DNA from: an uncultured Pseudohongiella sp.
Lineage (GTDB): Bacteria; Pseudomonadota; Gammaproteobacteria; Pseudomonadales; Pseudohongiellaceae
NCBI GenBank assembly: GCA_951812965.1
Contig: OX638341.1
Location: 3,268,438-3,332,437, forward strand
Direction: 5' to 3'
DNA length: 64,000 nucleotides
The notes under the pieces were generated by a model. The model was given only the letters and a program-made list of their open reading frames with translations, did no database searches and was not told the DNA's origin. Within the stretch, counting starts at the first letter, position 1, and each line of letters opens with the position of its first letter. The position numbers and the translations under genes were made by a program. Positions 1 through 64,000 of this stretch are shown here, one piece after another.

Positions 1-2
1 CG

Positions 3-1322
3 AGCCACGGCGGGGCTTCTTTCAGTCAGTCCGGTGATGAAGGAGATTTCCGGCTGGCCGCCACGGCTTTGTCCAGTGACGGAATTTCCAAGGCTGACGA
101 AAAAAACGGCAACAGCGAAACCGACGGCTATGAATCCCGCACCCTTTCTGCGAAAGGCGGCTACAATCTTGCCAACCTTGCCGAAGGAGCCCGGCTACAG
201 GCGGAATTGCTGACAACAACCGCGGAAGCGGATTTCGACAGTTACAGTTTCGGCGCGCAAGGCAGTGTTGCGGATGGCGATGAAAACAGTGAATCCGACG
301 AAACCACCGCCAATGTCTCGCTTTCGCTGCCGACTTTCGATGGCAGGCTCGAACACCTGTTTCTCGCGGGGCATTCGGCGATCGACCGGCAGAATTTCAG
401 CGGTGGCGCGAGTACTTTCAGCGCCGAGGGTCGCCGGGCCGTCTTTCGCTACCAGGGCACCCTGTCCATTAACCAAAGCAATACCCTGGCCTTCGGCGCC
501 GAGCGCGAACAAACCGAAGCCTTCGAAGACGATATTGCTATCGACAGCCTGTTCGCGGTTCACGAAATCAAGCCGGCGGCGAACGTCACCCTGACCGGCG
601 GCCTGCGTTCCGACCGGCATGAGCGATTCGGTTCGGAGCTGACTGCCAGGCTGGGGGCGGCGATCAGCCTGAACCCGAATCTCGTATTGCGCGCGAGTTG
701 GGGCGACGGCTTCAAGGCGCCGACCCTGTTCCAGTCGACCTTTGTCTGCTGTGGCGCCAGCGAACCCAATTCCGGGCTCAAGCCGGAATCGTCTTCGGCT
801 TTTGACGCCGGCTTCGAATGGAGCGCCGCCGACGGCCGCGCCACATTCGGCTTGACCGCATTCAGCCAGTCCACCGAGAACATGATCAATTTCGCGTTTG
901 CACAGGGACGATACGAAAACATTGCCATCGTGGATTCAACCGGCGCCGAATTCCAAGGCAGCATCGCGATTACGCACTCGTTCAGGCTGAATGCGAATTA
1001 TGCATTCATCGACGCGATTGACGATGCCGGCAATCCACTGATACAGGTGCCAAGGCACAGCGGAGACTTGAGCCTGGATTACGATGCCGGAAGTGACTTT
1101 TCCGGCCGGTTGCTGTTGCGCCACAACGGCTCCGAGCCGAGCTTCGGAGGCGGCGGCGTGGAAAACTGGACCCGCATCGACCTCACCGGCCGTTTTCGCA
1201 TATCCGAACGGACGGAACTGTTCGCCCGCCTGGAAAACCTGCTCGACGAGCACTATCAGCAGATTCTCGGTTACGGCACTCCCGGACGCTCCGGCAGCAT
1301 TGGCGTCCGTTTGAGTTTTTGA
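3..1322 (+). CDS. TonB-dependent receptor, BtuB-like (5' partial)
   Basis: Outer-membrane beta-barrel receptor; the reading frame is open to the left edge, so the signal peptide, TonB box and plug are missing. What remains is barrel: alternating aromatic/hydrophobic strands, a receptor-typical segment WGDGFKAPTLFQ followed by a short Cys-Cys pair, and a C-terminal strand ending in Phe (GSIGVRLSF), the usual signature for barrel assembly. It is followed on the same strand by a periplasmic binding protein, a FecCD permease and an ABC ATPase, the standard arrangement for corrinoid or siderophore import. I favour vitamin B12 as substrate because of the BtuB-like barrel and because a large cobalamin-dependent methyltransferase operon lies in the same window, but ligand specificity cannot be read directly. 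Confidence 0.85.
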   Translation, partial: SHGGASFSQSGDEGDFRLAATALSSDGISKADEKNGNSETDGYESRTLSAKGGYNLANLAEGARLQAELLTTTAEADFDSYSFGAQGSVADGDENSESDETTANVSLSLPTFDGRLEHLFLAGHSAIDRQNFSGGASTFSAEGRRAVFRYQGTLSINQSNTLAFGAEREQTEAFEDDIAIDSLFAVHEIKPAANVTLTGGLRSDRHERFGSELTARLGAAISLNPNLVLRASWGDGFKAPTLFQSTFVCCGASEPNSGLKPESSSAFDAGFEWSAADGRATFGLTAFSQSTENMINFAFAQGRYENIAIVDSTGAEFQGSIAITHSFRLNANYAFIDAIDDAGNPLIQVPRHSGDLSLDYDAGSDFSGRLLLRHNGSEPSFGGGGVENWTRIDLTGRFRISERTELFARLENLLDEHYQQILGYGTPGRSGSIGVRLSF

Positions 1323-1332
1323 GAAAAGGATG

Positions 1333-1406
1333 GATTCTGCGACTGCGCGCAGAATGACACTCTTGATTCCGTCATTCTGCGCGAAGTGAAGCGAAGTCGC
1401 AGAATC
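1333..1406. repeat. Dispersed palindromic repeat, copy 1
   Basis: The gap between the receptor and the binding-protein gene is filled by a 74-base element bounded by perfect 11-base inverted ends (GATTCTGCGAC at the left, its complement at the right). The inner arms (GCGCAGAATGAC and GTCATTCTGCGC) are again complementary, so each half and the whole can fold. Very similar elements occur at 50507-50582 and, as half-size hairpins, at 3296-3321 and 28449-28472. This is a REP/BIME-like family. Confidence 0.85.
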
Positions 1407-1431
1407 TCGTATTCAGGCAGTTGATTAAAAT

Positions 1432-2271
1432 GTGACACCCATGATCCGAATGATTCTGGCGGGTTTGCTGTTCTCGCTGGCGGCCTGTGACGCGGCGCTG
1501 GACTCGGCGCCGCGAGCGGGCGATTTTCGCCCTGAGCGAATCGTCAGCCTGGACTACTGCGCAGATCAGTATGTACTCCAACTCGTCGAACCCGAGCGCA
1601 TTCTGGCGCTTTCCCGAGATGCGGAAAGGGAGTTCTCGCATTTGCGTGAGCTGGCCGCCGGGCTGCTGACGGTGCGCCCGGCAGCGGAAGATGTACTCGT
1701 ACTTCGGCCGGACCTGGTGGTCCGTTCCTATGGCGGTGGCCCAAACGCGTCGGCGTTCTATGGCCGGGCCGGAGTGGAAGTGCTCGATATCGGCAATGCC
1801 GACACTATGGACGAAGTCATGTCGGTAATGGCGGATGTCGCCGCAGGACTTGGCGAACCCGAACGCGGCCGGGCCGTGATTGACGAAATGCGGCGGCGGC
1901 TGGCGTCCCTGCCCGCGACAGCAACGGAATTGCAGACTCTGTACATGACGCCCGCGGGAGTCACCACCGGGCCAGGCTCACTCGTACATGAAATGCTGCG
2001 CACCGCGGGACTCGAAAATTTCCAGCAGGAACCCGGCTGGCGTTCCATTCCGCTCGAACGGCTTGCCAGGGAACAACCTGACCTGGTCGCCTACGCATCG
2101 TTCGGCGCAGGCGCCGAGCACCCCGACGCCTGGAGCGCCATGCGCCATCCACTGGCGCAAGCGCAACTCGCCGACCGTGAAGTAGTGCCGCTCAACGGCG
2201 CCTGGACCGCGTGCGGCGCCTGGTTCCTGCTTGAGGCCGTCGAAGCTCTGGCCCGGAGCGCGTCGCAATGA
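1432..2271 (+). CDS. btuF: ABC transporter substrate-binding lipoprotein, BtuF-like
   Basis: Predicted periplasmic binding protein of the cobalamin/Fe-siderophore class (PF01497 type), 279 residues. The N-terminus MTPMIRMILAGLLFSLAAC carries a lipobox (LAAC), so it is probably a lipoprotein. The mature part starts with the family's RPERIVSLDYCADQYVL segment, in which the bound ligand would be recognised between two lobes joined by a long helix. The stop overlaps the start of the permease gene by four bases (ATGA), which supports translational coupling. The gene starts just after a palindromic repeat. The substrate is inferred from the neighbouring BtuB-like receptor; a haem or siderophore substrate remains possible. 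Confidence 0.82.
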   Translation: MTPMIRMILAGLLFSLAACDAALDSAPRAGDFRPERIVSLDYCADQYVLQLVEPERILALSRDAEREFSHLRELAAGLLTVRPAAEDVLVLRPDLVVRSYGGGPNASAFYGRAGVEVLDIGNADTMDEVMSVMADVAAGLGEPERGRAVIDEMRRRLASLPATATELQTLYMTPAGVTTGPGSLVHEMLRTAGLENFQQEPGWRSIPLERLAREQPDLVAYASFGAGAEHPDAWSAMRHPLAQAQLADREVVPLNGAWTACGAWFLLEAVEALARSASQ

Positions 2272-3269
2272 GACTGCGCTCCCTGCTGATTCCCATCCTG
2301 GTTCTGTCTTGCCTGCTGGGCGTGTTTGGCGCCTTGATGCTGGGATCCACGCCCATGGAAACGCCACGGGTGCTGGCGGCGCTTGTGGGTGTGGCCGATG
2401 CAACGGACAACACCGTGGTCCGGCAAGTCCGGTTGCCTCGCGCGCTTGCGGCATTCATCGTGGGGCTCGCACTGGGCGGAAGCGGTGCGGCCCTGCAAGG
2501 CTTGTTGCGCAATCCGCTGGCGGAACCCGGCGTACTTGGCGTGTCCGCCTCAGCCTCGCTGGGCGCGACTTTTGCCCTGTACTACGGCTTTTTCACCGTC
2601 AGCGCCTGGCTCGTGCCCGTCGCCGCGGTAGCCGGAGCCTTGCTTGCCACCATGCTGATCGCGGCCGCGGCGATTCGCACTTCTTCCGTGGTAACGCTGA
2701 TACTGATCGGGGTCGGGTTATCCAGTTTCGCAGGAGCTGCCATGAGCCTGTTGATGAATCTCGCGCCGAACCCCTTTTCCCTGTCCGACATGATCAACTG
2801 GATGCTCGGATCGGTAGCCAACCGCAGTTTTCCCGATATCGCATTCTCCGCGCCGTTTATCGCCGCCGGCCTGACGATTCTGTATGCAGGACGCAGGGGA
2901 TTGGCGGCTTTGACACTCGGCGATGAAGCAGCCGCCGGAATCGGTCTCGATCTGCGGCGCCAGCGGCTGCTGGTTGTAGCGGGCGCGGGTCTGGCAACCG
3001 GAGGCGCTGTTGCCCTGGCCGGCGCCATCGGCTTCGTGGGCATTGTCGCACCACACATCGTAAGGCCACTCGTCGATCACGACCCTGCCCGCTCGCTGAT
3101 TCCGTCTGCCTTGCTTGCCGGGCTCATTCTGGTGCTGGCGGATATCGGCGTGCGGATATTGCCGACCGAATTCGAACTAAAGCTCGGTGTGGTCGCGGCC
3201 CTGATCGGTGCGCCCGCGTTCGTGTGGATAGCCATGCAGCGCCGGACAATAAGCTCGGGTGAAGGTTAA
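2268..3269 (+). CDS. btuC: FecCD-family ABC permease (cobalamin uptake)
   Basis: Inner-membrane permease of the BtuC/FecCD family, 333 residues, the usual length, with about ten hydrophobic segments. Family-typical stretches include RLPRALAAFIVGLALGGSG near residue 55-75, NPLAEPGVLGVS, and near the C-terminus GFVGIVAPHIVRPLVDHDPA, the cytoplasmic loop region that contacts the ATPase. The start overlaps the stop of the binding-protein gene by four bases. It would form the translocation channel together with the ATPase encoded next, which lies 75 bases downstream across a small palindrome. Confidence 0.9.
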   Translation: MRLRSLLIPILVLSCLLGVFGALMLGSTPMETPRVLAALVGVADATDNTVVRQVRLPRALAAFIVGLALGGSGAALQGLLRNPLAEPGVLGVSASASLGATFALYYGFFTVSAWLVPVAAVAGALLATMLIAAAAIRTSSVVTLILIGVGLSSFAGAAMSLLMNLAPNPFSLSDMINWMLGSVANRSFPDIAFSAPFIAAGLTILYAGRRGLAALTLGDEAAAGIGLDLRRQRLLVVAGAGLATGGAVALAGAIGFVGIVAPHIVRPLVDHDPARSLIPSALLAGLILVLADIGVRILPTEFELKLGVVAALIGAPAFVWIAMQRRTISSGEG

Positions 3270-3295
3270 TGTGTTTAAATCCCGCGCACTCCGGT

Positions 3296-3321
3296 GTCAT
3301 CCTGCGCGTAGTCGCAGGATC
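3296..3321. repeat. Short hairpin, variant of the dispersed repeat
   Basis: Half-length relative of the 1333-1406 repeat between btuC and btuD. The arms are GTCATCCTGCG and CGCAGGATC, with C/G substitutions relative to copy 1 that keep base pairing (compensatory change). It could act as a processing or attenuation site within the transport operon. Confidence 0.6.
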
Positions 3322-3344
3322 TATTCTTGTCGCGTGGCTCTCCA

Positions 3345-4124
3345 ATGATCAGTAGTGAACAACCCATTGAACTGACTGTTGAAAACCTGTGTGTTCGCGC
3401 AGGCGACCTGTTCCTGGTGGAAAACGCCTCCTTCAACATGAGTTCCGGAGAACTTGCCGTGCTGCTCGGACCCAATGGCGCCGGCAAGACCAGCCTGTTA
3501 CGGGGAATTCTGGGCCTCGCGCGGAAGGATTCGGGCGCCGTGCAACTGCAAGGGCGCACGCTCACGGAGTTCAATCCGCAGCAGCTGGCACGCCAGCTTT
3601 CCTACCTGCCGCAGCGGCGTCCGCTGGCCTGGCCGAGCCCGGTGCGCGACGTAGTCAGTCTGGGCCGTTATGCCTGGGGCTGCGCACCAGGGCGGCTCGG
3701 CGCCGAGGACGTCAGAGCCGTGAATTCGGCGCTTGCCGCCTGTGACCTGCTGGAAATGGCCGAGCGAAGCACTGACACCCTGTCCGGGGGTGAGTTGGCG
3801 CGAGTGCATTGCGCACGCGCTTTCGCCACCGAAGCGCCCCTGCTGTTCGCGGATGAGCCCGTTGCCTCCCTCGATCCCAGACACCGCTTCCGCATCATGC
3901 AATTAATCCGCAGCCATGTGCGCACCGGCGCCGGCGCCCTGGTCGTACTGCACGATGTCTCGCTGGCGGCCCGCTTCGCCGACCGCTTGATCTGGATGAA
4001 AGACGGGCAGATCGTCGCCGACGGCCCACTGACGGAAACACTGACAGAATCGCGAATGGCCGAGATCTACCAGGTCGAGGCGCGGGTTGATGGCGTCCGC
4101 GTGGAAATTGAACAGCCCTTGTGA
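3345..4124 (+). CDS. btuD: ABC transporter ATP-binding protein (cobalamin uptake)
   Basis: ATPase component of the importer, about 259 residues from the ATG at 3345. An in-frame TTG at 3327 is less likely because it lies inside the repeat-bearing leader. Walker A is GPNGAGKT, the Q-loop region reads LSYLPQRRPL, the ABC signature is LSGGELARVH (a variant of LSGGQ), Walker B is LLFADEP followed by the D-loop SLD, and the switch His is in VVLHDVS. All catalytic motifs are present. It ends the four-gene uptake cluster; about 320 bases later the unrelated microcin-type cluster begins. Confidence 0.9.
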   Translation: MISSEQPIELTVENLCVRAGDLFLVENASFNMSSGELAVLLGPNGAGKTSLLRGILGLARKDSGAVQLQGRTLTEFNPQQLARQLSYLPQRRPLAWPSPVRDVVSLGRYAWGCAPGRLGAEDVRAVNSALAACDLLEMAERSTDTLSGGELARVHCARAFATEAPLLFADEPVASLDPRHRFRIMQLIRSHVRTGAGALVVLHDVSLAARFADRLIWMKDGQIVADGPLTETLTESRMAEIYQVEARVDGVRVEIEQPL

Positions 4125-4442
4125 TGTTTACCTCGCGAAGCCGGCCTTATCCGTGTCAGGGTTTGTTCTTTCGGGTTCGATCCTCTTCAAGGAAAGGTGG
4201 CTGGTACCAACGCCTGTCGGAAGCTTCAGCTAGCCAAAAGAATTCCTTAAACAAGGACAGAAGACATCAAGTCATAATTTGTTGCAATTTTGGTATTGAC
4301 TTGGGGGGGGGGGGTAATGTGCCAATACCTTGACCATTTGATGTGATGGTATGAAAATCCAACTCATGTTGACAATCATGCTGCATGGAATGGTTTAGGA
4401 AATGGTGGCTGCGGCCAAATACGAAACTTTAGGAGAACGAAT
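4125..4442 (+). promoter_or_regulatory. Leader/promoter region of the microcin-type cluster with a G12 tract
   Basis: A 318-base non-coding stretch, visibly richer in A/T than the btu genes. It contains a run of 12 G at 4303-4314 placed directly between a good -35 hexamer TTGACT (4296-4301) and a -10-like TAATGT (4315-4320); the spacer is 13 bases as sequenced. A second consensus -35, TTGACA, is at 4369-4374 without a convincing -10. A clear ribosome binding site AGGAG (4431-4435) precedes the precursor ATG by seven bases. The promoter assignment is inference; the G tract and the hexamers are plainly visible. Confidence 0.5.
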
Positions 4443-4709
4443 ATGGGTGATTTATCAATTGTGAATGCCGACCTCGATTGTGGCATTCAAGAACTGTCGA
4501 ATGAGGAAATCGACCTCGTTAGCGGTGGATCCAGAATACGAGCGGTATACCGCGGAATTCGAGAAATTGTGACGTGGATAGGTGCTATCTCCCTACTCCC
4601 AGACTACCAAACTTGGCACGATGGGTTTACCGAGAGAGCCCATGCAAGAGGACGACGCATGATAAATCAAAGACGATGCGTCACCAGCCGGGCTGTTGAT
4701 GGGTGCTAG
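4443..4709 (+). CDS. Microcin/bacteriocin-type precursor peptide with double-glycine leader
   Basis: Small protein of 88 residues with a strong Shine-Dalgarno. Residues 1-29 form a classic class II leader ending in IQELSNEEIDLVSGG: the acidic ELSxEEIDxV pattern followed by Gly28-Gly29, the site cut by C39-peptidase exporters. The predicted 59-residue core is strongly basic (about 11 Arg), starts SRIRAVYRG, has a hydrophobic patch WIGAISLLP, and carries two Cys (79 and 88) near the C-terminus that could form a disulfide. The C39-ABC exporter and adaptor needed for processing follow downstream. I do not recognise the core as any named bacteriocin. The G+C content is lower than in the surrounding genes, suggesting transfer. 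Confidence 0.8.
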   Translation: MGDLSIVNADLDCGIQELSNEEIDLVSGGSRIRAVYRGIREIVTWIGAISLLPDYQTWHDGFTERAHARGRRMINQRRCVTSRAVDGC

Positions 4710-4749
4710 ACTTGAAGCATTCTTGACTGACAATTTTCATGAAGAAGAG

Positions 4750-4780
4750 GAAAGTGGAAGGCTAGTATCCTTCCACTTTC
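4750..4780 (+). terminator. Strong stem-loop after the precursor gene
   Basis: Perfect 12-base stem (GAAAGTGGAAGG pairing with CCTTCCACTTTC) and a 7-base loop, lying 40 bases after the precursor stop and 24 bases before the next gene. There is no clean U-tract, so it is more likely a partial terminator or mRNA-stabilising structure giving more precursor than exporter transcript. Confidence 0.65.
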
Positions 4781-4804
4781 TCGTTGTGATCTAAAAAAGG
4801 AACT

Positions 4805-5368
4805 ATGGAAAACTTGTACACATCCTTGGCCAAAATATCCAAAGTGAGGCTCTTTTTCTTGTTTTGGGCGATAGCTGAATTTTTCTCTATTGTTTCGGTT
4901 GTTATTGTTGTATTTCTAGGTGACTTTCTTGTGCCTGCTTCACATGAAAATGAAGAATTTTACTTGAATAATGATGCGTTTTTTAACAATCCATTGTTTG
5001 TGATATTTTTGGGTTTGGTAGTCATCGCACCGATTGTCGAAACAACCATATTCCAGGTAATATTATTGAACCTGACAAAAAGACTGACACTTGTAGTAAT
5101 TAAGTCAGACAGTTGGTTGCCTGCATTTGTTATTACCAGCATCCTGTTTGCGTATTCCCATGCTTTAGTTAGCAATTCTTTTAGTGATATTTCTAATGTT
5201 TTGTTTAGGATTCCGGGCGGAGTTTTGCTTACATTGCTCGCAATAGTTGAAAGAGAGCGGAAGCAAGGAAGTGCGTTTATCCCCGTTGCCTGCTTGCATG
5301 GTTTACACAATCTTGTAACTTTTTTTACATTATTGGTGCTCGAAACGATGCTTGCTCTTGATAGCTAA
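4805..5368 (+). CDS. CPBP-family membrane protein (degenerate intramembrane protease or immunity protein)
   Basis: Integral membrane protein of 187 residues with several hydrophobic helices, preceded by AAGGA. The three motif regions of the CPBP (CAAX-protease-like/bacteriocin processing) family are visible: motif 1 APIVETTIFQ (Glu79), motif 2 FAYSH (His119) and motif 3 HGLHN (His165, Asn169). Motif 1 is degenerate: the normal second Glu is Thr80 and the usual Arg is Gln84. In bacteriocin loci such proteins often give self-immunity, or act in maturation. Its position between the precursor and the exporter supports one of these roles. The gene is markedly AT-rich compared with the exporter. 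Confidence 0.75.
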   Translation: MENLYTSLAKISKVRLFFLFWAIAEFFSIVSVVIVVFLGDFLVPASHENEEFYLNNDAFFNNPLFVIFLGLVVIAPIVETTIFQVILLNLTKRLTLVVIKSDSWLPAFVITSILFAYSHALVSNSFSDISNVLFRIPGGVLLTLLAIVERERKQGSAFIPVACLHGLHNLVTFFTLLVLETMLALDS

Positions 5369-5386
5369 CCTATTGACAGTAATCAA

Positions 5387-7471
5387 TTGAAACTTGTTCG
5401 TCAAAGCGAGGCCACAGAGTGTGGAATTGCATCCATTTCCATGGTTGCGCAGCACTACGGTCACAAGATTGATTTGAATGCGATGCGTCAGCGTTTCGGA
5501 TCGTCGTTGAGTGGTGTGCGTCTTCGCGACCTGATGAAGATTGCCGAGCAGCTTTCGCTCGGCTCCCGGGCCTTGCGGCTCGAACCCGGACGACTCAAGG
5601 ACATTACGCTTCCCGCGATCCTGCACTGGGACATGGACCACTTCGTGGTGTTGAAGGAAGTCAGACACAACCGATTTGTCGTATTCGATCCCGCCCTTGG
5701 CCGTGTAACCTACTCGCTCGCGGAAATTTCCAGTCACTTCACCGGCGTCGCGCTGGAACTGACTCCCGCCACCGACTTCCGGCCGGTCGTGGCCCGGACC
5801 AGAACCCGCCTGAACAGCTTGTGGTCCCGCCTTTCCGGCCTGAAACGATCCCTGGCGCAGATTCTCGTCCTGTCCGTCGTGATCCAGCTGTTCGCCCTAG
5901 TTTCGCCCTTCTATCTGCAACTGGTCATTGATGAGGCAGTTACGCGCTTCGATTCGGACTTTCTGGTATTGCTCGCGCTCGGATTCGGAATTCTTTATCT
6001 GATCCATGCCGTCACGGAAGCATTGCGATCCTGGGTGATCCTGTTGCTCGGGCAGTCCATTACGTTCCAGATGGCGGGGAATGTGTTGCGACATCTGATC
6101 CGTTTGCCAGCGGCATACTTCGAGAAACGGCATGCGGGAGACATCATTTCCCGCATCGGTTCGATACAACCGATACAAACCGCGCTCACACAAAACATGA
6201 TTGCGGCCCTTGTCGACGGCGTCATGGTTGTAGCCACTATTTCCTTGATGCTTTTGTACAACTGGAAACTGGCGTTGATTGCCATTTTTCTCACGATCTT
6301 GTATCTGATCATCTCACTCATCCTTTTCCCCTTCATGCGTAGTCGACAAGAAGAACTGATCGCTAAAAGCGCGTTAGAACAGACGCACATGATTGAAACG
6401 ATTCGCGCATCTCGCTCAATCAAGTTGGTAGGCAGGGAAGTCGAGCGCGAGAACGCATGGTGCAATCTGTACACGGATGTTATCAACGCCGGCATAACTT
6501 ACGGACGGCTGGAGATCGGCAATCAATTCGGGTCTACCTTGTTGTTCGGACTGCAAACCGTGCTCATCGTCTACTTCGGGGCGCGATACATCCTGGCGGG
6601 CGAGATGAGCATCGGCATGTTGTTCGCCTTCATGTCGTACCGGCAGCATTTCGCGACCACTGCGGAGGGACTGGTCAACAAGGGCATCGAGTTCCGCATG
6701 CTCGGACTGCATCTGGAGCGACTCTCGGACATCGTACAATCTGCAAAGGAAGACGGTCTGGAAGTGCCGGTTTCCGAAATCAGGAAAGTAAACGGTCGGA
6801 TTGAACTGGAAGAAGTCAGCTTTCGGTACGACCCGAACGAACCGTTCCTTTTTGAAGAAATTTCCCTTTCCATCCAGTCGGGAGAATACATCGCCATTAC
6901 CGGCCCCTCGGGCGGCGGTAAGACGACTCTTTTGAAAGTAATGCTGGGTTTGCTGAAACCGGAGACGGGCGTCATGCGGATAGACGGATTGCCATTGCAT
7001 TCCCTGGGCCTGCGCAACTGGCGCGCCGCGGCGGGCGTGGTCATGCAGGACGACCAGCTTTTGTCGGGATCCATTGCCGACAATATCGCCAGCTTCGATC
7101 CGCAAATCGACATGGAGCGGGTAGTCGAATGCGCCACGCTGGCGCGGGCGCACGACGACATCAGCCGGATGGCGATGCACTACCTGTCGATGATTGGGGA
7201 CATGGGCGCGGCTCTTTCCGGCGGCCAGCGTCAACGACTGCTGTTGGCGCGGGCGCTTTACCATAAACCCCAAGTGCTTTTTCTGGACGAAGGCACGGCC
7301 AACCTCGATCTTCAGGCCGAACGGCAGATCGCGGAAGTCATTTCGGGCATGGAAATCACCCGAATCGTAGTAGCTCACCGGCCCGAACTGCTCAAACGGG
7401 CGGATCGAATCTTCATAATGGCCGGCGGCAAGCTGATCGAACAAAAGAAGCCGCAGCAACAGGAAAACTGA
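5387..7471 (+). CDS. Peptidase-containing ABC exporter (C39 bacteriocin processing and secretion)
   Basis: Inner-membrane exporter of the PCAT family, about 694 residues. The N-terminal C39 peptidase has Gln6, the catalytic Cys12 (SEATECGIAS), His85 (DMDHFVVL) and Asp101 (VFDPALG). Six membrane helices follow (about 150-430), then an ABC domain with Walker A GPSGGGKTT near residue 505, signature LSGGQRQR, Walker B VLFLDEG and switch His in VVAHRPE. The protein should cleave leaders after Gly-Gly and export the core peptide. The start is a TTG 18 bases after the CPBP stop in the same frame, with no strong ribosome binding site; translation may be coupled. Confidence 0.93.
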   Translation: MKLVRQSEATECGIASISMVAQHYGHKIDLNAMRQRFGSSLSGVRLRDLMKIAEQLSLGSRALRLEPGRLKDITLPAILHWDMDHFVVLKEVRHNRFVVFDPALGRVTYSLAEISSHFTGVALELTPATDFRPVVARTRTRLNSLWSRLSGLKRSLAQILVLSVVIQLFALVSPFYLQLVIDEAVTRFDSDFLVLLALGFGILYLIHAVTEALRSWVILLLGQSITFQMAGNVLRHLIRLPAAYFEKRHAGDIISRIGSIQPIQTALTQNMIAALVDGVMVVATISLMLLYNWKLALIAIFLTILYLIISLILFPFMRSRQEELIAKSALEQTHMIETIRASRSIKLVGREVERENAWCNLYTDVINAGITYGRLEIGNQFGSTLLFGLQTVLIVYFGARYILAGEMSIGMLFAFMSYRQHFATTAEGLVNKGIEFRMLGLHLERLSDIVQSAKEDGLEVPVSEIRKVNGRIELEEVSFRYDPNEPFLFEEISLSIQSGEYIAITGPSGGGKTTLLKVMLGLLKPETGVMRIDGLPLHSLGLRNWRAAAGVVMQDDQLLSGSIADNIASFDPQIDMERVVECATLARAHDDISRMAMHYLSMIGDMGAALSGGQRQRLLLARALYHKPQVLFLDEGTANLDLQAERQIAEVISGMEITRIVVAHRPELLKRADRIFIMAGGKLIEQKKPQQQEN

Positions 7472-7506
7472 GCAACCTTGGCCGCCGGCCGAACCGGAAC
7501 GATGAT

Positions 7507-8748
7507 ATGGAGATTTTTCGCAAAGAAGTAGTTGAGCGCCAGGGGAACCGGCTGTTCGGCGAAGTCGCGCTTACCACCCCGGTTTCGACCTGGGCCGTTA
7601 CCGGGCTGATCGGCGCCATCGTCGCAGCTATAGCAATCGTCCTGTTTACAGGCAGCTACGCGCGCAAGGAAATCGTTTACGGCTGGCTGAAACCCGACAA
7701 GGGTCTGGTAAAAATCGTTTCCCCACAACTCGGCACGGTCGCGACCGTTCATGTGGGTGAGAATCAGGCAGTCCGCAAGAGTGATTCACTGGTCACGCTG
7801 AATCTGGATACGGCTTTTGCCGGAGGCGAAGGCGTATTCGGAGTCGCGTTGACGGAAATCGAAGCGCAGATTGCCGAAAGGGAAAAACTGTTGCCTCTGA
7901 CCGAACAAAGCTTTGAACAGGAAACCAGGGAACTGCAAAACCGGACCGAGTCCATACAGGCAGAAATCGCGTCCCTAGAAGCCCAGCGGCAAGTGCTGGA
8001 CGAACGAATCCATACCGCGAACGCATCACTGAAACGATTCGAGCTGTTGGCAAGCCGAAACGTGGCTTCCCAGCACGATGTGGAGCGGCAACAGGAAATT
8101 GTGCTCGCGCTACGGCAATCCGATCAACAGATCGCCCAGCAGATCCAAGTCAAGCAGGGAGAATCGGCAACCTACCGGTTGAGGCTTGAGGGCGCGCCGG
8201 TAAGGCGGCAGACCGCATTGGCTGAACTGAGAGCGGGACTGTCCAGCCTGCGGGCGCAAATGGCGCAAGTCGCGGGACAGGGAACCATCGTATTGAAGGC
8301 GCCGGTTGACGGCCGCATCGCCGCATTACCGGTTTCCAGTGGACAAAACATGCGCCCGCAGCAACTTGCCGTTTCTCTGTTGCCGCGAGGCGGACGGCTG
8401 GAAGCAGAGTTGTTCGCACCGACCAGAGCCGCCGGATTCATTCAAACCGGTCAGACCGTTCGGCTGCAATTCGATGCGTTTCCTTATCAGAGATTCGGGG
8501 TCGTTGAGGGGGTTATCGATTCGGTGTCCCGGACGATATTCGAACCGGCGGAGTTGCCCGTGTCGCTCAACGTCCAAGGTCCCGTCTACCGGATCGTGGC
8601 TGGCATCTCTGCACAGCATATCGATGCTTACGGCGAGCGCTTTCCGTTACAGGCAGGCATGACCTTGAACGCGTACATCATTCAGGAAGAAAGAAAGCTC
8701 TGGCAAGTGCTGCTGGAACCGTTGCTTGCCAGAATTCGAGTCAGCTAA
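7507..8748 (+). CDS. HlyD-family membrane fusion protein of the peptide exporter
   Basis: Periplasmic adaptor, 413 residues. There is a short cytoplasmic N-terminus, one membrane helix (about residues 22-45), a lipoyl-like half (VSPQLGTVATVHVGENQAV), a long coiled-coil hairpin rich in Glu/Gln (about 110-240), and the returning lipoyl/beta-barrel part (VLKAPVDGRIAALPVSSGQ). It would link the C39-ABC exporter to an outer-membrane TolC-type channel, which is not encoded here. It starts 35 bases after the exporter. The gene closes the cluster, with the next gene convergent and only 7 bases away. Confidence 0.9.
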   Translation: MEIFRKEVVERQGNRLFGEVALTTPVSTWAVTGLIGAIVAAIAIVLFTGSYARKEIVYGWLKPDKGLVKIVSPQLGTVATVHVGENQAVRKSDSLVTLNLDTAFAGGEGVFGVALTEIEAQIAEREKLLPLTEQSFEQETRELQNRTESIQAEIASLEAQRQVLDERIHTANASLKRFELLASRNVASQHDVERQQEIVLALRQSDQQIAQQIQVKQGESATYRLRLEGAPVRRQTALAELRAGLSSLRAQMAQVAGQGTIVLKAPVDGRIAALPVSSGQNMRPQQLAVSLLPRGGRLEAELFAPTRAAGFIQTGQTVRLQFDAFPYQRFGVVEGVIDSVSRTIFEPAELPVSLNVQGPVYRIVAGISAQHIDAYGERFPLQAGMTLNAYIIQEERKLWQVLLEPLLARIRVS

Positions 8749-8755
8749 AGTCTGG

Positions 8756-10192
8756 TCAAAACGAATAACTTATCGTGGCGCCGAGGCGCACGTCCTCGTC
8801 GAAGAACACCATCGGCGAGGGAATCTTTCCGCTGATGGCGACGATCTGGCTGCTGATCGACCAGTTGTCGTCGATCGTGTAGTCGGCGCTGAACTGCCCG
8901 AGCAGGGAATCCCCTTCCAGATCGCCGAAAACCGTGGAAGACAGCACCAGATCGCCGTCGAGCAGACTGTTGCTGTATCGCACCAGCCAATTGCCGAAAA
9001 AGTCATCGTTCAGCATTTGCTGACCCGGAGGCAAACCTTCGTTCAGGTCCAGCAACTTCTGCGCCGCGACACCGAAACTGACGTTTTGTTCGTTGTCGAT
9101 GTTGTATTCAAGTCCGAAGGAAGCGCCGATCTGGTTCTTTTGCAGATCGACCGGTACCGAAAGACCCGTAGTGCCCGGCAGGCTGAAACTGTTGGCCAGG
9201 ATGCCGTGGCTGTAAGCCAGGTCGAAATTCAGCAACATGTCGCCGAAGGCGCGGTTGGCGCTGAAACCGAGCAGCATGAAGTCATTTTTCTTCGCCAGCG
9301 AATCGAGACTGCCGCGGGGCGGCGGATCCCAGCGCAACTGATTTTCGATCAGATAAGCCGCCATCACCGCGAAATCGCTGCGCTCTATCGAATAGCGCCA
9401 CTGACTGCCCACCTCGAACAGGATGTCTTCGTTGCGGTCGAAATCCGGCAGGTGATAACCGGGATCGAAAAACAGCGGACTGCCGCGCACCGGCGCCGGA
9501 TTGAATTCGGGATAGAGAGTCACGAAAGTGGAAAAACTGCCGGAATTCTCGCTGAAATAGTCCCAAACCACCATGGGCTGATTCAGGCGGGCATCTTCGA
9601 TATCGATAATCGTGAAGTCGCGAAATTCCGCGATATTGATCACATCGAGCACCGAATTGCCAACGGTTTCGCCCCATACAACCGTCTGGTTGCCGACTTT
9701 TACGCTGTGCGCGCCGAAACTGCGCTGGACGAAAAACTCGTTGACGCGCGATTCAGTCTCGATCTCATTGCCGTGGGCGATGTATTCGTAATCCTCGTTC
9801 CAGTAGACCCGAGTCTGCGCACTTGCCTGCAACAGCCAACCATTGGAAAAAAGATTCTGATAGCGGACATTCACTCCAAGCCGATTGTTTTCGATCGTCG
9901 GCTCCCTCGGAAAACTGAAGCCCGGCAAGAGCTCCAGCGTGTGCCGGTTGACCTGACCGAAAACCTGCTGGCTGATGCGAACCGTAAAATCGTCAAGCCA
10001 GGACGCTTCCCGCTCTTTCCCGTCTTCCTCGAAGGCATCCGCAAACAAGTTATCGTCGAATCCGAGTTCAAGCTCGAATTCGTCGCTCGGCGGCAAATCG
10101 TCAGCGGGCTGAGCCAAGGCCGTCAATGGCAGCAAGCAGAGCAATAGGGGCAGGACAGTCCACCGCCCTGGTCGCGGAGCAGCATTTCTCAT
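8756..10192 (-). CDS. DUF1302-like outer-membrane beta-barrel protein (full-length copy)
   Basis: 478-residue secreted protein: signal peptide with VLPLLLCLLPLTALAQ, a short acidic region, then a beta-rich barrel with strand-like repeats and a C-terminal Phe (GATISYSF). It resembles the DUF1302 family often encoded with an MMPL/RND transporter and a lipoprotein-sorting-like protein, both of which are found here at 14261-17904. Function is unknown; a role in passing hydrophobic compounds across the outer membrane is inference from that association. Its first ~295 codons are duplicated at 13084-13964. This copy is the intact one, though it is now separated from its presumed partner genes by about 4 kb. 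Confidence 0.75.
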   Translation of the reverse strand: MRNAAPRPGRWTVLPLLLCLLPLTALAQPADDLPPSDEFELELGFDDNLFADAFEEDGKEREASWLDDFTVRISQQVFGQVNRHTLELLPGFSFPREPTIENNRLGVNVRYQNLFSNGWLLQASAQTRVYWNEDYEYIAHGNEIETESRVNEFFVQRSFGAHSVKVGNQTVVWGETVGNSVLDVINIAEFRDFTIIDIEDARLNQPMVVWDYFSENSGSFSTFVTLYPEFNPAPVRGSPLFFDPGYHLPDFDRNEDILFEVGSQWRYSIERSDFAVMAAYLIENQLRWDPPPRGSLDSLAKKNDFMLLGFSANRAFGDMLLNFDLAYSHGILANSFSLPGTTGLSVPVDLQKNQIGASFGLEYNIDNEQNVSFGVAAQKLLDLNEGLPPGQQMLNDDFFGNWLVRYSNSLLDGDLVLSSTVFGDLEGDSLLGQFSADYTIDDNWSISSQIVAISGKIPSPMVFFDEDVRLGATISYSF

Positions 10193-10249
10193 TTCGAACT
10201 TAAACTCTCCTGGCCACGATCTGGTAGACGAACCGACACTGGACGAACT

Positions 10250-10537
10250 CTATGCAGCGAAAATGCGCTCGACTTTTATCTTTTGTTCCAGGTCGCGCGA
10301 CTGCGCGAGATCAAAGGCCATCTGCATGCCAAGCCAAGTCTCGGGCGTAGAGCCGAATGCTTTCGACAGCCGGTAAGCCATTTCGATGGAAACGGACGCC
10401 TTTTCGTTGACCAGGTGGGAAAGCGTCTGACGTCCAACGCCGAGCCGCCTGGCGCCTTCCGAAACAGACAAGGCCAACGGCTTCAAACAGTCTTCTCGCA
10501 CTATGGCGCCAGGATGTACCGGGTTCTTCATTGCCAT
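10250..10537 (-). CDS. higA: HigA-type antitoxin (XRE family)
   Basis: 95-residue antitoxin counted from the ATG at 10535-10537, which has a good AGGAG eight bases upstream; a longer in-frame reading is not supported. It starts MAMKNPVHPGAIVRED, typical of the HigA family, and contains a helix-turn-helix (SVSEGARRLGVGRQTLSHLV, about residues 25-45). It would neutralise the toxin encoded immediately upstream and repress the operon. It sits in the accessory stretch between the two DUF1302 copies, consistent with carriage on mobile DNA. Confidence 0.9.
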   Translation of the reverse strand: MAMKNPVHPGAIVREDCLKPLALSVSEGARRLGVGRQTLSHLVNEKASVSIEMAYRLSKAFGSTPETWLGMQMAFDLAQSRDLEQKIKVERIFAA

Positions 10538-10548
10538 GTCAGGATCTC

Positions 10549-10827
10549 CTAGTGGTAATTCAGATAGTCGACATCCACCGCGTGTCCGTCCTCGAATCGA
10601 AACGTCACCCGCCAATTGGCTGAGACGGAAACGGCATATCGCTCCTTCATCGGGCCTTTGAGTGGATGCAACTTAAAGCCGGGAATATCCATTCCTCTTG
10701 GGCTGCTGCTTCGATCCAGCGCGGAGAGGATGCGCAACAGTTTTGAAACATGATTCTGCGCCACCCGTGCCGAGCGTCCTGCCTCATACAATTCTTTCAG
10801 GCCGCTATGCCGGAACGATTTGATCAC
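10549..10827 (-). CDS. higB: HigB/RelE-type toxin
   Basis: 92-residue predicted mRNA interferase of the HigB subgroup. It has the family pattern IKSFRHSGLKELYE at the N-terminus, a central PGFKLHPLKG and the C-terminal WRVTFRFEDGHAVDVDYLNYH region with basic and His residues expected in the RNase site. Toxin comes first and antitoxin second, with 11 bases between them, as in classical higBA operons. The system would act on ribosome-bound mRNA under stress. Confidence 0.92.
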   Translation of the reverse strand: MIKSFRHSGLKELYEAGRSARVAQNHVSKLLRILSALDRSSSPRGMDIPGFKLHPLKGPMKERYAVSVSANWRVTFRFEDGHAVDVDYLNYH

Positions 10828-11207
10828 AGCTAAAGTGTACGGTGCCTATCGACAGCAGTCAATCGCCCTTGAACCTTTCCGCACCGATTCAATGGGCTAC
10901 CATGGGGGCTACCATGGGGCTACCATGGTGGGCTACCATGGGACACCCACCCTTGGAAGTCATGGCGAAAGTCATGGAATACCCACCTCTTTGCGTTTCC
11001 AACCGCGGTTTTGTTCCGCTTCCACGCGAATAGCAATGGGTGTCCCAGCCCGCTCCTATAATGAAGTCTGGACGGAGTACGTCCCAGATCTAGACTGTCA
11101 AGCGGAGAAGTGAAAAAGAAGTTAAGGATATTTGGAGCTATGCCGATAAGGGTTTCTCCATACCTGGCCGGCAACAATGTGTCAGTCAACACAAGAGGAG
11201 TACCATA
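10828..11207. repeat. Gene-free stretch with a short GGGCTACCATGG repeat array
   Basis: 380 bases without a gene. At 10894-10945 the unit GGGCTACCATGG occurs four times with 11-13 base spacing; the last is followed by GACACCCACCC, then two looser units (AGTCATGG) and ACCCACC to about 10986. An inverted copy, TGGGTGTCCCA, lies at 11038-11048, so the stretch could fold. The same GACACCCACCC tail and a one-letter variant of the unit make up the array at 11702-11898. The remainder (11050-11190) shows nothing recognisable except a Shine-Dalgarno (AGAGGAG) for the next gene. Confidence 0.75.
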
Positions 11208-11621
11208 ATGCGATTTTCAAATTGGTTGGCAAATTTGGAAAAGAAATCTGAGCCATATAAAACCTGGATTGCCCAGGTATTTCCCAAATTACTATGGACT
11301 ATTTCATCTCGTATAATTACATTGATGGCTTGTATTGTAGCTATGAGAACAGTCAATTCGTATTTGCCTCAAAATACAATATCAGATATCGAATTACCCA
11401 TGGATTTACTATTCTGGGCTTTGATGATCGGAGCGACCAGTTGTGCATTTAGTATTCTATTTCCAGTGACAGAATTTATAGAAAAATGGCTGTACTCCAG
11501 GTATTCCTATTTGAATGCCTACATGATTTCAGGTGCTGTTACAATTGCGTTATTCGGTGGATTCTTTTTTCTCGCACTTCTTCCAATAATGGAAACGATG
11601 CTCCAACTAATTATTCCCTGA
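11208..11621 (+). CDS. Small membrane protein of unknown function
   Basis: 137 residues, not recognised. A strong ribosome binding site (AGAGGAG) precedes the ATG. About three hydrophobic helices are visible (residues ~30-47, 66-90 and 100-130), with basic flanks near the N-terminus. The gene is AT-rich compared with the chromosome background and sits between two related repeat arrays next to a toxin-antitoxin pair and a transposase. It may be cargo of a mobile segment; immunity or defence functions are possible but nothing in the sequence shows them. Confidence 0.6.
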   Translation: MRFSNWLANLEKKSEPYKTWIAQVFPKLLWTISSRIITLMACIVAMRTVNSYLPQNTISDIELPMDLLFWALMIGATSCAFSILFPVTEFIEKWLYSRYSYLNAYMISGAVTIALFGGFFFLALLPIMETMLQLIIP

Positions 11622-11701
11622 GATTGGTTGCACAAAATCGAAAAAATCTATTTGTATTCTTGCGGCCATATCTTTCTGTAATTATTGCACTTGAACGTAG
11701 C

Positions 11702-11898
11702 CCTGTAGGGCTCCATGGAGGGCTCCATGGGGGGCTCCATGGGACACCCACCCAAGATTCTCCCAAGATATGGGGCTCCATGGGACACCCACCCAAGATT
11801 CTCCCAAGATATGGGGCTCCATGGGACACCCACCCAAGATTCTCCCAAGATATGGGGCTCCATGGGACACCCACCCAAGATTCTCCCAAGATATAGCT
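11702..11898. repeat. 41-bp tandem repeat array (four units) with short leader units
   Basis: Four near-identical 41-base units from about 11731, with unit starts near 11771, 11812 and 11853. Each contains GGGCTCCATGGGACACCCACC and AAGATTCTCCCAAGATAT. They are preceded by two short GGGCTCCATGG units. Because 41 is not a multiple of three, the array is open in several frames, but the resulting peptides are only repeat translations. It directly precedes the REP-type transposase, the classical position of REP/BIME elements mobilised by such enzymes. Confidence 0.88.
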
Positions 11899-11955
11899 TT
11901 CCGGAGAATCTTGACTATACCTATCTGCAAGAACCTAATGACCTGCAGGCAAAGC

Positions 11956-12918
11956 ATGACTCGGCCCCGCTCCCAAATCGTCTCGCTGGCGGACACACCC
12001 TACTACCATTGCGTTTCCCGGTGTGTCCGGCGGGCCTTTCTCTGTGGCGACGACTGGTATTCCGGCAAGAACTTCGACCACCGCAAGCCCTGGCTGGTGG
12101 CTCGCCTGATGCTGCTGGGTGAAGTCTTCGCCATCGACATCGCCGCGTACGCGGTCATGAGCAATCATTACCATGTCGTCCTACATGTGGATCAGGCCCA
12201 AAGCCGTGCCTGGGACCAGGATGAAGTCATCCAGCGCTGGCTGAGTCTGTACAAGGGCGATCCGTTAGTGCATTGCTACCTGCGAGGGGAGCTTTGCTCC
12301 GAGGCGGATTTCCGGCAACTGGGCCGAATCGTCGCAACCTGGCGCGAACGACTGGCCAGCATCAGCTGGTTCATGCGCTGTCTGAATGAATACATCGCCC
12401 GCAGGGCCAACAAGGAAGACGACTGCACGGGAAGGTTCTGGGAAGGGCGATTCAAGTCCCAGGCACTGCTGGATGAGGCAGCCTTGCTGTCGTGCATGGT
12501 CTATGTCGATCTGAATCCGGTGAGGGCCGGCATCAGCGAAACGCTCGACGAATCTGATTTTACTTCCATTCAGGCACGCGTTCGCGGAGCGGTTTCGGAA
12601 AGCAGCGATTCGAACAAATGCCCCTCTCGAAGACTGATGCCGTTCCGGACCGGTCTGGAGCACGATCAGGAGCCGGCTTCATTGCCGATTGGTCTGCGGG
12701 ACTATATCGAACTGGTGGATTGGACTGGGCGCATCGTGCGCGCGGACAAGAAGGACTTTATACCGCAAGAGGCCCCGTCTGCTCTGTCGAACTTGAATCT
12801 GAACCAGGCGCAATGGCAGATGCTGGCGCTGGAGAGTCAAAAAGAATCGATCACGATTTTCAACGGCTTGGACAAGTTGGCGGCCAGGGAAAGGAGCCGG
12901 ACCAAAAAAACCGCGTAG
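11956..12918 (+). CDS. IS200-like / REP-associated tyrosine transposase
   Basis: About 320 residues from the ATG at 11956 (another at 11938 is possible). It starts MTRPRSQIVSLADTPYYHC, typical of the Y1/HUH transposases related to RAYTs. The HUH motif is in MSNHYHVVLHV, the probable catalytic Tyr is in MRCLNEYIARRANKED, and the conserved GRFWEGRFKSQ and YVDLNPVRAG segments are present. It has a long C-terminal extension seen in the large subgroup. No transposon ends are clear, and the gene follows the 41-base repeat array, so it more likely acts on these repeats than as a simple insertion sequence. Confidence 0.9.
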   Translation: MTRPRSQIVSLADTPYYHCVSRCVRRAFLCGDDWYSGKNFDHRKPWLVARLMLLGEVFAIDIAAYAVMSNHYHVVLHVDQAQSRAWDQDEVIQRWLSLYKGDPLVHCYLRGELCSEADFRQLGRIVATWRERLASISWFMRCLNEYIARRANKEDDCTGRFWEGRFKSQALLDEAALLSCMVYVDLNPVRAGISETLDESDFTSIQARVRGAVSESSDSNKCPSRRLMPFRTGLEHDQEPASLPIGLRDYIELVDWTGRIVRADKKDFIPQEAPSALSNLNLNQAQWQMLALESQKESITIFNGLDKLAARERSRTKKTA

Positions 12919-13027
12919 TCCGGGACGGCCTCATTCTAACGCCCTAACGGGTGGCATCGCCCGTGGCCGTGAGAAAGTACCCCAGAACACCGGTCTCGAA
13001 TCAGCCCTTCATTTCTTCCATCAATCT

Positions 13028-13960
13028 TCAAGTTGAACTGAATTCATGTACACTGAGTTGGCTGATGAGTGTCCCACAGGCGTGGGGCGGCGGATCCCAG
13101 CGCAACTGGTTTTCGATCAGATAGGCCGCCATTACCGCGAAATCGCTGCGCTCTATCGAATAGCGCCATTGACTGCCCACCTCGAACAGGATGTCCTCGT
13201 TGCGGTCGAAATCCGGCAGGTGGTAACCGGGGTCGAAAAACAGCGGGCTGCCGCGCACCGGCGCCGGATTGAATTCGGGATAGAGAGTCACGAAAGTGGA
13301 AAAACTGCCGGAATTCTCGCTGAAATAGTCCCAAACCACCATGGGCTGATTCAGGCGGGCATCTTCGATATCGATAATCGTGAAGTCGCGAAATTCCGCG
13401 ATATTGATCACATCGAGCACCGAATTGCCAACGGTTTCGCCCCATACAACCGTCTGGTTGCCGACTTTTACGCTGTGCGCGCCGAAACTGCGCTGGACGA
13501 AAAACTCGTTGACGCGCGATTCAGTCTCGATCTCATTGCCGTGGGCGATGTATTCGTAATCCTCGTTCCAGTAGACCCGAGTCTGCGCACTTGCCTGCAA
13601 CAGCCAACCATTGGAAAAAAGATTCTGATAGCGGACATTCACTCCAAGCCGATTGTTTTCGATCGTCGGCTCTCTCGGAAAACTGAAGCCCGGCAAGAGC
13701 TCCAGCGTGTGCCGGTTAACCTGACCGAAAACCTGCTGGCTGATTCGAACCGTAAAATCGTCAAGCCAGGATTCTTCCCACTCTTCCTCGTCTTCCTCGA
13801 AGGCATCCGCAAACAAGTCATCGTCGAATCCGAGATCAAGCTCAAATTCGTCGCTCGGCGGCGAATCGTCCGCAGGCTGAGCCAAGGCCGTCAATGGCAG
13901 CAAGCAGAGCAATAGGGGTAGGACAATCCACCGCCTTGGTCGCGGAGCAGCATTTCTCAT
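13028..13960 (-). pseudogene. DUF1302-like gene, 3'-truncated duplicate
   Basis: Second copy of the outer-membrane protein gene. From the ATG at 13958-13960 the signal peptide and about 292 residues match the copy at 8756-10192; the protein is identical from FSFPREPT to WDPPP. It then breaks at about 13084 into an unrelated 18-residue tail (HACGTLISQ...). The C-terminal ~185 residues, including the final barrel strands, are missing, so a functional barrel is unlikely. It lies downstream of the lipoprotein-sorting-like and MMPL genes on the same strand, where the intact gene is expected, so the original locus may be this one. Confidence 0.85.
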
Positions 13961-14260
13961 TTTGGCATCGAAGCCTGGATCAACGAGTCCTGCACACAGC
14001 GAGGAGCCGCGGGCGGGTGGGCCTTTTCGCGTCGTGTGAGTCATTACGCGCCATTTTCACATCAAAGCCCTGATCGGCGGAATCCGCATACTGCAAGGTG
14101 CCGTGGGCGGGAGCGCCTTTTCGCGTCGTGAGAGTCGTTGCGTGCCATGGATGGCTCAAAGCGACGACGACCCGATTCGAACCTCGTCATGGATGACGAG
14201 GTGAGATTAAGCGAAAAGGCGTTCCCGCCCACGGCCCCGCTCGAAGCCACACCGTCCGGT
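13961..14260. repeat. Gene-free stretch with long inverted repeats
   Basis: 300 bases with no gene. Inverted repeats of 25 bases (one mismatch) lie at 14100-14124 and 14211-14235; they contain GGCGGGAGCGCCTTTTCGC on the left. Between them is a second palindrome (CCTCGTCAT / ATGACGAGG). A direct partial copy of the left arm, GCCTTTTCGCGTCGTG, is at 14021-14036 as well as 14115-14130. The arrangement could form a large cruciform or RNA hairpin following the 14261-15175 gene and may act as its terminator, or be a small non-autonomous element. Confidence 0.75.
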
Positions 14261-15175
14261 TTACTCAACCTGTTCGCGGATGGATTGCAACTGGGTCTCG
14301 CGAAACGCGGCATCGGTCAAAGTACGTTGCGTGAGAACTTCGTCTTCGACATCGATGCCCGTATAGATCTCGAGAACCGCCATATTCGACAGCCGGTTGG
14401 TGACCAGATTCATCATCGTCGCGGACCGCGCCATCCAGACACCATCAACCAACTCCACCCGGGAGGCCAGCATCCGCTTGATGGCATTGCCGTAGTGATC
14501 GTACAAGTCTGAGCGCAAGCCCACGTAGCGCTCCTTGTCGATGTAATTGACGATGCGGCCGTAGCGCGTTTCCCGGGCGCGTTCCTCATCGGGAATGAGT
14601 TCGATCACCCATACTTCCCTGCCGCCTTCGATTGACTCTTCCAGCACATTGATCTCGTATTGTTCTAGCTTGCCGGTGTCCATGTCTTCGGTAGTGAATT
14701 CGGAACCGAATACGGAAGCGGCCTCGGATTCTTCGTCCGAATTGCCGCTGGCAATGCGTTTTACCCGCCCGAGCGCGGATAGATAGATCCAGGACTCGTT
14801 CTGCCGCTCGGCATCGTCGTAGACATAACTGAGCAAGCCGATGCCGCGTTCGTCCGCGGGTTCGAGCACGATAGTGACGCTACGGCTGTCGAGACCTTCC
14901 GGGCCGTAGTTCTTGCCGACCGATTCCAGCGCTTTTACACGGGGCCGTTCCGCGCAGGTAATACGATTTTCGCTGACGCCGAAGCGGCAGGTCGACAATT
15001 GCATGCGGTTAAAGGCCGAATCCGAAGTCGCGCGTTGGAATTCCTCGACCTGGCGCATGATTTCCATTCCATCGGGCAATTGCACAGGTTCGGACGCCGG
15101 TTCCGATTCGGGCTGCGCCAAAGCGGGCAAGGCCACAGCAGCCAGGACGAATATCGCCAGTGCGCGTGCGTTCAT
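14261..15175 (-). CDS. Outer-membrane lipoprotein-sorting-like protein (LolA-fold)
   Basis: 304-residue exported protein with signal peptide (IFVLAAVALPALAQ). It belongs to the LolA/LppX-like proteins that accompany MMPL exporters: the C-terminal half has strand-rich segments such as GREVWVIELIPDE, YVGLRSDLYDHYG and ELVDGVWMARSATMMN. A LolA-like fold would carry a lipid or other hydrophobic molecule through the periplasm. Its start overlaps the stop of the MMPL gene by four bases (ATGA), so the two are co-translated, and a DUF1302 copy follows downstream. The substrate is unknown. Confidence 0.8.
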   Translation of the reverse strand: MNARALAIFVLAAVALPALAQPESEPASEPVQLPDGMEIMRQVEEFQRATSDSAFNRMQLSTCRFGVSENRITCAERPRVKALESVGKNYGPEGLDSRSVTIVLEPADERGIGLLSYVYDDAERQNESWIYLSALGRVKRIASGNSDEESEAASVFGSEFTTEDMDTGKLEQYEINVLEESIEGGREVWVIELIPDEERARETRYGRIVNYIDKERYVGLRSDLYDHYGNAIKRMLASRVELVDGVWMARSATMMNLVTNRLSNMAVLEIYTGIDVEDEVLTQRTLTDAAFRETQLQSIREQVE

Positions 15176-17904
15176 GCGGTGCTCTCCATGAAAGTAATAC
15201 GCTTGTCGGCGTTCTTGACACCGAAGGTCGGCTTGAAAATCATGATCAGGGCGGGGATCAGGAACAGATCGCAGGCCAGGGCCATGAAAATCGCCAGCGA
15301 TCCGAAAAATCCCATTCTCGCCATGCCGAGGTATTCTGAAAAACTCAGCAGCATGAAACCGAGCCCCAGCACCATGGTGGTGAACATCACCGCCTGCCCT
15401 ACATGGCTGATGGTCAGGCGCAGAGATTCGCTGATACTGCCGGTCTTGATCAACTGCACGCGGTAATGGGTCATGAAATGAATCGTGTCGTCCACCGCGA
15501 TGCCAATGATCACTGGAGCAACCAGCAAGGTGTCCCCGTCGAGCGGAATGCCGGCGAGACCCATCAGTCCGAATCCGAGAAAAGCCGGTATCAGATTGGG
15601 AATCATCGCGATCAGACCGCCCCGCAGGGACCCGAGGGTGACGATCAGCATTACGCTGATGACCGCGAGAGCGATGGCGAAACTCTCGACCTGGGATCTG
15701 GATATTTCGTCCGACATGCGCCAGAGCAGCGCCATGCTGCCGGTCAGGTTGACTTCCATCTCCGGATAATCGTCGCGCAGAGGCGCGAAGCTGGCTTCGA
15801 TCTCATCGCCGATCTCGTCGAAGAATCCCTGGTATTCGTTGGTGCTTGAGTTGCGGATGTTCAGAGTGACCTGGGCCTTGCTGTAATCGTCCGAAACGAG
15901 CGCGCGCCTGTCTTCGGGATTGGCGCTGTTGAACAGGTACAGCAACTGGGAAACCATCTGCCGCGTTTCCGGCACGCGATAAAAGGCGGATTCACCATCG
16001 TTCATGACCTCGTTGGTGTCCTTGACGACGTTCACCAGCGAATGCGTGCGCGTAAGATGTTCGCCCTGGGATACGAGAACGCGACTCTCCAGATCGTCCA
16101 CCGCCTGCAGCACGCGAGGGTCGAGCATGCCTTCGTCCACCCTGGTATCGATCACGATGACCATGCTCTGGGAGCCCGCCATGTTCTGGTCCACGACTTC
16201 ATAGGCCCGTCGCAGGGGATGATCTTCCTTCACCATCTCGGAAATGTTTGTGTCGATCTCGACCCGGGTCGCGCCATAGGCGCAAATTCCGAAAATTCCG
16301 GCGAATACCGCCACCACCAGAAAGGGATTGCGGGCCACGATATGGGGCATTGCGCGAAGAATCTGCTGATGCCAGTTCACTACGGCGTATGTAAGGAAAC
16401 TGATGAACAGGATATAGCTGCCCACTCCGGGGCCGAGGCCGGCGTAAAGCAATACGGAATAAATCACGATCAGCGCGATTTTCCAGTTGCGCCCGAGTCC
16501 GTTCCAGATTCGTGCGAGCCGATCCGGAATCGAGAGTTTCTCGTGGCCGGGGAAACCCGGATGCCAGATGTCGAGCAGGATCGGCAGTAATATTATTGTG
16601 AAGAAAAAGGCCAGCATGACGCCGGCGGCGGACATGAAGCCGAAGACCTGCATCGGCAACAACTCAGAGGTAGTAAGCGCCAGCACCCCCGCCGAAGTAG
16701 TCAGGGTCGTGACCAACAGCGCCAGTCCAGTCCGTCCGAAGGAGCGGGAGATCGCCCGGTAATGCTCTTCCCCCTCCCGGCGGAAGGAGAAATACGCGTT
16801 CATAACGTGCACGCAATCGGCGATGCCAACCGCGAATATCAGCAGCACCGTAAGCGAGATGAATGTGGAAACCGTTATGCCCAGCCAGACCGTCACCCCC
16901 CAGGTCCAGGCCACGCTCAGCGCGATCGTGACCATGGGCCATAACACGGCGCTGAAAGACCGGAACAGGATCCAGAGCAGCATGACGAAAATCAGCACCA
17001 TGAGGATGCCGAGCAGTTGCAGTTGATTGATCGTATCGAGCATGAAGGCCATAGTCGGCGGGGTGCCCACGGGGTAGTACTCGAGCCGATCCTCGTATTG
17101 CTGCCAAATTGCGGTGGTGGCAACGTGAAAGGCGGTATAGGAAAATACGTCTACAGGTTCGAAATCGACCTCGTTGATCTCCGCTTCCTCGTCGAAATCC
17201 AGTTCGAGGAAACCGTCCGCCGAAAAATCGAAACTCGCGTCCAGCGTGACATCGGGCGCATCCACTGCGGGCACGTAATCCGCCACCGGCTGCATGCCGA
17301 AATCGGTCTGTATCAGGATCATGCCGTACTCGGCGTTGGCCGAATACATCATGCCGACGAGATCTTCCTGGGCCAGGGCGCGCGCCTTGATCTGTGCAAG
17401 TTCCGCATCGGATTCGGGTAGTTCCGCCGGCACCAGGCGCAGTGACAGCAAGGTATCGCCTTCGTTGCGCTGAAAGCGGACATTGGCTACCGACTGTACC
17501 CTGCGGATATGGTTGAGTTCGTTGAAATCCACGGGGACGCGGCTGAGTACGGCGGGAAAGTCGGCCGGATCGAGATCCTGCCAGTTGCGCAGATCGTCGG
17601 TAAGTTGTTGAACCGCGGTCAGGGACTCGCGGGAAAACACATCGCCGTCGAGCGCCCGGTAGACCAGCAGGACCGAGTCGTCGCTGCCGAACTGGCGCCG
17701 GTACTCGTCGAGAGCCTGGATGGCGGGATCGGTGTCGTCGAGATACGCGTCTGTACTCAGGTCCATCTCGGTGCGGGTGAAAATTCCCCAGATCATCAAT
17801 ATGGAAATCACCACCACGCCGGTGAGAACGAAATTACGCGCGCCGAGCACCCGGTCGGGGAGGCGCTCGAAAAACTCGCTCAGGCCCAGCAACAAATTAT
17901 CCAA
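15172..17904 (-). CDS. MMPL/RND-family transporter
   Basis: 910-residue inner-membrane protein with the RND layout: one N-terminal helix (about 25-42), a large periplasmic loop, five helices with a sterol-sensing-like region, a second helix and loop at about 490-690, and a final group of helices. Recognisable stretches include ISLTVLLIFAVGIADCVHVMN and IIGIAVDDTIHFMTHYRV, which carry the intramembrane Asp residues used for proton coupling in this family. The start appears to be TTG with a weak ribosome binding site. It forms an operon with the LolA-like gene; the pair probably moves a hydrophobic compound toward the outer membrane. Confidence 0.88.
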   Translation of the reverse strand: MDNLLLGLSEFFERLPDRVLGARNFVLTGVVVISILMIWGIFTRTEMDLSTDAYLDDTDPAIQALDEYRRQFGSDDSVLLVYRALDGDVFSRESLTAVQQLTDDLRNWQDLDPADFPAVLSRVPVDFNELNHIRRVQSVANVRFQRNEGDTLLSLRLVPAELPESDAELAQIKARALAQEDLVGMMYSANAEYGMILIQTDFGMQPVADYVPAVDAPDVTLDASFDFSADGFLELDFDEEAEINEVDFEPVDVFSYTAFHVATTAIWQQYEDRLEYYPVGTPPTMAFMLDTINQLQLLGILMVLIFVMLLWILFRSFSAVLWPMVTIALSVAWTWGVTVWLGITVSTFISLTVLLIFAVGIADCVHVMNAYFSFRREGEEHYRAISRSFGRTGLALLVTTLTTSAGVLALTTSELLPMQVFGFMSAAGVMLAFFFTIILLPILLDIWHPGFPGHEKLSIPDRLARIWNGLGRNWKIALIVIYSVLLYAGLGPGVGSYILFISFLTYAVVNWHQQILRAMPHIVARNPFLVVAVFAGIFGICAYGATRVEIDTNISEMVKEDHPLRRAYEVVDQNMAGSQSMVIVIDTRVDEGMLDPRVLQAVDDLESRVLVSQGEHLTRTHSLVNVVKDTNEVMNDGESAFYRVPETRQMVSQLLYLFNSANPEDRRALVSDDYSKAQVTLNIRNSSTNEYQGFFDEIGDEIEASFAPLRDDYPEMEVNLTGSMALLWRMSDEISRSQVESFAIALAVISVMLIVTLGSLRGGLIAMIPNLIPAFLGFGLMGLAGIPLDGDTLLVAPVIIGIAVDDTIHFMTHYRVQLIKTGSISESLRLTISHVGQAVMFTTMVLGLGFMLLSFSEYLGMARMGFFGSLAIFMALACDLFLIPALIMIFKPTFGVKNADKRITFMESTA

Positions 17905-18236
17905 AGGAGTTCCATGGTAAAGAATTCAAGGACTTGCCAGCCGACGCGAAGCCGGCAGCCAAGCCGACATTTATACCCAATGCGCCCGCCGAATTCCAGT
18001 TCGGGCAGGTGTGTGGCTTCGAACCGTCGCCGTCTGGCGGGCCGTGTTCAGCGGACGCCGTAAATACGGTCCAGACGCCAAGCACAGCCTGGCGTCGTTC
18101 CGGCTGCGCATGAAGCTACGCTTCATAACCGCTTGCCTCCACCCCTGTAGGCTTCGCGTTCGGCATCCATGCCTCACACGCCCGCTGAACACGGCCCGCC
18201 AGACGGCGACTCACGCGGTGCGGGTTCCGAAAGATT
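17905..18236. repeat. MITE-like element with perfect 28-bp inverted ends in a gene-free stretch
   Basis: 332 bases without a gene between two same-strand operons. Perfect 28-base inverted repeats are at 18027-18054 and 18182-18209 (core GTCTGGCGGGCCGTGTTCAG on the left). The ~127 bases inside hold two further hairpins: GACGCCA...TGGCGTC (about 18073-18095) and ATGAAGC-TAC-GCTTCAT (about 18110-18126). I see no target-site duplication. It may be a non-autonomous mobile element, or a large transcriptional terminator after soxG. Confidence 0.75.
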
Positions 18237-18764
18237 TCATTTTTCCGCAGCATGGGCCAGCCAGCGGCGCAAGTAGTCGGTGAAACTTCTGGCTGCGATA
18301 ATGGTGTAGCTGTCCGGTTCGCCGTCGGCAGCGAGAAGGATTGTTGTTCTGGCAAGGCGCGTACGGGCGCAGCGTCCGGGGCGAAATTCCGGTGGGTGCA
18401 GGTCGAGGGTGCAGCCCTTGGCCAGTACGGTGCGGGCATCGGCGCCAACGATACGTAGCGCCACATATCCACCGCTGACATCGTTGATTGCAGCACTGGA
18501 CCCTGCAAGCGCCATTGCGAGTTCGTTTTCCAGGGCGACAACATCCCCAGCGTCTGTCTCAATCAGCCACTCATCGGGGCCGAGCCAATAAACACGATGT
18601 TCGCCGCTGCCGTACGTATTCGAGACGAGCGGAACGGCCTGACCCAGAATCTGCTCCGCGGCCTTTACGGCCTTTTCCTTGTGCGGGTCGAGCCGCAAAT
18701 TCAGAAACCCGCGGTTTTCCAGCACTCCGGTCTCCACATGACGGCGTGAAGTGGACTCAGACAT
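18237..18764 (-). CDS. soxG: Sarcosine oxidase gamma subunit
   Basis: About 175 residues from the ATG at 18762-18764 (MSESTSRRHVETG); the longer upstream reading lies inside soxA and is rejected. It shows the gamma-subunit pattern: NLRLDP near the N-terminus, YWLGPDEWLIE, INDVSGGYVALRIVG, and the C-terminal FTDYLRRWLAHA. It is a small GcvT-like partner of the heterotetrameric enzyme that oxidises sarcosine to glycine, passing the methyl group to THF as 5,10-methylene-THF. It overlaps the end of soxA by eight bases and is the last gene of the long methyl-metabolism operon. Confidence 0.92.
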   Translation of the reverse strand: MSESTSRRHVETGVLENRGFLNLRLDPHKEKAVKAAEQILGQAVPLVSNTYGSGEHRVYWLGPDEWLIETDAGDVVALENELAMALAGSSAAINDVSGGYVALRIVGADARTVLAKGCTLDLHPPEFRPGRCARTRLARTTILLAADGEPDSYTIIAARSFTDYLRRWLAHAAEK

Positions 18765-21700
18765 TCTGGCGTTCTCCCTTCGGGTCGTAAAAGGCCGGCG
18801 AAACGACTTCCACCGGTAAAGGCTCACGCCCCGGCAGAGCCGCGAACACATTGTCACCCTTGCGCGCACGGCCGCCGGCCACGAGCGCCAGCGCGATCGG
18901 ATGGCCCAGGCTCGGGCTGAAATAACTAGAGGTAACGTGACCGCACATGGGCACGGGCCTGGTCTCAAGAACACCGCAGGCGGTCTGCTCGATGAGTTGC
19001 GTTCCCTCCGGTAGTACGGTTCGCTGGTCGGAAGACAGCAACCCGACAAGTTGCTTGCGATCCTCCCGCAGGCAGTCCGGCCGCGCCAGGGAACGCTTGC
19101 CGAGGAAGTCTTTCTCCTTCGACAGCAGCCAGTTCATTCCCAGATCCACGGGAGTTACCGAGCCGTCGGTTTCCTGGCCGACGATGATGAAACCCTTTTC
19201 AGCGCGCAATACGTGCATGGTTTCGGTACCGTAGGCGATGATATCGAATTCCCGTCCGGCATCCATGACCTTGCGCCACATCTGCAGTGCGAGGTGGCTG
19301 CCGATGTTGATCTCGAACGCCAGTTCACCTGAAAAACTTACCCGGAACAGTTGTACGGGCATACCGGCCAGATTCGCCGCCCTGACTGTCAGGAACGGGA
19401 AGCTCTCCCGGTCGAGCGGAATATCGCAGCCGAGCTTTTCCAGCAAGTTGCGGCTGTTCGGTCCGGCCAATGCGATGGTGGAAAAGTGTTCGGTCAGCGA
19501 GGTCAGGTAGACCTCGAGTTCCGGCCATTCGGTCTGCAGCCATGACTCCAGCCAGTTCAGCACTCCGGCCGCGCCGCCGGTGGTCGTGGTCAGATAGAAA
19601 TGGTTCTCGCCGAGCCGCGCCATGACGCCGTCGTCCATGACCATGCCGTCTTCGCCGAGCATGATGCCGTAGGCACAGCGCCCCACTTTCATCCGGCCGA
19701 CATTGTGCGTGTAGATTCGCTCCAGAAATTTCACGACATCGGGGCCGCGGGCGTCGATCTTGCCGAGTGTCGAGGCGTCCATGGCGCCGACCGAGTTGCG
19801 CACGGCGAGACATTCGCGCGCCACCGCCGTGTGCAGGTCTTCGCCATCGCGTGGAAAGTACCAGGGCCGATGCCACTGGCCGACCACCTCCATGGGCGCG
19901 CCCACGGCTTCGTGCCACTCGTGTAATGCGGTCTGGCGCACCGGGTCGTAAAGCGCGCCGACGCTTTCGCCGGCGACGGTTCCGAAACGCACCGGCGTGT
20001 AAACCGGGCGAAACGTGGTGGTTCCTACCTCGGGAATGGTCTTGCCGAGCACATCGGCCAATACTGCCATTCCGTTGATGTTGCCGAGTTTTCCCTGGTC
20101 GGTGCCGAAGCCCAGCGCTGTATAGCGCTTGACGTGTTCCACATTGCGATAGCCTTCACGCACCGCCAGCCGAATGTCGGCAACGGTAGTGTCGTTCTGG
20201 AAGTCGATGAACTGCTTGAGACAGCGGTCCGCTTCTTTCTCGGCCGGTACGCGCCACAAGGCCTCGATGGGCGCTTCCCGGGCACTGCCTGCATCCGGCG
20301 CCTCGATGGCTATCGGCGTCAGGCCCAGCTTCGCCACCGCCTCGGTACCGGCGCGCAATCCATCGATCAGACAATCGCCGAGGGATTGCTTGCCATTGCC
20401 CGCGCCCGCCGAATCATGGCATTGGCGCGCCCGGGAGGGCAGAAAACACAATTGCGCCTCACTCCAGTCCAGTTGGCCGCCGGCCTGGGAGTGCAGATGG
20501 ACAGCGGGACTCCAACCGCCCGATACCGCCAGCAGATCACAGTCGAAGTGCGCCGTTTTGCTTATGTTCTCCCAACTGTCGCCGCTCCACTCGGCGACGC
20601 TTACGCCCTTTACGCGGTGTCTGCCGGTCACGTCGCATACCACGCGCCCCTGTAACACGGGAATCCCCAGATCGCGCGCCCGTATGGCGAGTTCCCCGCC
20701 GCCACCGGGCCGGCTGTCAACAATTGCGGCCACCGCGGCGCCGGCGACCGCCAGATCCAGCGCCGTCCGGTAGGCCGAATCGTTGTTCGTGAAAACCACC
20801 GCGCGACGGCCCGGCAGGACGGCATACCGATGAATGTATGTAGAGACGGCGGACGCCAACATGACGCCGGGCCGGTCGTTGTTGCAGAATGCCAGTGGCC
20901 TCTCGAAGCCGCCCTGAGCCAGAATCACCCGTTTTGCCCGGATACGCCAGAGTCTTTCGCGAACAGGCGGGTGAAGCCCGCGCTCCACCGGTTCGCCGGA
21001 GTCGCAGCGCTCGGCAATCGTCAGGAAATCGTGGTCGTGATAGCCCAGCACGGCGCCGCGGGGCAACAGGACGCAGTCGGGTTGCTCTCCCAATTCAGCC
21101 ACGATGCCGGCAATCCAGTCCGCGGCGGGCGCGCCGGCGACATCTTCTCCACAGGCCAGCAGGCTGCCGCCGAATTCGGTCCCGTCGTCGGCGAGAATCA
21201 CGCGAGCGCCCGACTTTGCTGCCACCAGCGCCGCCATGAGGCCGGCGGGCCCACCTCCGGCCACCAGCACGTCGCAGTGTGCGTTCCTATGCTCGTAAGC
21301 GTCTGGATCGGACGCCGCGGGCGCTCGGCCGAAGCCTGTCGAACGGCGGATCGCGCTTTCGTAGTACTTCCACCACGAACGCGGATACATGAAAGTCTTG
21401 TAGTAGAAACCCGCACCGAGGATTCGCCCGAACAAGTCGTTGATTGCGCCGATATCGAAGCGTACGCTCGGCCAGCCCCTGGCTGTATGCGCAATCAGAC
21501 CGTCCCGGAGTTCGACCCGGGTCGCCGGCAAACCGGGCTGCGCTTCGGCTCCCTCCCCCACCTGCACGATCACGTTGGGTTCTTCCGCTCCGCTGCCGAA
21601 GATTCCGCGCGGGCGGCGCAACTTGAAGCTGCGCTCCACCAGCCCGACGCCGTTGGCGATCAGCGCGGAGGCGAGCGTATCGCCGGCGAATCCCGTATAT

Positions 21701-21792
21701 GCCTTGCCATTGAGCGAGAATTTCAGTGGACGAGACCGGTCTATGCGCCCGCCCTCACGCAAACGGTTTGCTTGCGCGGCTTGCATGATCAA
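18757..21792 (-). CDS. soxA: Sarcosine oxidase alpha subunit
   Basis: 1011 residues, normal length. The N-terminal part has the ferredoxin-like region (FSLNGKAYTGFAGDTLASAL), then a NAD-binding dinucleotide fold (VLVAGGGPAGLMAALVAAKS, about 155-175) and a second nucleotide site. The C-terminal ~400 residues form the GcvT-type tetrahydrofolate-binding half (RMKVGRCAYGIMLGEDGMVM, GELAFEINIG). It oxidises sarcosine together with SoxB, SoxD and SoxG, and the C-terminal half binds folate so that released formaldehyde is captured as 5,10-methylene-THF. It overlaps soxD by four bases and soxG by eight. Confidence 0.95.
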   Translation of the reverse strand: MIMQAAQANRLREGGRIDRSRPLKFSLNGKAYTGFAGDTLASALIANGVGLVERSFKLRRPRGIFGSGAEEPNVIVQVGEGAEAQPGLPATRVELRDGLIAHTARGWPSVRFDIGAINDLFGRILGAGFYYKTFMYPRSWWKYYESAIRRSTGFGRAPAASDPDAYEHRNAHCDVLVAGGGPAGLMAALVAAKSGARVILADDGTEFGGSLLACGEDVAGAPAADWIAGIVAELGEQPDCVLLPRGAVLGYHDHDFLTIAERCDSGEPVERGLHPPVRERLWRIRAKRVILAQGGFERPLAFCNNDRPGVMLASAVSTYIHRYAVLPGRRAVVFTNNDSAYRTALDLAVAGAAVAAIVDSRPGGGGELAIRARDLGIPVLQGRVVCDVTGRHRVKGVSVAEWSGDSWENISKTAHFDCDLLAVSGGWSPAVHLHSQAGGQLDWSEAQLCFLPSRARQCHDSAGAGNGKQSLGDCLIDGLRAGTEAVAKLGLTPIAIEAPDAGSAREAPIEALWRVPAEKEADRCLKQFIDFQNDTTVADIRLAVREGYRNVEHVKRYTALGFGTDQGKLGNINGMAVLADVLGKTIPEVGTTTFRPVYTPVRFGTVAGESVGALYDPVRQTALHEWHEAVGAPMEVVGQWHRPWYFPRDGEDLHTAVARECLAVRNSVGAMDASTLGKIDARGPDVVKFLERIYTHNVGRMKVGRCAYGIMLGEDGMVMDDGVMARLGENHFYLTTTTGGAAGVLNWLESWLQTEWPELEVYLTSLTEHFSTIALAGPNSRNLLEKLGCDIPLDRESFPFLTVRAANLAGMPVQLFRVSFSGELAFEINIGSHLALQMWRKVMDAGREFDIIAYGTETMHVLRAEKGFIIVGQETDGSVTPVDLGMNWLLSKEKDFLGKRSLARPDCLREDRKQLVGLLSSDQRTVLPEGTQLIEQTACGVLETRPVPMCGHVTSSYFSPSLGHPIALALVAGGRARKGDNVFAALPGREPLPVEVVSPAFYDPKGERQNV

Positions 21793-22112
21793 TCGCCCCC
21801 GTTCGAATTATCCGGGCCGGATTGGAGGGCGGCATCGGTTTCGGGTACGGCGGCGGGGTACAGTTCAAAACTGCGCGAAATGCGGTAGGTGACCGTATCC
21901 CGTTCCACACCGAACCAGCGCCGACAGCCGTGGGCGTGGTTCCAGAGTTCCCGATGGTTGCCGCGCGGATTGCTGCGACAGAAGAGGTAATCGGCCCATT
22001 CCGCATCGCTCAATGCATCGGGGTCCCGCGGCCGCGTGATACCGGCCTCGCCGCCGTAGCTGAACTCGGTCTCCGCCCGGGGGCCGCACCATGGACATTC
22101 GATCAGCAACAT
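21789..22112 (-). CDS. soxD: Sarcosine oxidase delta subunit
   Basis: 107 residues. The zinc-binding ligands of the family are visible: Cys6 and Cys9 (ECPWCGPR), His59 and Cys63 (NHAHGCRRWF). The small subunit holds the alpha and beta subunits together. It starts two bases after the soxB stop and overlaps soxA by four bases, so its level is locked to theirs. The C-terminal tail after residue 85 is low in conservation and rich in Ala/Gly/Asp. Confidence 0.95.
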   Translation of the reverse strand: MLLIECPWCGPRAETEFSYGGEAGITRPRDPDALSDAEWADYLFCRSNPRGNHRELWNHAHGCRRWFGVERDTVTYRISRSFELYPAAVPETDAALQSGPDNSNGGD

Positions 22113-22114
22113 CG

Positions 22115-23365
22115 TCAGTGCGCCACCGCCGCGGCGCCGTGCTCATCGACCAGGGCGCCGGTCGTAAAGCGTTCCAGGCTGAAGGGAGCGTTGAGTTCGT
22201 GGGCTTCGTCGCGGGCCATGGTATGTGCGAACACCCAGCCGGAACCCGGCGTAGCCTTGAACCCGCCTGTGCCCCAGCCGCAATTGAAGTACAGGCCCTC
22301 GACCGGCGTCTTCGACAGAATGGGACAGGCGTCCGGAGCGACATCGACGATACCGCCCCAGAGCCTGAGCATGCGTACGCGGCTGAATATCGGGAACAGC
22401 TCGATGATTGCCTGCATGGCGTGTTCGATGACGGGAAAGCTGCCCCGCTGGCCGTAGCCGTTGTAAGAATCGATACCGGCGCCAACAACCAGTTCGCCCT
22501 TGTCGGACTGACTGATGTAGCCGTGGACAGCGCCGGACATGACCACGGTATCCAGCACGGGCTTGATCGGCTCGGAAACGAAAGCCTGCAAGGGATGGCT
22601 TTCGATCGGCAGCCGCAGTCCCGCCATCTTTGCCAGTACGCTCGCATGACCGGCCACAACTACGCCGATACGATCCGAAGCGATCGAACCGCGCGTGGTC
22701 AGCACGCCCACGGCCTTGCCGTTCTTGACCTCGATGCCCGTGACTTCGCATTGCTCGATGATATCCACGCCGAGCGCGTCCGCCGCCCGCGCGAAACCCC
22801 AGGCGACGGCGTCGTGGCGCGCCACGCCCCCGCGCCGCTGCAGCGACGCGCCGAGGATGGGATAGCGTGCATCGGGAGAGACGTTGAGGTACGGAATCGC
22901 CTTGCCCAGTTCGGACGCGCTGACGACTTCGGCATCGATGCCGTTCAGCCGGTTGGCGTTGACGCGCCGCTCGATATCGCGCATGTCTTGCAGCGAATGA
23001 GCGAGGTTGTAGACGCCGCGCTGGCTGAACATCACATTGTAGTTAAGATCCTGGCTCAGCCCCTCCCAGAGTTTCATGGACTTCTCGTATAGCAGCGCCG
23101 CTTCCGTCCACAGGTAATTGGAGCGAACGATGGTGGTGTTGCGCCCGGTGTTGCCCCCGCCGATCCAGCCCTTTTCCAGCACCGCGACGTTGCTGATACC
23201 ATGCTCTTTGGCCAGGTAGTAGGCGGTGGCGAGGCCATGACCGCCGCCGCCCACGACGATCGCATCGTAGCTCTTTTTCGGTGCCGGACTGCGCCAGGCC
23301 GGGCGCCAGTTTCTGTTATGGCTGAGGGCGTTGCGCAGCAGGCTGAATGCGGAGTATCGCTTCAT
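22115..23365 (-). CDS. soxB: Sarcosine oxidase beta subunit
   Basis: 416-residue FAD enzyme, the usual size. The dinucleotide-binding motif [16 protein letters not shown] is at residues 37-51. The motif [12 protein letters not shown] contains the His (about 184) that in characterised SoxB enzymes is joined covalently to FMN. The C-terminal [19 protein letters not shown] region is typical. It carries the sarcosine-oxidising site; electrons go to oxygen through FMN, so the operon's final step needs O2. Its ATG overlaps the stop of the preceding GcvT/FAD gene by four bases. Confidence 0.95.
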
Positions 23366-25812
23366 GTCTCGGTTACGTCGCGAAGCCGTTCATTGTCTGG
23401 ATCGAAGGGGCTGTCGGGGATTACCGTGGCGTGGAAAGTGCGGTCGAGAAGCTCGACTTCGACTTCCGTACCCGGCTTCGCCAGGTCGGGAGGCAGCATG
23501 CCCAGCGCCAGCGATTTGCCCGTGCGGAACCCGAAATTGCCGCTCGTGGCGCGGCCGATGGTTTCCCCGTCCATGAGCAGCGCATTATTGCCGAGCACGT
23601 CCGCGTCCTCAACATCGTGTACTTCCAGCGTCACCAGCAGGTTCCCGAGTCCGGCCTCCCTCGACGCGAGCAAGGCTTCGCGCCCGAGAAAGTCGCCCTT
23701 GTCGAGCTTGACGAAGCGATCCATGGCCGACTCGAAGGCCGAGTATTCGATGGACAGTTCCGTGCCAACCATGCGATAGGATTTCTCCATGCGCATGGAA
23801 TCCATGGCGCGAATGCCGAATGGCGCCAGCCCCAGATCCTCGCCGGCCTCGAACAACGCATCGAATATATGATTCTGGTACTCCAGCGGGTGGTGCAATT
23901 CCCAGCCGAGTTCGCCGACGAAATTTACCCGCATGGCGTTGACCGGCGCCGAACCGACCACGATATCCCGTGCGGTCAGCCACCGGAACGCCTCGTTCGA
24001 AAGGTCCGCGCGGGAAACCCGTGACAACAGTTCCCTGGCCTTCGGCCCGGCCAGCACCAATACTCCCATCGCGCCGGTCAGCGGCGTAAACTGCACCGAG
24101 CCGTCGCGCGGCATGTACCTGCGCAAGTAGTCGTGGTCCAGCCGCTGCAACGCACCCGCCGAAACCAGGTAGAAGGAATCGTCCGACTCGCGCCGGATCG
24201 TGAACTCCGAATGCACCCCGCCGTTGTGGTTCAAGGCATGCGCCAGACACAGCCGACCGGCCCGCTGCGGCACGCTGTTGGCGACGAACCGGTTGAGGAA
24301 GTCTTCGGCGCCCGGCCCCGATAAGCGGCACTTGGCGAACGCGGTCATGTCCAGCAGGCCGACATTGAGGGTGACATTCTCGACCTCCCCGCGCACCGCC
24401 TCGAACCAGCGCGAGCGGCGGAACGACCAGTGGTCTTCCTGGGGCATGCCATCGGTGGCGAAGAAATTGGGCCGCTCCCAGCCGAACTTCTGTCCAAACA
24501 CTGCGCCGAGCGCCTTCATGCGCTCGTAACAGGGCGCGGTGCGCAATGGACGCGCGGCCGGGCGCTCCTCGTCCGGGTAATGGATGACGAATACGTGGGC
24601 GTAGGCTTCCTCGTTCTTCTCGATCAGATAGTCTTTGGTGGCGTAGTCGCCGAAGCGGCGCGGCTCGACCCCGAGCATGTCGACCGTGGGCTCGCCCTCG
24701 ACGATCCATTCGGCCAGTTGCCAGCCGGCGCCGCCCGCGGCCGTGATGCCGAAACTGTGCCCCTCGGATAGCCAGAAATTGTCGATGCCCCAGGCCGGAC
24801 CGATGATCGGGTTGCCGTCCGGCGTGTAAGCGATGGCGCCGTTGTAAACCGATTTGATCCCCACTTCGGCGAAAGCGGGCACCCGCGCCATCGCGGCCTC
24901 GATGTGGGGCATCAGACGGTCGATGTCTTCCTGGAACAACTCGTACTCGGCTGCCGGGTCCGGGCCGTCGACATAACAGCAGGGCGCGCCCTTTTCGTAG
25001 GGGCCGAGAATGAAGCCGCTGCTTTCCTCGCGCAGGTACCAGGAACCGTCCGACTCGCGCAGTACGCCGAGTTCCGGCAGGCCCTTGCGCTTGCGCTCTT
25101 CCAGCGCGGGATGGGGTTCGGTGACGATGTACTGGTGCTCGACCGGCAGCACCGGAATGTCCAGCCCCACCATTGCCCCGGTTCGTCGGGCGTAATTGCC
25201 GGTCGCGGATACGACATGGTCGCAGGTGATGTCGCCCTTGTCGGTATGTACTATCCAGCCGCCCGATGTCGCCTGGGTAATGCCGACGACCGCGGTCTTG
25301 CGGTATATCTCGGCGCCGCGGGCGCGGGCGCCGATAGCCAGGGCCTGGGTCAGGTCGGCGGGCTGGATATAGCCGTCCTCTGGATGATAAATGCCCCCCA
25401 CGAGACTGTCCGTATCGCATGGCGGCCAGAGCTTGCCGATCTCGGCCGGCGTCAGGAAACGCACGTCGACGCCAATGGTCTTCGCCGTTGCCGCGTATTG
25501 GTAATACTCATCCATGCGGTCGCTGTTCATGGCCAGCCGCAAATTGCCGACCTGGCTGAACCCGACCCGCTGTCCGGTTTCCTGTTCGAGTTCCCGGTAG
25601 AGCCTGACCGAGTACTTGTGGATCTGGCCCACCGAGTAACTCATATTGAACAAGGGCAGCAATCCCGCCGCGTGCCAAGTCGAGCCGGAGGTCAACTCAC
25701 CTTTCTCGACCAGCACGGCCTCGTCTCCCCAGCCCTTCCTGGCCAGATGATACAGAGTACTGACGCCGACCACGCCGCCGCCGATGACTACAACTCTTGC
25801 TCGTGTCTTCAT
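23362..25812 (-). CDS. GcvT-family FAD-dependent N-demethylase (dimethylglycine dehydrogenase-like)
   Basis: 816 residues from the ATG at 25810-25812; upstream in-frame codons overlap the preceding HD gene and are rejected. The N-terminal half is a DAO-type flavoprotein ([18 protein letters not shown]) with [10 protein letters not shown], where the His is the covalent FAD site known in dimethylglycine dehydrogenase. The C-terminal half is a GcvT folate domain (about 430-816) with [14 protein letters not shown]. The likely reaction is oxidative demethylation of dimethylglycine or a related N-methyl amine with methylene-THF formation. Inside the operon it sits between the corrinoid methyltransferase genes and soxB, as expected if the substrate is the product of the first demethylation. 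Confidence 0.88.
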
Positions 25813-25828
25813 TGCCTGGGGTCCCGTA

Positions 25829-26386
25829 TCAGAGGAATGGCCGCGGCTCGCGGGCGAACAGCTCGCGCACCAGCGGCTCATAGTGTTCCAGTGAATGGGA
25901 TTTGTACGCGGGGTCAAATGACACCTGGTCCCAGCGGGCACAAAACTCCACACACGCCTGATAGTGCTCGTGGTCCCGATAGCGGTCGCGGACGTTGCGA
26001 TCCTCGCCGTAATGATGCATCCAGTAATAGCCCTGAAACAGGCCGTGGTGCTTGACGATCCAGTGATTCTTCTCGCTCACGTATGGGGCCAGCAGCGCGG
26101 CGCTTGCCGCGGAATGATTGCGCGGCGAGATCACATCGCCGATATCGTGAAGCAACGCGCAGGCGATGGTTTCATCGTCCGCGCCATCGCGCTCCGCCCG
26201 CGTGGCGGTTTGCAATGCATGTTGAAGACGGCTGATTCGATAGGGAGAATCGCCGTCCATGGAGCGCAGCCAACCGAGAACCCGGTCGGCGAGTTCGGCC
26301 GCGTTGCGCTCGTCGTGCGCCTCCACCAGATCGTAATCCTCCCGCGTACCGTGATCCATGGCCGTGAAAGTCACCTTGCGATTCAT
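25829..26386 (-). CDS. HD-domain protein, PhnZ/TmpB-like (putative diiron oxygenase)
   Basis: 185 residues. The HD core is clear: His56 in ISRLQHALQTA, the HD pair His80-Asp81 in ALLHDIGD, then His91 (PRNHSAAS), His114 (VKHHGLF) and Asp153 (RWDQVSFD) as possible metal ligands. Spacing and the YVSEKNHWIVKHHG context resemble the mixed-valent diiron oxygenases PhnZ and TmpB, which cleave hydroxylated aminophosphonates; TmpB forms glycine betaine. Its role in this operon is inference: making or oxidising a quaternary amine. A plain phosphohydrolase function cannot be excluded. It overlaps the reactivase gene by four bases and precedes the GcvT/FAD gene by 16. Confidence 0.75.
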   Translation of the reverse strand: MNRKVTFTAMDHGTREDYDLVEAHDERNAAELADRVLGWLRSMDGDSPYRISRLQHALQTATRAERDGADDETIACALLHDIGDVISPRNHSAASAALLAPYVSEKNHWIVKHHGLFQGYYWMHHYGEDRNVRDRYRDHEHYQACVEFCARWDQVSFDPAYKSHSLEHYEPLVRELFAREPRPFL

Positions 26387-28407
26387 GACTTGCCTCCGCC
26401 AGACACAGCCCGTCGGCGTCGGCGCCGGCCCGCATCGCCGGAATCCAGCCCCGCGGCCGGCCTGTCAATCACCGAGAACAGCTTGGGAAAGGCGTCTCGC
26501 TTGTGCGGGATCGCCATGGCCTCCACGAAGTATTGCTGGAACTTCGGCTCCACCGCCGTCTCGATTTTCTCGATGCCGCCAACCGCGGCTTCAATCTCCG
26601 CCCGGGCGGATACGTTAAGCAAGGCGATCAGCGCTCCCATGCCCGCGGCATTGCCCGCCGACTCCACCCGGTCGAGATCGCAATCGGGAATCAGCCCCAA
26701 CACCATGGCGTATTTCGGATCGATGTGGGAACCGAACGCCCCGGCAAGGCGGATGCGGTCGATGGCGTCGATGCCGGCGCGATGCTGCAATAGCCGAACG
26801 CCCGCGTACAACGCGGCCTTGGCAAGTTGCACCTGGCGCACGTCGTTCTGCGTGACGAGGATTCGCTGCGGGCCGTCGTGCAGCAGATAGGAGAACGTGC
26901 GGCCGTCGGCGACGATGCGGTCGCTGCGGGCCGCCAGCGAGCCCTGGACGACGCCGTCCTCGTTGATGATTCCGGCCAGATACATCTCCGCGATGACTTC
27001 GATGATGCCGGACCCGCAGATACCCGTGACACCGAACGCCTGGGTCGCTGCATCGAATTCCGGGTCGTCGGACCACAATTCCGATCCGATGACGCTGTAG
27101 CGCGGCTCAAAGTTTCCCGAATCGATGCGTACCCGCTCGATGGCGCCGCTGGTGGCGCGCTGGCCGCCGGAAATCTGCGCGCCCTCGAACGCGGGACCAG
27201 TCGGGCTGGAGCAGGCCAGCAACCGATCGCGGCTGCCGAGCACGATCTCCGCGTTGGTGCCAACGTCCACGACCAGCGAGATTTCGTCCAGCAGATGCGG
27301 CTCCTCCGCGAGCACCACCCCTGCCGCGTCGGCGCCCACGTGCCCGGCGATGCACGGCAGCACATATACGCCGGCGCCCGGATTGATATCGATGCCAATA
27401 TCGCGCGCCTTCAGATTGAGCGCGGTATCGACCGCCAGCGCAAAGGGAGCGCCGCCGAGTTCGCGCGGATCCAGACCCAGGAACAGGTGATGCATGATCG
27501 GATTGCCGACCATGGTCAGTTCGACGACATCCGCCGCTTCGATCCTGCCCAGTTGGCAGACGTCGCCGATAAGGTTATTGACGCCCCGGCGAACGGCGCT
27601 GGTCAGCTCGGCGGCGCCTTGCGCTTGCATCATTACATAGGACACCCGGCTCATCAGGTCCTCGCCGAACCGGATCTGCGGGTTCATGATGCCGTCGGTA
27701 GCCACCACCTTGCCTGCCGTCAGATCGACCAGGTGGGCGGCGATCGTCGTCGAACCGATGTCCAGCGCGACGCCGTGGGCGCTGGGTTTGAAGCCAGGCC
27801 AGACGGCGACGATGGTCGCTTGGGCATGTACGGCCACGGTAACGCGCCATTCGCCCTTGCGCAGCGCTGCCTGCAGACCCGGCAGGATAACCGGGTCACA
27901 GTCCAGTTCGGCCAGATGCCATTCCCGGGCCAGAGCGTCACGGAGTCGTTGCAGGTCGCCGGTTGCTTCGAGCAGGTCGGCGGGCTGCACTTCGACATGG
28001 TAAAGCCGCGTGGCCGGATTGAGTTCGATATCCCGAAGTTCGGCCTCCTTGCGCACCACTTGCCGGTGCATCTGGCTTTCGGGCGGCACATCGATGACGA
28101 GATCGCCGCGAACCGTAGCCTGACAGCTCAGGCGGTGATTTTTTTCAAGTTGCAGGCGGCGTTCGCTATAGCGCTCCTCGATTTCGTTGAGCGGGGACAG
28201 ATTCCCCGGGCGGGAACGAATCGCGTGCTTGGCAAAGTCGCCTTCCATACAAACGATGCGGCAGCGTCCGCACAGTCCGCGGCCGCCGCACACCGAGTCC
28301 ACATCGACTCCGATGCTGCGAGCGGCATCCAGCAGCCGGGCCCCGATGGGAAACGTGCCGCGGCGCCCGGAGGGGGTGAATACGATTCTGGCGTCGACTT
28401 CGGTCAC
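26383..28407 (-). CDS. Corrinoid reductive activator (ASKHA domain, 2Fe-2S; RACo-type)
   Basis: 674 residues. The N-terminal plant-type ferredoxin domain has Cys40, Cys46, Cys49 and Cys95 as expected 2Fe-2S ligands (DSVCGGRGLCGRC ... HRLSCQA). A linker follows, and then a large ASKHA (actin-like ATPase) domain starting ALDIGSTTIAAHLVDL, with VVDVGTNAEIVLG and GICGSGIIEVIAEM. Proteins of this type use ATP to reduce inactive Co(II) corrinoid back to Co(I). It is a logical partner for the corrinoid protein encoded upstream; oxygen would inactivate cobalt often in an aerobe. The gene begins 70 bases after mtgA-like, across a repeat hairpin. Confidence 0.9.
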   Translation of the reverse strand: MTEVDARIVFTPSGRRGTFPIGARLLDAARSIGVDVDSVCGGRGLCGRCRIVCMEGDFAKHAIRSRPGNLSPLNEIEERYSERRLQLEKNHRLSCQATVRGDLVIDVPPESQMHRQVVRKEAELRDIELNPATRLYHVEVQPADLLEATGDLQRLRDALAREWHLAELDCDPVILPGLQAALRKGEWRVTVAVHAQATIVAVWPGFKPSAHGVALDIGSTTIAAHLVDLTAGKVVATDGIMNPQIRFGEDLMSRVSYVMMQAQGAAELTSAVRRGVNNLIGDVCQLGRIEAADVVELTMVGNPIMHHLFLGLDPRELGGAPFALAVDTALNLKARDIGIDINPGAGVYVLPCIAGHVGADAAGVVLAEEPHLLDEISLVVDVGTNAEIVLGSRDRLLACSSPTGPAFEGAQISGGQRATSGAIERVRIDSGNFEPRYSVIGSELWSDDPEFDAATQAFGVTGICGSGIIEVIAEMYLAGIINEDGVVQGSLAARSDRIVADGRTFSYLLHDGPQRILVTQNDVRQVQLAKAALYAGVRLLQHRAGIDAIDRIRLAGAFGSHIDPKYAMVLGLIPDCDLDRVESAGNAAGMGALIALLNVSARAEIEAAVGGIEKIETAVEPKFQQYFVEAMAIPHKRDAFPKLFSVIDRPAAGLDSGDAGRRRRRRAVSGGGKS

Positions 28408-28448
28408 ATCGGTTACTCATTCAAGGAAGCAAAGGTCCCGTTTTCGAA

Positions 28449-28472
28449 GATTCTGCGCGCGGTCGCAGAATC
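28449..28472. repeat. Hairpin copy of the dispersed repeat inside the methyl-transfer operon
   Basis: GATTCTGCG and CGCAGAATC arms around a 6-base loop, a half-size relative of the repeat at 1333-1406. It occupies the only sizeable gap (70 bases) between the MtgA-like and reactivase genes and could modulate expression of the downstream half of the operon. Confidence 0.65.
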
Positions 28473-28477
28473 CATCC

Positions 28478-29371
28478 TCAGTTTCTGCGGCGCCGGCCGC
28501 CGCGTTCGCGCTGCGGCCGGCCGGCCGGCGCCTGGCGATATTTTCGCAGCCAGTTTGCGCAGTCCGGGTCGTGACCCATCATCACATCCGCGCCGAGTGC
28601 GGCCTGCACTACATCGGGATGCAGGGGATTGGTGATCGCCGAGGTCATTCCCGCGCCGATGGCCATGGTGAGAAAAGCGGAATTGATGCCATTGCGATTG
28701 GGTAGTCCGAAACTGACATTGGATGCGCCGCAGGTAGTATTTACCCTGAGCTCTTCGCGCAAGCGCCGCACGATATGCATGACTTGCACGCCGGCCGAAT
28801 TGATTGCGCCGATGGGCATCACCAGTGGATCCACGACGACGTCGTCGCGCGGTATACCGTAGTCGGCGGCGCGCTCGACGATCTTTCTCGCCACCTCGAA
28901 GCGCACGTCGGGATCCTCGGAAATACCGGTCTCGTCGTTGGATATGGCAACCACGGCCGCGCCATGCCGCTTGACCAGCGGCAGCACCGACTCCAGGCGC
29001 TCTTCCTCCCCGGTCACCGAGTTCACCAGCGCCTTGCCTTCATATACGGACAGACCGGCCTCCAGCGCCGCGACGATGGAAGAGTCGATGGACAGCGGAA
29101 CCTCGGTGATCGACTGCACCAGCTTGACCATGTCCGCCAGCATCCGGGGTTCGTCGGCCAGCGGCACGCCGGCATTGACGTCGAGCATGTGCGCGCCCGC
29201 CTCCACCTGGGCAATGGCGTCTGCCTCGACCCGACTGTAGTCGCCTTGCGCCATTTCCTCGGAAAGAATCTTGCGTCCCGTGGGATTGATGCGCTCGCCG
29301 ATGATGACGAACGGCCGGTCGAATCCGATACGCACTTCCCGGTTGGGCGAGGCAACGACAGTTTCCGTCAT
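28478..29371 (-). CDS. Methyl-THF:corrinoid methyltransferase (MtgA/AcsE-like)
   Basis: 297 residues with the pterin-binding TIM-barrel pattern: GERINPTGRK, HMLDVNAGVP, SIDSS, NSVTGEEER, ISNDETG, CGASNVSFGLPNR. Members exchange methyl groups between a corrinoid protein and tetrahydrofolate. Here, with MttB and a corrinoid protein, it most likely moves the methyl group from methylcobalamin to THF. The C-terminus has an extra Arg-rich tail (about residues 280-297). It starts four bases inside the end of metF, so the methyl-THF it forms would be handled by the co-translated reductase/oxidase. Confidence 0.9.
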   Translation of the reverse strand: MTETVVASPNREVRIGFDRPFVIIGERINPTGRKILSEEMAQGDYSRVEADAIAQVEAGAHMLDVNAGVPLADEPRMLADMVKLVQSITEVPLSIDSSIVAALEAGLSVYEGKALVNSVTGEEERLESVLPLVKRHGAAVVAISNDETGISEDPDVRFEVARKIVERAADYGIPRDDVVVDPLVMPIGAINSAGVQVMHIVRRLREELRVNTTCGASNVSFGLPNRNGINSAFLTMAIGAGMTSAITNPLHPDVVQAALGADVMMGHDPDCANWLRKYRQAPAGRPQRERGGRRRRN

Positions 29372-30453
29372 GAGACTTTCTCCAATTTCTGCGCGACCGG
29401 CTTATTTGACAGCGCGTCTTGCGCCGCAACAGCGCTGCCTTGATCCCACTCGCCGTCCTTCCAGTCCAGAGACGGCCGCCACAACTTGCGTCCGCCCAGC
29501 ACGCCGGAACGCTCGATGATTTCCGCGACCCGATGCTCCTGGCGGTACGCCATGATGTGAATGCCGTGGACTCCTTCGATTTCCCTGATTTGATGGATCA
29601 GGTCGATACAAATCCTGATTCCTTCTTCCTGCTGATTTTCCGCGCCCTGCAGCCGACGGATGACCGCGTCGGGAATATGAATGCCGGGCACGTTGCCGCG
29701 AATCCACTCCGCCGAGCGAGCCGAGGCCAATGGACCGACGCCCGCCAGGATGAAGACCTTCTCGTGGGTTCCCGCGTCGCGCACCGCCGCCATGAAGCGC
29801 TGGAATGCGCCGATGTCGAAACAGTACTGGGTCTGCACGAACTGCGCGCCGGCGTCGACCTTTTTCGCCAGCCGGTGCGGACGATAGTCCACAGGCGGCG
29901 CAAACGGATTCGCTGCGGCGCCGAGAAATACGCGCGGAGGCTCGTCCAGCGCGCGGCCGCTGAGAAACCGCGACTCATCGCGCATGCCGCGAATCATGTT
30001 CAGCATGGACATGCAATCCAGGTCGAACACGGGCTTGGCCTGGGGGTGATCGCCCACGTCCACGCCATCGCCGGTCAGGCAAAGAATGCTCGCCACGCCC
30101 ATGGCCGCCGCGCCGAGGACATCGCCCTGAATCGCTATCCGGTTTCGATCACGGGCGGAGACCTGCATGACCATGGCATAGCCGCGCCGCGTCAACAGCG
30201 AGCACATGCCGACGCTGGACATGTGGCAATTGGCCCCCGAACCGTCAGTGGCGTTCATCGCGTCCACATAGCCATCGAACAGCGCGGCCCGCTTGTAGAC
30301 TTCCGCGGGATTGGCCGAATCCGGCGGCGCGATCTCGGCGGTTACCGCGAAACCACCGCTTCGCAGCACGCGCTCAAAGCGGCCGAAAGAAGAATGTCCG
30401 GGCCGGATCGGCAGCGGATCGCCGGGAGTTACCGGTTCGTCTTCAAACTGCAT
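29368..30453 (-). CDS. metF: Methylenetetrahydrofolate reductase (MetF-like)
   Basis: 361 residues, longer than the ~290 of E. coli MetF. Visible family features are FAVTAEIAPPDSANP, the MNATDGSGANCH active-site region, ILCLTGDGVDVGDHPQA for flavin/folate binding, and QFVQTQYCFD. In this operon the direction is probably methyl-THF to methylene-THF, the reverse of biosynthesis. It overlaps the metV-like gene by 11 bases. MetFV pairs usually draw electrons to or from an external partner rather than NAD(P)H directly, which fits the cysteine-rich neighbour. Confidence 0.9.
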   Translation of the reverse strand: MQFEDEPVTPGDPLPIRPGHSSFGRFERVLRSGGFAVTAEIAPPDSANPAEVYKRAALFDGYVDAMNATDGSGANCHMSSVGMCSLLTRRGYAMVMQVSARDRNRIAIQGDVLGAAAMGVASILCLTGDGVDVGDHPQAKPVFDLDCMSMLNMIRGMRDESRFLSGRALDEPPRVFLGAAANPFAPPVDYRPHRLAKKVDAGAQFVQTQYCFDIGAFQRFMAAVRDAGTHEKVFILAGVGPLASARSAEWIRGNVPGIHIPDAVIRRLQGAENQQEEGIRICIDLIHQIREIEGVHGIHIMAYRQEHRVAEIIERSGVLGGRKLWRPSLDWKDGEWDQGSAVAAQDALSNKPVAQKLEKVS

Positions 30454-30925
30454 GTCCGGAATCCTCTACCTTGATTCGAACCTCGCGCAGCCATGCCGAC
30501 CGTCCGATCAACTGGTGGTCCACCGGGGGCTGCACATCCTGCAGCGGAACCTGTGCGTCATTCAGACGCCGAGCGCCTTCCCAGGCAAGCACCCAGACGC
30601 ATGGCATCCCCGGCACGACCTCGCATGTTCCGTCGGCAAGGACACCACCGCAGGGACCGTTGCGCATCTTTTTCGGGCAATTCATCGGGCAGGAAAGTCC
30701 CGTGAAGCCGACGATGCACTGTCCGCAGTTCTGCGAATCCAGCAGAAAGCCCTTGGTCAGCGACTCAACCTGGGCGAAAGGTTTATCGAGCCGCCCGTAG
30801 CCGATGCGCCGCAGCATCGGTTCGCACCGGACCAGCACCCGTTCGAGCGCCGAGTAAAGGAGTTTCAGGCCACGCGCGTGGCGCACGGAAAATTGCCGCA
30901 TCCGGTACATGTCAATGTGTTCCAT
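30443..30925 (-). CDS. MetV-like partner (methylene-THF reductase C-terminal domain protein)
   Basis: 160 residues with a cysteine-rich centre: DSQNCGQCIVGFTGLSCPMNC, then GPCGGVLADGTCEVVPGMPC. This pattern is the MetV/MTHFR-C domain, a zinc- or iron-sulfur-binding protein that forms a complex with MetF in acetogens and other methyl-group users. It is encoded directly before metF and overlaps it, supporting a two-subunit enzyme. The start used is the first ATG (30923-30925); two further Met codons follow within nine residues. Confidence 0.88.
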   Translation of the reverse strand: MEHIDMYRMRQFSVRHARGLKLLYSALERVLVRCEPMLRRIGYGRLDKPFAQVESLTKGFLLDSQNCGQCIVGFTGLSCPMNCPKKMRNGPCGGVLADGTCEVVPGMPCVWVLAWEGARRLNDAQVPLQDVQPPVDHQLIGRSAWLREVRIKVEDSGHAV

Positions 30926-30981
30926 ATATCGGGATAACTCAGTTCGTGCATGCCATCCCTGGCGCAGCGAATTCGACTTCG

Positions 30982-31356
30982 CTAACCCCCAGTCTCGACA
31001 TCCCTGTCGAGCCGCTCGGCACTCGAAAAGCGTTGCTTTTCATCGGCTGCGCCGACCGTGCCTCGCCCATGATTCCGTATCAACTCTTCAAGGCGTTCCT
31101 CGCTGAACGCTTCCTCGAAGCGGCGCGCCTCGGCAAGCGCGATCTCGCGCAACTCGCCGGCTGCGTTCATCGTCGTTGACTCGCGACGCCACTCCGCGAG
31201 ATAGGGTCCGCTGCTTCCTTTGCCCGCGCGCATCGCGGCGCGGTCGACCGCCTGCTGGAACCGGTCGCTCAACATGACTTTCTCGCGACGCCGACCCCGC
31301 TGCACGATGACCTGTGACGGTATGTCACGCCAATATATGAGAATCTTTTTGACCAT
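30982..31356 (-). CDS. 'Virulence factor'-family small protein
   Basis: About 124 residues from the ATG at 31354-31356 (MVKKILIYWRDIPSQVIVQR). I recognise the IYWRDIPxQVI segment as the small family annotated 'virulence factor', whose biochemical role is unknown. It recurs beside MttB-type methyltransferase genes in aerobic bacteria. The sequence is basic, with a helical EARRFEEAFSEERLEELIR stretch. It overlaps the end of the DUF1638 gene by 32 bases, so the two are coupled. A role in handling the corrinoid or the methyltransferase is plausible from position only. Confidence 0.7.
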   Translation of the reverse strand: MVKKILIYWRDIPSQVIVQRGRRREKVMLSDRFQQAVDRAAMRAGKGSSGPYLAEWRRESTTMNAAGELREIALAEARRFEEAFSEERLEELIRNHGRGTVGAADEKQRFSSAERLDRDVETGG

Positions 31357-31954
31357 GATTCGATCGTCCGAAATGCAACGCCAGACTCGTTTCCAATTCG
31401 CCGTAACCGCAATGCACGTGTTCAAATTCCAGTTTCAGCCGCGCGGCGGCCAAGGCGGCGGATTCGAGCAGGCTTTCGTCCCTGGTTTGCGAGAGATAAA
31501 CGAGCTTGCGGTAGTTGCCGAAATAGGCATCGCGAAGTTCAGGATGCCGATCCAGTCCCAGCGGCTGGATTACGAATCGGTCGAAGTGGCGAGCCAGGAA
31601 ATCGGTGAGATAGAACGTGCCGGGCTCAGCGCCGGCCAATTCGGCGAAACGCGTGCGGCCGGCGAAAAATTCGTAGCAATGCGCGCCTTCCAGCCGCTCT
31701 GCGCCTTCCTCCGCAAGCACCTGATCGATGCCGCCGGCGGTGCCGCAGTCGGCGTAGGCGACAAAAATCTTCCTGTACGAAGCCCGATGCCTGCGAATTT
31801 CCTTTCTCAGGCGTCCCGGAATCTCGGCCGGGCGGTTGTGCAGTTTCGCGTCGATACACTTCAGGTGCAAGTGCCGCCAGTCCCAGTTCCGCCTGAGCGC
31901 GTCGATCTCCAGCGCCAGGGCGCCGCAGGCTATGACCAGAATCGGCTCAGGCAC
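31325..31954 (-). CDS. DUF1638-family protein
   Basis: 209 residues of unknown function. Recognisable family features are LVIACGALALEI at the N-terminus, IFVAYADCGTAGGID in the middle, and a His-rich segment FEHVHCGYGELE near the C-terminus. Cys and His residues in these segments (ACGA, DCGT, HVHCGYG) suggest metal or cofactor binding. It is regularly found beside corrinoid methyltransferase genes. It overlaps the corrinoid gene upstream by eight bases and the 'virulence factor' gene downstream by 32. Confidence 0.8.
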   Translation of the reverse strand: MPEPILVIACGALALEIDALRRNWDWRHLHLKCIDAKLHNRPAEIPGRLRKEIRRHRASYRKIFVAYADCGTAGGIDQVLAEEGAERLEGAHCYEFFAGRTRFAELAGAEPGTFYLTDFLARHFDRFVIQPLGLDRHPELRDAYFGNYRKLVYLSQTRDESLLESAALAAARLKLEFEHVHCGYGELETSLALHFGRSNHGQKDSHILA

Positions 31955-32669
31955 TGACGACCCCTCCCCGGCGGCGCGAGCGCACCATTTCCGGAGCGAC
32001 GTCCGCGGCCTGCGCCGCGTCGCGGCAATAGGCGTCGGCGCCGACCGCGCGGCCGAACTCCTCGTTCAGCGGCGCCCCGCCGACCAGCACGATATAGTCG
32101 TCGCGAATACCCTGCTTGACCATTTCATCGATGACCACCTTCATGTAAGGCATGGTGGTGGTGAGCAGGGCGGACATGCCGAGGATATCCGGCTGATACT
32201 TTTCGAGCGCTTCGAAATAGTCTTCGACCGAGTTGTTGATGCCAATGTCGTAAACCTCGAATCCGGCGCCTTCCAGCATCATTCCCACCAGGTTCTTGCC
32301 GATGTCGTGGATATCGCCTTTCACCGTGCCTATCACCATCTTGCCGATCGGTTCGATGCCGGTTTCCGAAAGCAGGGGCCGCAGAATTTCCATGCCGCCT
32401 TTCATCGCGTTGGCCGCGAGCAATACTTCGGGCACGAACAATATGCCGTCGCGGAAGTCGATGCCGACAATGCGCATGCCTTCGACCAGCGCCTCGTTGA
32501 GCACCTTGTCCGCCGACCATTTGCGCTCGAGCAGAATCGTGGTGCCCTCGACGATCTCCTCCTTCAGACCGTCGTAGAGATCCTCGTGCATCTGTTCTAC
32601 CAGTTCGCCGTCGTCCAGATCCGCAAGGACAAAGTCTTCCTCTTCCGGGATTGCCTCTTTATTAGTCAT
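31947..32669 (-). CDS. Corrinoid (methyl carrier) protein, MtgC/MtbC-like
   Basis: 240 residues. A helical cap domain (about 20-100) precedes the cobalamin-binding Rossmann domain. The signature D-x-H-x-x-G is GDIHDIGKN at residues 118-126, with His121 as the lower axial cobalt ligand; further B12-contact stretches are GMSALLTTTMPYM and VLVGGAPLNEEF. It shuttles the methyl group from the MttB-family enzyme to the MtgA-like protein. Its ATG overlaps the methyltransferase stop by one base (TGATG). An N-terminal extension of ~15 acidic residues is unusual. Confidence 0.95.
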   Translation of the reverse strand: MTNKEAIPEEEDFVLADLDDGELVEQMHEDLYDGLKEEIVEGTTILLERKWSADKVLNEALVEGMRIVGIDFRDGILFVPEVLLAANAMKGGMEILRPLLSETGIEPIGKMVIGTVKGDIHDIGKNLVGMMLEGAGFEVYDIGINNSVEDYFEALEKYQPDILGMSALLTTTMPYMKVVIDEMVKQGIRDDYIVLVGGAPLNEEFGRAVGADAYCRDAAQAADVAPEMVRSRRRGGVVSA

Positions 32670-34240
32670 CAGTAGTCTCGATCCTCAAATTCAGACTTGC
32701 GCCGCTTGATGAATTCGACCAGCGCTTCGTCGATCGTCGGGTCCAGCCGCGGCGCCTCGTACTCCTGCAACATTTGCTTCCAGATACCGTTGGCGCGCCG
32801 GGCGGCGTCAAGCGAACCGTCCTGCTGCCATTGCTCGAAACTGTTGTTGTCTGCGACCGGAGAGCGGTAAAAGGCAGACTCGAAATTGGCCAGCGTGTGC
32901 GCGGCGCCAAGAAAATGCGAGCCCGGACCGACTTCGCGCAAGGCATCCAGCGCCTGGCCGTTTTCCGACATGTCGACACCCTTCAGCAACAACGCGATCA
33001 TGTTGGCCTGGTCGGCGTCCATGATGAATTTCTCGTAGCCCATGGCGAGCCCGCCCTCCAGCCAGCCGGCCGTGTGCAACATGAAGTTCACCCCCGCCAA
33101 CGCGGACGTCTGCAAGGTGTTGGCTGATTCATACGCCGCCTGGGCGTCGGGAATCTTGGCCGCGCAAAGTCCTCCGCCGCTGCGGAAAGGCACCCCCAGG
33201 CGGCGCGCCAGTTGTCCCGCTCCGTAGAGGACAAGACTGGTCTCCGGAGTGCCGAAAGTCGGCGCTCCGGACTGCATGGATACGGCAGCGGCGAAGGAGC
33301 CGAATACAACCGGAGCCCCGGGCCGGACGAGTTGGATATAGGCCATGCCGGCCAGCGCCTCGGCGAGAATCTGGGTCAGCGTGCCGGCAACGGTCACCGG
33401 CGACATCGCGCCGGCGAGCAGAAACGGCGAAATGATGGTTGCCTGGTTGTTTTCTGCATAGATTGTCGCCGCCCCCAGCATCGTGGAGTCGAAAGTTAGC
33501 GGCGAGTTTGCGTTGATCAGGCTCATCACTACCGTTTTCTTCGCGATAAAGTCCTCGCCGAACAAGAGCCTGGCCATCGCCAGGGTGTCTTCGGCGCGGT
33601 CCGGGTGGGTGACCGAACCCATGAACGGCTTGTCGGTATACTTGATATGGCTGTAGACCATGTCCAGATGGCGCTTGTTGACGGGAACGTCGACCGGCTC
33701 GCAGACCGTGCCGCCCGAGTGGTGCAGACCAGGCGCCATGAAGGTGAGTTTCACGAAATTGCGAAAGTCCTCGAGGGTCGCATAGCGGCGTCCCTGATCG
33801 AGGTCATGCACGAAGGGCGGTCCGTAACCCGGCGCCAGTACGGTCCGCTCGCCGCCGATGATCGTGGAGCGCTGGGGATTGCGCGCGTGTTGCGTGAATT
33901 CCTTCGGCGCGCTGGCCTCGACGAGTGAACGGCACATTCCGCGCGGAAATCGCACGCGTTCGCCGTCCAACTCCGCGCCGGCGGATTTCCAATGCTCGAG
34001 CGCCGACGGAAAGTCACGAAATTCGATGCCGATTTCCTGCAACACGGTTTCGGCGTTGTATTCGATCAACTCAAGCGCTTCGGCATCGAGGACTTCGAAG
34101 TGCGGAATTCGGCGGTCGATCCAGGTCGCGAGGTCAACCGCGGCGCTTTGCTGGCGGGCGCGGGCGCGGCCGGCTCGTGCGGGACGGCCGGCGCGTCTTC
34201 CGCGGCCGGGGTCGCGCCCGGATTGCGGTACACTGGTCAT
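32669..34240 (-). CDS. MttB-family corrinoid-dependent methyltransferase (glycine-betaine type?)
   Basis: 523 residues, first gene of the operon, preceded by a perfect AGGAGG. Family stretches include LEYNAETVLQEIGIE-like helices near residue 60, the GYGPPFVHDLDQG region, and LTQILAEALAGMAYIQLVRPGAP. There is no in-frame TAG over the whole length, so this is a non-pyrrolysine member; the characterised non-pyrrolysine homologue MtgB demethylates glycine betaine. An Arg/Ala/Gly-rich N-terminal extension of about 35 residues precedes the conserved part. The substrate is inferred: the BCCT carrier and the downstream dimethylglycine and sarcosine enzymes point to glycine betaine or another betaine. 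Confidence 0.88.
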   Translation of the reverse strand: MTSVPQSGRDPGRGRRAGRPARAGRARARQQSAAVDLATWIDRRIPHFEVLDAEALELIEYNAETVLQEIGIEFRDFPSALEHWKSAGAELDGERVRFPRGMCRSLVEASAPKEFTQHARNPQRSTIIGGERTVLAPGYGPPFVHDLDQGRRYATLEDFRNFVKLTFMAPGLHHSGGTVCEPVDVPVNKRHLDMVYSHIKYTDKPFMGSVTHPDRAEDTLAMARLLFGEDFIAKKTVVMSLINANSPLTFDSTMLGAATIYAENNQATIISPFLLAGAMSPVTVAGTLTQILAEALAGMAYIQLVRPGAPVVFGSFAAAVSMQSGAPTFGTPETSLVLYGAGQLARRLGVPFRSGGGLCAAKIPDAQAAYESANTLQTSALAGVNFMLHTAGWLEGGLAMGYEKFIMDADQANMIALLLKGVDMSENGQALDALREVGPGSHFLGAAHTLANFESAFYRSPVADNNSFEQWQQDGSLDAARRANGIWKQMLQEYEAPRLDPTIDEALVEFIKRRKSEFEDRDY

Positions 34241-34586
34241 GCGTAGCCTCCTGATGCAGAACGGGGCGGGCCGTGGTCAGGCCCGGCCATGGACACGCAA
34301 ACCACTAGGTTCATTCACGCCAGTTTGGGGCAGAACCGCGGTACTTGCTTCACAGGATGCGACATCGAGCCAATCGCAAGCGACATCAGGACGCCGGACA
34401 ATAATACCGGGCGCGCAAGCCGGTTTATGGAAGTATTGCTACCCGCTGATATAATCGAGAATCAGCAAAAGGGTTCCTTGTCCCTTTTTGGCACTCAGAT
34501 GTCGCATACACAGCATTCAGTGACGCATTGCGGTGCTATTCTGGATTTGACAATTGCCCAAAAAAAGTAAATAGCGGAGAGCCAGT
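34241..34586. promoter_or_regulatory. Divergent control region between the methyl-transfer operon and the TonB receptor
   Basis: 346 bases without a gene, separating two divergently transcribed units. On the plus side TTGACA (34547-34552) and TAAATA (34568-34573) lie 15 bases apart, close to the receptor's GGAGA and ATG, so this promoter guess is weak. On the minus side AGGAGG lies just before the MttB ATG. I see no clear operator. Local base composition becomes AT-rich towards the receptor. Confidence 0.4.
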
Positions 34587-37187
34587 ATGCATATCCCGTT
34601 GCAATCCAAACGAACCACTATCTCGGTTGCCGTCGCGGCAGCGCTGGCCGCCCCTCCCGTGCTGGCCCAACCACCGGAAGCCGGTCGGGGGCTGGAAGAG
34701 ATCTTCGTTACCGCGACCCGCGTAGAGCGTGCAATGCAGGATGTTCCCGTCGCGGTGTCCGCCCTGAATCCGGAAGACATCGACGAACTCGGCATCTCTA
34801 ATTTCTCGGACTACGTTTTGCAGTTGCCGAGCGTGACCGCCGGCGGAAGCGGGCCGGGACAGAACACCATCTATATTCGCGGGGTCGCGTCGACGACGCC
34901 GAACCTGACAGTCGCCGGAGTGGCCGGCCTTTCGCCCAACGTGGCCTTTTATCTGGATGAGCAGCCGCTGGCGCATCCGGGCCGCAATCTCGACGTGTAC
35001 GCCGCCGACCTGGCGCGCATTGAAGTGCTCTCGGGGCCCCAGGGCACCCTGTTCGGCGCCAGTTCCCAGGCAGGCAACGTCCGCCTGATCACAAACAAGC
35101 CGGAACTGGACGAGTTTTACGGCACGGCGAAGCTCGGCGCGAATACGATCAGCGGCGGAGAAGGAGGGACGAACTTCGAATTCGTCGTCAATGCTCCGAT
35201 CACCGACAACTTCGGATTGCGCGGCGTCGTCTACCGGGATAACAAGGGCGGCTGGATCGACAACGTTCCCGGCACCAGGGTCGCCAGTCAGGCTGCGCGA
35301 TTCAGGCCCGAAGGAGCGGTGCGTAAAAACGGCGTGCCCGTCGCGTCTTATCGCGCAGGGTTCCAGGCCGGAGTGGATCTCTCCAACATCAACTTCCTCG
35401 AGGCCAACAATAGCTCGATCGCCCGCAGCGACATTAACGGGGTGATCTACACCGGCGGCCGGATCTCCGCCCAGTGGAACATCAACGACGATTGGGGATT
35501 GCTCGTGGCCCACACGACTCAGGAAACCGACGCGGACGGCGTATTCTTTGCCAATCCCGAGGTCGGTGACCTGGAAATCAACCGCTTCGTGGACGAGAAT
35601 ATCAAGGACTCCTTCGACAACACGGCCTGGACGCTCAGTGGCCGGGTCGGTGAACTTGAAGTCATCTACACCGGCGCATTCACGGATCGCCAGTCGGACC
35701 AAATCGTCGATTACTCCGACTATCTTTTCGTGGGCCAGTACCTGCCCTACTACATCTGCGACTACTACGCGACTTACACCTCGTACAATTCTCCTCCGGG
35801 AGTGCCGCGCGTAGGCACGACGTGCAACGCACCGCAAATGTACGTGGACAGCCTCAACATGCTGGAAATCCAGACCCACGAAATCCGTTTCACAACGGAT
35901 CAGACAAACAGATGGAGAGTCCAGGGCGGCGTGTTCATGAGCAACCTTGAACTCATCGAGGTCAACGACTTTACCTACCCGGGGTCGGTTGATGCGATCA
36001 GTTGGAACGGTCATCCGGGATTCGCACCGAATTATCCATTGACCAACTCGCAGGCGGCTCCAGGCAACCCCGCCGGGTCCAGTTTCAATGGCGGCCCCGG
36101 TTATTACACCTTTCCCGGACCTTTCCCGTCGGGTGTCATTTTCCGTAACGATATCAGGCGCACGGACGAGCAGATTGGCGTATTCGGCGAAGTCGCCTTC
36201 GACCTGAACGACGAGGTTTCAGTGACGCTCGGCGCTCGCAACTACGAGATCGAGGTCGATCTCGAAGGCAGCGCCAATTCATCCTTCGGCAATTTCGGCG
36301 GGAATCGGGAAGATCAGCAAAGATTCGGCACCAACATTTCGCAGCAGTTCATGCCCGGCAACTCCATCGGCGCGCCCGACAAGGCGGTGGCGGACGGCAC
36401 CATATTCAAGGCGACGCTGGATTGGCGGCCGCAGGATGACCGCCTTTACTACGTAACCCTGTCGGAAGGATTCCGGCCCGGCCTGCTCAACCGGCCAGGC
36501 GGCCGAACGAGCGCGGACGGCAGCGGGTTTGTCGTGCCCTATGAACTGGAAACCGACGAAGTCGTCAATCTTGAAGTGGGCATGAAAGCCGACTTCAATA
36601 ACAACTTTCGGGTGAATGCCGCGCTGTTCAACATCGATATCCAGAATCTGCAGACCACGATCTTCGATACGAGCATCGTCAATCTGTTCTTCTCGGACAA
36701 TGCGGCGGACGCCGAAGTGACCGGACTCGAGGCGGATTTCACCTGGCTGCCCGAATGGTCAGACAGGCTTACCTTTGCCGGCGCGGTGTCCTTCCTGAAC
36801 TCCGAAATCACGCGAAAAATCACGCCTACCAACGACGTGCGGGTCGGGGACGATCTCGCATTCGCGCCGAGTTCACAGGGCAATCTGCGGGCGCGGTACG
36901 AATGGGAAGTGCCTGGAAACGGGTGGACGGCCCACGTCATGCCGATGCTCAACTGGACCTCGAAGTCGTTCAGCGACATCATCACCATCAACCGTGATCT
37001 GATCGAAGGCTGGGCAATGCTCGGCATGACGGCGGGCGTGGCCGGCGACGGCTGGTCGGTGACGGTCTACGCCAGCAACCTGACCGATGAACGCGCCGAG
37101 GTGTCGCGCTCCTTCGTCTTCGACACCCAGCATGTCACTTATGCGCAACCCAGAACATTCGGAATCCGTACGAGCTTCGACTTTTGA
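34587..37187 (+). CDS. TonB-dependent receptor
   Basis: 866 residues. A signal peptide (VAVAAALAAPPVLAQ) is followed by a TonB-box-like segment LEEIFVTATR, a plug domain with VEVLSGPQGTLFGASSQAGN-type features (here IEVLSGPQGTLFG), and a long barrel ending in RTSFDF. It belongs to the large group of receptors without an obvious siderophore signature common in oligotrophic marine bacteria. It begins an apparent operon with a TPR-sulfotransferase (four-base overlap) and the BCCT carrier. The ligand is unknown; a methylated compound or cobalamin complex would suit the neighbourhood but is not shown by sequence. Confidence 0.88.
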   Translation: MHIPLQSKRTTISVAVAAALAAPPVLAQPPEAGRGLEEIFVTATRVERAMQDVPVAVSALNPEDIDELGISNFSDYVLQLPSVTAGGSGPGQNTIYIRGVASTTPNLTVAGVAGLSPNVAFYLDEQPLAHPGRNLDVYAADLARIEVLSGPQGTLFGASSQAGNVRLITNKPELDEFYGTAKLGANTISGGEGGTNFEFVVNAPITDNFGLRGVVYRDNKGGWIDNVPGTRVASQAARFRPEGAVRKNGVPVASYRAGFQAGVDLSNINFLEANNSSIARSDINGVIYTGGRISAQWNINDDWGLLVAHTTQETDADGVFFANPEVGDLEINRFVDENIKDSFDNTAWTLSGRVGELEVIYTGAFTDRQSDQIVDYSDYLFVGQYLPYYICDYYATYTSYNSPPGVPRVGTTCNAPQMYVDSLNMLEIQTHEIRFTTDQTNRWRVQGGVFMSNLELIEVNDFTYPGSVDAISWNGHPGFAPNYPLTNSQAAPGNPAGSSFNGGPGYYTFPGPFPSGVIFRNDIRRTDEQIGVFGEVAFDLNDEVSVTLGARNYEIEVDLEGSANSSFGNFGGNREDQQRFGTNISQQFMPGNSIGAPDKAVADGTIFKATLDWRPQDDRLYYVTLSEGFRPGLLNRPGGRTSADGSGFVVPYELETDEVVNLEVGMKADFNNNFRVNAALFNIDIQNLQTTIFDTSIVNLFFSDNAADAEVTGLEADFTWLPEWSDRLTFAGAVSFLNSEITRKITPTNDVRVGDDLAFAPSSQGNLRARYEWEVPGNGWTAHVMPMLNWTSKSFSDIITINRDLIEGWAMLGMTAGVAGDGWSVTVYASNLTDERAEVSRSFVFDTQHVTYAQPRTFGIRTSFDF

Positions 37188-39343
37188 CCGAACCTGGGAA
37201 GGTAACAAGAGCACAGGAAACCAGGTCGGAAGCGGCATTCTTGCAGAAGGATGCCGCTTCCGCTTCCCGACGCTCCGTTTCTGCCGAAGGTTCTGAACCT
37301 GCAAACCATCACCGCGAAAGCGATTCCCAGGCGAATTTCAAGACCGCCCGGCGCGAGCCTGCGTCGGACAGGCCCGTGCTGGCTTCGATCCAGGCCAGGA
37401 TCGTGGCCAAACAGTACCAGGATGCGTTGACCGATCTCGAAGTCATCCTCCGCGACGAGCCTGAAAATACCGATGCGCTCTATATGAGCGCGGTCTGCCG
37501 GCGCTATCGGCGCGAATTCGATCAGGCGCTCGCGCAAATAAAGGTTTTGCAGGCCCTTGCCCCCGAAAACGGCCGGGCGCATCAGGAAGAAGGACATTCC
37601 TGGCGCGACATGGGCCGACCGGACGAAGCCTTGCGAGCATACGCACGGGCGTGCCGATTCAATCCGGCGCTGGTGGCCAGTTGGCGAAGCCAACTCGATA
37701 TCCTGACCCGCCTCGGCCGCCAGGGTGAGGCGGCGCAGGTAAAGGCGCAACTGGAGTATCTTCAGCGACTGCCGCAACCCCTTGTCCTCGTTCTTGACCT
37801 GATCAGCCAGGGCAAGCTGCTCAAGGCGGAAGACCTGTGCCGCAAGTTTCTGCGCAAGGTTCCGCACCACGTCGAGGCGATGCGGCTGCTGGCGGACATC
37901 GGCATCCGCTTCGGCGTTCTGACGGACGCCGAATTCCTGCTTGAGTCGGCGCACGAATTCGAGCCGCGGAATGTGCGGGTGCACATGGATTACATCCAGG
38001 TACTGCGGAAACGGCAAAAATTCGTCCCGGCCCTGGAACAGGCCGGGCGGCTGCTGGAAACCGCACCCGATCATCCTCAATTCCAGTCGATTTACGCAAT
38101 CGAGTGCATGCAGACCGGCGACTACGACACGGCGCTCGATCTGTTCGACAAGGTGTTGGAACAGATACCCGGCGATCCGGTCACACTCACCTCAAAAGGC
38201 CATGCGTACAAGACTCGCGGCCACTATGACGAGGCAGTCGAAGCGTACCATTCGGCGCTTGCCGGCCAGTCGCGGCACGGCGAAGCCTGGTACGCGCTGT
38301 CCAATCTGAAGGTCTACTCGTTCAGCGACGAAGAACTCGAAGCGATGAATGCTCAGGCGCGCAATGATGACCTGCCTCATGCCGACCGCGTACACCTGAA
38401 CTTCGCCCTCGGCAAGGCCTATGAGGACCGCAACGACTTCGAGCCTTCATTCGCCCATTACGCCAGCGGCAACAGCCTGAAAAAGACTCTCAGCACCTAC
38501 GATGCCGACAAGATGACGGACGAGTTGCGCGCTCAGCAGCGAGTGTGCACGGCGGAAATGCTGTCGCGCGGCGAACGGACGGGGCATCCGGCGGGCGACC
38601 CGATATTTGTGGTCGGCCTGCCGCGGGCCGGTTCGACATTGCTGGAACAGATCCTTTCGTCCCATTCCCGGGTCGACGGCACGCTGGAACTGCCGAACAT
38701 TCCCTCGCTGTCACAGCAGTTGCGCAGACGCGGTCGCGGCGGAAGCGAGCCCGATTACCCCGATATACTGGCCACGCTGTCCGACGAAGAATTGCGCCGG
38801 TTCGGGGAGCAATACATCGACGACACGCGGATTCACCGCCAGGACGCACCGTTCTTCATCGACAAGATGCCGAACAATTTTCGCCACATTGGCCTCATCC
38901 ACCTGATTCTGCCCAATGCGAAGATCATCGACGCCAGACGCCATCCCATGGCCTGCGGTTTCAGCGGCTTTAAGCAATTGTTCGCCGAAGGGCAGGAATT
39001 CACCTACGATCTGGCGGACCTGGGGCAGTACTACCGCGACTATGTCGAACTCATGGATTACTGGGACGAGGCGCTCCCCGGCAAGGTTTTGCGCGTTCAA
39101 TACGAAGAAGTCGTGGATGACCTGGAATCCCAGGTGCGACGGATTCTCGACTATTGCGGTCTCGAATTCGAACCGGGCTGTCTGAGTTTTCACAATACGG
39201 AACGATCGGTTCGCACACCGAGTTCGGAACAGGTCCGGCAACCGATCTTCAAGTCCGGTCTCGACTACTGGCGCAACTACGAATCCTGGCTGGACCCGCT
39301 GCGGGACGCCCTGGGTGAGGACGTGCGAAATCGATATGAGTGA
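37184..39343 (+). CDS. TPR-repeat sulfotransferase-family protein
   Basis: Up to 719 residues. The start appears to be a TTG overlapping the receptor stop; a GTG near 37375 is an alternative, since the first ~60 residues look unconserved. Residues ~65-400 form tetratricopeptide repeats (helical pairs such as QYQDALTDLEVILRDEPENTDALYM). The C-terminal ~240 residues are a sulfotransferase domain with the PAPS-binding loop VVGLPRAGSTLLEQILSSH near residue 476 and a C-terminal RILDYCGLEFE segment. Such fusions are common next to TonB receptors in marine Gammaproteobacteria. The acceptor is unknown; a link to the betaine genes is not obvious. Confidence 0.85.
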   Translation: MTEPGKVTRAQETRSEAAFLQKDAASASRRSVSAEGSEPANHHRESDSQANFKTARREPASDRPVLASIQARIVAKQYQDALTDLEVILRDEPENTDALYMSAVCRRYRREFDQALAQIKVLQALAPENGRAHQEEGHSWRDMGRPDEALRAYARACRFNPALVASWRSQLDILTRLGRQGEAAQVKAQLEYLQRLPQPLVLVLDLISQGKLLKAEDLCRKFLRKVPHHVEAMRLLADIGIRFGVLTDAEFLLESAHEFEPRNVRVHMDYIQVLRKRQKFVPALEQAGRLLETAPDHPQFQSIYAIECMQTGDYDTALDLFDKVLEQIPGDPVTLTSKGHAYKTRGHYDEAVEAYHSALAGQSRHGEAWYALSNLKVYSFSDEELEAMNAQARNDDLPHADRVHLNFALGKAYEDRNDFEPSFAHYASGNSLKKTLSTYDADKMTDELRAQQRVCTAEMLSRGERTGHPAGDPIFVVGLPRAGSTLLEQILSSHSRVDGTLELPNIPSLSQQLRRRGRGGSEPDYPDILATLSDEELRRFGEQYIDDTRIHRQDAPFFIDKMPNNFRHIGLIHLILPNAKIIDARRHPMACGFSGFKQLFAEGQEFTYDLADLGQYYRDYVELMDYWDEALPGKVLRVQYEEVVDDLESQVRRILDYCGLEFEPGCLSFHNTERSVRTPSSEQVRQPIFKSGLDYWRNYESWLDPLRDALGEDVRNRYE

Positions 39344-40922
39344 CATTGGCGACTCGCAAACCGACACCGCTCCGGCCGAGATCGAGGCTCCCGACATAGG
39401 CCACGAAATCGGCGAACACAACATTCGGATATTCAATCTCGACATCCACAATCCGGTATTCTTGGTATCCGCCGCGCTGGTGGTTACGCTCGTGGCCGGC
39501 ACCTTGCTTTTTCCGCAGCAGGCAGCGACGGTTTTCGCGGATCTGAGGCTCTGGACGACTGAATCGTTCGACTGGTTCTTTTTCGCCGTGGCAAACGTCT
39601 TTATCGTGTTTTGCCTCGGCATCGCGCTATCCCCGTTGGGCCGGATTCGCCTGGGAGGGCGCGACGCGGCTCCGGAATACGGCTATTCCGCTTGGCTGGC
39701 CATGCTGTTCGCCGCGGGCGTCGGCATTGGCCTGATGTTCTTCGGGGTCCACGAGCCCGTTACCCATACGCTGTCTCCCCCGCTTGGCATCGATCCCGCC
39801 GATACGGAGGCGGCGCGCGCCGCCGGCATGTCTGCCGCCATAATGCACTGGGGCCTGCACGCCTGGGCCATCTATGCCGTGGCCGGCCTGTCGCTGGCTT
39901 TCTTCTGTTTCAACCGCGGCATGCCGCTGACACTGCGGTCCGGTTTCTTTCCGCTGATCGGCAAGTCCGTCTGGGGGCCATTCGGCCATGCGGTGGATAT
40001 CAGCGCCGTGCTGGCGACCCTGTTCGGACTTGCTGTATCGCTGGGTTTCGGCGCCGAACAGATAGCCGGCGGATTGAATTACCTGTTCGGAATCCCCACG
40101 ACCAACACCACCAAGGCCATCCTGATCGTGATCATCATCGGCATCGCGCTTGCGTCTGTAGTTGCAGGTCTGGACAAGGGCGTCAAGCGCCTGAGCTGGA
40201 TCAACATGACGCTGGCGGGAATGTTGTGGCTGTTCGTGCTTATCGCGGGGCCCACGCTTGCCATCCTTGCAACCATCGCCACGGCCGGGTTCGACTACCT
40301 CTATTACTTGCCGGCGCTGAGTAACTGGGTCGGCCGCGAAGACCTGGAATTCCTGTACGACTGGCCCGTTTTTTACTGGGCCTGGTGGATCGCCTGGGCG
40401 CCCTTCGTCGGCATGTTTATCGCGCGGATCAGTTTCGGCCGCACGATACGCGAGTTCATCACCTGGGTGCTGATCGTGCCGACGATAATCGGCATCCTGT
40501 GGATGGCGACATTCGGCGGGGCTGCCCTGGACCAGTACTTTTCAGACGGATACCGGGGCGTGTCGGAAGCCGTGCCCGAACTTGCGCTGTTCAGAATGCT
40601 GGAGTTGCTGCCGATGACGGGATTCGTTTCCGCCGTCAGCGTGTTTTTGATCACGATCTTTTTCGTCACTTCGGCGGATTCGGGATCGTTGGTGATGGAC
40701 ACCATCACCGCCGGCGGCAAGATGGATGCGCCGGTTCAGCAACGCGTATTCTGGTGCCTGCTCGCCGGCCTGGCCGCGATGGCCCTGATGCTGGGCGGCG
40801 GCATGGCGTCGCTGCAGGCACTGACAATCGCGGTGGGCCTGCCCTTTGCCGTCGTGCTGCTGTTCATGTGTGTGGGACTACTCAAGGGACTGCGGGAGGA
40901 ACTGTCCATCCAGGAGGACTGA
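39336..40922 (+). CDS. BCCT-family betaine/carnitine/choline transporter
   Basis: 528 residues from the ATG at 39336, overlapping the sulfotransferase stop by eight bases. About twelve membrane helices are seen. The BCCT signature is present: YWAWWIAWAPFVGMF, holding the Trp/aromatic residues that form the quaternary-amine site, plus GVGIGLMFFGVHEP and a short cytoplasmic C-terminus. It is likely to bring in glycine betaine or a similar N-methylated compound for the demethylation enzymes. Without the long osmosensing tail of BetP-like carriers, it is more likely catabolic than osmoregulatory. Coupling ion not determined. Confidence 0.92.
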   Translation: MSDIGDSQTDTAPAEIEAPDIGHEIGEHNIRIFNLDIHNPVFLVSAALVVTLVAGTLLFPQQAATVFADLRLWTTESFDWFFFAVANVFIVFCLGIALSPLGRIRLGGRDAAPEYGYSAWLAMLFAAGVGIGLMFFGVHEPVTHTLSPPLGIDPADTEAARAAGMSAAIMHWGLHAWAIYAVAGLSLAFFCFNRGMPLTLRSGFFPLIGKSVWGPFGHAVDISAVLATLFGLAVSLGFGAEQIAGGLNYLFGIPTTNTTKAILIVIIIGIALASVVAGLDKGVKRLSWINMTLAGMLWLFVLIAGPTLAILATIATAGFDYLYYLPALSNWVGREDLEFLYDWPVFYWAWWIAWAPFVGMFIARISFGRTIREFITWVLIVPTIIGILWMATFGGAALDQYFSDGYRGVSEAVPELALFRMLELLPMTGFVSAVSVFLITIFFVTSADSGSLVMDTITAGGKMDAPVQQRVFWCLLAGLAAMALMLGGGMASLQALTIAVGLPFAVVLLFMCVGLLKGLREELSIQED

Positions 40923-40943
40923 ACGCGCGACGCGGAAACTCGG

Positions 40944-42485
40944 TTATAAACCCATGTCCTCGCGGGACAGGAAGATCGGAAACTCCGCCCGCAATTGCGC
41001 GTCGAGTTCGTCGCTGATGTGGCGAGGGGCGGGGCCGGCGAGAATTTCGCGTTTTTTGGCGATAGCCTGTTCAAGGTGGACCGGTTTGCCCGTTTCTTCC
41101 CAGACGTTGGGACTGTTGCGGTCACTCAAGGCCGGGTAGACGTATTCACTCTGCATCACCTGCAATGTGTTGCTGGAGCCAAGGTAATGCCCTTCCCCGC
41201 CTACGCAGACCTGATTGATCTCATCGAAGCTCAGGGTCCGGGGATTGACCTCGATTCCCCGAACCGCCCGGCCGATGCCGCTGAGCACGTCGTTATCCAG
41301 CAACAGGCTTTCCGGGCACACGCTCAGCAGGCTTGCGTACATGCCGGCGGATTCATAGACGATGTTCGCCCCGGACAGCGCCGCCGACAGTACGGTCGAA
41401 GCACGCTCGGCGCCGGCCTGGAAATCGGGAAACTTGGCGTCGGACATGCCGCAGGCGGTGCCGAAAGGCAGGTCGAGGTAATTGCCCACCTGCGCGCAGG
41501 CGGCGGACAGCAGGCCCTGCTCCGGCGAACCGCCGCTCATTGCGCCGGTGCGCAAATCCGAAACAAAGGGCCAGGCGCCGAGAATCGCAGGAGCGCCAGG
41601 TTCGATTACATTGACATAGACCAGCCCCCCCAGGCATTCGGCCCATGCCTGGGATACGGTTCCGGCGAGGAAGGCCGGACCGGTGGCGCCCGCCTGGCCT
41701 GCCGAAAGCAGCAACACCGGCATGCCGCCCTGCACTGCAACCCGCAAGCATTCCATGGCGTCGGTCGCGAATTTCATCGGCGGCACCACGAAGCAGTTGG
41801 ACTGACTGACAAAAGGCCGCGCCCGCCAGGCGTCCTCACCGCCGGCGATCCTGTGCAGCATCTCGAAACTCATTTCCAGGTGCTCCGGCAGGGTCCAGCT
41901 AGAGCCGACATGCTTGCTCGTTCCCATAAGGCAGCAATACAGCGTATTGATGTCCAGTTCGCAGTTGTCGACTATGTCCCGGGGAACGCAGGTCCGCTGG
42001 AACATGTGAATGTGCTCGCAGGTATCGGCGATGCGCGCCATGTCGTAGAGATCTTGGGCGGTGGATTCCCGGTAGAGATTGTTTTCCGGGTCGGCGCATT
42101 GCACCGCTGCGCCGGCGGTGGAGAAATGCACCTTGGCGCCGCTGAGATCGATATCGTATCTGGTGTCCCTGGCGTATAGCGTCAGGTTGCGCCGGGCCTG
42201 TTGCAGCGTTTTTTCCACCAGGCCGCGGGGCATGCGCAGGCGGCCGTCGTCACCGAGCACTGCGCCGGCCGCGGTACAGGTCTCGATGCAATGTGGCGTG
42301 GCGTCGGCGAATCCGACCTGTTCGAGAATGCGAAAGGCGTTGTCGACTACTGCCGCGACGCCTTCATCGCTGAGCGGCCGGTACTGGCCGCCGCTATGCC
42401 CCGGCCGAACCGGCTTGGCGGCTTCGGCCAGCGGCGCGGCGCGAGCTGCCCGGCGCGCCTCCCTGCCTCCTGCTCTTCGTGCCAT
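40944..42485 (-). CDS. Second MttB-family methyltransferase (paralogue)
   Basis: 513 residues from the ATG at 42483-42485; an earlier in-frame codon is unlikely. An Arg/Ala-rich N-terminus (MARRAGGREARRAARAAP) precedes the MttB-type barrel with YRPLSDEGVAAVVDNAFRIL, GHSGG-like loop and GTVSQAWAECLGGLVYVNVI. No in-frame amber codon, so it is a non-pyrrolysine member. It differs clearly from the 32669-34240 protein and has no corrinoid partner beside it, so it may share that partner or accept a different substrate. It converges on the BCCT gene with a 21-base gap and is divergent from the next FAD enzyme. Confidence 0.88.
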   Translation of the reverse strand: MARRAGGREARRAARAAPLAEAAKPVRPGHSGGQYRPLSDEGVAAVVDNAFRILEQVGFADATPHCIETCTAAGAVLGDDGRLRMPRGLVEKTLQQARRNLTLYARDTRYDIDLSGAKVHFSTAGAAVQCADPENNLYRESTAQDLYDMARIADTCEHIHMFQRTCVPRDIVDNCELDINTLYCCLMGTSKHVGSSWTLPEHLEMSFEMLHRIAGGEDAWRARPFVSQSNCFVVPPMKFATDAMECLRVAVQGGMPVLLLSAGQAGATGPAFLAGTVSQAWAECLGGLVYVNVIEPGAPAILGAWPFVSDLRTGAMSGGSPEQGLLSAACAQVGNYLDLPFGTACGMSDAKFPDFQAGAERASTVLSAALSGANIVYESAGMYASLLSVCPESLLLDNDVLSGIGRAVRGIEVNPRTLSFDEINQVCVGGEGHYLGSSNTLQVMQSEYVYPALSDRNSPNVWEETGKPVHLEQAIAKKREILAGPAPRHISDELDAQLRAEFPIFLSREDMGL

Positions 42486-42668
42486 GGCAACGTTCTCCCG
42501 ATGCGAAATTTTTCGTAAATGTCCTTGCCGCGAGTTTCGATCCACTGAAGATTTCTGTCAATCGAAATCCACGCAAAAAAATCGATATTTTTCTGACTCG
42601 CAAGCATTGCATAGCAGGACCGCGCAAGGCGAAAATCAGTCTAAAAGCGCCAGTCGCCGGAGAGCAGT
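42486..42668. promoter_or_regulatory. Divergent promoter region between MttB paralogue and FAD demethylase
   Basis: 183 bases, AT-rich compared with the flanking genes, containing AT tracts such as AAAAAAATCGATATTTTTCT around a central ATCGAT. Two transcription units leave from it in opposite directions, so it should hold both promoters and perhaps the site of the GlxA-type regulator encoded at 49322-50296. I cannot define hexamers with confidence. Confidence 0.4.
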
Positions 42669-45083
42669 ATGGAAAGCCAGGCCCGCATTGTTATCGTCGG
42701 CGGCGGCATCATGGGTGTCGGACTGCTGTATCACCTCGCCGAAGAGGGGTGCAGCGATGTCCTGCTGATCGAAAAAGGCGAATTGACCTCGGGCTCGACC
42801 TGGCACGCGGCCGGTCAGTGTCCCAATCTGGTCGGCAACTACAATCTCGCCAAGATCCACGAATACAGCAACTCCCTGTACCGCGAATTGGAGCAATTGA
42901 CCGGCCAGGCCGTTGGTTGGCACGGTTGCGGCAGCATTCGCTTCGCATTGACCGAGCGGGACCTGGACTGGTTCCGATACCTGCGGGGGATCGCGGCCGA
43001 TGTCGGTTATCACATGGAGATTATCGATGTCGAGCAGATCGGCAAACTGAATCCTTTCGTCACCACCGAAGGCGTGCTCGCCGGCGCCTGGACCCGCAAC
43101 GATGGCCATGCAGACCCGTCCGGACTCACCCAGGCGATGGCCAGGGGCGCGCGCGACAATGGCGCGCGAATCGTTCGCGGCAACCAGGTTACGGGCATCA
43201 ACGCCCTGCCCGGCGGCGAATGGGAAGTGATTACCGATCAAGGGACGGTAGTTGCCGAAACCGTGGTTAACGCGGCAGGTTGTTTCGCCCGGCAAGTGTC
43301 GCGAATGGTGGGAGCGGACCTGCCAATCTGCAACCTCCAGCACCACTATCTTGTTTCGGACCAGTTGCCGGAACTGGCCGAGAGAAGCGACGAGTTACCC
43401 GTAACCCGCGACCCCTGGGCTTCGGCCTATATTCGCCAGGAACAGAAATCCGGCCTGATCGGAATCTACGAGGCCGAAGGTATCGCCGAAGCCTGGCAGC
43501 CTGACGGAATGCCGCCCTGGGAGTCCGATAGCGAACTGTTCGCCGACGACCTGGAGCGCCTGATGCCCTGGCTGGGCCGCGCCATGGAGCGCATGCCCAT
43601 CATCGAGCCGGCGGGAATCAAACGTATCGTCAACGGCGCCATCTCCCACAGTCCCGACGGGCTGCCCTTGCTCGGGCCCGTGGCCGGACTGCGCAACTTC
43701 TGGCTGTGCTGCGGTTCGTCCTTCGGCATCGCCCAGGGCGCCGGCTGCGGCAAGTACCTGGCCCAGTGGATGTTGCACGGCGACTCCGAAATCAACATGA
43801 CCGGATTCGACCCGCGGCGCTTCGGCGTGTTTGCCGATGCTGACTACATGCGGGCCAGGGGCCGTCAGGATTATGGCATGACCTACGCCACGGCCTTGCC
43901 GGGAGAAGAACTGCCGGCGGCCCGCGGGCTCCGAACGAGCCCCCTTTACGACAAGTTGCGCGCGCAGGGCTGCGTATACACGGAAACGTTCGGCTGGGAG
44001 CGGCCCAAGTGGTTTTCGACTGACGGACGCGAAGAAGAGTACGATTTCCGTCACAACAATGTCTTCGAACTTGTGCGCGAAGAGTGTCTGGCAGTGCGCG
44101 AACGGGTTGGAATCCTGGATCTTTCGGGCTTTGCCAAGTACGACGTAACGGGCCTGGACGCGGAAACGCTGCTAGACAGGCTTTGCGCCAATCGGCTGCC
44201 CAGGCGAGGCCGCATTGCATTGACGCATCTGTTGTCCGAAAACGGGCGCATCCAGGGTGAGGTAACGATCACCCGCCTCGACGACGATTCCTTTTATATT
44301 CTTTCCGCGGCCGGCGCCGAATTGCGCGATCTGGACCACCTCGAACAGGGTATGCGTCCCGGCGAGCAGGTGCGCATTGCCAACGTCACCGACCGACGCG
44401 GCGTGATTGTGCTGGCCGGGCCACATGCCCGGGACGTTTTGGCTCGGGTAACGGACGCGCCACTGGCGACCAGCGCCTTTCCCTGGCTCAGCGGCAGGGA
44501 GATCGATATTGCCGGCATGCCTGTACGGACGCTGCGGGTGAACTACGTGGGCGAATTGGGCTGGGAACTGCATCCGCCGATGGAACACATGGAAGCGCTG
44601 TACGATGCCTTGCTGGAGGCCGGCGCGGAGTACGGCATCCGCAATTTCGGTCTCTACGCGGTCAATAGCTTGAGGCTGGAAAAGGCGTATCGCGCATGGG
44701 GTTCGGAACTGACCAACGAAGTCACCCTGATCGACGCCGCCATGGAACGATTCATCAAGTTCGACAAGGGCGATTTCACCGGCCGGGAGGCGACGCTCGA
44801 ACAGCGAGACCGCAAGCTGCAGCTCATTTACTTCAGCCTCGATTCCGGCGACGCGGACGTACAAGGCGGAGAGCCGATTTATTCGGGCGAAAGTTGCGTC
44901 GGCGTTACCACGTCCGGCGGCTATGGCCATTATGTGCGGCAATGTCTCGGTTTCGGTTACGTCCCGCCCGCGCTCGCCGCGCCAGGCGCCGCGTTGACGG
45001 TGGAAGTGCTGGGGCAAAGGCGGCAAGCGACCATACATACCGACCCGGTTCACGACCCGGCAAACGAGCGCTTGCGCGCCTGA
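42669..45083 (+). CDS. GcvT-family FAD-dependent N-demethylase, second copy
   Basis: 804 residues, starting ATG 42669 after GGAGAG-type spacing. Same layout as the 23362-25812 gene: N-terminal FAD fold IVIVGGGIMGVGLLYHLA, the [11 protein letters not shown] motif with the predicted covalent-FAD His, and a C-terminal GcvT folate domain ([15 protein letters not shown]). It differs throughout, so it is an old paralogue, perhaps with another N-methyl substrate (dimethylglycine versus sarcosine). It is followed after six bases by a third paralogue, indicating one transcript. Electrons probably pass to ETF or oxygen; no ETF gene is here. Confidence 0.88.
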   Translation: MESQARIVIVGGGIMGVGLLYHLAEEGCSDVLLIEKGELTSGSTWHAAGQCPNLVGNYNLAKIHEYSNSLYRELEQLTGQAVGWHGCGSIRFALTERDLDWFRYLRGIAADVGYHMEIIDVEQIGKLNPFVTTEGVLAGAWTRNDGHADPSGLTQAMARGARDNGARIVRGNQVTGINALPGGEWEVITDQGTVVAETVVNAAGCFARQVSRMVGADLPICNLQHHYLVSDQLPELAERSDELPVTRDPWASAYIRQEQKSGLIGIYEAEGIAEAWQPDGMPPWESDSELFADDLERLMPWLGRAMERMPIIEPAGIKRIVNGAISHSPDGLPLLGPVAGLRNFWLCCGSSFGIAQGAGCGKYLAQWMLHGDSEINMTGFDPRRFGVFADADYMRARGRQDYGMTYATALPGEELPAARGLRTSPLYDKLRAQGCVYTETFGWERPKWFSTDGREEEYDFRHNNVFELVREECLAVRERVGILDLSGFAKYDVTGLDAETLLDRLCANRLPRRGRIALTHLLSENGRIQGEVTITRLDDDSFYILSAAGAELRDLDHLEQGMRPGEQVRIANVTDRRGVIVLAGPHARDVLARVTDAPLATSAFPWLSGREIDIAGMPVRTLRVNYVGELGWELHPPMEHMEALYDALLEAGAEYGIRNFGLYAVNSLRLEKAYRAWGSELTNEVTLIDAAMERFIKFDKGDFTGREATLEQRDRKLQLIYFSLDSGDADVQGGEPIYSGESCVGVTTSGGYGHYVRQCLGFGYVPPALAAPGAALTVEVLGQRRQATIHTDPVHDPANERLRA

Positions 45084-45089
45084 CGACCA

Positions 45090-47558
45090 GTGACGAGCCG
45101 GTCCATACCCAAAGCCGAACTGCCGCGCCGTGCGAGCGTCGTCGTCATCGGCGGCGGCGTGATCGGCTGTTCGGTCGCATATCACCTGGCAAGGGATGGC
45201 GTTGCGGACGTCGTACTGCTGGAGCGCAAGCAACTCACTTCCGGCACCACCTGGCACGCGGCAGGTTTGGTAGGCCAACTGCGCACCTCCGTCAACATGA
45301 CCGAACTGGCGCGCTATACCAGCGAACTCTACCTGCGCCTGGAAGCGGAAACCGGCCAGGCGACCGGTTATCGGCGCTGCGGCTCCATTTCGCTCGCCAC
45401 CAACGAAGAGCGCTTCGAGGAACTCAGGCGCAGCGCGTCCATGGCGAAAGTCTTCGGACTGGAAGTGCAGGTACTCGAACCCGCTGACATCGGCGCGAAG
45501 GTTCCCTTGCTCAATGTCGAAGACGTACTCGGAGGAATCCATATTCCCTCCGACGGCTACGCGAATGCGGTGGACGTCACCAACGCCCTGGCCAAAGGCG
45601 CCAGAGCCGCCGGTGCGCGCATCGTAGAAAACACCGCGGTCACGGCCATACACACCACGGGCGGCCGCGTGTCCGGAGTGGCCACGGACCGGGGTGAAAT
45701 CGAAGCGGACTGTGTGGTCCTGTGTGCCGGTATGTGGACCCGGGAACTGGCGGCTTCGATCGGTGTGAACGTTCCGCTGCACGCCTGCGAGCACTATTAC
45801 GCCCTGTTCGATTCGGTGTCGGGGTTGCACCCGGACCTGCCGGTCGTGCGGGATTACGACGCCTGTTCCTACTTCAAGTACGACGCCGGCAAGTTACTGG
45901 TCGGCGCCTTCGAACCTCACTCCCGCCCCTGGGCGAGCGACGGCATTCCCGAAGACTTCTGTTTCGACGAGATTCCGGGCAGCCTGGAGCATTTCGAGCC
46001 GATTCTCGAACAGGCCATGGTTCGAGTGCCGGCGCTGGAAACCGCCGGTCTCGCCAAATTCTTCTGTGGGCCGGAGAGCTTTACGCCGGATGTGCGCTAT
46101 CACATCGGCCAGGCGCCGGAGCAGGACAACTGCTTCGTCGCGGCAGGGCTGAATTCCATCGGCCTGCAATCCGCCGGCGGCATCGGCAAGGTGCTTTCGG
46201 AATGGATTCGCTTGGGACACCCTCCTTCGGACCTCTGGGAAGTCGACCTGCGGCGCAATCAGCCATTCCAGCGCAACCGCAAGTACCTGCGCGAGCGGGT
46301 TTCCGAAAGTCTGGGTCTGCTATACGCGGCGCATTTCCCCTACCGCCAATACGAAACCGCCCGTGGCGTTCGAAAATCGCCTCTATATGATCGCCTGCAG
46401 GCCATTGGCGCCTGCCACGGCGAGCTTGCCGGCTGGGAACGACCCAACTGGTATGCCGCTCTTCCTGAACCCCGGCCCGACCTGGCGCATTACGAGTACA
46501 GTTGGGGGCGGCAGAACTGGTTCGAATATTCGGCGGCGGAGCACCGGGCGGTGCGCGAGCGCGTGGGACTCTTCGATCAATCCTCGTTCGCCAAGTTTCA
46601 AGTTCAGGGTCGTAACGCTGCACGGGTGCTGAATCGTATCTGCGCGAACGATATCGACGTGGCCCCGGGCCGTATTGTCTACACGCAGTGGCTCAACGAG
46701 CGGGGCGGTATCGAGGCTGACCTGACAGTCACCCGACTGCGCGAGGATTGCTATCTCGTCGTTACCGCAGCCGCCACGGAAATCCGGGACTTCAATTGGC
46801 TGCAACGGCACATTCCAGCCGATAGCCACTCTTCGCTGACCAATGTGACGTCGGCCTTAAGCGTGGTTTCGATTATGGGACCAAATTCCCGGGCGCTGCT
46901 GCAATCGCTGACCCCCGACGATCTGTCCCACGTGGCCTTCCCGTTCGCCCACAGTCGGGAAATCGAACTCGGTTATGCGCTGGTGCGCGCTTCCCGGATT
47001 ACCTACGTCGGCGAACTCGGCTGGGAACTCTACATCCCCACCGAGTTCACGGCCGGTGTCTACGACGCCATTGTCGAGGCCGGCTCGGCGTTCGGACTGG
47101 CCCACGCCGGCTATCATGCGCTCGATTCGCTGCGCATCGAAAAGGCCTACCGGCATTGGGGCCACGATATCACCGACGAGGACACGCCGCTTGAGGCGGG
47201 CCTGGGCTTCGCCGTCAAGTTCGACAAGCCTGGCGGATTCATAGGCCGGGAGGCCTTGCTGGAACAGAAACGAACGGGGCCGGCGAAGCGCTTGTTGCAA
47301 TTCCGGCTGCTGGACCCGAAGCCCCTGCTCTATCACGACGAACCCGTCTGGGCGGGTGATGCACTGGTCGGGCGCATTACCTCGGGCGCTTACGGCCACA
47401 CGCTTGGCGGAGCGATCGGCCTGGGCTATGTCGATGCGGCGAAGGCGCCGGACCTGTCCGCGGGGGAATTCAGCATCGAGGTGGCCGGAGAAAGGATTCC
47501 GGCGGAAGCCTCAATCAGACCGATGTACGACCCGGACAATAGCCGAATCCGCTGCTGA
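45090..47558 (+). CDS. GcvT-family FAD-dependent N-demethylase, third copy
   Basis: 822 residues from a GTG at 45090. FAD motif [20 protein letters not shown], covalent-FAD motif TSGTTWHAAGLVGQLR, and a C-terminal GcvT domain with GELGWELYIPTEF and RIEKAYRHWGHD. The LVGQLRTS pattern after the His motif is closer to sarcosine/dimethylglycine dehydrogenases than the other two copies are. Together with the preceding gene it may remove the second and third methyl groups from dimethylglycine and sarcosine independently of SoxBDAG. It ends near two hairpins that terminate both converging transcripts. Confidence 0.88.
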   Translation: MTSRSIPKAELPRRASVVVIGGGVIGCSVAYHLARDGVADVVLLERKQLTSGTTWHAAGLVGQLRTSVNMTELARYTSELYLRLEAETGQATGYRRCGSISLATNEERFEELRRSASMAKVFGLEVQVLEPADIGAKVPLLNVEDVLGGIHIPSDGYANAVDVTNALAKGARAAGARIVENTAVTAIHTTGGRVSGVATDRGEIEADCVVLCAGMWTRELAASIGVNVPLHACEHYYALFDSVSGLHPDLPVVRDYDACSYFKYDAGKLLVGAFEPHSRPWASDGIPEDFCFDEIPGSLEHFEPILEQAMVRVPALETAGLAKFFCGPESFTPDVRYHIGQAPEQDNCFVAAGLNSIGLQSAGGIGKVLSEWIRLGHPPSDLWEVDLRRNQPFQRNRKYLRERVSESLGLLYAAHFPYRQYETARGVRKSPLYDRLQAIGACHGELAGWERPNWYAALPEPRPDLAHYEYSWGRQNWFEYSAAEHRAVRERVGLFDQSSFAKFQVQGRNAARVLNRICANDIDVAPGRIVYTQWLNERGGIEADLTVTRLREDCYLVVTAAATEIRDFNWLQRHIPADSHSSLTNVTSALSVVSIMGPNSRALLQSLTPDDLSHVAFPFAHSREIELGYALVRASRITYVGELGWELYIPTEFTAGVYDAIVEAGSAFGLAHAGYHALDSLRIEKAYRHWGHDITDEDTPLEAGLGFAVKFDKPGGFIGREALLEQKRTGPAKRLLQFRLLDPKPLLYHDEPVWAGDALVGRITSGAYGHTLGGAIGLGYVDAAKAPDLSAGEFSIEVAGERIPAEASIRPMYDPDNSRIRC

Positions 47559-47594
47559 GGTTTGGTTTTGCTCACTGGGGCGACTCTAGCCACC

Positions 47595-47635
47595 AAAACC
47601 GCTGCGCGGTTTTGACTCCCCCTGGAAGGGGGAGT
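47595..47635. terminator. Two adjacent hairpins between convergent genes
   Basis: Hairpin 1: AAAACCGC / GCGGTTTT around a 3-base loop (47595-47613), with a T run on its 3' arm in the plus direction and a T run in the minus direction. Hairpin 2: ACTCCCCC / GGGGGAGT with a 5-base loop (47615-47635), ending just before the fhs stop. This is a good bidirectional terminator for the FAD-enzyme operon and fhs. Confidence 0.75.
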
Positions 47636-47638
47636 GGG

Positions 47639-49312
47639 TCAGTCGAGGCCGGTAATTTTTCCTTCGGAATCCACCTGGATGTCATTGGCCGACGGCTTCC
47701 GCGGCAACCCGGGCATCGTCATGATGGCTCCACACACCGGTACGATGAAGCCGGCGCCCACCGACAGGCGGACTTCGCGTATTTCCACGATATGGTCTTT
47801 CGGGGCGCCGAGAAGTTGGGGGTCGGTCGAGAAGCTGTATTGCGTCTTGGCCATGCATACCGGAAACTTGCCGTAACCGCTTTCCTGCAGCCTGGCGAAT
47901 TCATTACGTACATTCGACGGCGCGATGATGTCCCGGGCGCCGTAGATCGTCTGTGCTATGCGGCGGGTTTTCTCCCACAGATCAAGTTCGTCTTCATACA
48001 GCATGCGAAAATCGGCAGTTCCCGATTCGGCGACTTGCGCCACTACCCTGGCCAGGTCGGTCGCGCCGGCGCCTCCTTCGGCCCAGTGGCGGGACTCGAT
48101 GGAAGCGATGCCCGCCAGGCGGCAGTAGTCCATGATTGCCCGAACTTCGGCATCGCTGTCGGTCGGATGGCGATTGATCGCCACTACCGCCGGCACGCCG
48201 AACCGGGCGAGGATGGCGAGATGTTGTCCCAGGTTGGCGCAGCCTTTCGACACGGCAGCGCTGTCCTCGTCCAGCAGGTCATTTCTTGCGACCCCGCCAT
48301 GCATCTTGAGCGCCTTGACGGTCGCTACCAGAACCGCGGCGTCGGGCGCCAGGCCCGCGGTGCGGCACTTTATGTTGAAGAACTTTTCGGCGCCGAGATC
48401 GGAGCCGAAACCGGCCTCGGTCACGACGTAATCCGCCAACTTTAGCGCGGTGCGCGTCGCAATGACCGAATTGCAGCCGTGGGCGATGTTCGCGAACGGC
48501 CCTCCGTGTATGAACGCCGGATTGTTCTCCAGCGTCTGCGCGAGATTCGGAAGCAAGGCATCCTGAAGAAGGGCCGTCATCGCACCCTGCGCGGAAAGTT
48601 CACGCGCGGTGACAGGCTTTCCGTCACGGGCATAGCCGACCACGATGGCGCCAAGCCGATGCTGCAATTCGTCAAGGTTTTGCGCCAGACAGAAAATCGC
48701 CATGATCTCGGAGGTGCTGGTGATGTCAAAGCCGGACTCGCGGGGCACGCCGTGGGCGGACCCGCCCAAACCGATCATGACCTTGCGTAGTGCGCGATCG
48801 TTCATGTCGACCACGCGCCGCCATGTGACCCGGCGCGGGTCCAGATCCGGATTGGCATGCCAGTGGACATGGTTGTCGACCAGGGCCGCCAGCAAGTTGT
48901 GTGCGGCTGCGACGGCATGGAAATCACCGGTGAAATGCAGGTTGATGTCGGTCATTGGCGCAACCTGGGCGTAACCGCCGCCCGTCGCGCCGCCTTTCAT
49001 GCCGAAACACGGGCCAAGACTGGGTTCGCGCAAGCAGATTATCGCCTTCTTGCCGATGCGGTTGAGCGCATCGCCGAGACCGATGGTCGTCGTCGTCTTG
49101 CCCTCCCCGGCCGGCGTCGGCGACACTGCCGTCACCAGAATCAGCTTGCCGGTCGCGTCCGGTCGCGACTCTGAAATGGCGGAAAAATCAATCTTGGCCT
49201 TGGCATTGCCGTAGGGAATCGTATGGTCGGCAAAACCGAAAATGCCGGCTACCTCCCGTATCGGTAGCAAATCGGCCTCGCGAGCAATTTCAATATCGGA
49301 TTTTTGTGACAT
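47639..49312 (-). CDS. fhs: Formate-tetrahydrofolate ligase
   Basis: 557 residues, full length. Family motifs are clear: the P-loop-like region [19 protein letters not shown] near residue 61-79, [20 protein letters not shown], and [18 protein letters not shown]. It interconverts formate + THF + ATP and 10-formyl-THF. In this setting the likely direction is release of formate with ATP gain, feeding the formate dehydrogenase encoded nearby. It starts nine bases after the regulator's stop on the same strand, so the two are probably co-transcribed. A FolD-type dehydrogenase/cyclohydrolase to connect it with methylene-THF is not in the window. Confidence 0.96.
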
Positions 49313-49321
49313 TTGATTTTG

Positions 49322-50296
49322 TTACCTGTCGGCGCGGTCGACGCTCGGCGTCTTGCCGTAGAGTTCTCTGTAGGTCGTACTGAAATGAGAGCTGGAAACA
49401 AAGCCTGACTGGGCCGAGATTTCGACAATGCTCAGGCTGGTCTGGAAAAGCAGTTCGCGCGCCCGCGCGAGCCGCAAGTACAAATAATAGCGTGACGGCG
49501 AAGTCAACAGGTATTTCTGGAACAGACGCTGGAGTTGCCGTCGGGACAACCCGACATACGAGGCAAGTTCAACCTGGCTGAGCGGCTCGCGGATGTTGCT
49601 TTCCATCAGTTCCACCGCCGCCACCAGCTTGGCCGAATGTCCGCCGACCTGGTGCCGTAGCGGCACATGTTGCCTGTCCCTGGTATCGCGTATTCGATCG
49701 TGTACGAACTGATCGGCTATTTCGGCGCTGATCCCGGCGCCCAATTGCCGGCGGACGAAGTACAGCATCATGTCCATCGGCGCGGTGCCGCCGGAACTGG
49801 TGAATCGGTCGCGGTCAATCGTGAAAATGCTCCTGTTTACCGTAACCTTCGGGAATTGCTCGGTCATGGCGGCATATTCCTCCCAGTGGACGCTGCACCG
49901 GTACCCGTCAAGCACTCCGGCTTTTGCCAAAGCGTAACTGCCGGTACAGGTCGAACCCAGCGCCACTCCACGGGCGTTGCAAGCGCGCAACCAGTGCATT
50001 GCCGTTTTCTCGCAATGACGCTCGACCCGTTCGCCGCCGCAAGCTATGACTGCGTCCAGATCACTGGATAGACCATCATCGCCGATGCTTGAATCAGCGC
50101 TGATGGAAAGCCCGTCACTGGCGGAAACAGGGCCGCCGCTTTCGGAAATCATCCGCCAGCTATAAAACTCGCTCCCGGCCACGCGATTGGCCATGCGCAA
50201 GGTCTCGATCGCCGACGAAACGGAAATGAGTGTGAAATTTTCCAGCAGCAGGAAACCGAAACTGGTCGGCAATGTCTGGACTTCAGCGTAGTTCAT
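49322..50296 (-). CDS. GlxA-family AraC-type transcriptional regulator
   Basis: 324 residues: an N-terminal DJ-1/PfpI-like domain (SFGFLLLENFTLISVSSAIE ... LGSTCTGSYALAKAG) and a C-terminal AraC helix-turn-helix pair (about 230-320: SQVELASYVGLSRRQLQRLF and IVEISAQSGFVSSSHFSTTY). Close relatives such as GbdR and CdhR sense glycine betaine, dimethylglycine or carnitine and switch on their catabolism. Its place between the demethylation genes and the C1 oxidation genes makes it the best candidate regulator for this region. The ligand is not shown by sequence. Confidence 0.9.
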   Translation of the reverse strand: MNYAEVQTLPTSFGFLLLENFTLISVSSAIETLRMANRVAGSEFYSWRMISESGGPVSASDGLSISADSSIGDDGLSSDLDAVIACGGERVERHCEKTAMHWLRACNARGVALGSTCTGSYALAKAGVLDGYRCSVHWEEYAAMTEQFPKVTVNRSIFTIDRDRFTSSGGTAPMDMMLYFVRRQLGAGISAEIADQFVHDRIRDTRDRQHVPLRHQVGGHSAKLVAAVELMESNIREPLSQVELASYVGLSRRQLQRLFQKYLLTSPSRYYLYLRLARARELLFQTSLSIVEISAQSGFVSSSHFSTTYRELYGKTPSVDRADR

Positions 50297-50376
50297 GTCG
50301 TGATCTTGCTAGTCTCGCGGGGCCAGCGGGATTTTGGCACGGCGCCAAGCCGGAATAAAGAACCTCTGCGCGTTCG

Positions 50377-50455
50377 GTAGGGGCGACGCATGCGTCGCCC
50401 GCGGGAGTTGCGCGGTTTCGGGGCAGTTCGCGGGCGAGGCATGCCTCGCCCCTAC
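50377..50455. repeat. BIME-like pair of palindromes
   Basis: Two perfect palindromes, GGCGACGCATGCGTCGCC and GGGCGAGGCATGCCTCGCCC, lie about 35 bases apart inside outer inverted ends GTAGGGGCGA and TCGCCCCTAC. The whole is 79 bases and lies in the regulator-mobA gap, before copy 2 of the dispersed repeat. The type is a REP pair, widespread in several bacterial groups. Confidence 0.85.
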
Positions 50456-50506
50456 TGTCTCACATGTATTTGAACCTAAACAGAACCTCGCGGCGCCGAG
50501 AGGATG

Positions 50507-50582
50507 GATTCTGCGACTGCGCGCAGAATGACGGCTATTTATTATTGTCATTCTGCGCGAAGCGAAGCGGAGTCGCAGAATC
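50507..50582. repeat. Dispersed palindromic repeat, copy 2
   Basis: 76-base copy of the element at 1333-1406, with the same 11-base complementary ends and the inner GCGCAGAATGAC pair. It overlaps the 3' end of mobA and supplies its last ~16 codons and stop (see 50535-51164). Confidence 0.88.
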
Positions 50583-51164
50583 TGCGGAGCGGCGAAACGC
50601 TTTGAGATCGGCCGGCGTATTGATGTTCACGAAGCTTGATGCAATTTCAGACAGGTCGGTCGAGGGAATCGCGTTGGCGTCGTGCCAGCGGAATACGGCC
50701 CGACCGCCGCCTGCATAGAATCGCGCCAGGGATTCGGCCTTTTCGCGACCGATGAGCAAGGTGAGATTTTGACGCCGTTTGCCGTCGTGCGCGACGGCGA
50801 CGCCGCGCGCCCGCGCATCTTTCGATAGGGCTTCAACGAGGTTCAGCGCAGTCCACGGCGCATCGCCGGGACAGCTCAGTATCCACTCGGCCGAACTATC
50901 TGCAATGCAGGACACCAAGCCGCCCAGCGGGCCCTGATCCGGCTCGGCATCCACAATCAGATCGCAGCCGAAACTCCGCCAGACACTTTGGTTCTGGCCT
51001 GCGCCGAGGCTAAGAACAATTCGGGATGCCTGGGGGCGCAGCCGCTCGATAACGAATTCGACGAGCGCTCGACCGCCGGCGCGAACGAGCGGTTTCTCGA
51101 TATCGCCCAAGCGCCGTCCCTGGCCGCCGCAAAGCACGACCGCAGTGACCTCTTCAGGCTTCAA
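50535..51164 (-). CDS. mobA: Molybdenum cofactor guanylyltransferase
   Basis: 209 residues. The nucleotidyl-transfer motif VVLCGGQGRRLGDIEKPLV is at the N-terminus, and GDAPW is in the middle. It attaches GMP to molybdopterin to make the bis-MGD form needed by formate dehydrogenase. It overlaps the end of fdhD by 11 bases. The last ~16 residues (SADSATPLRFAQNDNNK region) are translated from a dispersed repeat, so the original C-terminus has been replaced or extended; the enzyme core is intact. Confidence 0.9.
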   Translation of the reverse strand: MKPEEVTAVVLCGGQGRRLGDIEKPLVRAGGRALVEFVIERLRPQASRIVLSLGAGQNQSVWRSFGCDLIVDAEPDQGPLGGLVSCIADSSAEWILSCPGDAPWTALNLVEALSKDARARGVAVAHDGKRRQNLTLLIGREKAESLARFYAGGGRAVFRWHDANAIPSTDLSEIASSFVNINTPADLKAFRRSADSATPLRFAQNDNNK

Positions 51165-52032
51165 GGATGCGCTGCCCGTGACAATAGAGGTTGAAACCGC
51201 TTGATTTCAGAAAGCCGATGAGCGTTATGCCTTCCTGCTCGGCCAGTTCGATGGCAAGGCTCGACGGTGCGCCGATGGCAGCCACCACACGCACACCGGC
51301 CATGGCCGCTTTTTGAATAAGTTCAAAACTGGCGCGTCCGCTAAGGAGAATGCCGCAATCGGAAAGTCCGCCCTCGCGGAAACAGGAGCCGACGAGTTTG
51401 TCGAGCGCATTATGCCGTCCGACGTCTTCGCGGATGCGCAGGATCCTGCCGCTCGCATCAAAACTTGCCGAAGCGTGCAAACCGCCGGTGCGGGTAAATT
51501 CATCCTGTTGCGTGATGAGTTTCGCCGGCAGTTCCCGCAACTTGTCCGCGCGGATTGAAAATCCGGAATCCTCGCGCTCCGGCGCCTGGAATGAAATGGC
51601 GTCGAGCGAGGCCTTGCCGCAGACGCCGCAACTCGAACTCGTATAAAAATGCCGTTTCAGCGCTTCGATATCCACGCGCACGCTATCTTCGAGTTCCACG
51701 CGCAGGATGTTCCGCAAGCCCTTGTCCGGGCTCGGGGGCCCGCAATGTCCTATGCTTCGCACATCGTCCGCATGACGGATTATGGCCTCGCCCGCCAGAA
51801 ACCCGATCGCCAGCGCTTCGTCTTCGCCGGGCGTGCGCATGGTGATGGCGATACTCTGTTCGCTGCGCGCCTGTCCATCCATGTGCGAGAGGCGAATTTC
51901 CAGCGGTTCTTCGATGCTGACAGCATCGCCCACGCGTGTTTTACCCTTCGAGGACAGGCGGGTAATCTGGCGCTGCAGGCTTCCGGCCACCAGCGACCTG
52001 GCGGCAATCGCGTCACTCATGGCCTTGCTCAT
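51154..52032 (-). CDS. fdhD: Formate dehydrogenase accessory sulfurtransferase
   Basis: 292 residues. It contains the SSSCGVCGK motif with the two sulfur-transfer Cys residues and the AIGFLAGE and EDVGRHNALDKL stretches typical of FdhD. It passes sulfur from a cysteine desulfurase to the molybdenum cofactor so that formate dehydrogenase is active. The start overlaps the end of fdsA by four bases and the end overlaps mobA by 11, giving a compact fdsGBA-fdhD-mobA operon. Confidence 0.95.
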   Translation of the reverse strand: MSKAMSDAIAARSLVAGSLQRQITRLSSKGKTRVGDAVSIEEPLEIRLSHMDGQARSEQSIAITMRTPGEDEALAIGFLAGEAIIRHADDVRSIGHCGPPSPDKGLRNILRVELEDSVRVDIEALKRHFYTSSSCGVCGKASLDAISFQAPEREDSGFSIRADKLRELPAKLITQQDEFTRTGGLHASASFDASGRILRIREDVGRHNALDKLVGSCFREGGLSDCGILLSGRASFELIQKAAMAGVRVVAAIGAPSSLAIELAEQEGITLIGFLKSSGFNLYCHGQRILEA

Positions 52033-54854
52033 TCTTCCGGCAGGAGTTCGCGCTGCTTCCGGTTTCGATCCTGGTATACCTCCTGCCAGGCCGAAAAGTG
52101 ATTGGCGGGCCGAATTTCGACCGCCGTCACCTTGTACTCGGGGCAGTTGGTTGCCCAGTCGCTCAGGTCAGTGGTAACCACATTGGTGCCGGTGGACGGG
52201 TGATGAAAGGTTGTGTAGACAACTCCCGGGGTGACGCGTGTGGTCACTTCCGCCCGCAAGACGATTTCCCCCATGCGGCTGGAGATGGACACCCGGTCAT
52301 CTGTGCGCACGCCGCGCATTTCGGCATCGGCGGGGTGAATTTCGAGCCGATCTTCGTCCAGCCATTCGATATTGTGCGTGCGCCGAGTCTGGGTGCCGAC
52401 GTTGTATTGGGTCAATATGCGTCCGGTGGTCAGCAACAGCGGATACTTGCGGCTGGTGCGCTCATCCGTCGGCTGGTAGTCCGTGAGCATGAAGCGGCCC
52501 TTGCCACGCACGAACTGCGCCTCGTGCATGATAGGCGTGCCTTCGGGCGCCCCGTCATTGCAGGGCCATTGCACACTCCCCAGACGGTCGAGCTTGTCGA
52601 AAGTGACGCCCGCGAAGTCCGGCGTGAGGCTCGCGACCTCGTTCATGATGTCTTCGGCGGACTGGTAATGCATGGGATAACCCATGGCCGCGGAGAGGTC
52701 CTGCACCACCTGCCACTCGGGCCTGCCCGACTTTGGCTGCATTACCTTGCGAACCCGGTTGATGCGCCTTTCGGCGTTGGTGAAAGTGCCGTCCTTCTCG
52801 AGAAAGGACGTGCCGGGCAGGAAGATGTGCGCGAACTTGGCAGTCTCGTTCAGGAACAGATCCTGCACGATTACGCAGTCCATATTGCCGAGCGCCGCCT
52901 CCACGCCTTGCGTGTTGGGGTCCGATTGCGCGAGGTCCTCGCCCTGGATGAAGATGCCCTTGAAGCTGCCGCCGCGCGCGGCGTCCAACATGTTGGGAAT
53001 GCGCATGCCGGGCTCGGGCAGGAGTTCGACCTGCCAGGCGCTTTCGTACTTTTCGCGCACCGAGGCGTCTACAATCGGTTGATAGCCGGAAAGTTCATGG
53101 GGGAAGGACCCCATATCGCAGGAGCCCTGCACGTTGTTCTGACCGCGCAGCGGGCAGACGCCGACACCCTCGCGGCCGATGTTTCCGGTCGCCATGGCGA
53201 GATTGGCCATGGCCATGACCATGGTCGAGCCCTGGCTGTGTTCGGTGACGCCCAGGCCGTAGTAGATGGCGGCGTTCCTTGATGTTGCATAGAGCCGGGC
53301 GGAGTCGCGGATGTCGGCCGCGGAAACGCCGGTGATTTCCTGCACGGCTTCCGGCGCGTTTTCCGGGCGCGCCGCGAATTCGCGCCATTCCTCGAAGGAT
53401 TCCGGGTCGCAACGTTCACGCACGAAGTCTTCGTCAACCAGCCCCTCGGTCACGACCACGTGCGCGAAAGCGTTCATCATCGGCACATTGGTGCCGGGCA
53501 GCAGCGGCAGGTGCGCATCGGCCTCGATATGCGGCGAACGCACAAGATCTATGCGTCTCGGGTCCATCACGACCAAATTGGCGCCCTGTCGAAGCCTTCG
53601 CTTGAGCAACGATGCGAACACCGGATGGCCGTCGGTGGGATTGGCGCCGATGACAATGATCGTGTCCGCCTTCAGTACCGAATCGAAATGCTGGGTTCCT
53701 GCCGAGGTTCCATAAGTCTGCTTGAGACCGTAACCGGTGGGGGAATGGCAAACGCGCGCGCAGGTGTCGACGTTATTGCTGCCGAAGGCGGTTCGGACCA
53801 TCTTCTGGACGGTCCAGATTTCCTCGTTGGTGCAGCGCGCCGAAGTTACGGCTCCGATGGAGTGCAGGCCATGCTCGGCCTGGACGGCCTTGAGGCGAGA
53901 GGCAGCCTCGGATATGGCCTCTTCCCAGGAAACCTCGCGCCAGGGATCGGTGATCCGGTCGCGCACAAGGGGTTTGACAACGCGCTCCGGGTGGTTCGCA
54001 TAGCCCCAGGCGAAACGCCCCTTGACGCAGGAATGACCGTGATTGGCCTTGCCCAGCTTGTCCGGCACCATGCGCACGACCTGGTCACCCTTGAGTTCCG
54101 CGCGGAACGAGCAGCCGACGCCGCAATATGCGCAGGTGGTCCGAACGCTGCGGTCCGGCACGCCTTCGTCGATCACCGATTTCTCCATCAGCGTCGCGGT
54201 CGGACAGGCCTGCACGCAGGCGCCGCAGGAAACGCATTCGGATTCGAAAAAGTTCTCGGCGCCTGTCTCCACGACCGAACCGAAGCCGCGCCCGTCTATG
54301 GTCAAGGCGTGTGTGCCCTGCACTTCGTTGCAGGCGCGCACGCAACGCGAGCAGACAATGCATTTCGAAGGGTCGAAGCTGAAATAGGGATTTGAATCGT
54401 CGACCGCGGCGCTAAGGTGATTTTCGCCGTCATCGTAGCGGACCTCGCGCAAGCCCACGGCGCCCGCCATGTCCTGCAGTTCGCAGTCCCCATTGGCGCT
54501 GCAGGTGAGGCAGTCGAGCGGATGGTCGGAGATATAGAGTTCCATGACGCCGCGGCGAAGCTTTGCGACCTTCTCGCTCTGCGTCCGCACCTGCATGCCT
54601 TCCCGTGCGGGTTCGGTGCAGGATGCGTGAACGCCGCGCCGCCCTTCGATTTCGACCAGGCACAGGCGGCAGGAGCCGAAAGCTTCCAGGCTATCAGTCG
54701 CACAGAGCTTCGGCACGGGAATGCCGGCTTCGATGGCGGCGCGCATGATGGAAGTGCCCGCGCGCACCTCGATCGGTGAGCCATCGATGGTGACAGTTAC
54801 CTGCTCCTCTTTAGCCGAGGCAGGCGTACCGTAATCAAGATCGTCGAGTCTCAT
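52029..54854 (-). CDS. fdsA: NAD-linked formate dehydrogenase, alpha (catalytic) subunit
   Basis: About 941 residues from the ATG at 54852-54854, preceded by GAGAG; an upstream TTG is less likely. Modules: N-terminal 2Fe-2S domain (VTVTIDGSPIEVRAGTSIM; FGSCRLCLVEIEG), a 4Fe-4S pair (CIVCSRC, CVSCGACVQAC), then the Mo/W-bis-MGD domain beginning CAYCGVGCSF. The active site is Cys in CARVCHSPT, with the catalytic His next to it; the codon is a normal Cys codon, not selenocysteine. It oxidises formate to CO2 and passes electrons to FdsB/NAD+. This is the oxygen-tolerant cytoplasmic class. Confidence 0.96.
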   Translation of the reverse strand: MRLDDLDYGTPASAKEEQVTVTIDGSPIEVRAGTSIMRAAIEAGIPVPKLCATDSLEAFGSCRLCLVEIEGRRGVHASCTEPAREGMQVRTQSEKVAKLRRGVMELYISDHPLDCLTCSANGDCELQDMAGAVGLREVRYDDGENHLSAAVDDSNPYFSFDPSKCIVCSRCVRACNEVQGTHALTIDGRGFGSVVETGAENFFESECVSCGACVQACPTATLMEKSVIDEGVPDRSVRTTCAYCGVGCSFRAELKGDQVVRMVPDKLGKANHGHSCVKGRFAWGYANHPERVVKPLVRDRITDPWREVSWEEAISEAASRLKAVQAEHGLHSIGAVTSARCTNEEIWTVQKMVRTAFGSNNVDTCARVCHSPTGYGLKQTYGTSAGTQHFDSVLKADTIIVIGANPTDGHPVFASLLKRRLRQGANLVVMDPRRIDLVRSPHIEADAHLPLLPGTNVPMMNAFAHVVVTEGLVDEDFVRERCDPESFEEWREFAARPENAPEAVQEITGVSAADIRDSARLYATSRNAAIYYGLGVTEHSQGSTMVMAMANLAMATGNIGREGVGVCPLRGQNNVQGSCDMGSFPHELSGYQPIVDASVREKYESAWQVELLPEPGMRIPNMLDAARGGSFKGIFIQGEDLAQSDPNTQGVEAALGNMDCVIVQDLFLNETAKFAHIFLPGTSFLEKDGTFTNAERRINRVRKVMQPKSGRPEWQVVQDLSAAMGYPMHYQSAEDIMNEVASLTPDFAGVTFDKLDRLGSVQWPCNDGAPEGTPIMHEAQFVRGKGRFMLTDYQPTDERTSRKYPLLLTTGRILTQYNVGTQTRRTHNIEWLDEDRLEIHPADAEMRGVRTDDRVSISSRMGEIVLRAEVTTRVTPGVVYTTFHHPSTGTNVVTTDLSDWATNCPEYKVTAVEIRPANHFSAWQEVYQDRNRKQRELLPEE

Positions 54855-54864
54855 TGTCGAACTC

Positions 54865-56345
<1,481 letters not shown>

Positions 56346-56349
<4 letters not shown>

Positions 56350-56783
56350 GTTAGCAGTTCCTCCCTGGTTGCATGTACGAGTATGCGCTCGTTGACCATG
56401 GCGCACGGGCCCGAGGCGCATAGCCCAAGGCAGTAGACGCCTTCCAGGCTGACGCCGAAATCGTCGCTGGTTTCTCCGAGTTCCAGGCCGAGCGCCTTGG
56501 TCATTTCTTTCGTGAGCGCTCGCGAACCGACGGATTGGCAGGCTTCGGCCTGGCAAATGCGAATGTGTTTGCGCCCACGCGGAGCAGTGCGAAAGTCAGC
56601 GTAAAAGGAGACGATGCCGCGAACGTCCGCGAGGCTCAGGTTGAAGACGTCGGCGACGATGCGAACGTGCTCGTCCTCGATATGTCCATGGGATTCCACG
56701 ATCTTCCGCAGGGCGGTGACCGGGGCGCCCACTTGCCCAAGGCAGGCGGATGCAAGCTCGCGTATGGCATCGCTGTCTGGCAT
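56346..56783 (-). CDS. fdsG: NAD-linked formate dehydrogenase, gamma (NuoE-like) subunit
   Basis: 145 residues with a thioredoxin-like 2Fe-2S fold: the Cys pairs CQAEACQ and CLGLCASGPC bind the cluster. Partner of FdsB. It is the first gene of the fds operon; a plausible promoter must lie in the ~85 bases between it and the divergent or independent protease gene, but no hexamers stand out. Confidence 0.95.
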
Positions 56784-56868
56784 GGAACAGCACCTCTCAA
56801 AAGAGGAACGTCAAATTATAGCAAGCCGGGAACGCCCTTCATAAATCAGGAAAATGCGTTTTCGCGAC

Positions 56869-58080
56869 TTATTCCAGCGTCCAGGCGACCCGAATAGGCT
56901 CGCTGCCGTAGACCAGCAAACCCGGCTCCGCGTCGCTGCTGTAAGCGACCCAGAACTTCAGACTGACTCCTTCCAGGCTCAGGCGTATTCCGGTCAGGGC
57001 ATCGCGATAGAGATTGTAGCCATGGCGGGGGTCGTAGGTAGGCTGGCCGCGGGAGATGCCGTTTCTGCCGAGAATCACCAGTTCCTCGGCTTGTTCGAGA
57101 TAGTCGGAGGCTGTTGCGGCCGGCAATTCGCCGCCGGAATACGGATGCCATTCTCCGTCTGTGTTGCGTGCGAAAAGCTTGCCGTCTTCGGTTTCGGCGA
57201 CGACATGTAGCTGACCTGTGCGGTACCGGTGCGCCGGATCGATCAGCACAGTGGCATAGATATTGAATTCCTGCCAGGGACGCAGCACTTCCCGCGCGTT
57301 CAGACCGGCATCCGGGCTGGCATAGCCGGAAAAATGCGCTAGCGTTGCAGCGCCGTTGCTTGCGACCGCCTCGCCGAGGGCGACCGGGCAGAATTCCCGA
57401 TTGCCCGATATCACCGCGACGCCGCAGATGTCGTCCGGAGACAGCCGCTTGCGCCACCTGCCCATGCTGTGCGTGGGGCCATAGGCCATGATCGCGGCAT
57501 CGATGTAGCCGTGCCCGAGCCCGAGATTATGGCCGATTTCGTGCAAGGCTACGGAGTAGAAACTGGAGTCGTCGTACACCATCTGTTCGACGCCGCCGTC
57601 AGCGTGTTCGAACATCTCGTTGAAGAAGATATCGCCTTCTTCGATCTCCCTGACTAAGTACCCTCCGAGAGGAGTAAGTTTCGCGTTACCACTGATAAAA
57701 GTCATCGCCCAGCCGGCAGCATGTGCCATCGATTCGCCGCTGCAGTTCGTTTCGCGCCAAGTGACAGTATTGACCTGATTGCGCGAGGACGCAAAACCGG
57801 ACGAATTTCGCCTGCAGTCTTCGGAGTTTCGGGTAACGGCGCTGAGATTGAAATAAGGAAGTTCGGCGTTCCAGTGACGCACCGATTCGTGAAACAAGGG
57901 GTCCCAGGCATCGCCGTCATCGGATTCTCCCGGCACCCAGACATGCCAGGTAAGCCGGTTATCCTCCAATGGCAGGTTATCGATATTCTCGTAAAGCGGC
58001 TTGTAGGAGAACGCAGGGATGCAGCATCCGGCAAGGGCGGCTGCCGCGATAACTCTGATTGCCGGATTGATCATGTTCAT
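56869..58080 (-). CDS. Matrixin-like zinc metalloprotease, exported
   Basis: 403 residues with a hydrophobic N-terminus and Cys (AAAALAGCCIPAFS) suggesting a signal peptide or lipoprotein. The zinc motif HEIGHNLGLGHG (HExxHxxGxxH) is about residues 209-220 and the Met-turn is IMAYGP. A C-terminal domain of ~170 residues has beta-strand features. It is probably secreted or bound to the envelope; target unknown. Cys residues in the early part may form disulfides (DCRRN, NCSGE). Starts six bases after the cytochrome gene stop on the same strand. Confidence 0.82.
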   Translation of the reverse strand: MNMINPAIRVIAAAALAGCCIPAFSYKPLYENIDNLPLEDNRLTWHVWVPGESDDGDAWDPLFHESVRHWNAELPYFNLSAVTRNSEDCRRNSSGFASSRNQVNTVTWRETNCSGESMAHAAGWAMTFISGNAKLTPLGGYLVREIEEGDIFFNEMFEHADGGVEQMVYDDSSFYSVALHEIGHNLGLGHGYIDAAIMAYGPTHSMGRWRKRLSPDDICGVAVISGNREFCPVALGEAVASNGAATLAHFSGYASPDAGLNAREVLRPWQEFNIYATVLIDPAHRYRTGQLHVVAETEDGKLFARNTDGEWHPYSGGELPAATASDYLEQAEELVILGRNGISRGQPTYDPRHGYNLYRDALTGIRLSLEGVSLKFWVAYSSDAEPGLLVYGSEPIRVAWTLE

Positions 58081-58086
58081 TTTTCG

Positions 58087-58494
58087 TTAAAACGCTGGAA
58101 TCGTGAACTTGGCCAACGCGTCTTCATCGCCCGGCAATTCGGACGAGCCGGCGGGATAGTCGTTGGCGCGAAGAATGAACGCCAGAATGTCGGCATAGCT
58201 TGACGGCGGCAATCCGCCCGGCTGCTCGGGCGGCATATTCCGGCTGATAGCGCCGAACAGTTCCGACAGCGGCCGGCCGCCCCAGACAAACGCGAATCCA
58301 ATTCCGGCCAGGCTCGGTGATTGGGCCTCCCCGCTCAGGTCCGCAAGGTGGCAGGATGCGCAGCGAGCGGCGTACATTTCCGCCCCGCGCTCGGCCTGGG
58401 CTTCGCTGAATACACCCCCGGAAAGATCACCGGGCGCTTGAGCGAACACCGCTGCCGCGAAGATGGAAAATGCCGCGATAGCTGTCCTTTTCAT
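58087..58494 (-). CDS. Small periplasmic cytochrome c
   Basis: 135 residues: signal peptide (FSIFAAAVFAQ), heme-binding motif CASCH and a likely Met axial ligand in ISRNMPPEQPG, the pattern of class I c-type cytochromes such as those serving alcohol or methylamine-type dehydrogenases. The C-terminal part has the usual final helix (YADILAFILRAND). The nearest genes (protease, lipocalin-like) do not indicate a partner. Confidence 0.85.
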   Translation of the reverse strand: MKRTAIAAFSIFAAAVFAQAPGDLSGGVFSEAQAERGAEMYAARCASCHLADLSGEAQSPSLAGIGFAFVWGGRPLSELFGAISRNMPPEQPGGLPPSSYADILAFILRANDYPAGSSELPGDEDALAKFTIPAF

Positions 58495-58503
58495 ATCCCT
58501 ATT

Positions 58504-59001
58504 CTACCTTCGACGAGCTATGTTCAGTCCATGATCCGGACCCAGCGCAATCGCGCCGTCGTCCTGCCTTCGCTGTTGCGCGTTTGGAGAGTCAGTGAAT
58601 TGCCGTCCTCGGACAAAATCGAAATAGCGCGGCATCGCCTGGCCGAACATGTTGCGATTGTATGCGCCTTCCACGTGGTGAATGATCGCCTCCCGCCCAA
58701 GGTCGACGCTATAGCGGCCGTAGTAGGCAATGTATCCGGCGCTTTCGTCGCCCTCTCCCCAGCCTTCCGGCAAGACTTGCGCGGTCATCTGGCCGCCCGC
58801 GGCATAACTGATGCGCCCGCCCGAATAAGGCCGCCGCGTCGCCTGCCCGTTTTCATCGATCGAATCAAATCGGACCAGACTCCAACTCCCGATCAGCCGC
58901 TCCATGACGGCTTCTTCGGCGCCTGACTGCTGCGCACCGGCGAACGATACCGGCAACAGCGCTGCCGCCGCGACGATCAATGCGAATCCGACTCGTTGCA
59001 T
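58504..59001 (-). pseudogene. Lipocalin-like (lipocalin_5) protein, frameshifted near the C-terminus
   Basis: The frame starts at the ATG 58999-59001 with a signal peptide (FALIVAAAALLPVSFAGAQ) and shows the lipocalin-like domain (LIGSWSLVRFDSIDENGQ, GYIAYYGRYSVD, IIHHVEGAYNRNMFGQAMPRYF). After about 58615 the conserved tail (EDGNSLTLQTRN ... TTARLRWVR) continues only in another frame, ending at 58524, whereas this frame runs into unrelated residues. One inserted base near 58606-58616 would explain it. This may be a real frameshift or a sequencing error; if repaired the protein would be normal length. Confidence 0.75.
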
Positions 59002-59176
59002 GGTGCATTCCTCATGAAATCGATTTGGGAAGCCGATCATCCGCATGATACTTCAGGATTCTCGACATTTGCCTGAGGTAAGGCCACTTTTTCCATAAGG
59101 ATTAATCGCGGCCAATTCAACAGGGGCTGGAGGCTCGCACCTGACAGCATAACTACTCATCCAGCTCGGCGAGTAC

Positions 59177-60349
59177 CTAATGGTCGAGTTCCTCAAGGAA
59201 CTTCTTCAGGGGCAGGGTTTCCACTTTTCCCGCCTGGACGAAGCTGTGTTTGCCGGGGTGTACCACAAGGCGGCGTTTCGCGCCGATATCGTCGCAGCCG
59301 CGGTGGAATCCGGCGGATGGTCTTGGATTGGCTGTCGAACGTTTAATTTCGATTCCCCAGCGCTCTTCGGGACCGAACTCCAGTACGAGATCGACTTCCG
59401 CGCCGCGCTGGGTTCGATAGAAATGGGACTGTACCCAGTGGGGCGTCACGGCAAGGATGCTCTCGATCGCGAATCCTTCCCAGCTTATTCCAGCAACCGG
59501 GTGGCTAAGCGTGTCTTCCAGGGACGCGAGGTTCAGCAGACTGTGCAGGATTCCGGTATCCCGTAGATAGATTTTCGGGGATCTCACCAGACGCTTGCCG
59601 ATGTTGGCGTGCCAGGGTTGGAGACGCCGCACCAGCAACAGGTCCACCAGCAGGTCCAGGTATCTGTTGAGTGTGCGGACATCTATCGCCAGGGCCGCAG
59701 CGAACTTCGCCGCATTCATTAAACCACCCTGGCTGTGGGCCAACATGGTCCAGAAGCGGCGCAGGGTTTCTTCCGGGACTCGGGAATCGAACTGCGGAAT
59801 GTCGCGTTCCAAATAAGTGCGGACAAAGTCCCGCCTCCAATTCATGCTGGACCGATCGGACTTGGCGAGAAATGAATCGGGATAACCGCCGCGCAGCCAG
59901 AGTCGGTCCATCGCCCCGTCCGTAACGTCGGCGACTTCCAGCGGGTCGAACGGGCTCAGTTCGCGATACGCAATGCGTCCCGCGAGCGACTCGGATGTCT
60001 GCCGCAACAGGTCGATCGATGCCGAACCGAGAAACAGGAATTTTCCGGCGCCTTCGCCTTCTCTCCGATAACCGTCGATCAGGCCGCGAATCGGCTCGAA
60101 CAGCCCCGGCATGCGCTGAATCTCGTCGATGATGACGAGCTGGTTTCCGAATCGGGGAAGCAGATCGCTCGAATTTTCCAGGGCCGACCGGTCTTCGGGT
60201 TTTTCGAGGTCGAAATACGTGGAATCGCGCGAACGTCCGATTTCGAGCGCAAGCGTGGTTTTTCCTACTTGCCGCGAACCCAGCAGCGCCACGGCCGCCT
60301 GTTCCGCCAGCAACTCTTCAATTAATCGTTTAATTCTACGCTGTATCAT
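59177..60349 (-). CDS. AAA+ ATPase with DUF4143 domain
   Basis: 390 residues. Walker A LLGSRQVGKTT at about 23-33, Walker B QLVIIDEIQRMPG, and a sensor-like FLFLGSAS, followed by a helical DUF4143 C-terminal half (LERDIPQF, RYLDLLVDLLLVRRLQPWH) and an endonuclease-like end (GAEVDLVLEFGPEERWGIEIK). The last part has the E/D-rich GAEVDLVLE and IEIK features of restriction-endonuclease-type folds. Function unknown; sometimes grouped with defence genes. A palindromic operator-like site lies just before the start. Confidence 0.85.
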   Translation of the reverse strand: MIQRRIKRLIEELLAEQAAVALLGSRQVGKTTLALEIGRSRDSTYFDLEKPEDRSALENSSDLLPRFGNQLVIIDEIQRMPGLFEPIRGLIDGYRREGEGAGKFLFLGSASIDLLRQTSESLAGRIAYRELSPFDPLEVADVTDGAMDRLWLRGGYPDSFLAKSDRSSMNWRRDFVRTYLERDIPQFDSRVPEETLRRFWTMLAHSQGGLMNAAKFAAALAIDVRTLNRYLDLLVDLLLVRRLQPWHANIGKRLVRSPKIYLRDTGILHSLLNLASLEDTLSHPVAGISWEGFAIESILAVTPHWVQSHFYRTQRGAEVDLVLEFGPEERWGIEIKRSTANPRPSAGFHRGCDDIGAKRRLVVHPGKHSFVQAGKVETLPLKKFLEELDH

Positions 60350-60387
60350 GTTGCAAAAATAGCATCATGATGCAATTTTTACAACAT
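60348..60387. promoter_or_regulatory. Operator-like nested palindrome upstream of the DUF4143 ATPase
   Basis: A central perfect palindrome GCATCATGATGC (60362-60373) is flanked by complementary arms ATGTTGCAAAAAT and ATTTTTACAACAT (12 of 13 pair). It overlaps the start codon of the ATPase gene. Its position and symmetry suggest a repressor site, possibly for autoregulation. Confidence 0.6.
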
Positions 60388-60456
60388 GATGTGCGGGTTC
60401 AGATACATGTGAGACTGAATCGACGAGGCGTCGTTTATCGCAATGACGCCCCCGCA

Positions 60457-60888
60457 CTACTGGAATAGCGCGTCCAGCTCTTGCCGTCTGGCGCCGGCCA
60501 GAATATCCCGCACCGCCCGGTTGCCTTCGTGGCATTCCGATTCATAGAGAATCTGCCCCGGCGGCATCCTCTGGAAAGGTAATTCCGCTACCACGGGTTC
60601 CGTGTACGTTATTGGGTCTACAATGGTGTAGGAATAAAGCAGTTCGTTTTCTGAAACTGCGGTGATGCGTTCCGTTACTTCAAAGACTTCCGATGCGGCG
60701 ATCTGGCTGAAGCTTTGTTCCAGGCGGAAGTTTTTGGTATGGACTACCAGTGTTTCTCCTTCCCAATGACCAACCGAGTCACCCATCCACCTGCGAATCG
60801 GCAAGTCCGGGTGTTCCTTGTTCAACTTGATGATCCGCAGTTGAATCGCTTCCTCGCTGAGTAACACTACATAATCTTCGGTCTGCAC
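60457..60888 (-). pseudogene. C-terminal fragment of a conserved exported-protein family
   Basis: 143 residues. The sequence (MQTEDYVVLLSEE ... MGDSVGHWEGETLVVHTKNF ... SECHEGNRAVRDILAGARR) matches the C-terminal half of a ~300-residue exported family with the motifs RxWxGDSxGHWEGDTLVVxTxNF and YECHEGNxxMxNIL. The normal N-terminal half with its signal peptide is absent. The fragment abuts, and overlaps in another frame, the end of the histidine kinase gene. It is therefore very probably the remnant of a gene broken by the AT-rich DNA that begins here. Confidence 0.78.
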
Positions 60889-62267
60889 GATGTGAGCGGC
60901 AACGTGACCGTCAAAATGCTTCCATGACCTTCAGGTCTATTCTGCAAATCCAAATGTCCGTTATGTGATTCAACGATTTGTTTTGATATCGTTAATCCGA
61001 CTCCTGAACCCTTTGTTTTTGTGGAATAAAAAGGGGTAAATATATTTTCAGAATTACCTACTCCATGCCCAATGTCAACAACTTTGACTATAAAAAGGTC
61101 TTTACTTATATTCCAAGAGATAGAGACGCAAGGTCTATGTTGAATCTCTTCTTCAAATTGTTTCCCCAATCTTTCTTGGGTTGATTCAATACCATTTTTG
61201 ACAAAATTAATTAGAGCTTGCTCAAACAGTCCTGAGTCGAGTTTTACACTGACCGGATCACCACTAGTCTCTATATTGTAATCGGAGAACAGTTGAACGA
61301 CCGATTTGACAAGCGCCTCAAAATCACAGTATGCAAGACAGGGCTCTGGAACTACAAAGATATCTTTATGGCGCGATACGAAATCAGCCATTGATTTAGC
61401 CCGGTTTCTAATTATTGACAGACCATCAGTCAATTCAGTCTTAAGACTAGACTCAATCCGTTTGCATTTAATCTGCTGCATCAATGTATCACTGAATGAC
61501 ACTAACGGTGTTACGGAATTATTTACTTCATGACTCAGCACCCTCATTAAATTTTTCCAGGCTTTTCTTTCCTCAAGTCGCAAAATGTTTGATACATCTG
61601 TAATAAATAGTAGATTATGGGCCGTTCCTTGCGAAATAAAGCTTTCCTTGTGCAATCTGTATTGGCCAGGTGTGTTGCCAAACTTTGCATTCACTACATG
61701 TGTTTCCCCAGCCTTTATATTACTAGCGAACGCGAGTTCTCCACTTATTCTATCTAATGCATCCTTTCCTTGTACACCTAATAGCTTAACCGCCTGTGGA
61801 TTTGCCATATGAATTGAATTGGATTGATCAAAAGCGACAATTGCCACATCAATGTAATCTACCACCTTCCCTAATAGTCGCGCATTTTCTTCAGCAGTAA
61901 CTCTTTGAATTTGCAAACTCGAAGCCATTTCGTTAATAGCTTTAACTAGATTGAAAAATTCACCATCCTTCTCTAGAGCCATACCTCTATAGGAACAATC
62001 GCCATTCGTGATTCCATCAATAAGAGTATAAATGACCTTAAACTGGTAATCTTTTCTTCTTCTGACATTAGTGACAATGAGAAGATTTATTCCACCAAGC
62101 ACAAAAGTGACTATACCAATTAGATAGATTGACGCATTTATAGCAATTAGCACAATAATTAGTGTTGCAAGTGGTAAGATTCCTGCAATTATTGTGACGA
62201 TAGTTAGGCTAAACTGAGAATATTGAGTTCTCCCGTATGGCCGAATATTTTCATTAACATGGGCCAT
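60867..62267 (-). CDS. NtrY-like sensor histidine kinase
   Basis: 466 residues. Two membrane helices (about 20-68), a linker/HAMP-like part, a PAS domain (VVDYIDVAIVAFDQSNSI), HisKA with RVLSHEVNNSVTPLVSF (His about 246) and a HATPase domain with N box LINFVKNGIEST and G boxes DIGHGVGNSENIF and GSGVGLTISKQIV. It should phosphorylate the regulator encoded upstream. The last ~7 residues (SCRPKIM) come from the broken gene at 60457, in another frame, so the native end is probably lost. AT-rich compared with the rest of the window. Confidence 0.88.
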   Translation of the reverse strand: MAHVNENIRPYGRTQYSQFSLTIVTIIAGILPLATLIIVLIAINASIYLIGIVTFVLGGINLLIVTNVRRRKDYQFKVIYTLIDGITNGDCSYRGMALEKDGEFFNLVKAINEMASSLQIQRVTAEENARLLGKVVDYIDVAIVAFDQSNSIHMANPQAVKLLGVQGKDALDRISGELAFASNIKAGETHVVNAKFGNTPGQYRLHKESFISQGTAHNLLFITDVSNILRLEERKAWKNLMRVLSHEVNNSVTPLVSFSDTLMQQIKCKRIESSLKTELTDGLSIIRNRAKSMADFVSRHKDIFVVPEPCLAYCDFEALVKSVVQLFSDYNIETSGDPVSVKLDSGLFEQALINFVKNGIESTQERLGKQFEEEIQHRPCVSISWNISKDLFIVKVVDIGHGVGNSENIFTPFYSTKTKGSGVGLTISKQIVESHNGHLDLQNRPEGHGSILTVTLPLTSCRPKIM

Positions 62268-62272
62268 TCCTG

Positions 62273-63694
62273 TTAATCCTGGGATTGCTGCTTAACCAAT
62301 CGCCTATAGATCGCACTTTTACTCAGACCAAGAGACTTGGCTGCATTCGCGGCATTACCTGAATACTGATCCAATCTGTCCATAATGATTGCTTGTTCAA
62401 TTACCTTCAAGGTTTCTTTTCGAAGTTGAACTTTATCTAAAGGCAATCTTACAGTATCACTATTTATTACCGGCCTACTATTTCTAGATTTAGCTTTCCC
62501 ATTAAAAACACCTGTATCAGACAAAGTAATTTCATCTGTACGACAGAGAACGACTGCCCTCTCAATAACATGTGAAAGTTCCCTGACATTTCCTGGCCAA
62601 TCATAATCAATTAGTGCGGAAAGCGCTTCCTTAGAGATAGTAATTTTCCTATTTTCATATTTGTTCCTAAAAACCTCTAAATATGAATTCACCAAAGGTT
62701 TGATGTCCTTTTTTCGTTCTCGCAATGCTGGTACTCTTAGCGTTATAGTATTTATCCTGTACAAAAGATCTCGCCTAAATGATCCTTCACTAACAGCCGC
62801 ATCTAAATCACAATTTGTGGCTGAAATTACCCTACAATCACTTATTCTAGTTTCCGAAGAACCTGCTCTCTCAAATTTACTCGATTCCAAAACTCTAAGC
62901 AATTTGGCTTGATGTGTAAGAGGCGTGTTCCCAATCTCATCAAGAAAGAGAGTTCCATCGTTGGCTAACTCAAACCTGCCAACCCTATCTTCTCGAGCGT
63001 CTGTAAAGGCTCCCCTTATGTGTCCAAACATTTCACTTTCAAAAAGATACTCTGAAATGGAGCCCATATTTACACTTATCATATCGTTCTCTCTGCGCTT
63101 GGACAAAGCATGTATACGTTCTGCAATCAAGCTTTTGCCAGCACCATTTTCTCCGGTTAACAATATGGGAACATCACTTTGAGCTACTTTATCGACCTCA
63201 ACGAGGAATTTCTTCATCTCAGTTGATTCTGCAACTATATGTGGTATGCCTATATTGAGTTGCTGCTTCAACAACCTGTTTTTTTCCTCCAGAACAAATG
63301 ATTTCTGCCGCGCATCTCCAAGAAGCATTTGATTACGAATGATTGAGATCACTCTTTCATTGTCCCACGGCTTTTGGATGAAATCATGTGCACCTCGTCT
63401 CATAGCTTCTACAGCTAATTCAACGGAACCCCAAGCCGTCATTATTACAATCTGACCTTGATAACCCCGATCCTTTATCTTGGAAACAAGTTCCAGCCCC
63501 TCCCGACCTGACGTAGTGTCATTGGTATAATTGAGATCAAGCACTAGAAGGTCATACTTCCGTGTACTTAGTCTATCGAGCGCTTGTGCAGGACTGGTGG
63601 CAGATTGCGTCTTGTAACCCTTAATCCTTAATAGATACTGTAGCGCCAATACTACGTCTCTGTCATCGTCGACAATTAGAATATTTCCTTTCAT
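62273..63694 (-). CDS. Sigma-54-dependent response regulator (NtrC-like)
   Basis: 473 residues: receiver domain (ILIVDDDRDVV; phospho-Asp in LLVLDLNYTN), AAA+ sigma-54 activator domain with Walker A GENGAGKS, Walker B GTLFLDEIGN and a variant GAFTDA loop in place of GAFTGA, and a Fis-type C-terminal HTH (NAANAAKSLGLSKSAIYRRL). It is five bases from the kinase and co-transcribed with it. Targets are unknown. Base composition is AT-rich. The D-for-G change at the sigma-54 contact loop is known in other active regulators but is worth noting. Confidence 0.92.
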   Translation of the reverse strand: MKGNILIVDDDRDVVLALQYLLRIKGYKTQSATSPAQALDRLSTRKYDLLVLDLNYTNDTTSGREGLELVSKIKDRGYQGQIVIMTAWGSVELAVEAMRRGAHDFIQKPWDNERVISIIRNQMLLGDARQKSFVLEEKNRLLKQQLNIGIPHIVAESTEMKKFLVEVDKVAQSDVPILLTGENGAGKSLIAERIHALSKRRENDMISVNMGSISEYLFESEMFGHIRGAFTDAREDRVGRFELANDGTLFLDEIGNTPLTHQAKLLRVLESSKFERAGSSETRISDCRVISATNCDLDAAVSEGSFRRDLLYRINTITLRVPALRERKKDIKPLVNSYLEVFRNKYENRKITISKEALSALIDYDWPGNVRELSHVIERAVVLCRTDEITLSDTGVFNGKAKSRNSRPVINSDTVRLPLDKVQLRKETLKVIEQAIIMDRLDQYSGNAANAAKSLGLSKSAIYRRLVKQQSQD

Positions 63695-63730
63695 ATCATA
63701 TTCTACATTTCTATTCGATTTGGTCTAAAT

Positions 63731-64000
63731 CTAATTTGGCTTAACTCTGAATAGCTGTCCTTCTAGAATTTGCAGATTTTGTGCCCAGAAATCCATCATA
63801 TTAGTTGTATTTCCAGAGCTTTCTGCAATTAATTTGGCGCTAACAAGCACTTTCTCTGCCTCTTCAAAACGCTTATCAGCAATCAGCAAAGTTGTCAAAA
63901 AGTACTGATTAGCCACACTCTCTGAATCAATGACCAAGGCTCGATTCATATATTCCCAACCCTTCTCATCATTACCGAAGCTGATCGGCCAACGCGGCAT
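63731..64000 (-). CDS. Tetratricopeptide-repeat protein (3' end only)
   Basis: 89 residues of the C-terminal end; the gene runs off the right edge. Helical repeats typical of TPR (ALVIDSESVANQYFLTTLLIADKRFEEAEKVLVSAK) are visible. It is followed after 36 bases by the response-regulator gene, in the same AT-rich segment. The full protein may be a sensor or regulator working with the two-component system. Confidence 0.6.
   Translation of the reverse strand: MPRWPISFGNDEKGWEYMNRALVIDSESVANQYFLTTLLIADKRFEEAEKVLVSAKLIAESSGNTTNMMDFWAQNLQILEGQLFRVKPN

Follow-up and report, generated by a model that had tools for sequence, protein, structure and literature searches.

Does a run of G residues lying between two promoter-like hexamers, upstream of a peptide-export operon, work as a switch for that operon? 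The question is raised by the window, i.e., the whole stretch of 64,000 nucleotides from an uncultured Pseudohongiella sp. analysed here. The original prediction placed at positions 4296–4320 the arrangement TTGACT, one T, twelve G and TAATGT, with a spacer of 13 bp, and the sequence reads exactly so. It also proposed that slippage in the tract makes the promoter phase-variable and, as a conjecture, that the peptide system is costly and ON in few cells.

The promoter and the operon

The putative -35 hexamer, TTGACT (4296–4301, + strand), matches the consensus at five of six positions, and each of the nine sister promoters that were compared has TTGAC here. It is followed by a single T (4302), the poly-G tract (G12; 4303–4314, + strand) and the putative -10, TAATGT (4315–4320, + strand). 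This -10 is weak: only three of its bases agree with TATAAT, yet they occupy the three most conserved positions, and the paralogous operon also has TAATGT, with a spacer of 14. In other words, a homopolymer of at least eight residues separates a -35-like and a -10-like hexamer upstream of a gene, whose ATG lies 128 bp from the end of the tract.

Downstream of the tract, the following genes are found in one row on the + strand: (i) an 88-aa peptide precursor (4443..4709) with a double-glycine (GG) leader (ELSNEEIDLVSGG) that aligns with those of six sister peptides, preceded by the ribosome-binding site AGGAG (4431–4435, + strand); (ii) a CPBP/Rce1-like membrane protein (4805..5368; PF02517, E 1.7e-8); (iii) a C39-peptidase ABC transporter (5387..7471; PF03412, PF00664 and PF00005; under the model cut-off of TIGR03796), predicted to cleave and export GG-leader peptides; and (iv) a HlyD-family membrane fusion protein (7507..8748; PF13437, E 1.9e-15). 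A GG-leader peptide, a C39-domain ABC transporter and a HlyD adaptor together are what defines a GG/C39 export operon. The 5' neighbour, on the same strand, is a TonB-receptor/periplasmic-binding/FecCD/ATPase uptake cluster that ends at 4124. A 12–13 bp hairpin, detected by scanning (4749..4781, + strand; RNA fold z -1.65), separates the peptide gene from the export genes and may be an attenuator. Its position suggests a promoter that serves the peptide above all, with the exporter fed by read-through past the hairpin.

The window peptide precursor has no Pfam match and reaches none of the bacteriocin models; the peptide of the operon in the related genome G022, the only one among the operon peptides to do so, reaches TIGR03949 (28.7 bits; cut-off 21.5). 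At their C-termini, the peptides of the paralogue (L029 2850–2869, CSSNPYAC) and of the relative G021 (L034, CAQHPMNC) carry a C-x6-C pair, and the window peptide has C-x8-C instead; these cysteine pairs make a disulfide in the mature peptides possible.

Several other features were seen in these surroundings. By eye, a transposase-like remnant (L029 3100–3725) lies between the peptide and CPBP genes of the paralogous operon. Further along the window, a 41-bp unit (GGGGCTCCATGGGACACCC...) stands in four perfect copies in tandem (11731–11894); there are also 12-bp repeats related to that unit (10894–10942 and 11708–11743) and, on the - strand, a DUF1302 gene (8756–10192) with a truncated near-copy (13028–14044) about 4 kb apart.

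Homologous promoters with and without the tract

A homology search with the C39 transporter retrieved a paralogous operon in the window genome (82% identity), as well as operons in G021 and G022. A family-wide C39 search then added one more tract operon (G073) and several tract-free operons (two in G104, one in G083 and one further copy in G021); a third G021 copy, near a contig end, was kept outside the tract/no-tract grouping. There are thus five tract promoters from four species of one Pseudomonadales genus, all of them upstream of GG-peptide/C39 operons, with tracts of G11, G12, G12, G15 and G16 as assembled (homopolymers in assemblies may be miscounted). Being of common ancestry, these five loci do not count as independent events; among them, the position of the tract is kept and its length differs. 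Apart from the window, the promoters read: (i) TTTGTTACAAA-7-TTGACTT-G11-TGTAATGT in the paralogue; (ii) TTTGTTGCAAA-7-TTGACAAATT-G16-TAGCCT in G021; (iii) TTTGTTACAAA-17-TTGACTTC-G15-TGGCACTATACG in G022; and (iv) TTTGTCACAAT-6-TTGACT-G12-TAGTATATT in G073. The spacers to the best -10 are 13 (window), 14 (paralogue), 15 (G073), 20, and 20 or 23, so that with the best -10 none of the five assembled spacers falls within 16–18 and the nearest is that of G073. In G022 only 46 bp separate the end of the tract from the ATG, and hence its tract lies within or just beside the promoter.

The four tract-free promoters have, at the matching place, TTGACA-17-TAAGAT, TTGACA-18-TATAAC, TTGACA-16-TATAGG and TTGACA-18-TATAAG. 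G083 (TTGACA-GGGGTTAAACGTG-TAGTATAGG) and its sister G073 (TTGACT-G12-TAGTATATT) both have TTGAC at one end of the spacer and TAGTATA at the other; because they agree at both ends, the tract stands where the ordinary spacer stands. The prediction of a phase-variable spacer promoter is strengthened on two counts: (i) in five homologous promoters of peptide-export operons the spacer is formed by the homopolymer, whose length differs; and (ii) the tract occupies the place of the normal 16–18 bp spacer of the sister operons. Tract and tract-free states are interleaved on the C39 tree, where well-supported branches force at least three changes. In consequence, the tract was gained or lost repeatedly, and the tree is compatible both with a tract that was ancestral and then lost in places and with one that was gained several times.

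TTGAC followed by at least 9 G and then TA occurs at six sites in 137 family genomes, of which five are the operons described here, and the sixth (TTGAC plus G9, in G023) has no GG-leader gene or clear -10. The exact repeat-plus-tract pattern, which the variant repeat of G073 escapes, has no match in the other 81 genomes of the genus or in 390 other genomes of the order, and the promoter region has no match in the plasmid collection.

An inverted repeat upstream of the tract

The original prediction made no mention of an inverted repeat, TTTGTTGCAAT (4278..4288, + strand; consensus TTTGTnACAAA), which lies 7 bp upstream of TTGAC and is a putative regulator site. With 0–2 mismatches, the consensus is present at most 60 bp from TTGAC in all five tract promoters, always with a gap of 6–7 or 17 bp; the best match in the four tract-free promoters has 3–5 mismatches, and its position varies. 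With 2 mismatches, the window copy is the weakest of the five and, taken alone, it is unremarkable, as 76 of 1000 shuffles are as good. A candidate activator element thus stands at fixed phase upstream of each of the five tracts. The gaps of 7 and 17 differ by 10 bp and so preserve the helical phase, suggesting a repeat-bound protein in contact with RNA polymerase. Probably, a regulator binds at the repeat and works in concert with the tract. The repeat is not an abundant global site, since the 13-base pattern TTTGTTRCAAANT occurs at two further places only in the window genome, G021 and G022, both in G021.

In the flanks read by eye, no regulator gene was recognised beside the operon. A sigma-54 promoter around the repeat was considered and discarded, also by eye, on account of the misfit of the GG/GC spacing. 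The link between repeat and tract is claimed inside the family only, because there the loci were reached via C39 homology and the G073 variant would escape the pattern. A cross-phylum association between the repeat TTTGTTACAA and poly-G promoters was rejected: the matches in Chloroflexi, Bacilli and Allocopromorpha had the repeat built into the pattern, and the other poly-G promoters of those genomes are mostly without it.

The repeat leaves room for an explanation in which nothing is switched. The poly-G would be a fixed structural part of a regulator-dependent promoter, where a repeat-bound protein activates transcription despite a poor, G-stacked spacer and changes in tract length are drift with no role in switching. 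This would account for the restriction of the repeat, at constant helical phase, to the tract promoters, as well as for the fact that no tract length yields a standard spacer. However, lengths from 11 to 16 with the flanks kept would not be tolerable for a fixed geometry, and runs this long are prone to slippage in all well-studied bacteria (PMC2823697, PMC1891110), so that this explanation is considered unlikely.

Other accounts of the tract

The peptide gene may also be transcribed from another promoter, TTGACC-17-GAAAAT (4330–4358, + strand), located downstream of the tract, which would then be irrelevant or modulate from upstream. This is the best consensus match on the + strand between 4100 and 4810 (9/12, with a spacer of 17), and the paralogue retains a weaker form of it, GTGACG-17-GAAAAT. 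Nevertheless, the G021 homologue has no matching -10, the short distance between tract and ATG in G022 leaves no room for such a promoter, and the shuffled expectation of matches of this quality in the region is 0.7; on these grounds, it seems quite improbable. As regards the proposal that TAATGT is the -10 and that three or four extra G would turn the promoter ON, the geometry fits, but the hexamer is weak, the downstream match scores better and the inverted repeat suggests that a regulator takes part.

Whether the tract might be an artefact of assembly or sequencing, or a chance homopolymer, can be judged from run lengths. The window contains no other G run of at least 9, and its remaining G/C runs are of length 4 (219), 5 (39), 6 (4) and 7 (1). 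In the whole 3.43 Mb genome, counts put together from pattern matches give 28, 1, 0, 2, 1, 1 and 2 G runs of exactly 7, 8, 9, 10, 11, 12 and 17, respectively. Because the counts break at lengths 8–9, runs of at least 10 form a separate population and not the tail of the distribution. Six G runs of 10–17 exist genome-wide and two of them lie in the homologous (paralogous) promoters. The strongest argument against chance is that the tract recurs in homologous promoters. Long G runs are error-prone, and there is a scaffold gap with poly-C junk close to the G073 locus, but the tract occurs at the same place at five loci, in separately assembled genomes and with unique flanks on both sides, which, together with the broken distribution, makes an artefact or a coincidence very improbable. 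The two 17-G runs of the window genome (contig 1, 1803083–1803099 on the - strand and 1890538–1890554 on the + strand) have no TTGAC before them. The genome encodes MutS and, hence, slippage is not raised here through MutS loss.

Finally, translational phase variation, in which the tract would shift the frame of a longer ORF, is effectively refuted, since, although an open frame that is not credible as a gene (4121–4333) spans the window tract, at four loci all frames that cross the tract stop well before the peptide ATG and, at the fifth (G022), two frames stop before the ATG and one 19 bases inside, so that at none of them is the tract part of the reading frame.

A probable slipped-strand spacer switch

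The best explanation, which we consider likely, is that of a slipped-strand, spacer-length phase-variable promoter of a GG-peptide/C39-exporter operon, of the porA/fetA/opc kind. According to this explanation: (i) replication slippage would add or remove G residues in the tract between -35 and -10; (ii) a fixed block upstream (TTTGTnACAAA plus TTGAC) would thereby come to lie at another distance from, and in another helical phase to, a -10 that is itself fixed downstream; and (iii) the changed spacer would alter transcription of the peptide gene. The state assembled in the window, with a spacer of 13 to TAATGT, would correspond to OFF or low expression, and about G15–G17 would give spacers of 16–18. 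A regulator at the inverted repeat, in constant phase before TTGAC, would probably act jointly with the tract. We infer that the tract slips in living cells, which hexamer serves as the -10, how transcription is affected, and what the repeat and the peptide do. Variation in tract length is to be expected here because it has been documented for promoter G tracts of like size in Helicobacter canadensis (PMC2823697). With all five assembled spacers outside 16–18, most cells may be OFF, the -10 may have been misplaced at some loci, or a regulator may shift the optimum.

A more tentative proposal, possible though doubtful, concerns the cassette as a whole. The inverted repeat, TTGAC and the poly-G spacer would have repeatedly replaced, or been replaced by, fixed-spacer promoters, and the repeat-bound regulator and tract slippage would jointly choose the peptide-making cells, as an AND gate of signal and chance.

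Poly-G-spacer promoters in other genomes

At class level, four of the five matches outside the window genome have no GG-leader gene or clear -10; G661 has a poly-G promoter before a lipoprotein gene (L121; TTGACT-T5-G14-TATAAG). Other arrangements of this type were observed further afield. Two gut Bacilli/Tenericutes MAGs of 1.2 and 1.5 Mb (L047 in G512 and L051 in G514) have dozens of sites each with TTGAC plus poly-G (8–11), many of them with TATAAT or TACAAT downstream; these seem to be families of poly-G-spacer promoters spread over the whole genome, and they may be more striking than the window tract. In an Allocopromorpha genome (L048, G513), two poly-G-spacer promoters precede genes for large secreted proteins. 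In a Chloroflexi genome (L046, G511), TTGACA, a 17-bp spacer with G11 and TATATA lie upstream of a response-regulator gene whose product has, by eye, a C-terminal helix-turn-helix.

Comparison with known systems

Most known spacer-homopolymer switches control surface antigens in pathogens adapted to a host, and there they are explained by immune evasion. The conserved tract feature is real and probably represents a switch of this known type on a kind of operon, C39/GG-peptide, for which no spacer-tract promoter was found in the open-licence literature searched. If true, this would suggest that in an uncultured Pseudomonadales genus the making of bacteriocin-like peptides is itself gambled on, cell by cell. 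A natural experiment is also at hand, since the operon occurs in sister species both with a tract and lacking it.

In Neisseria porA, fetA and opc, -35 and -10 are separated by a homopolymer, so that the spacing of sigma-factor contacts depends on its length (PMC2791445). The homopolymer has the same location here. But whereas the Neisseria genes code for surface antigens in bacteria adapted to a host, the present case, known from the DNA itself, involves an exported GG-leader peptide and a shared upstream inverted repeat. Bordetella fim2, fim3 and fimX have a fim box and a C-stretch before the -10, and the threshold distance between the activator region and the -10 is debated (PMC1891110). 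In both systems a homopolymer precedes the -10, and an element lies upstream of it that is only a candidate control site in our case; the promoters described here differ in having a recognisable TTGAC, G on the coding strand, a repeat of unrelated sequence and no known BvgA-like regulator. In Neisseria nadA, NadR operators flank a variable tract whose length alters spacing (PMC2791445). There, too, a regulator site (putative in our case) is joined with a repeat tract, although the tract of nadA is a TAAA repeat upstream of the promoter, whereas here it is a G run within the spacer and no downstream operator was seen.

In H. canadensis, promoter-region tracts of G10–16 vary in length in read data (PMC2823697); the present tracts, known from assemblies, are alike in being promoter G tracts, with no homology of genes or flanks. 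As for the type of operon, a close case is the gonococcal nap island, in which GG-leader peptides, a C39 peptidase and homopolymer tracts coincide and phase variation has been predicted (PMC11798529). The three elements are also combined here, but while the nap tracts are placed inside reading frames (poly-G in napR and poly-T in napC), the tract of the window operon and its relatives is placed in the promoter spacer.
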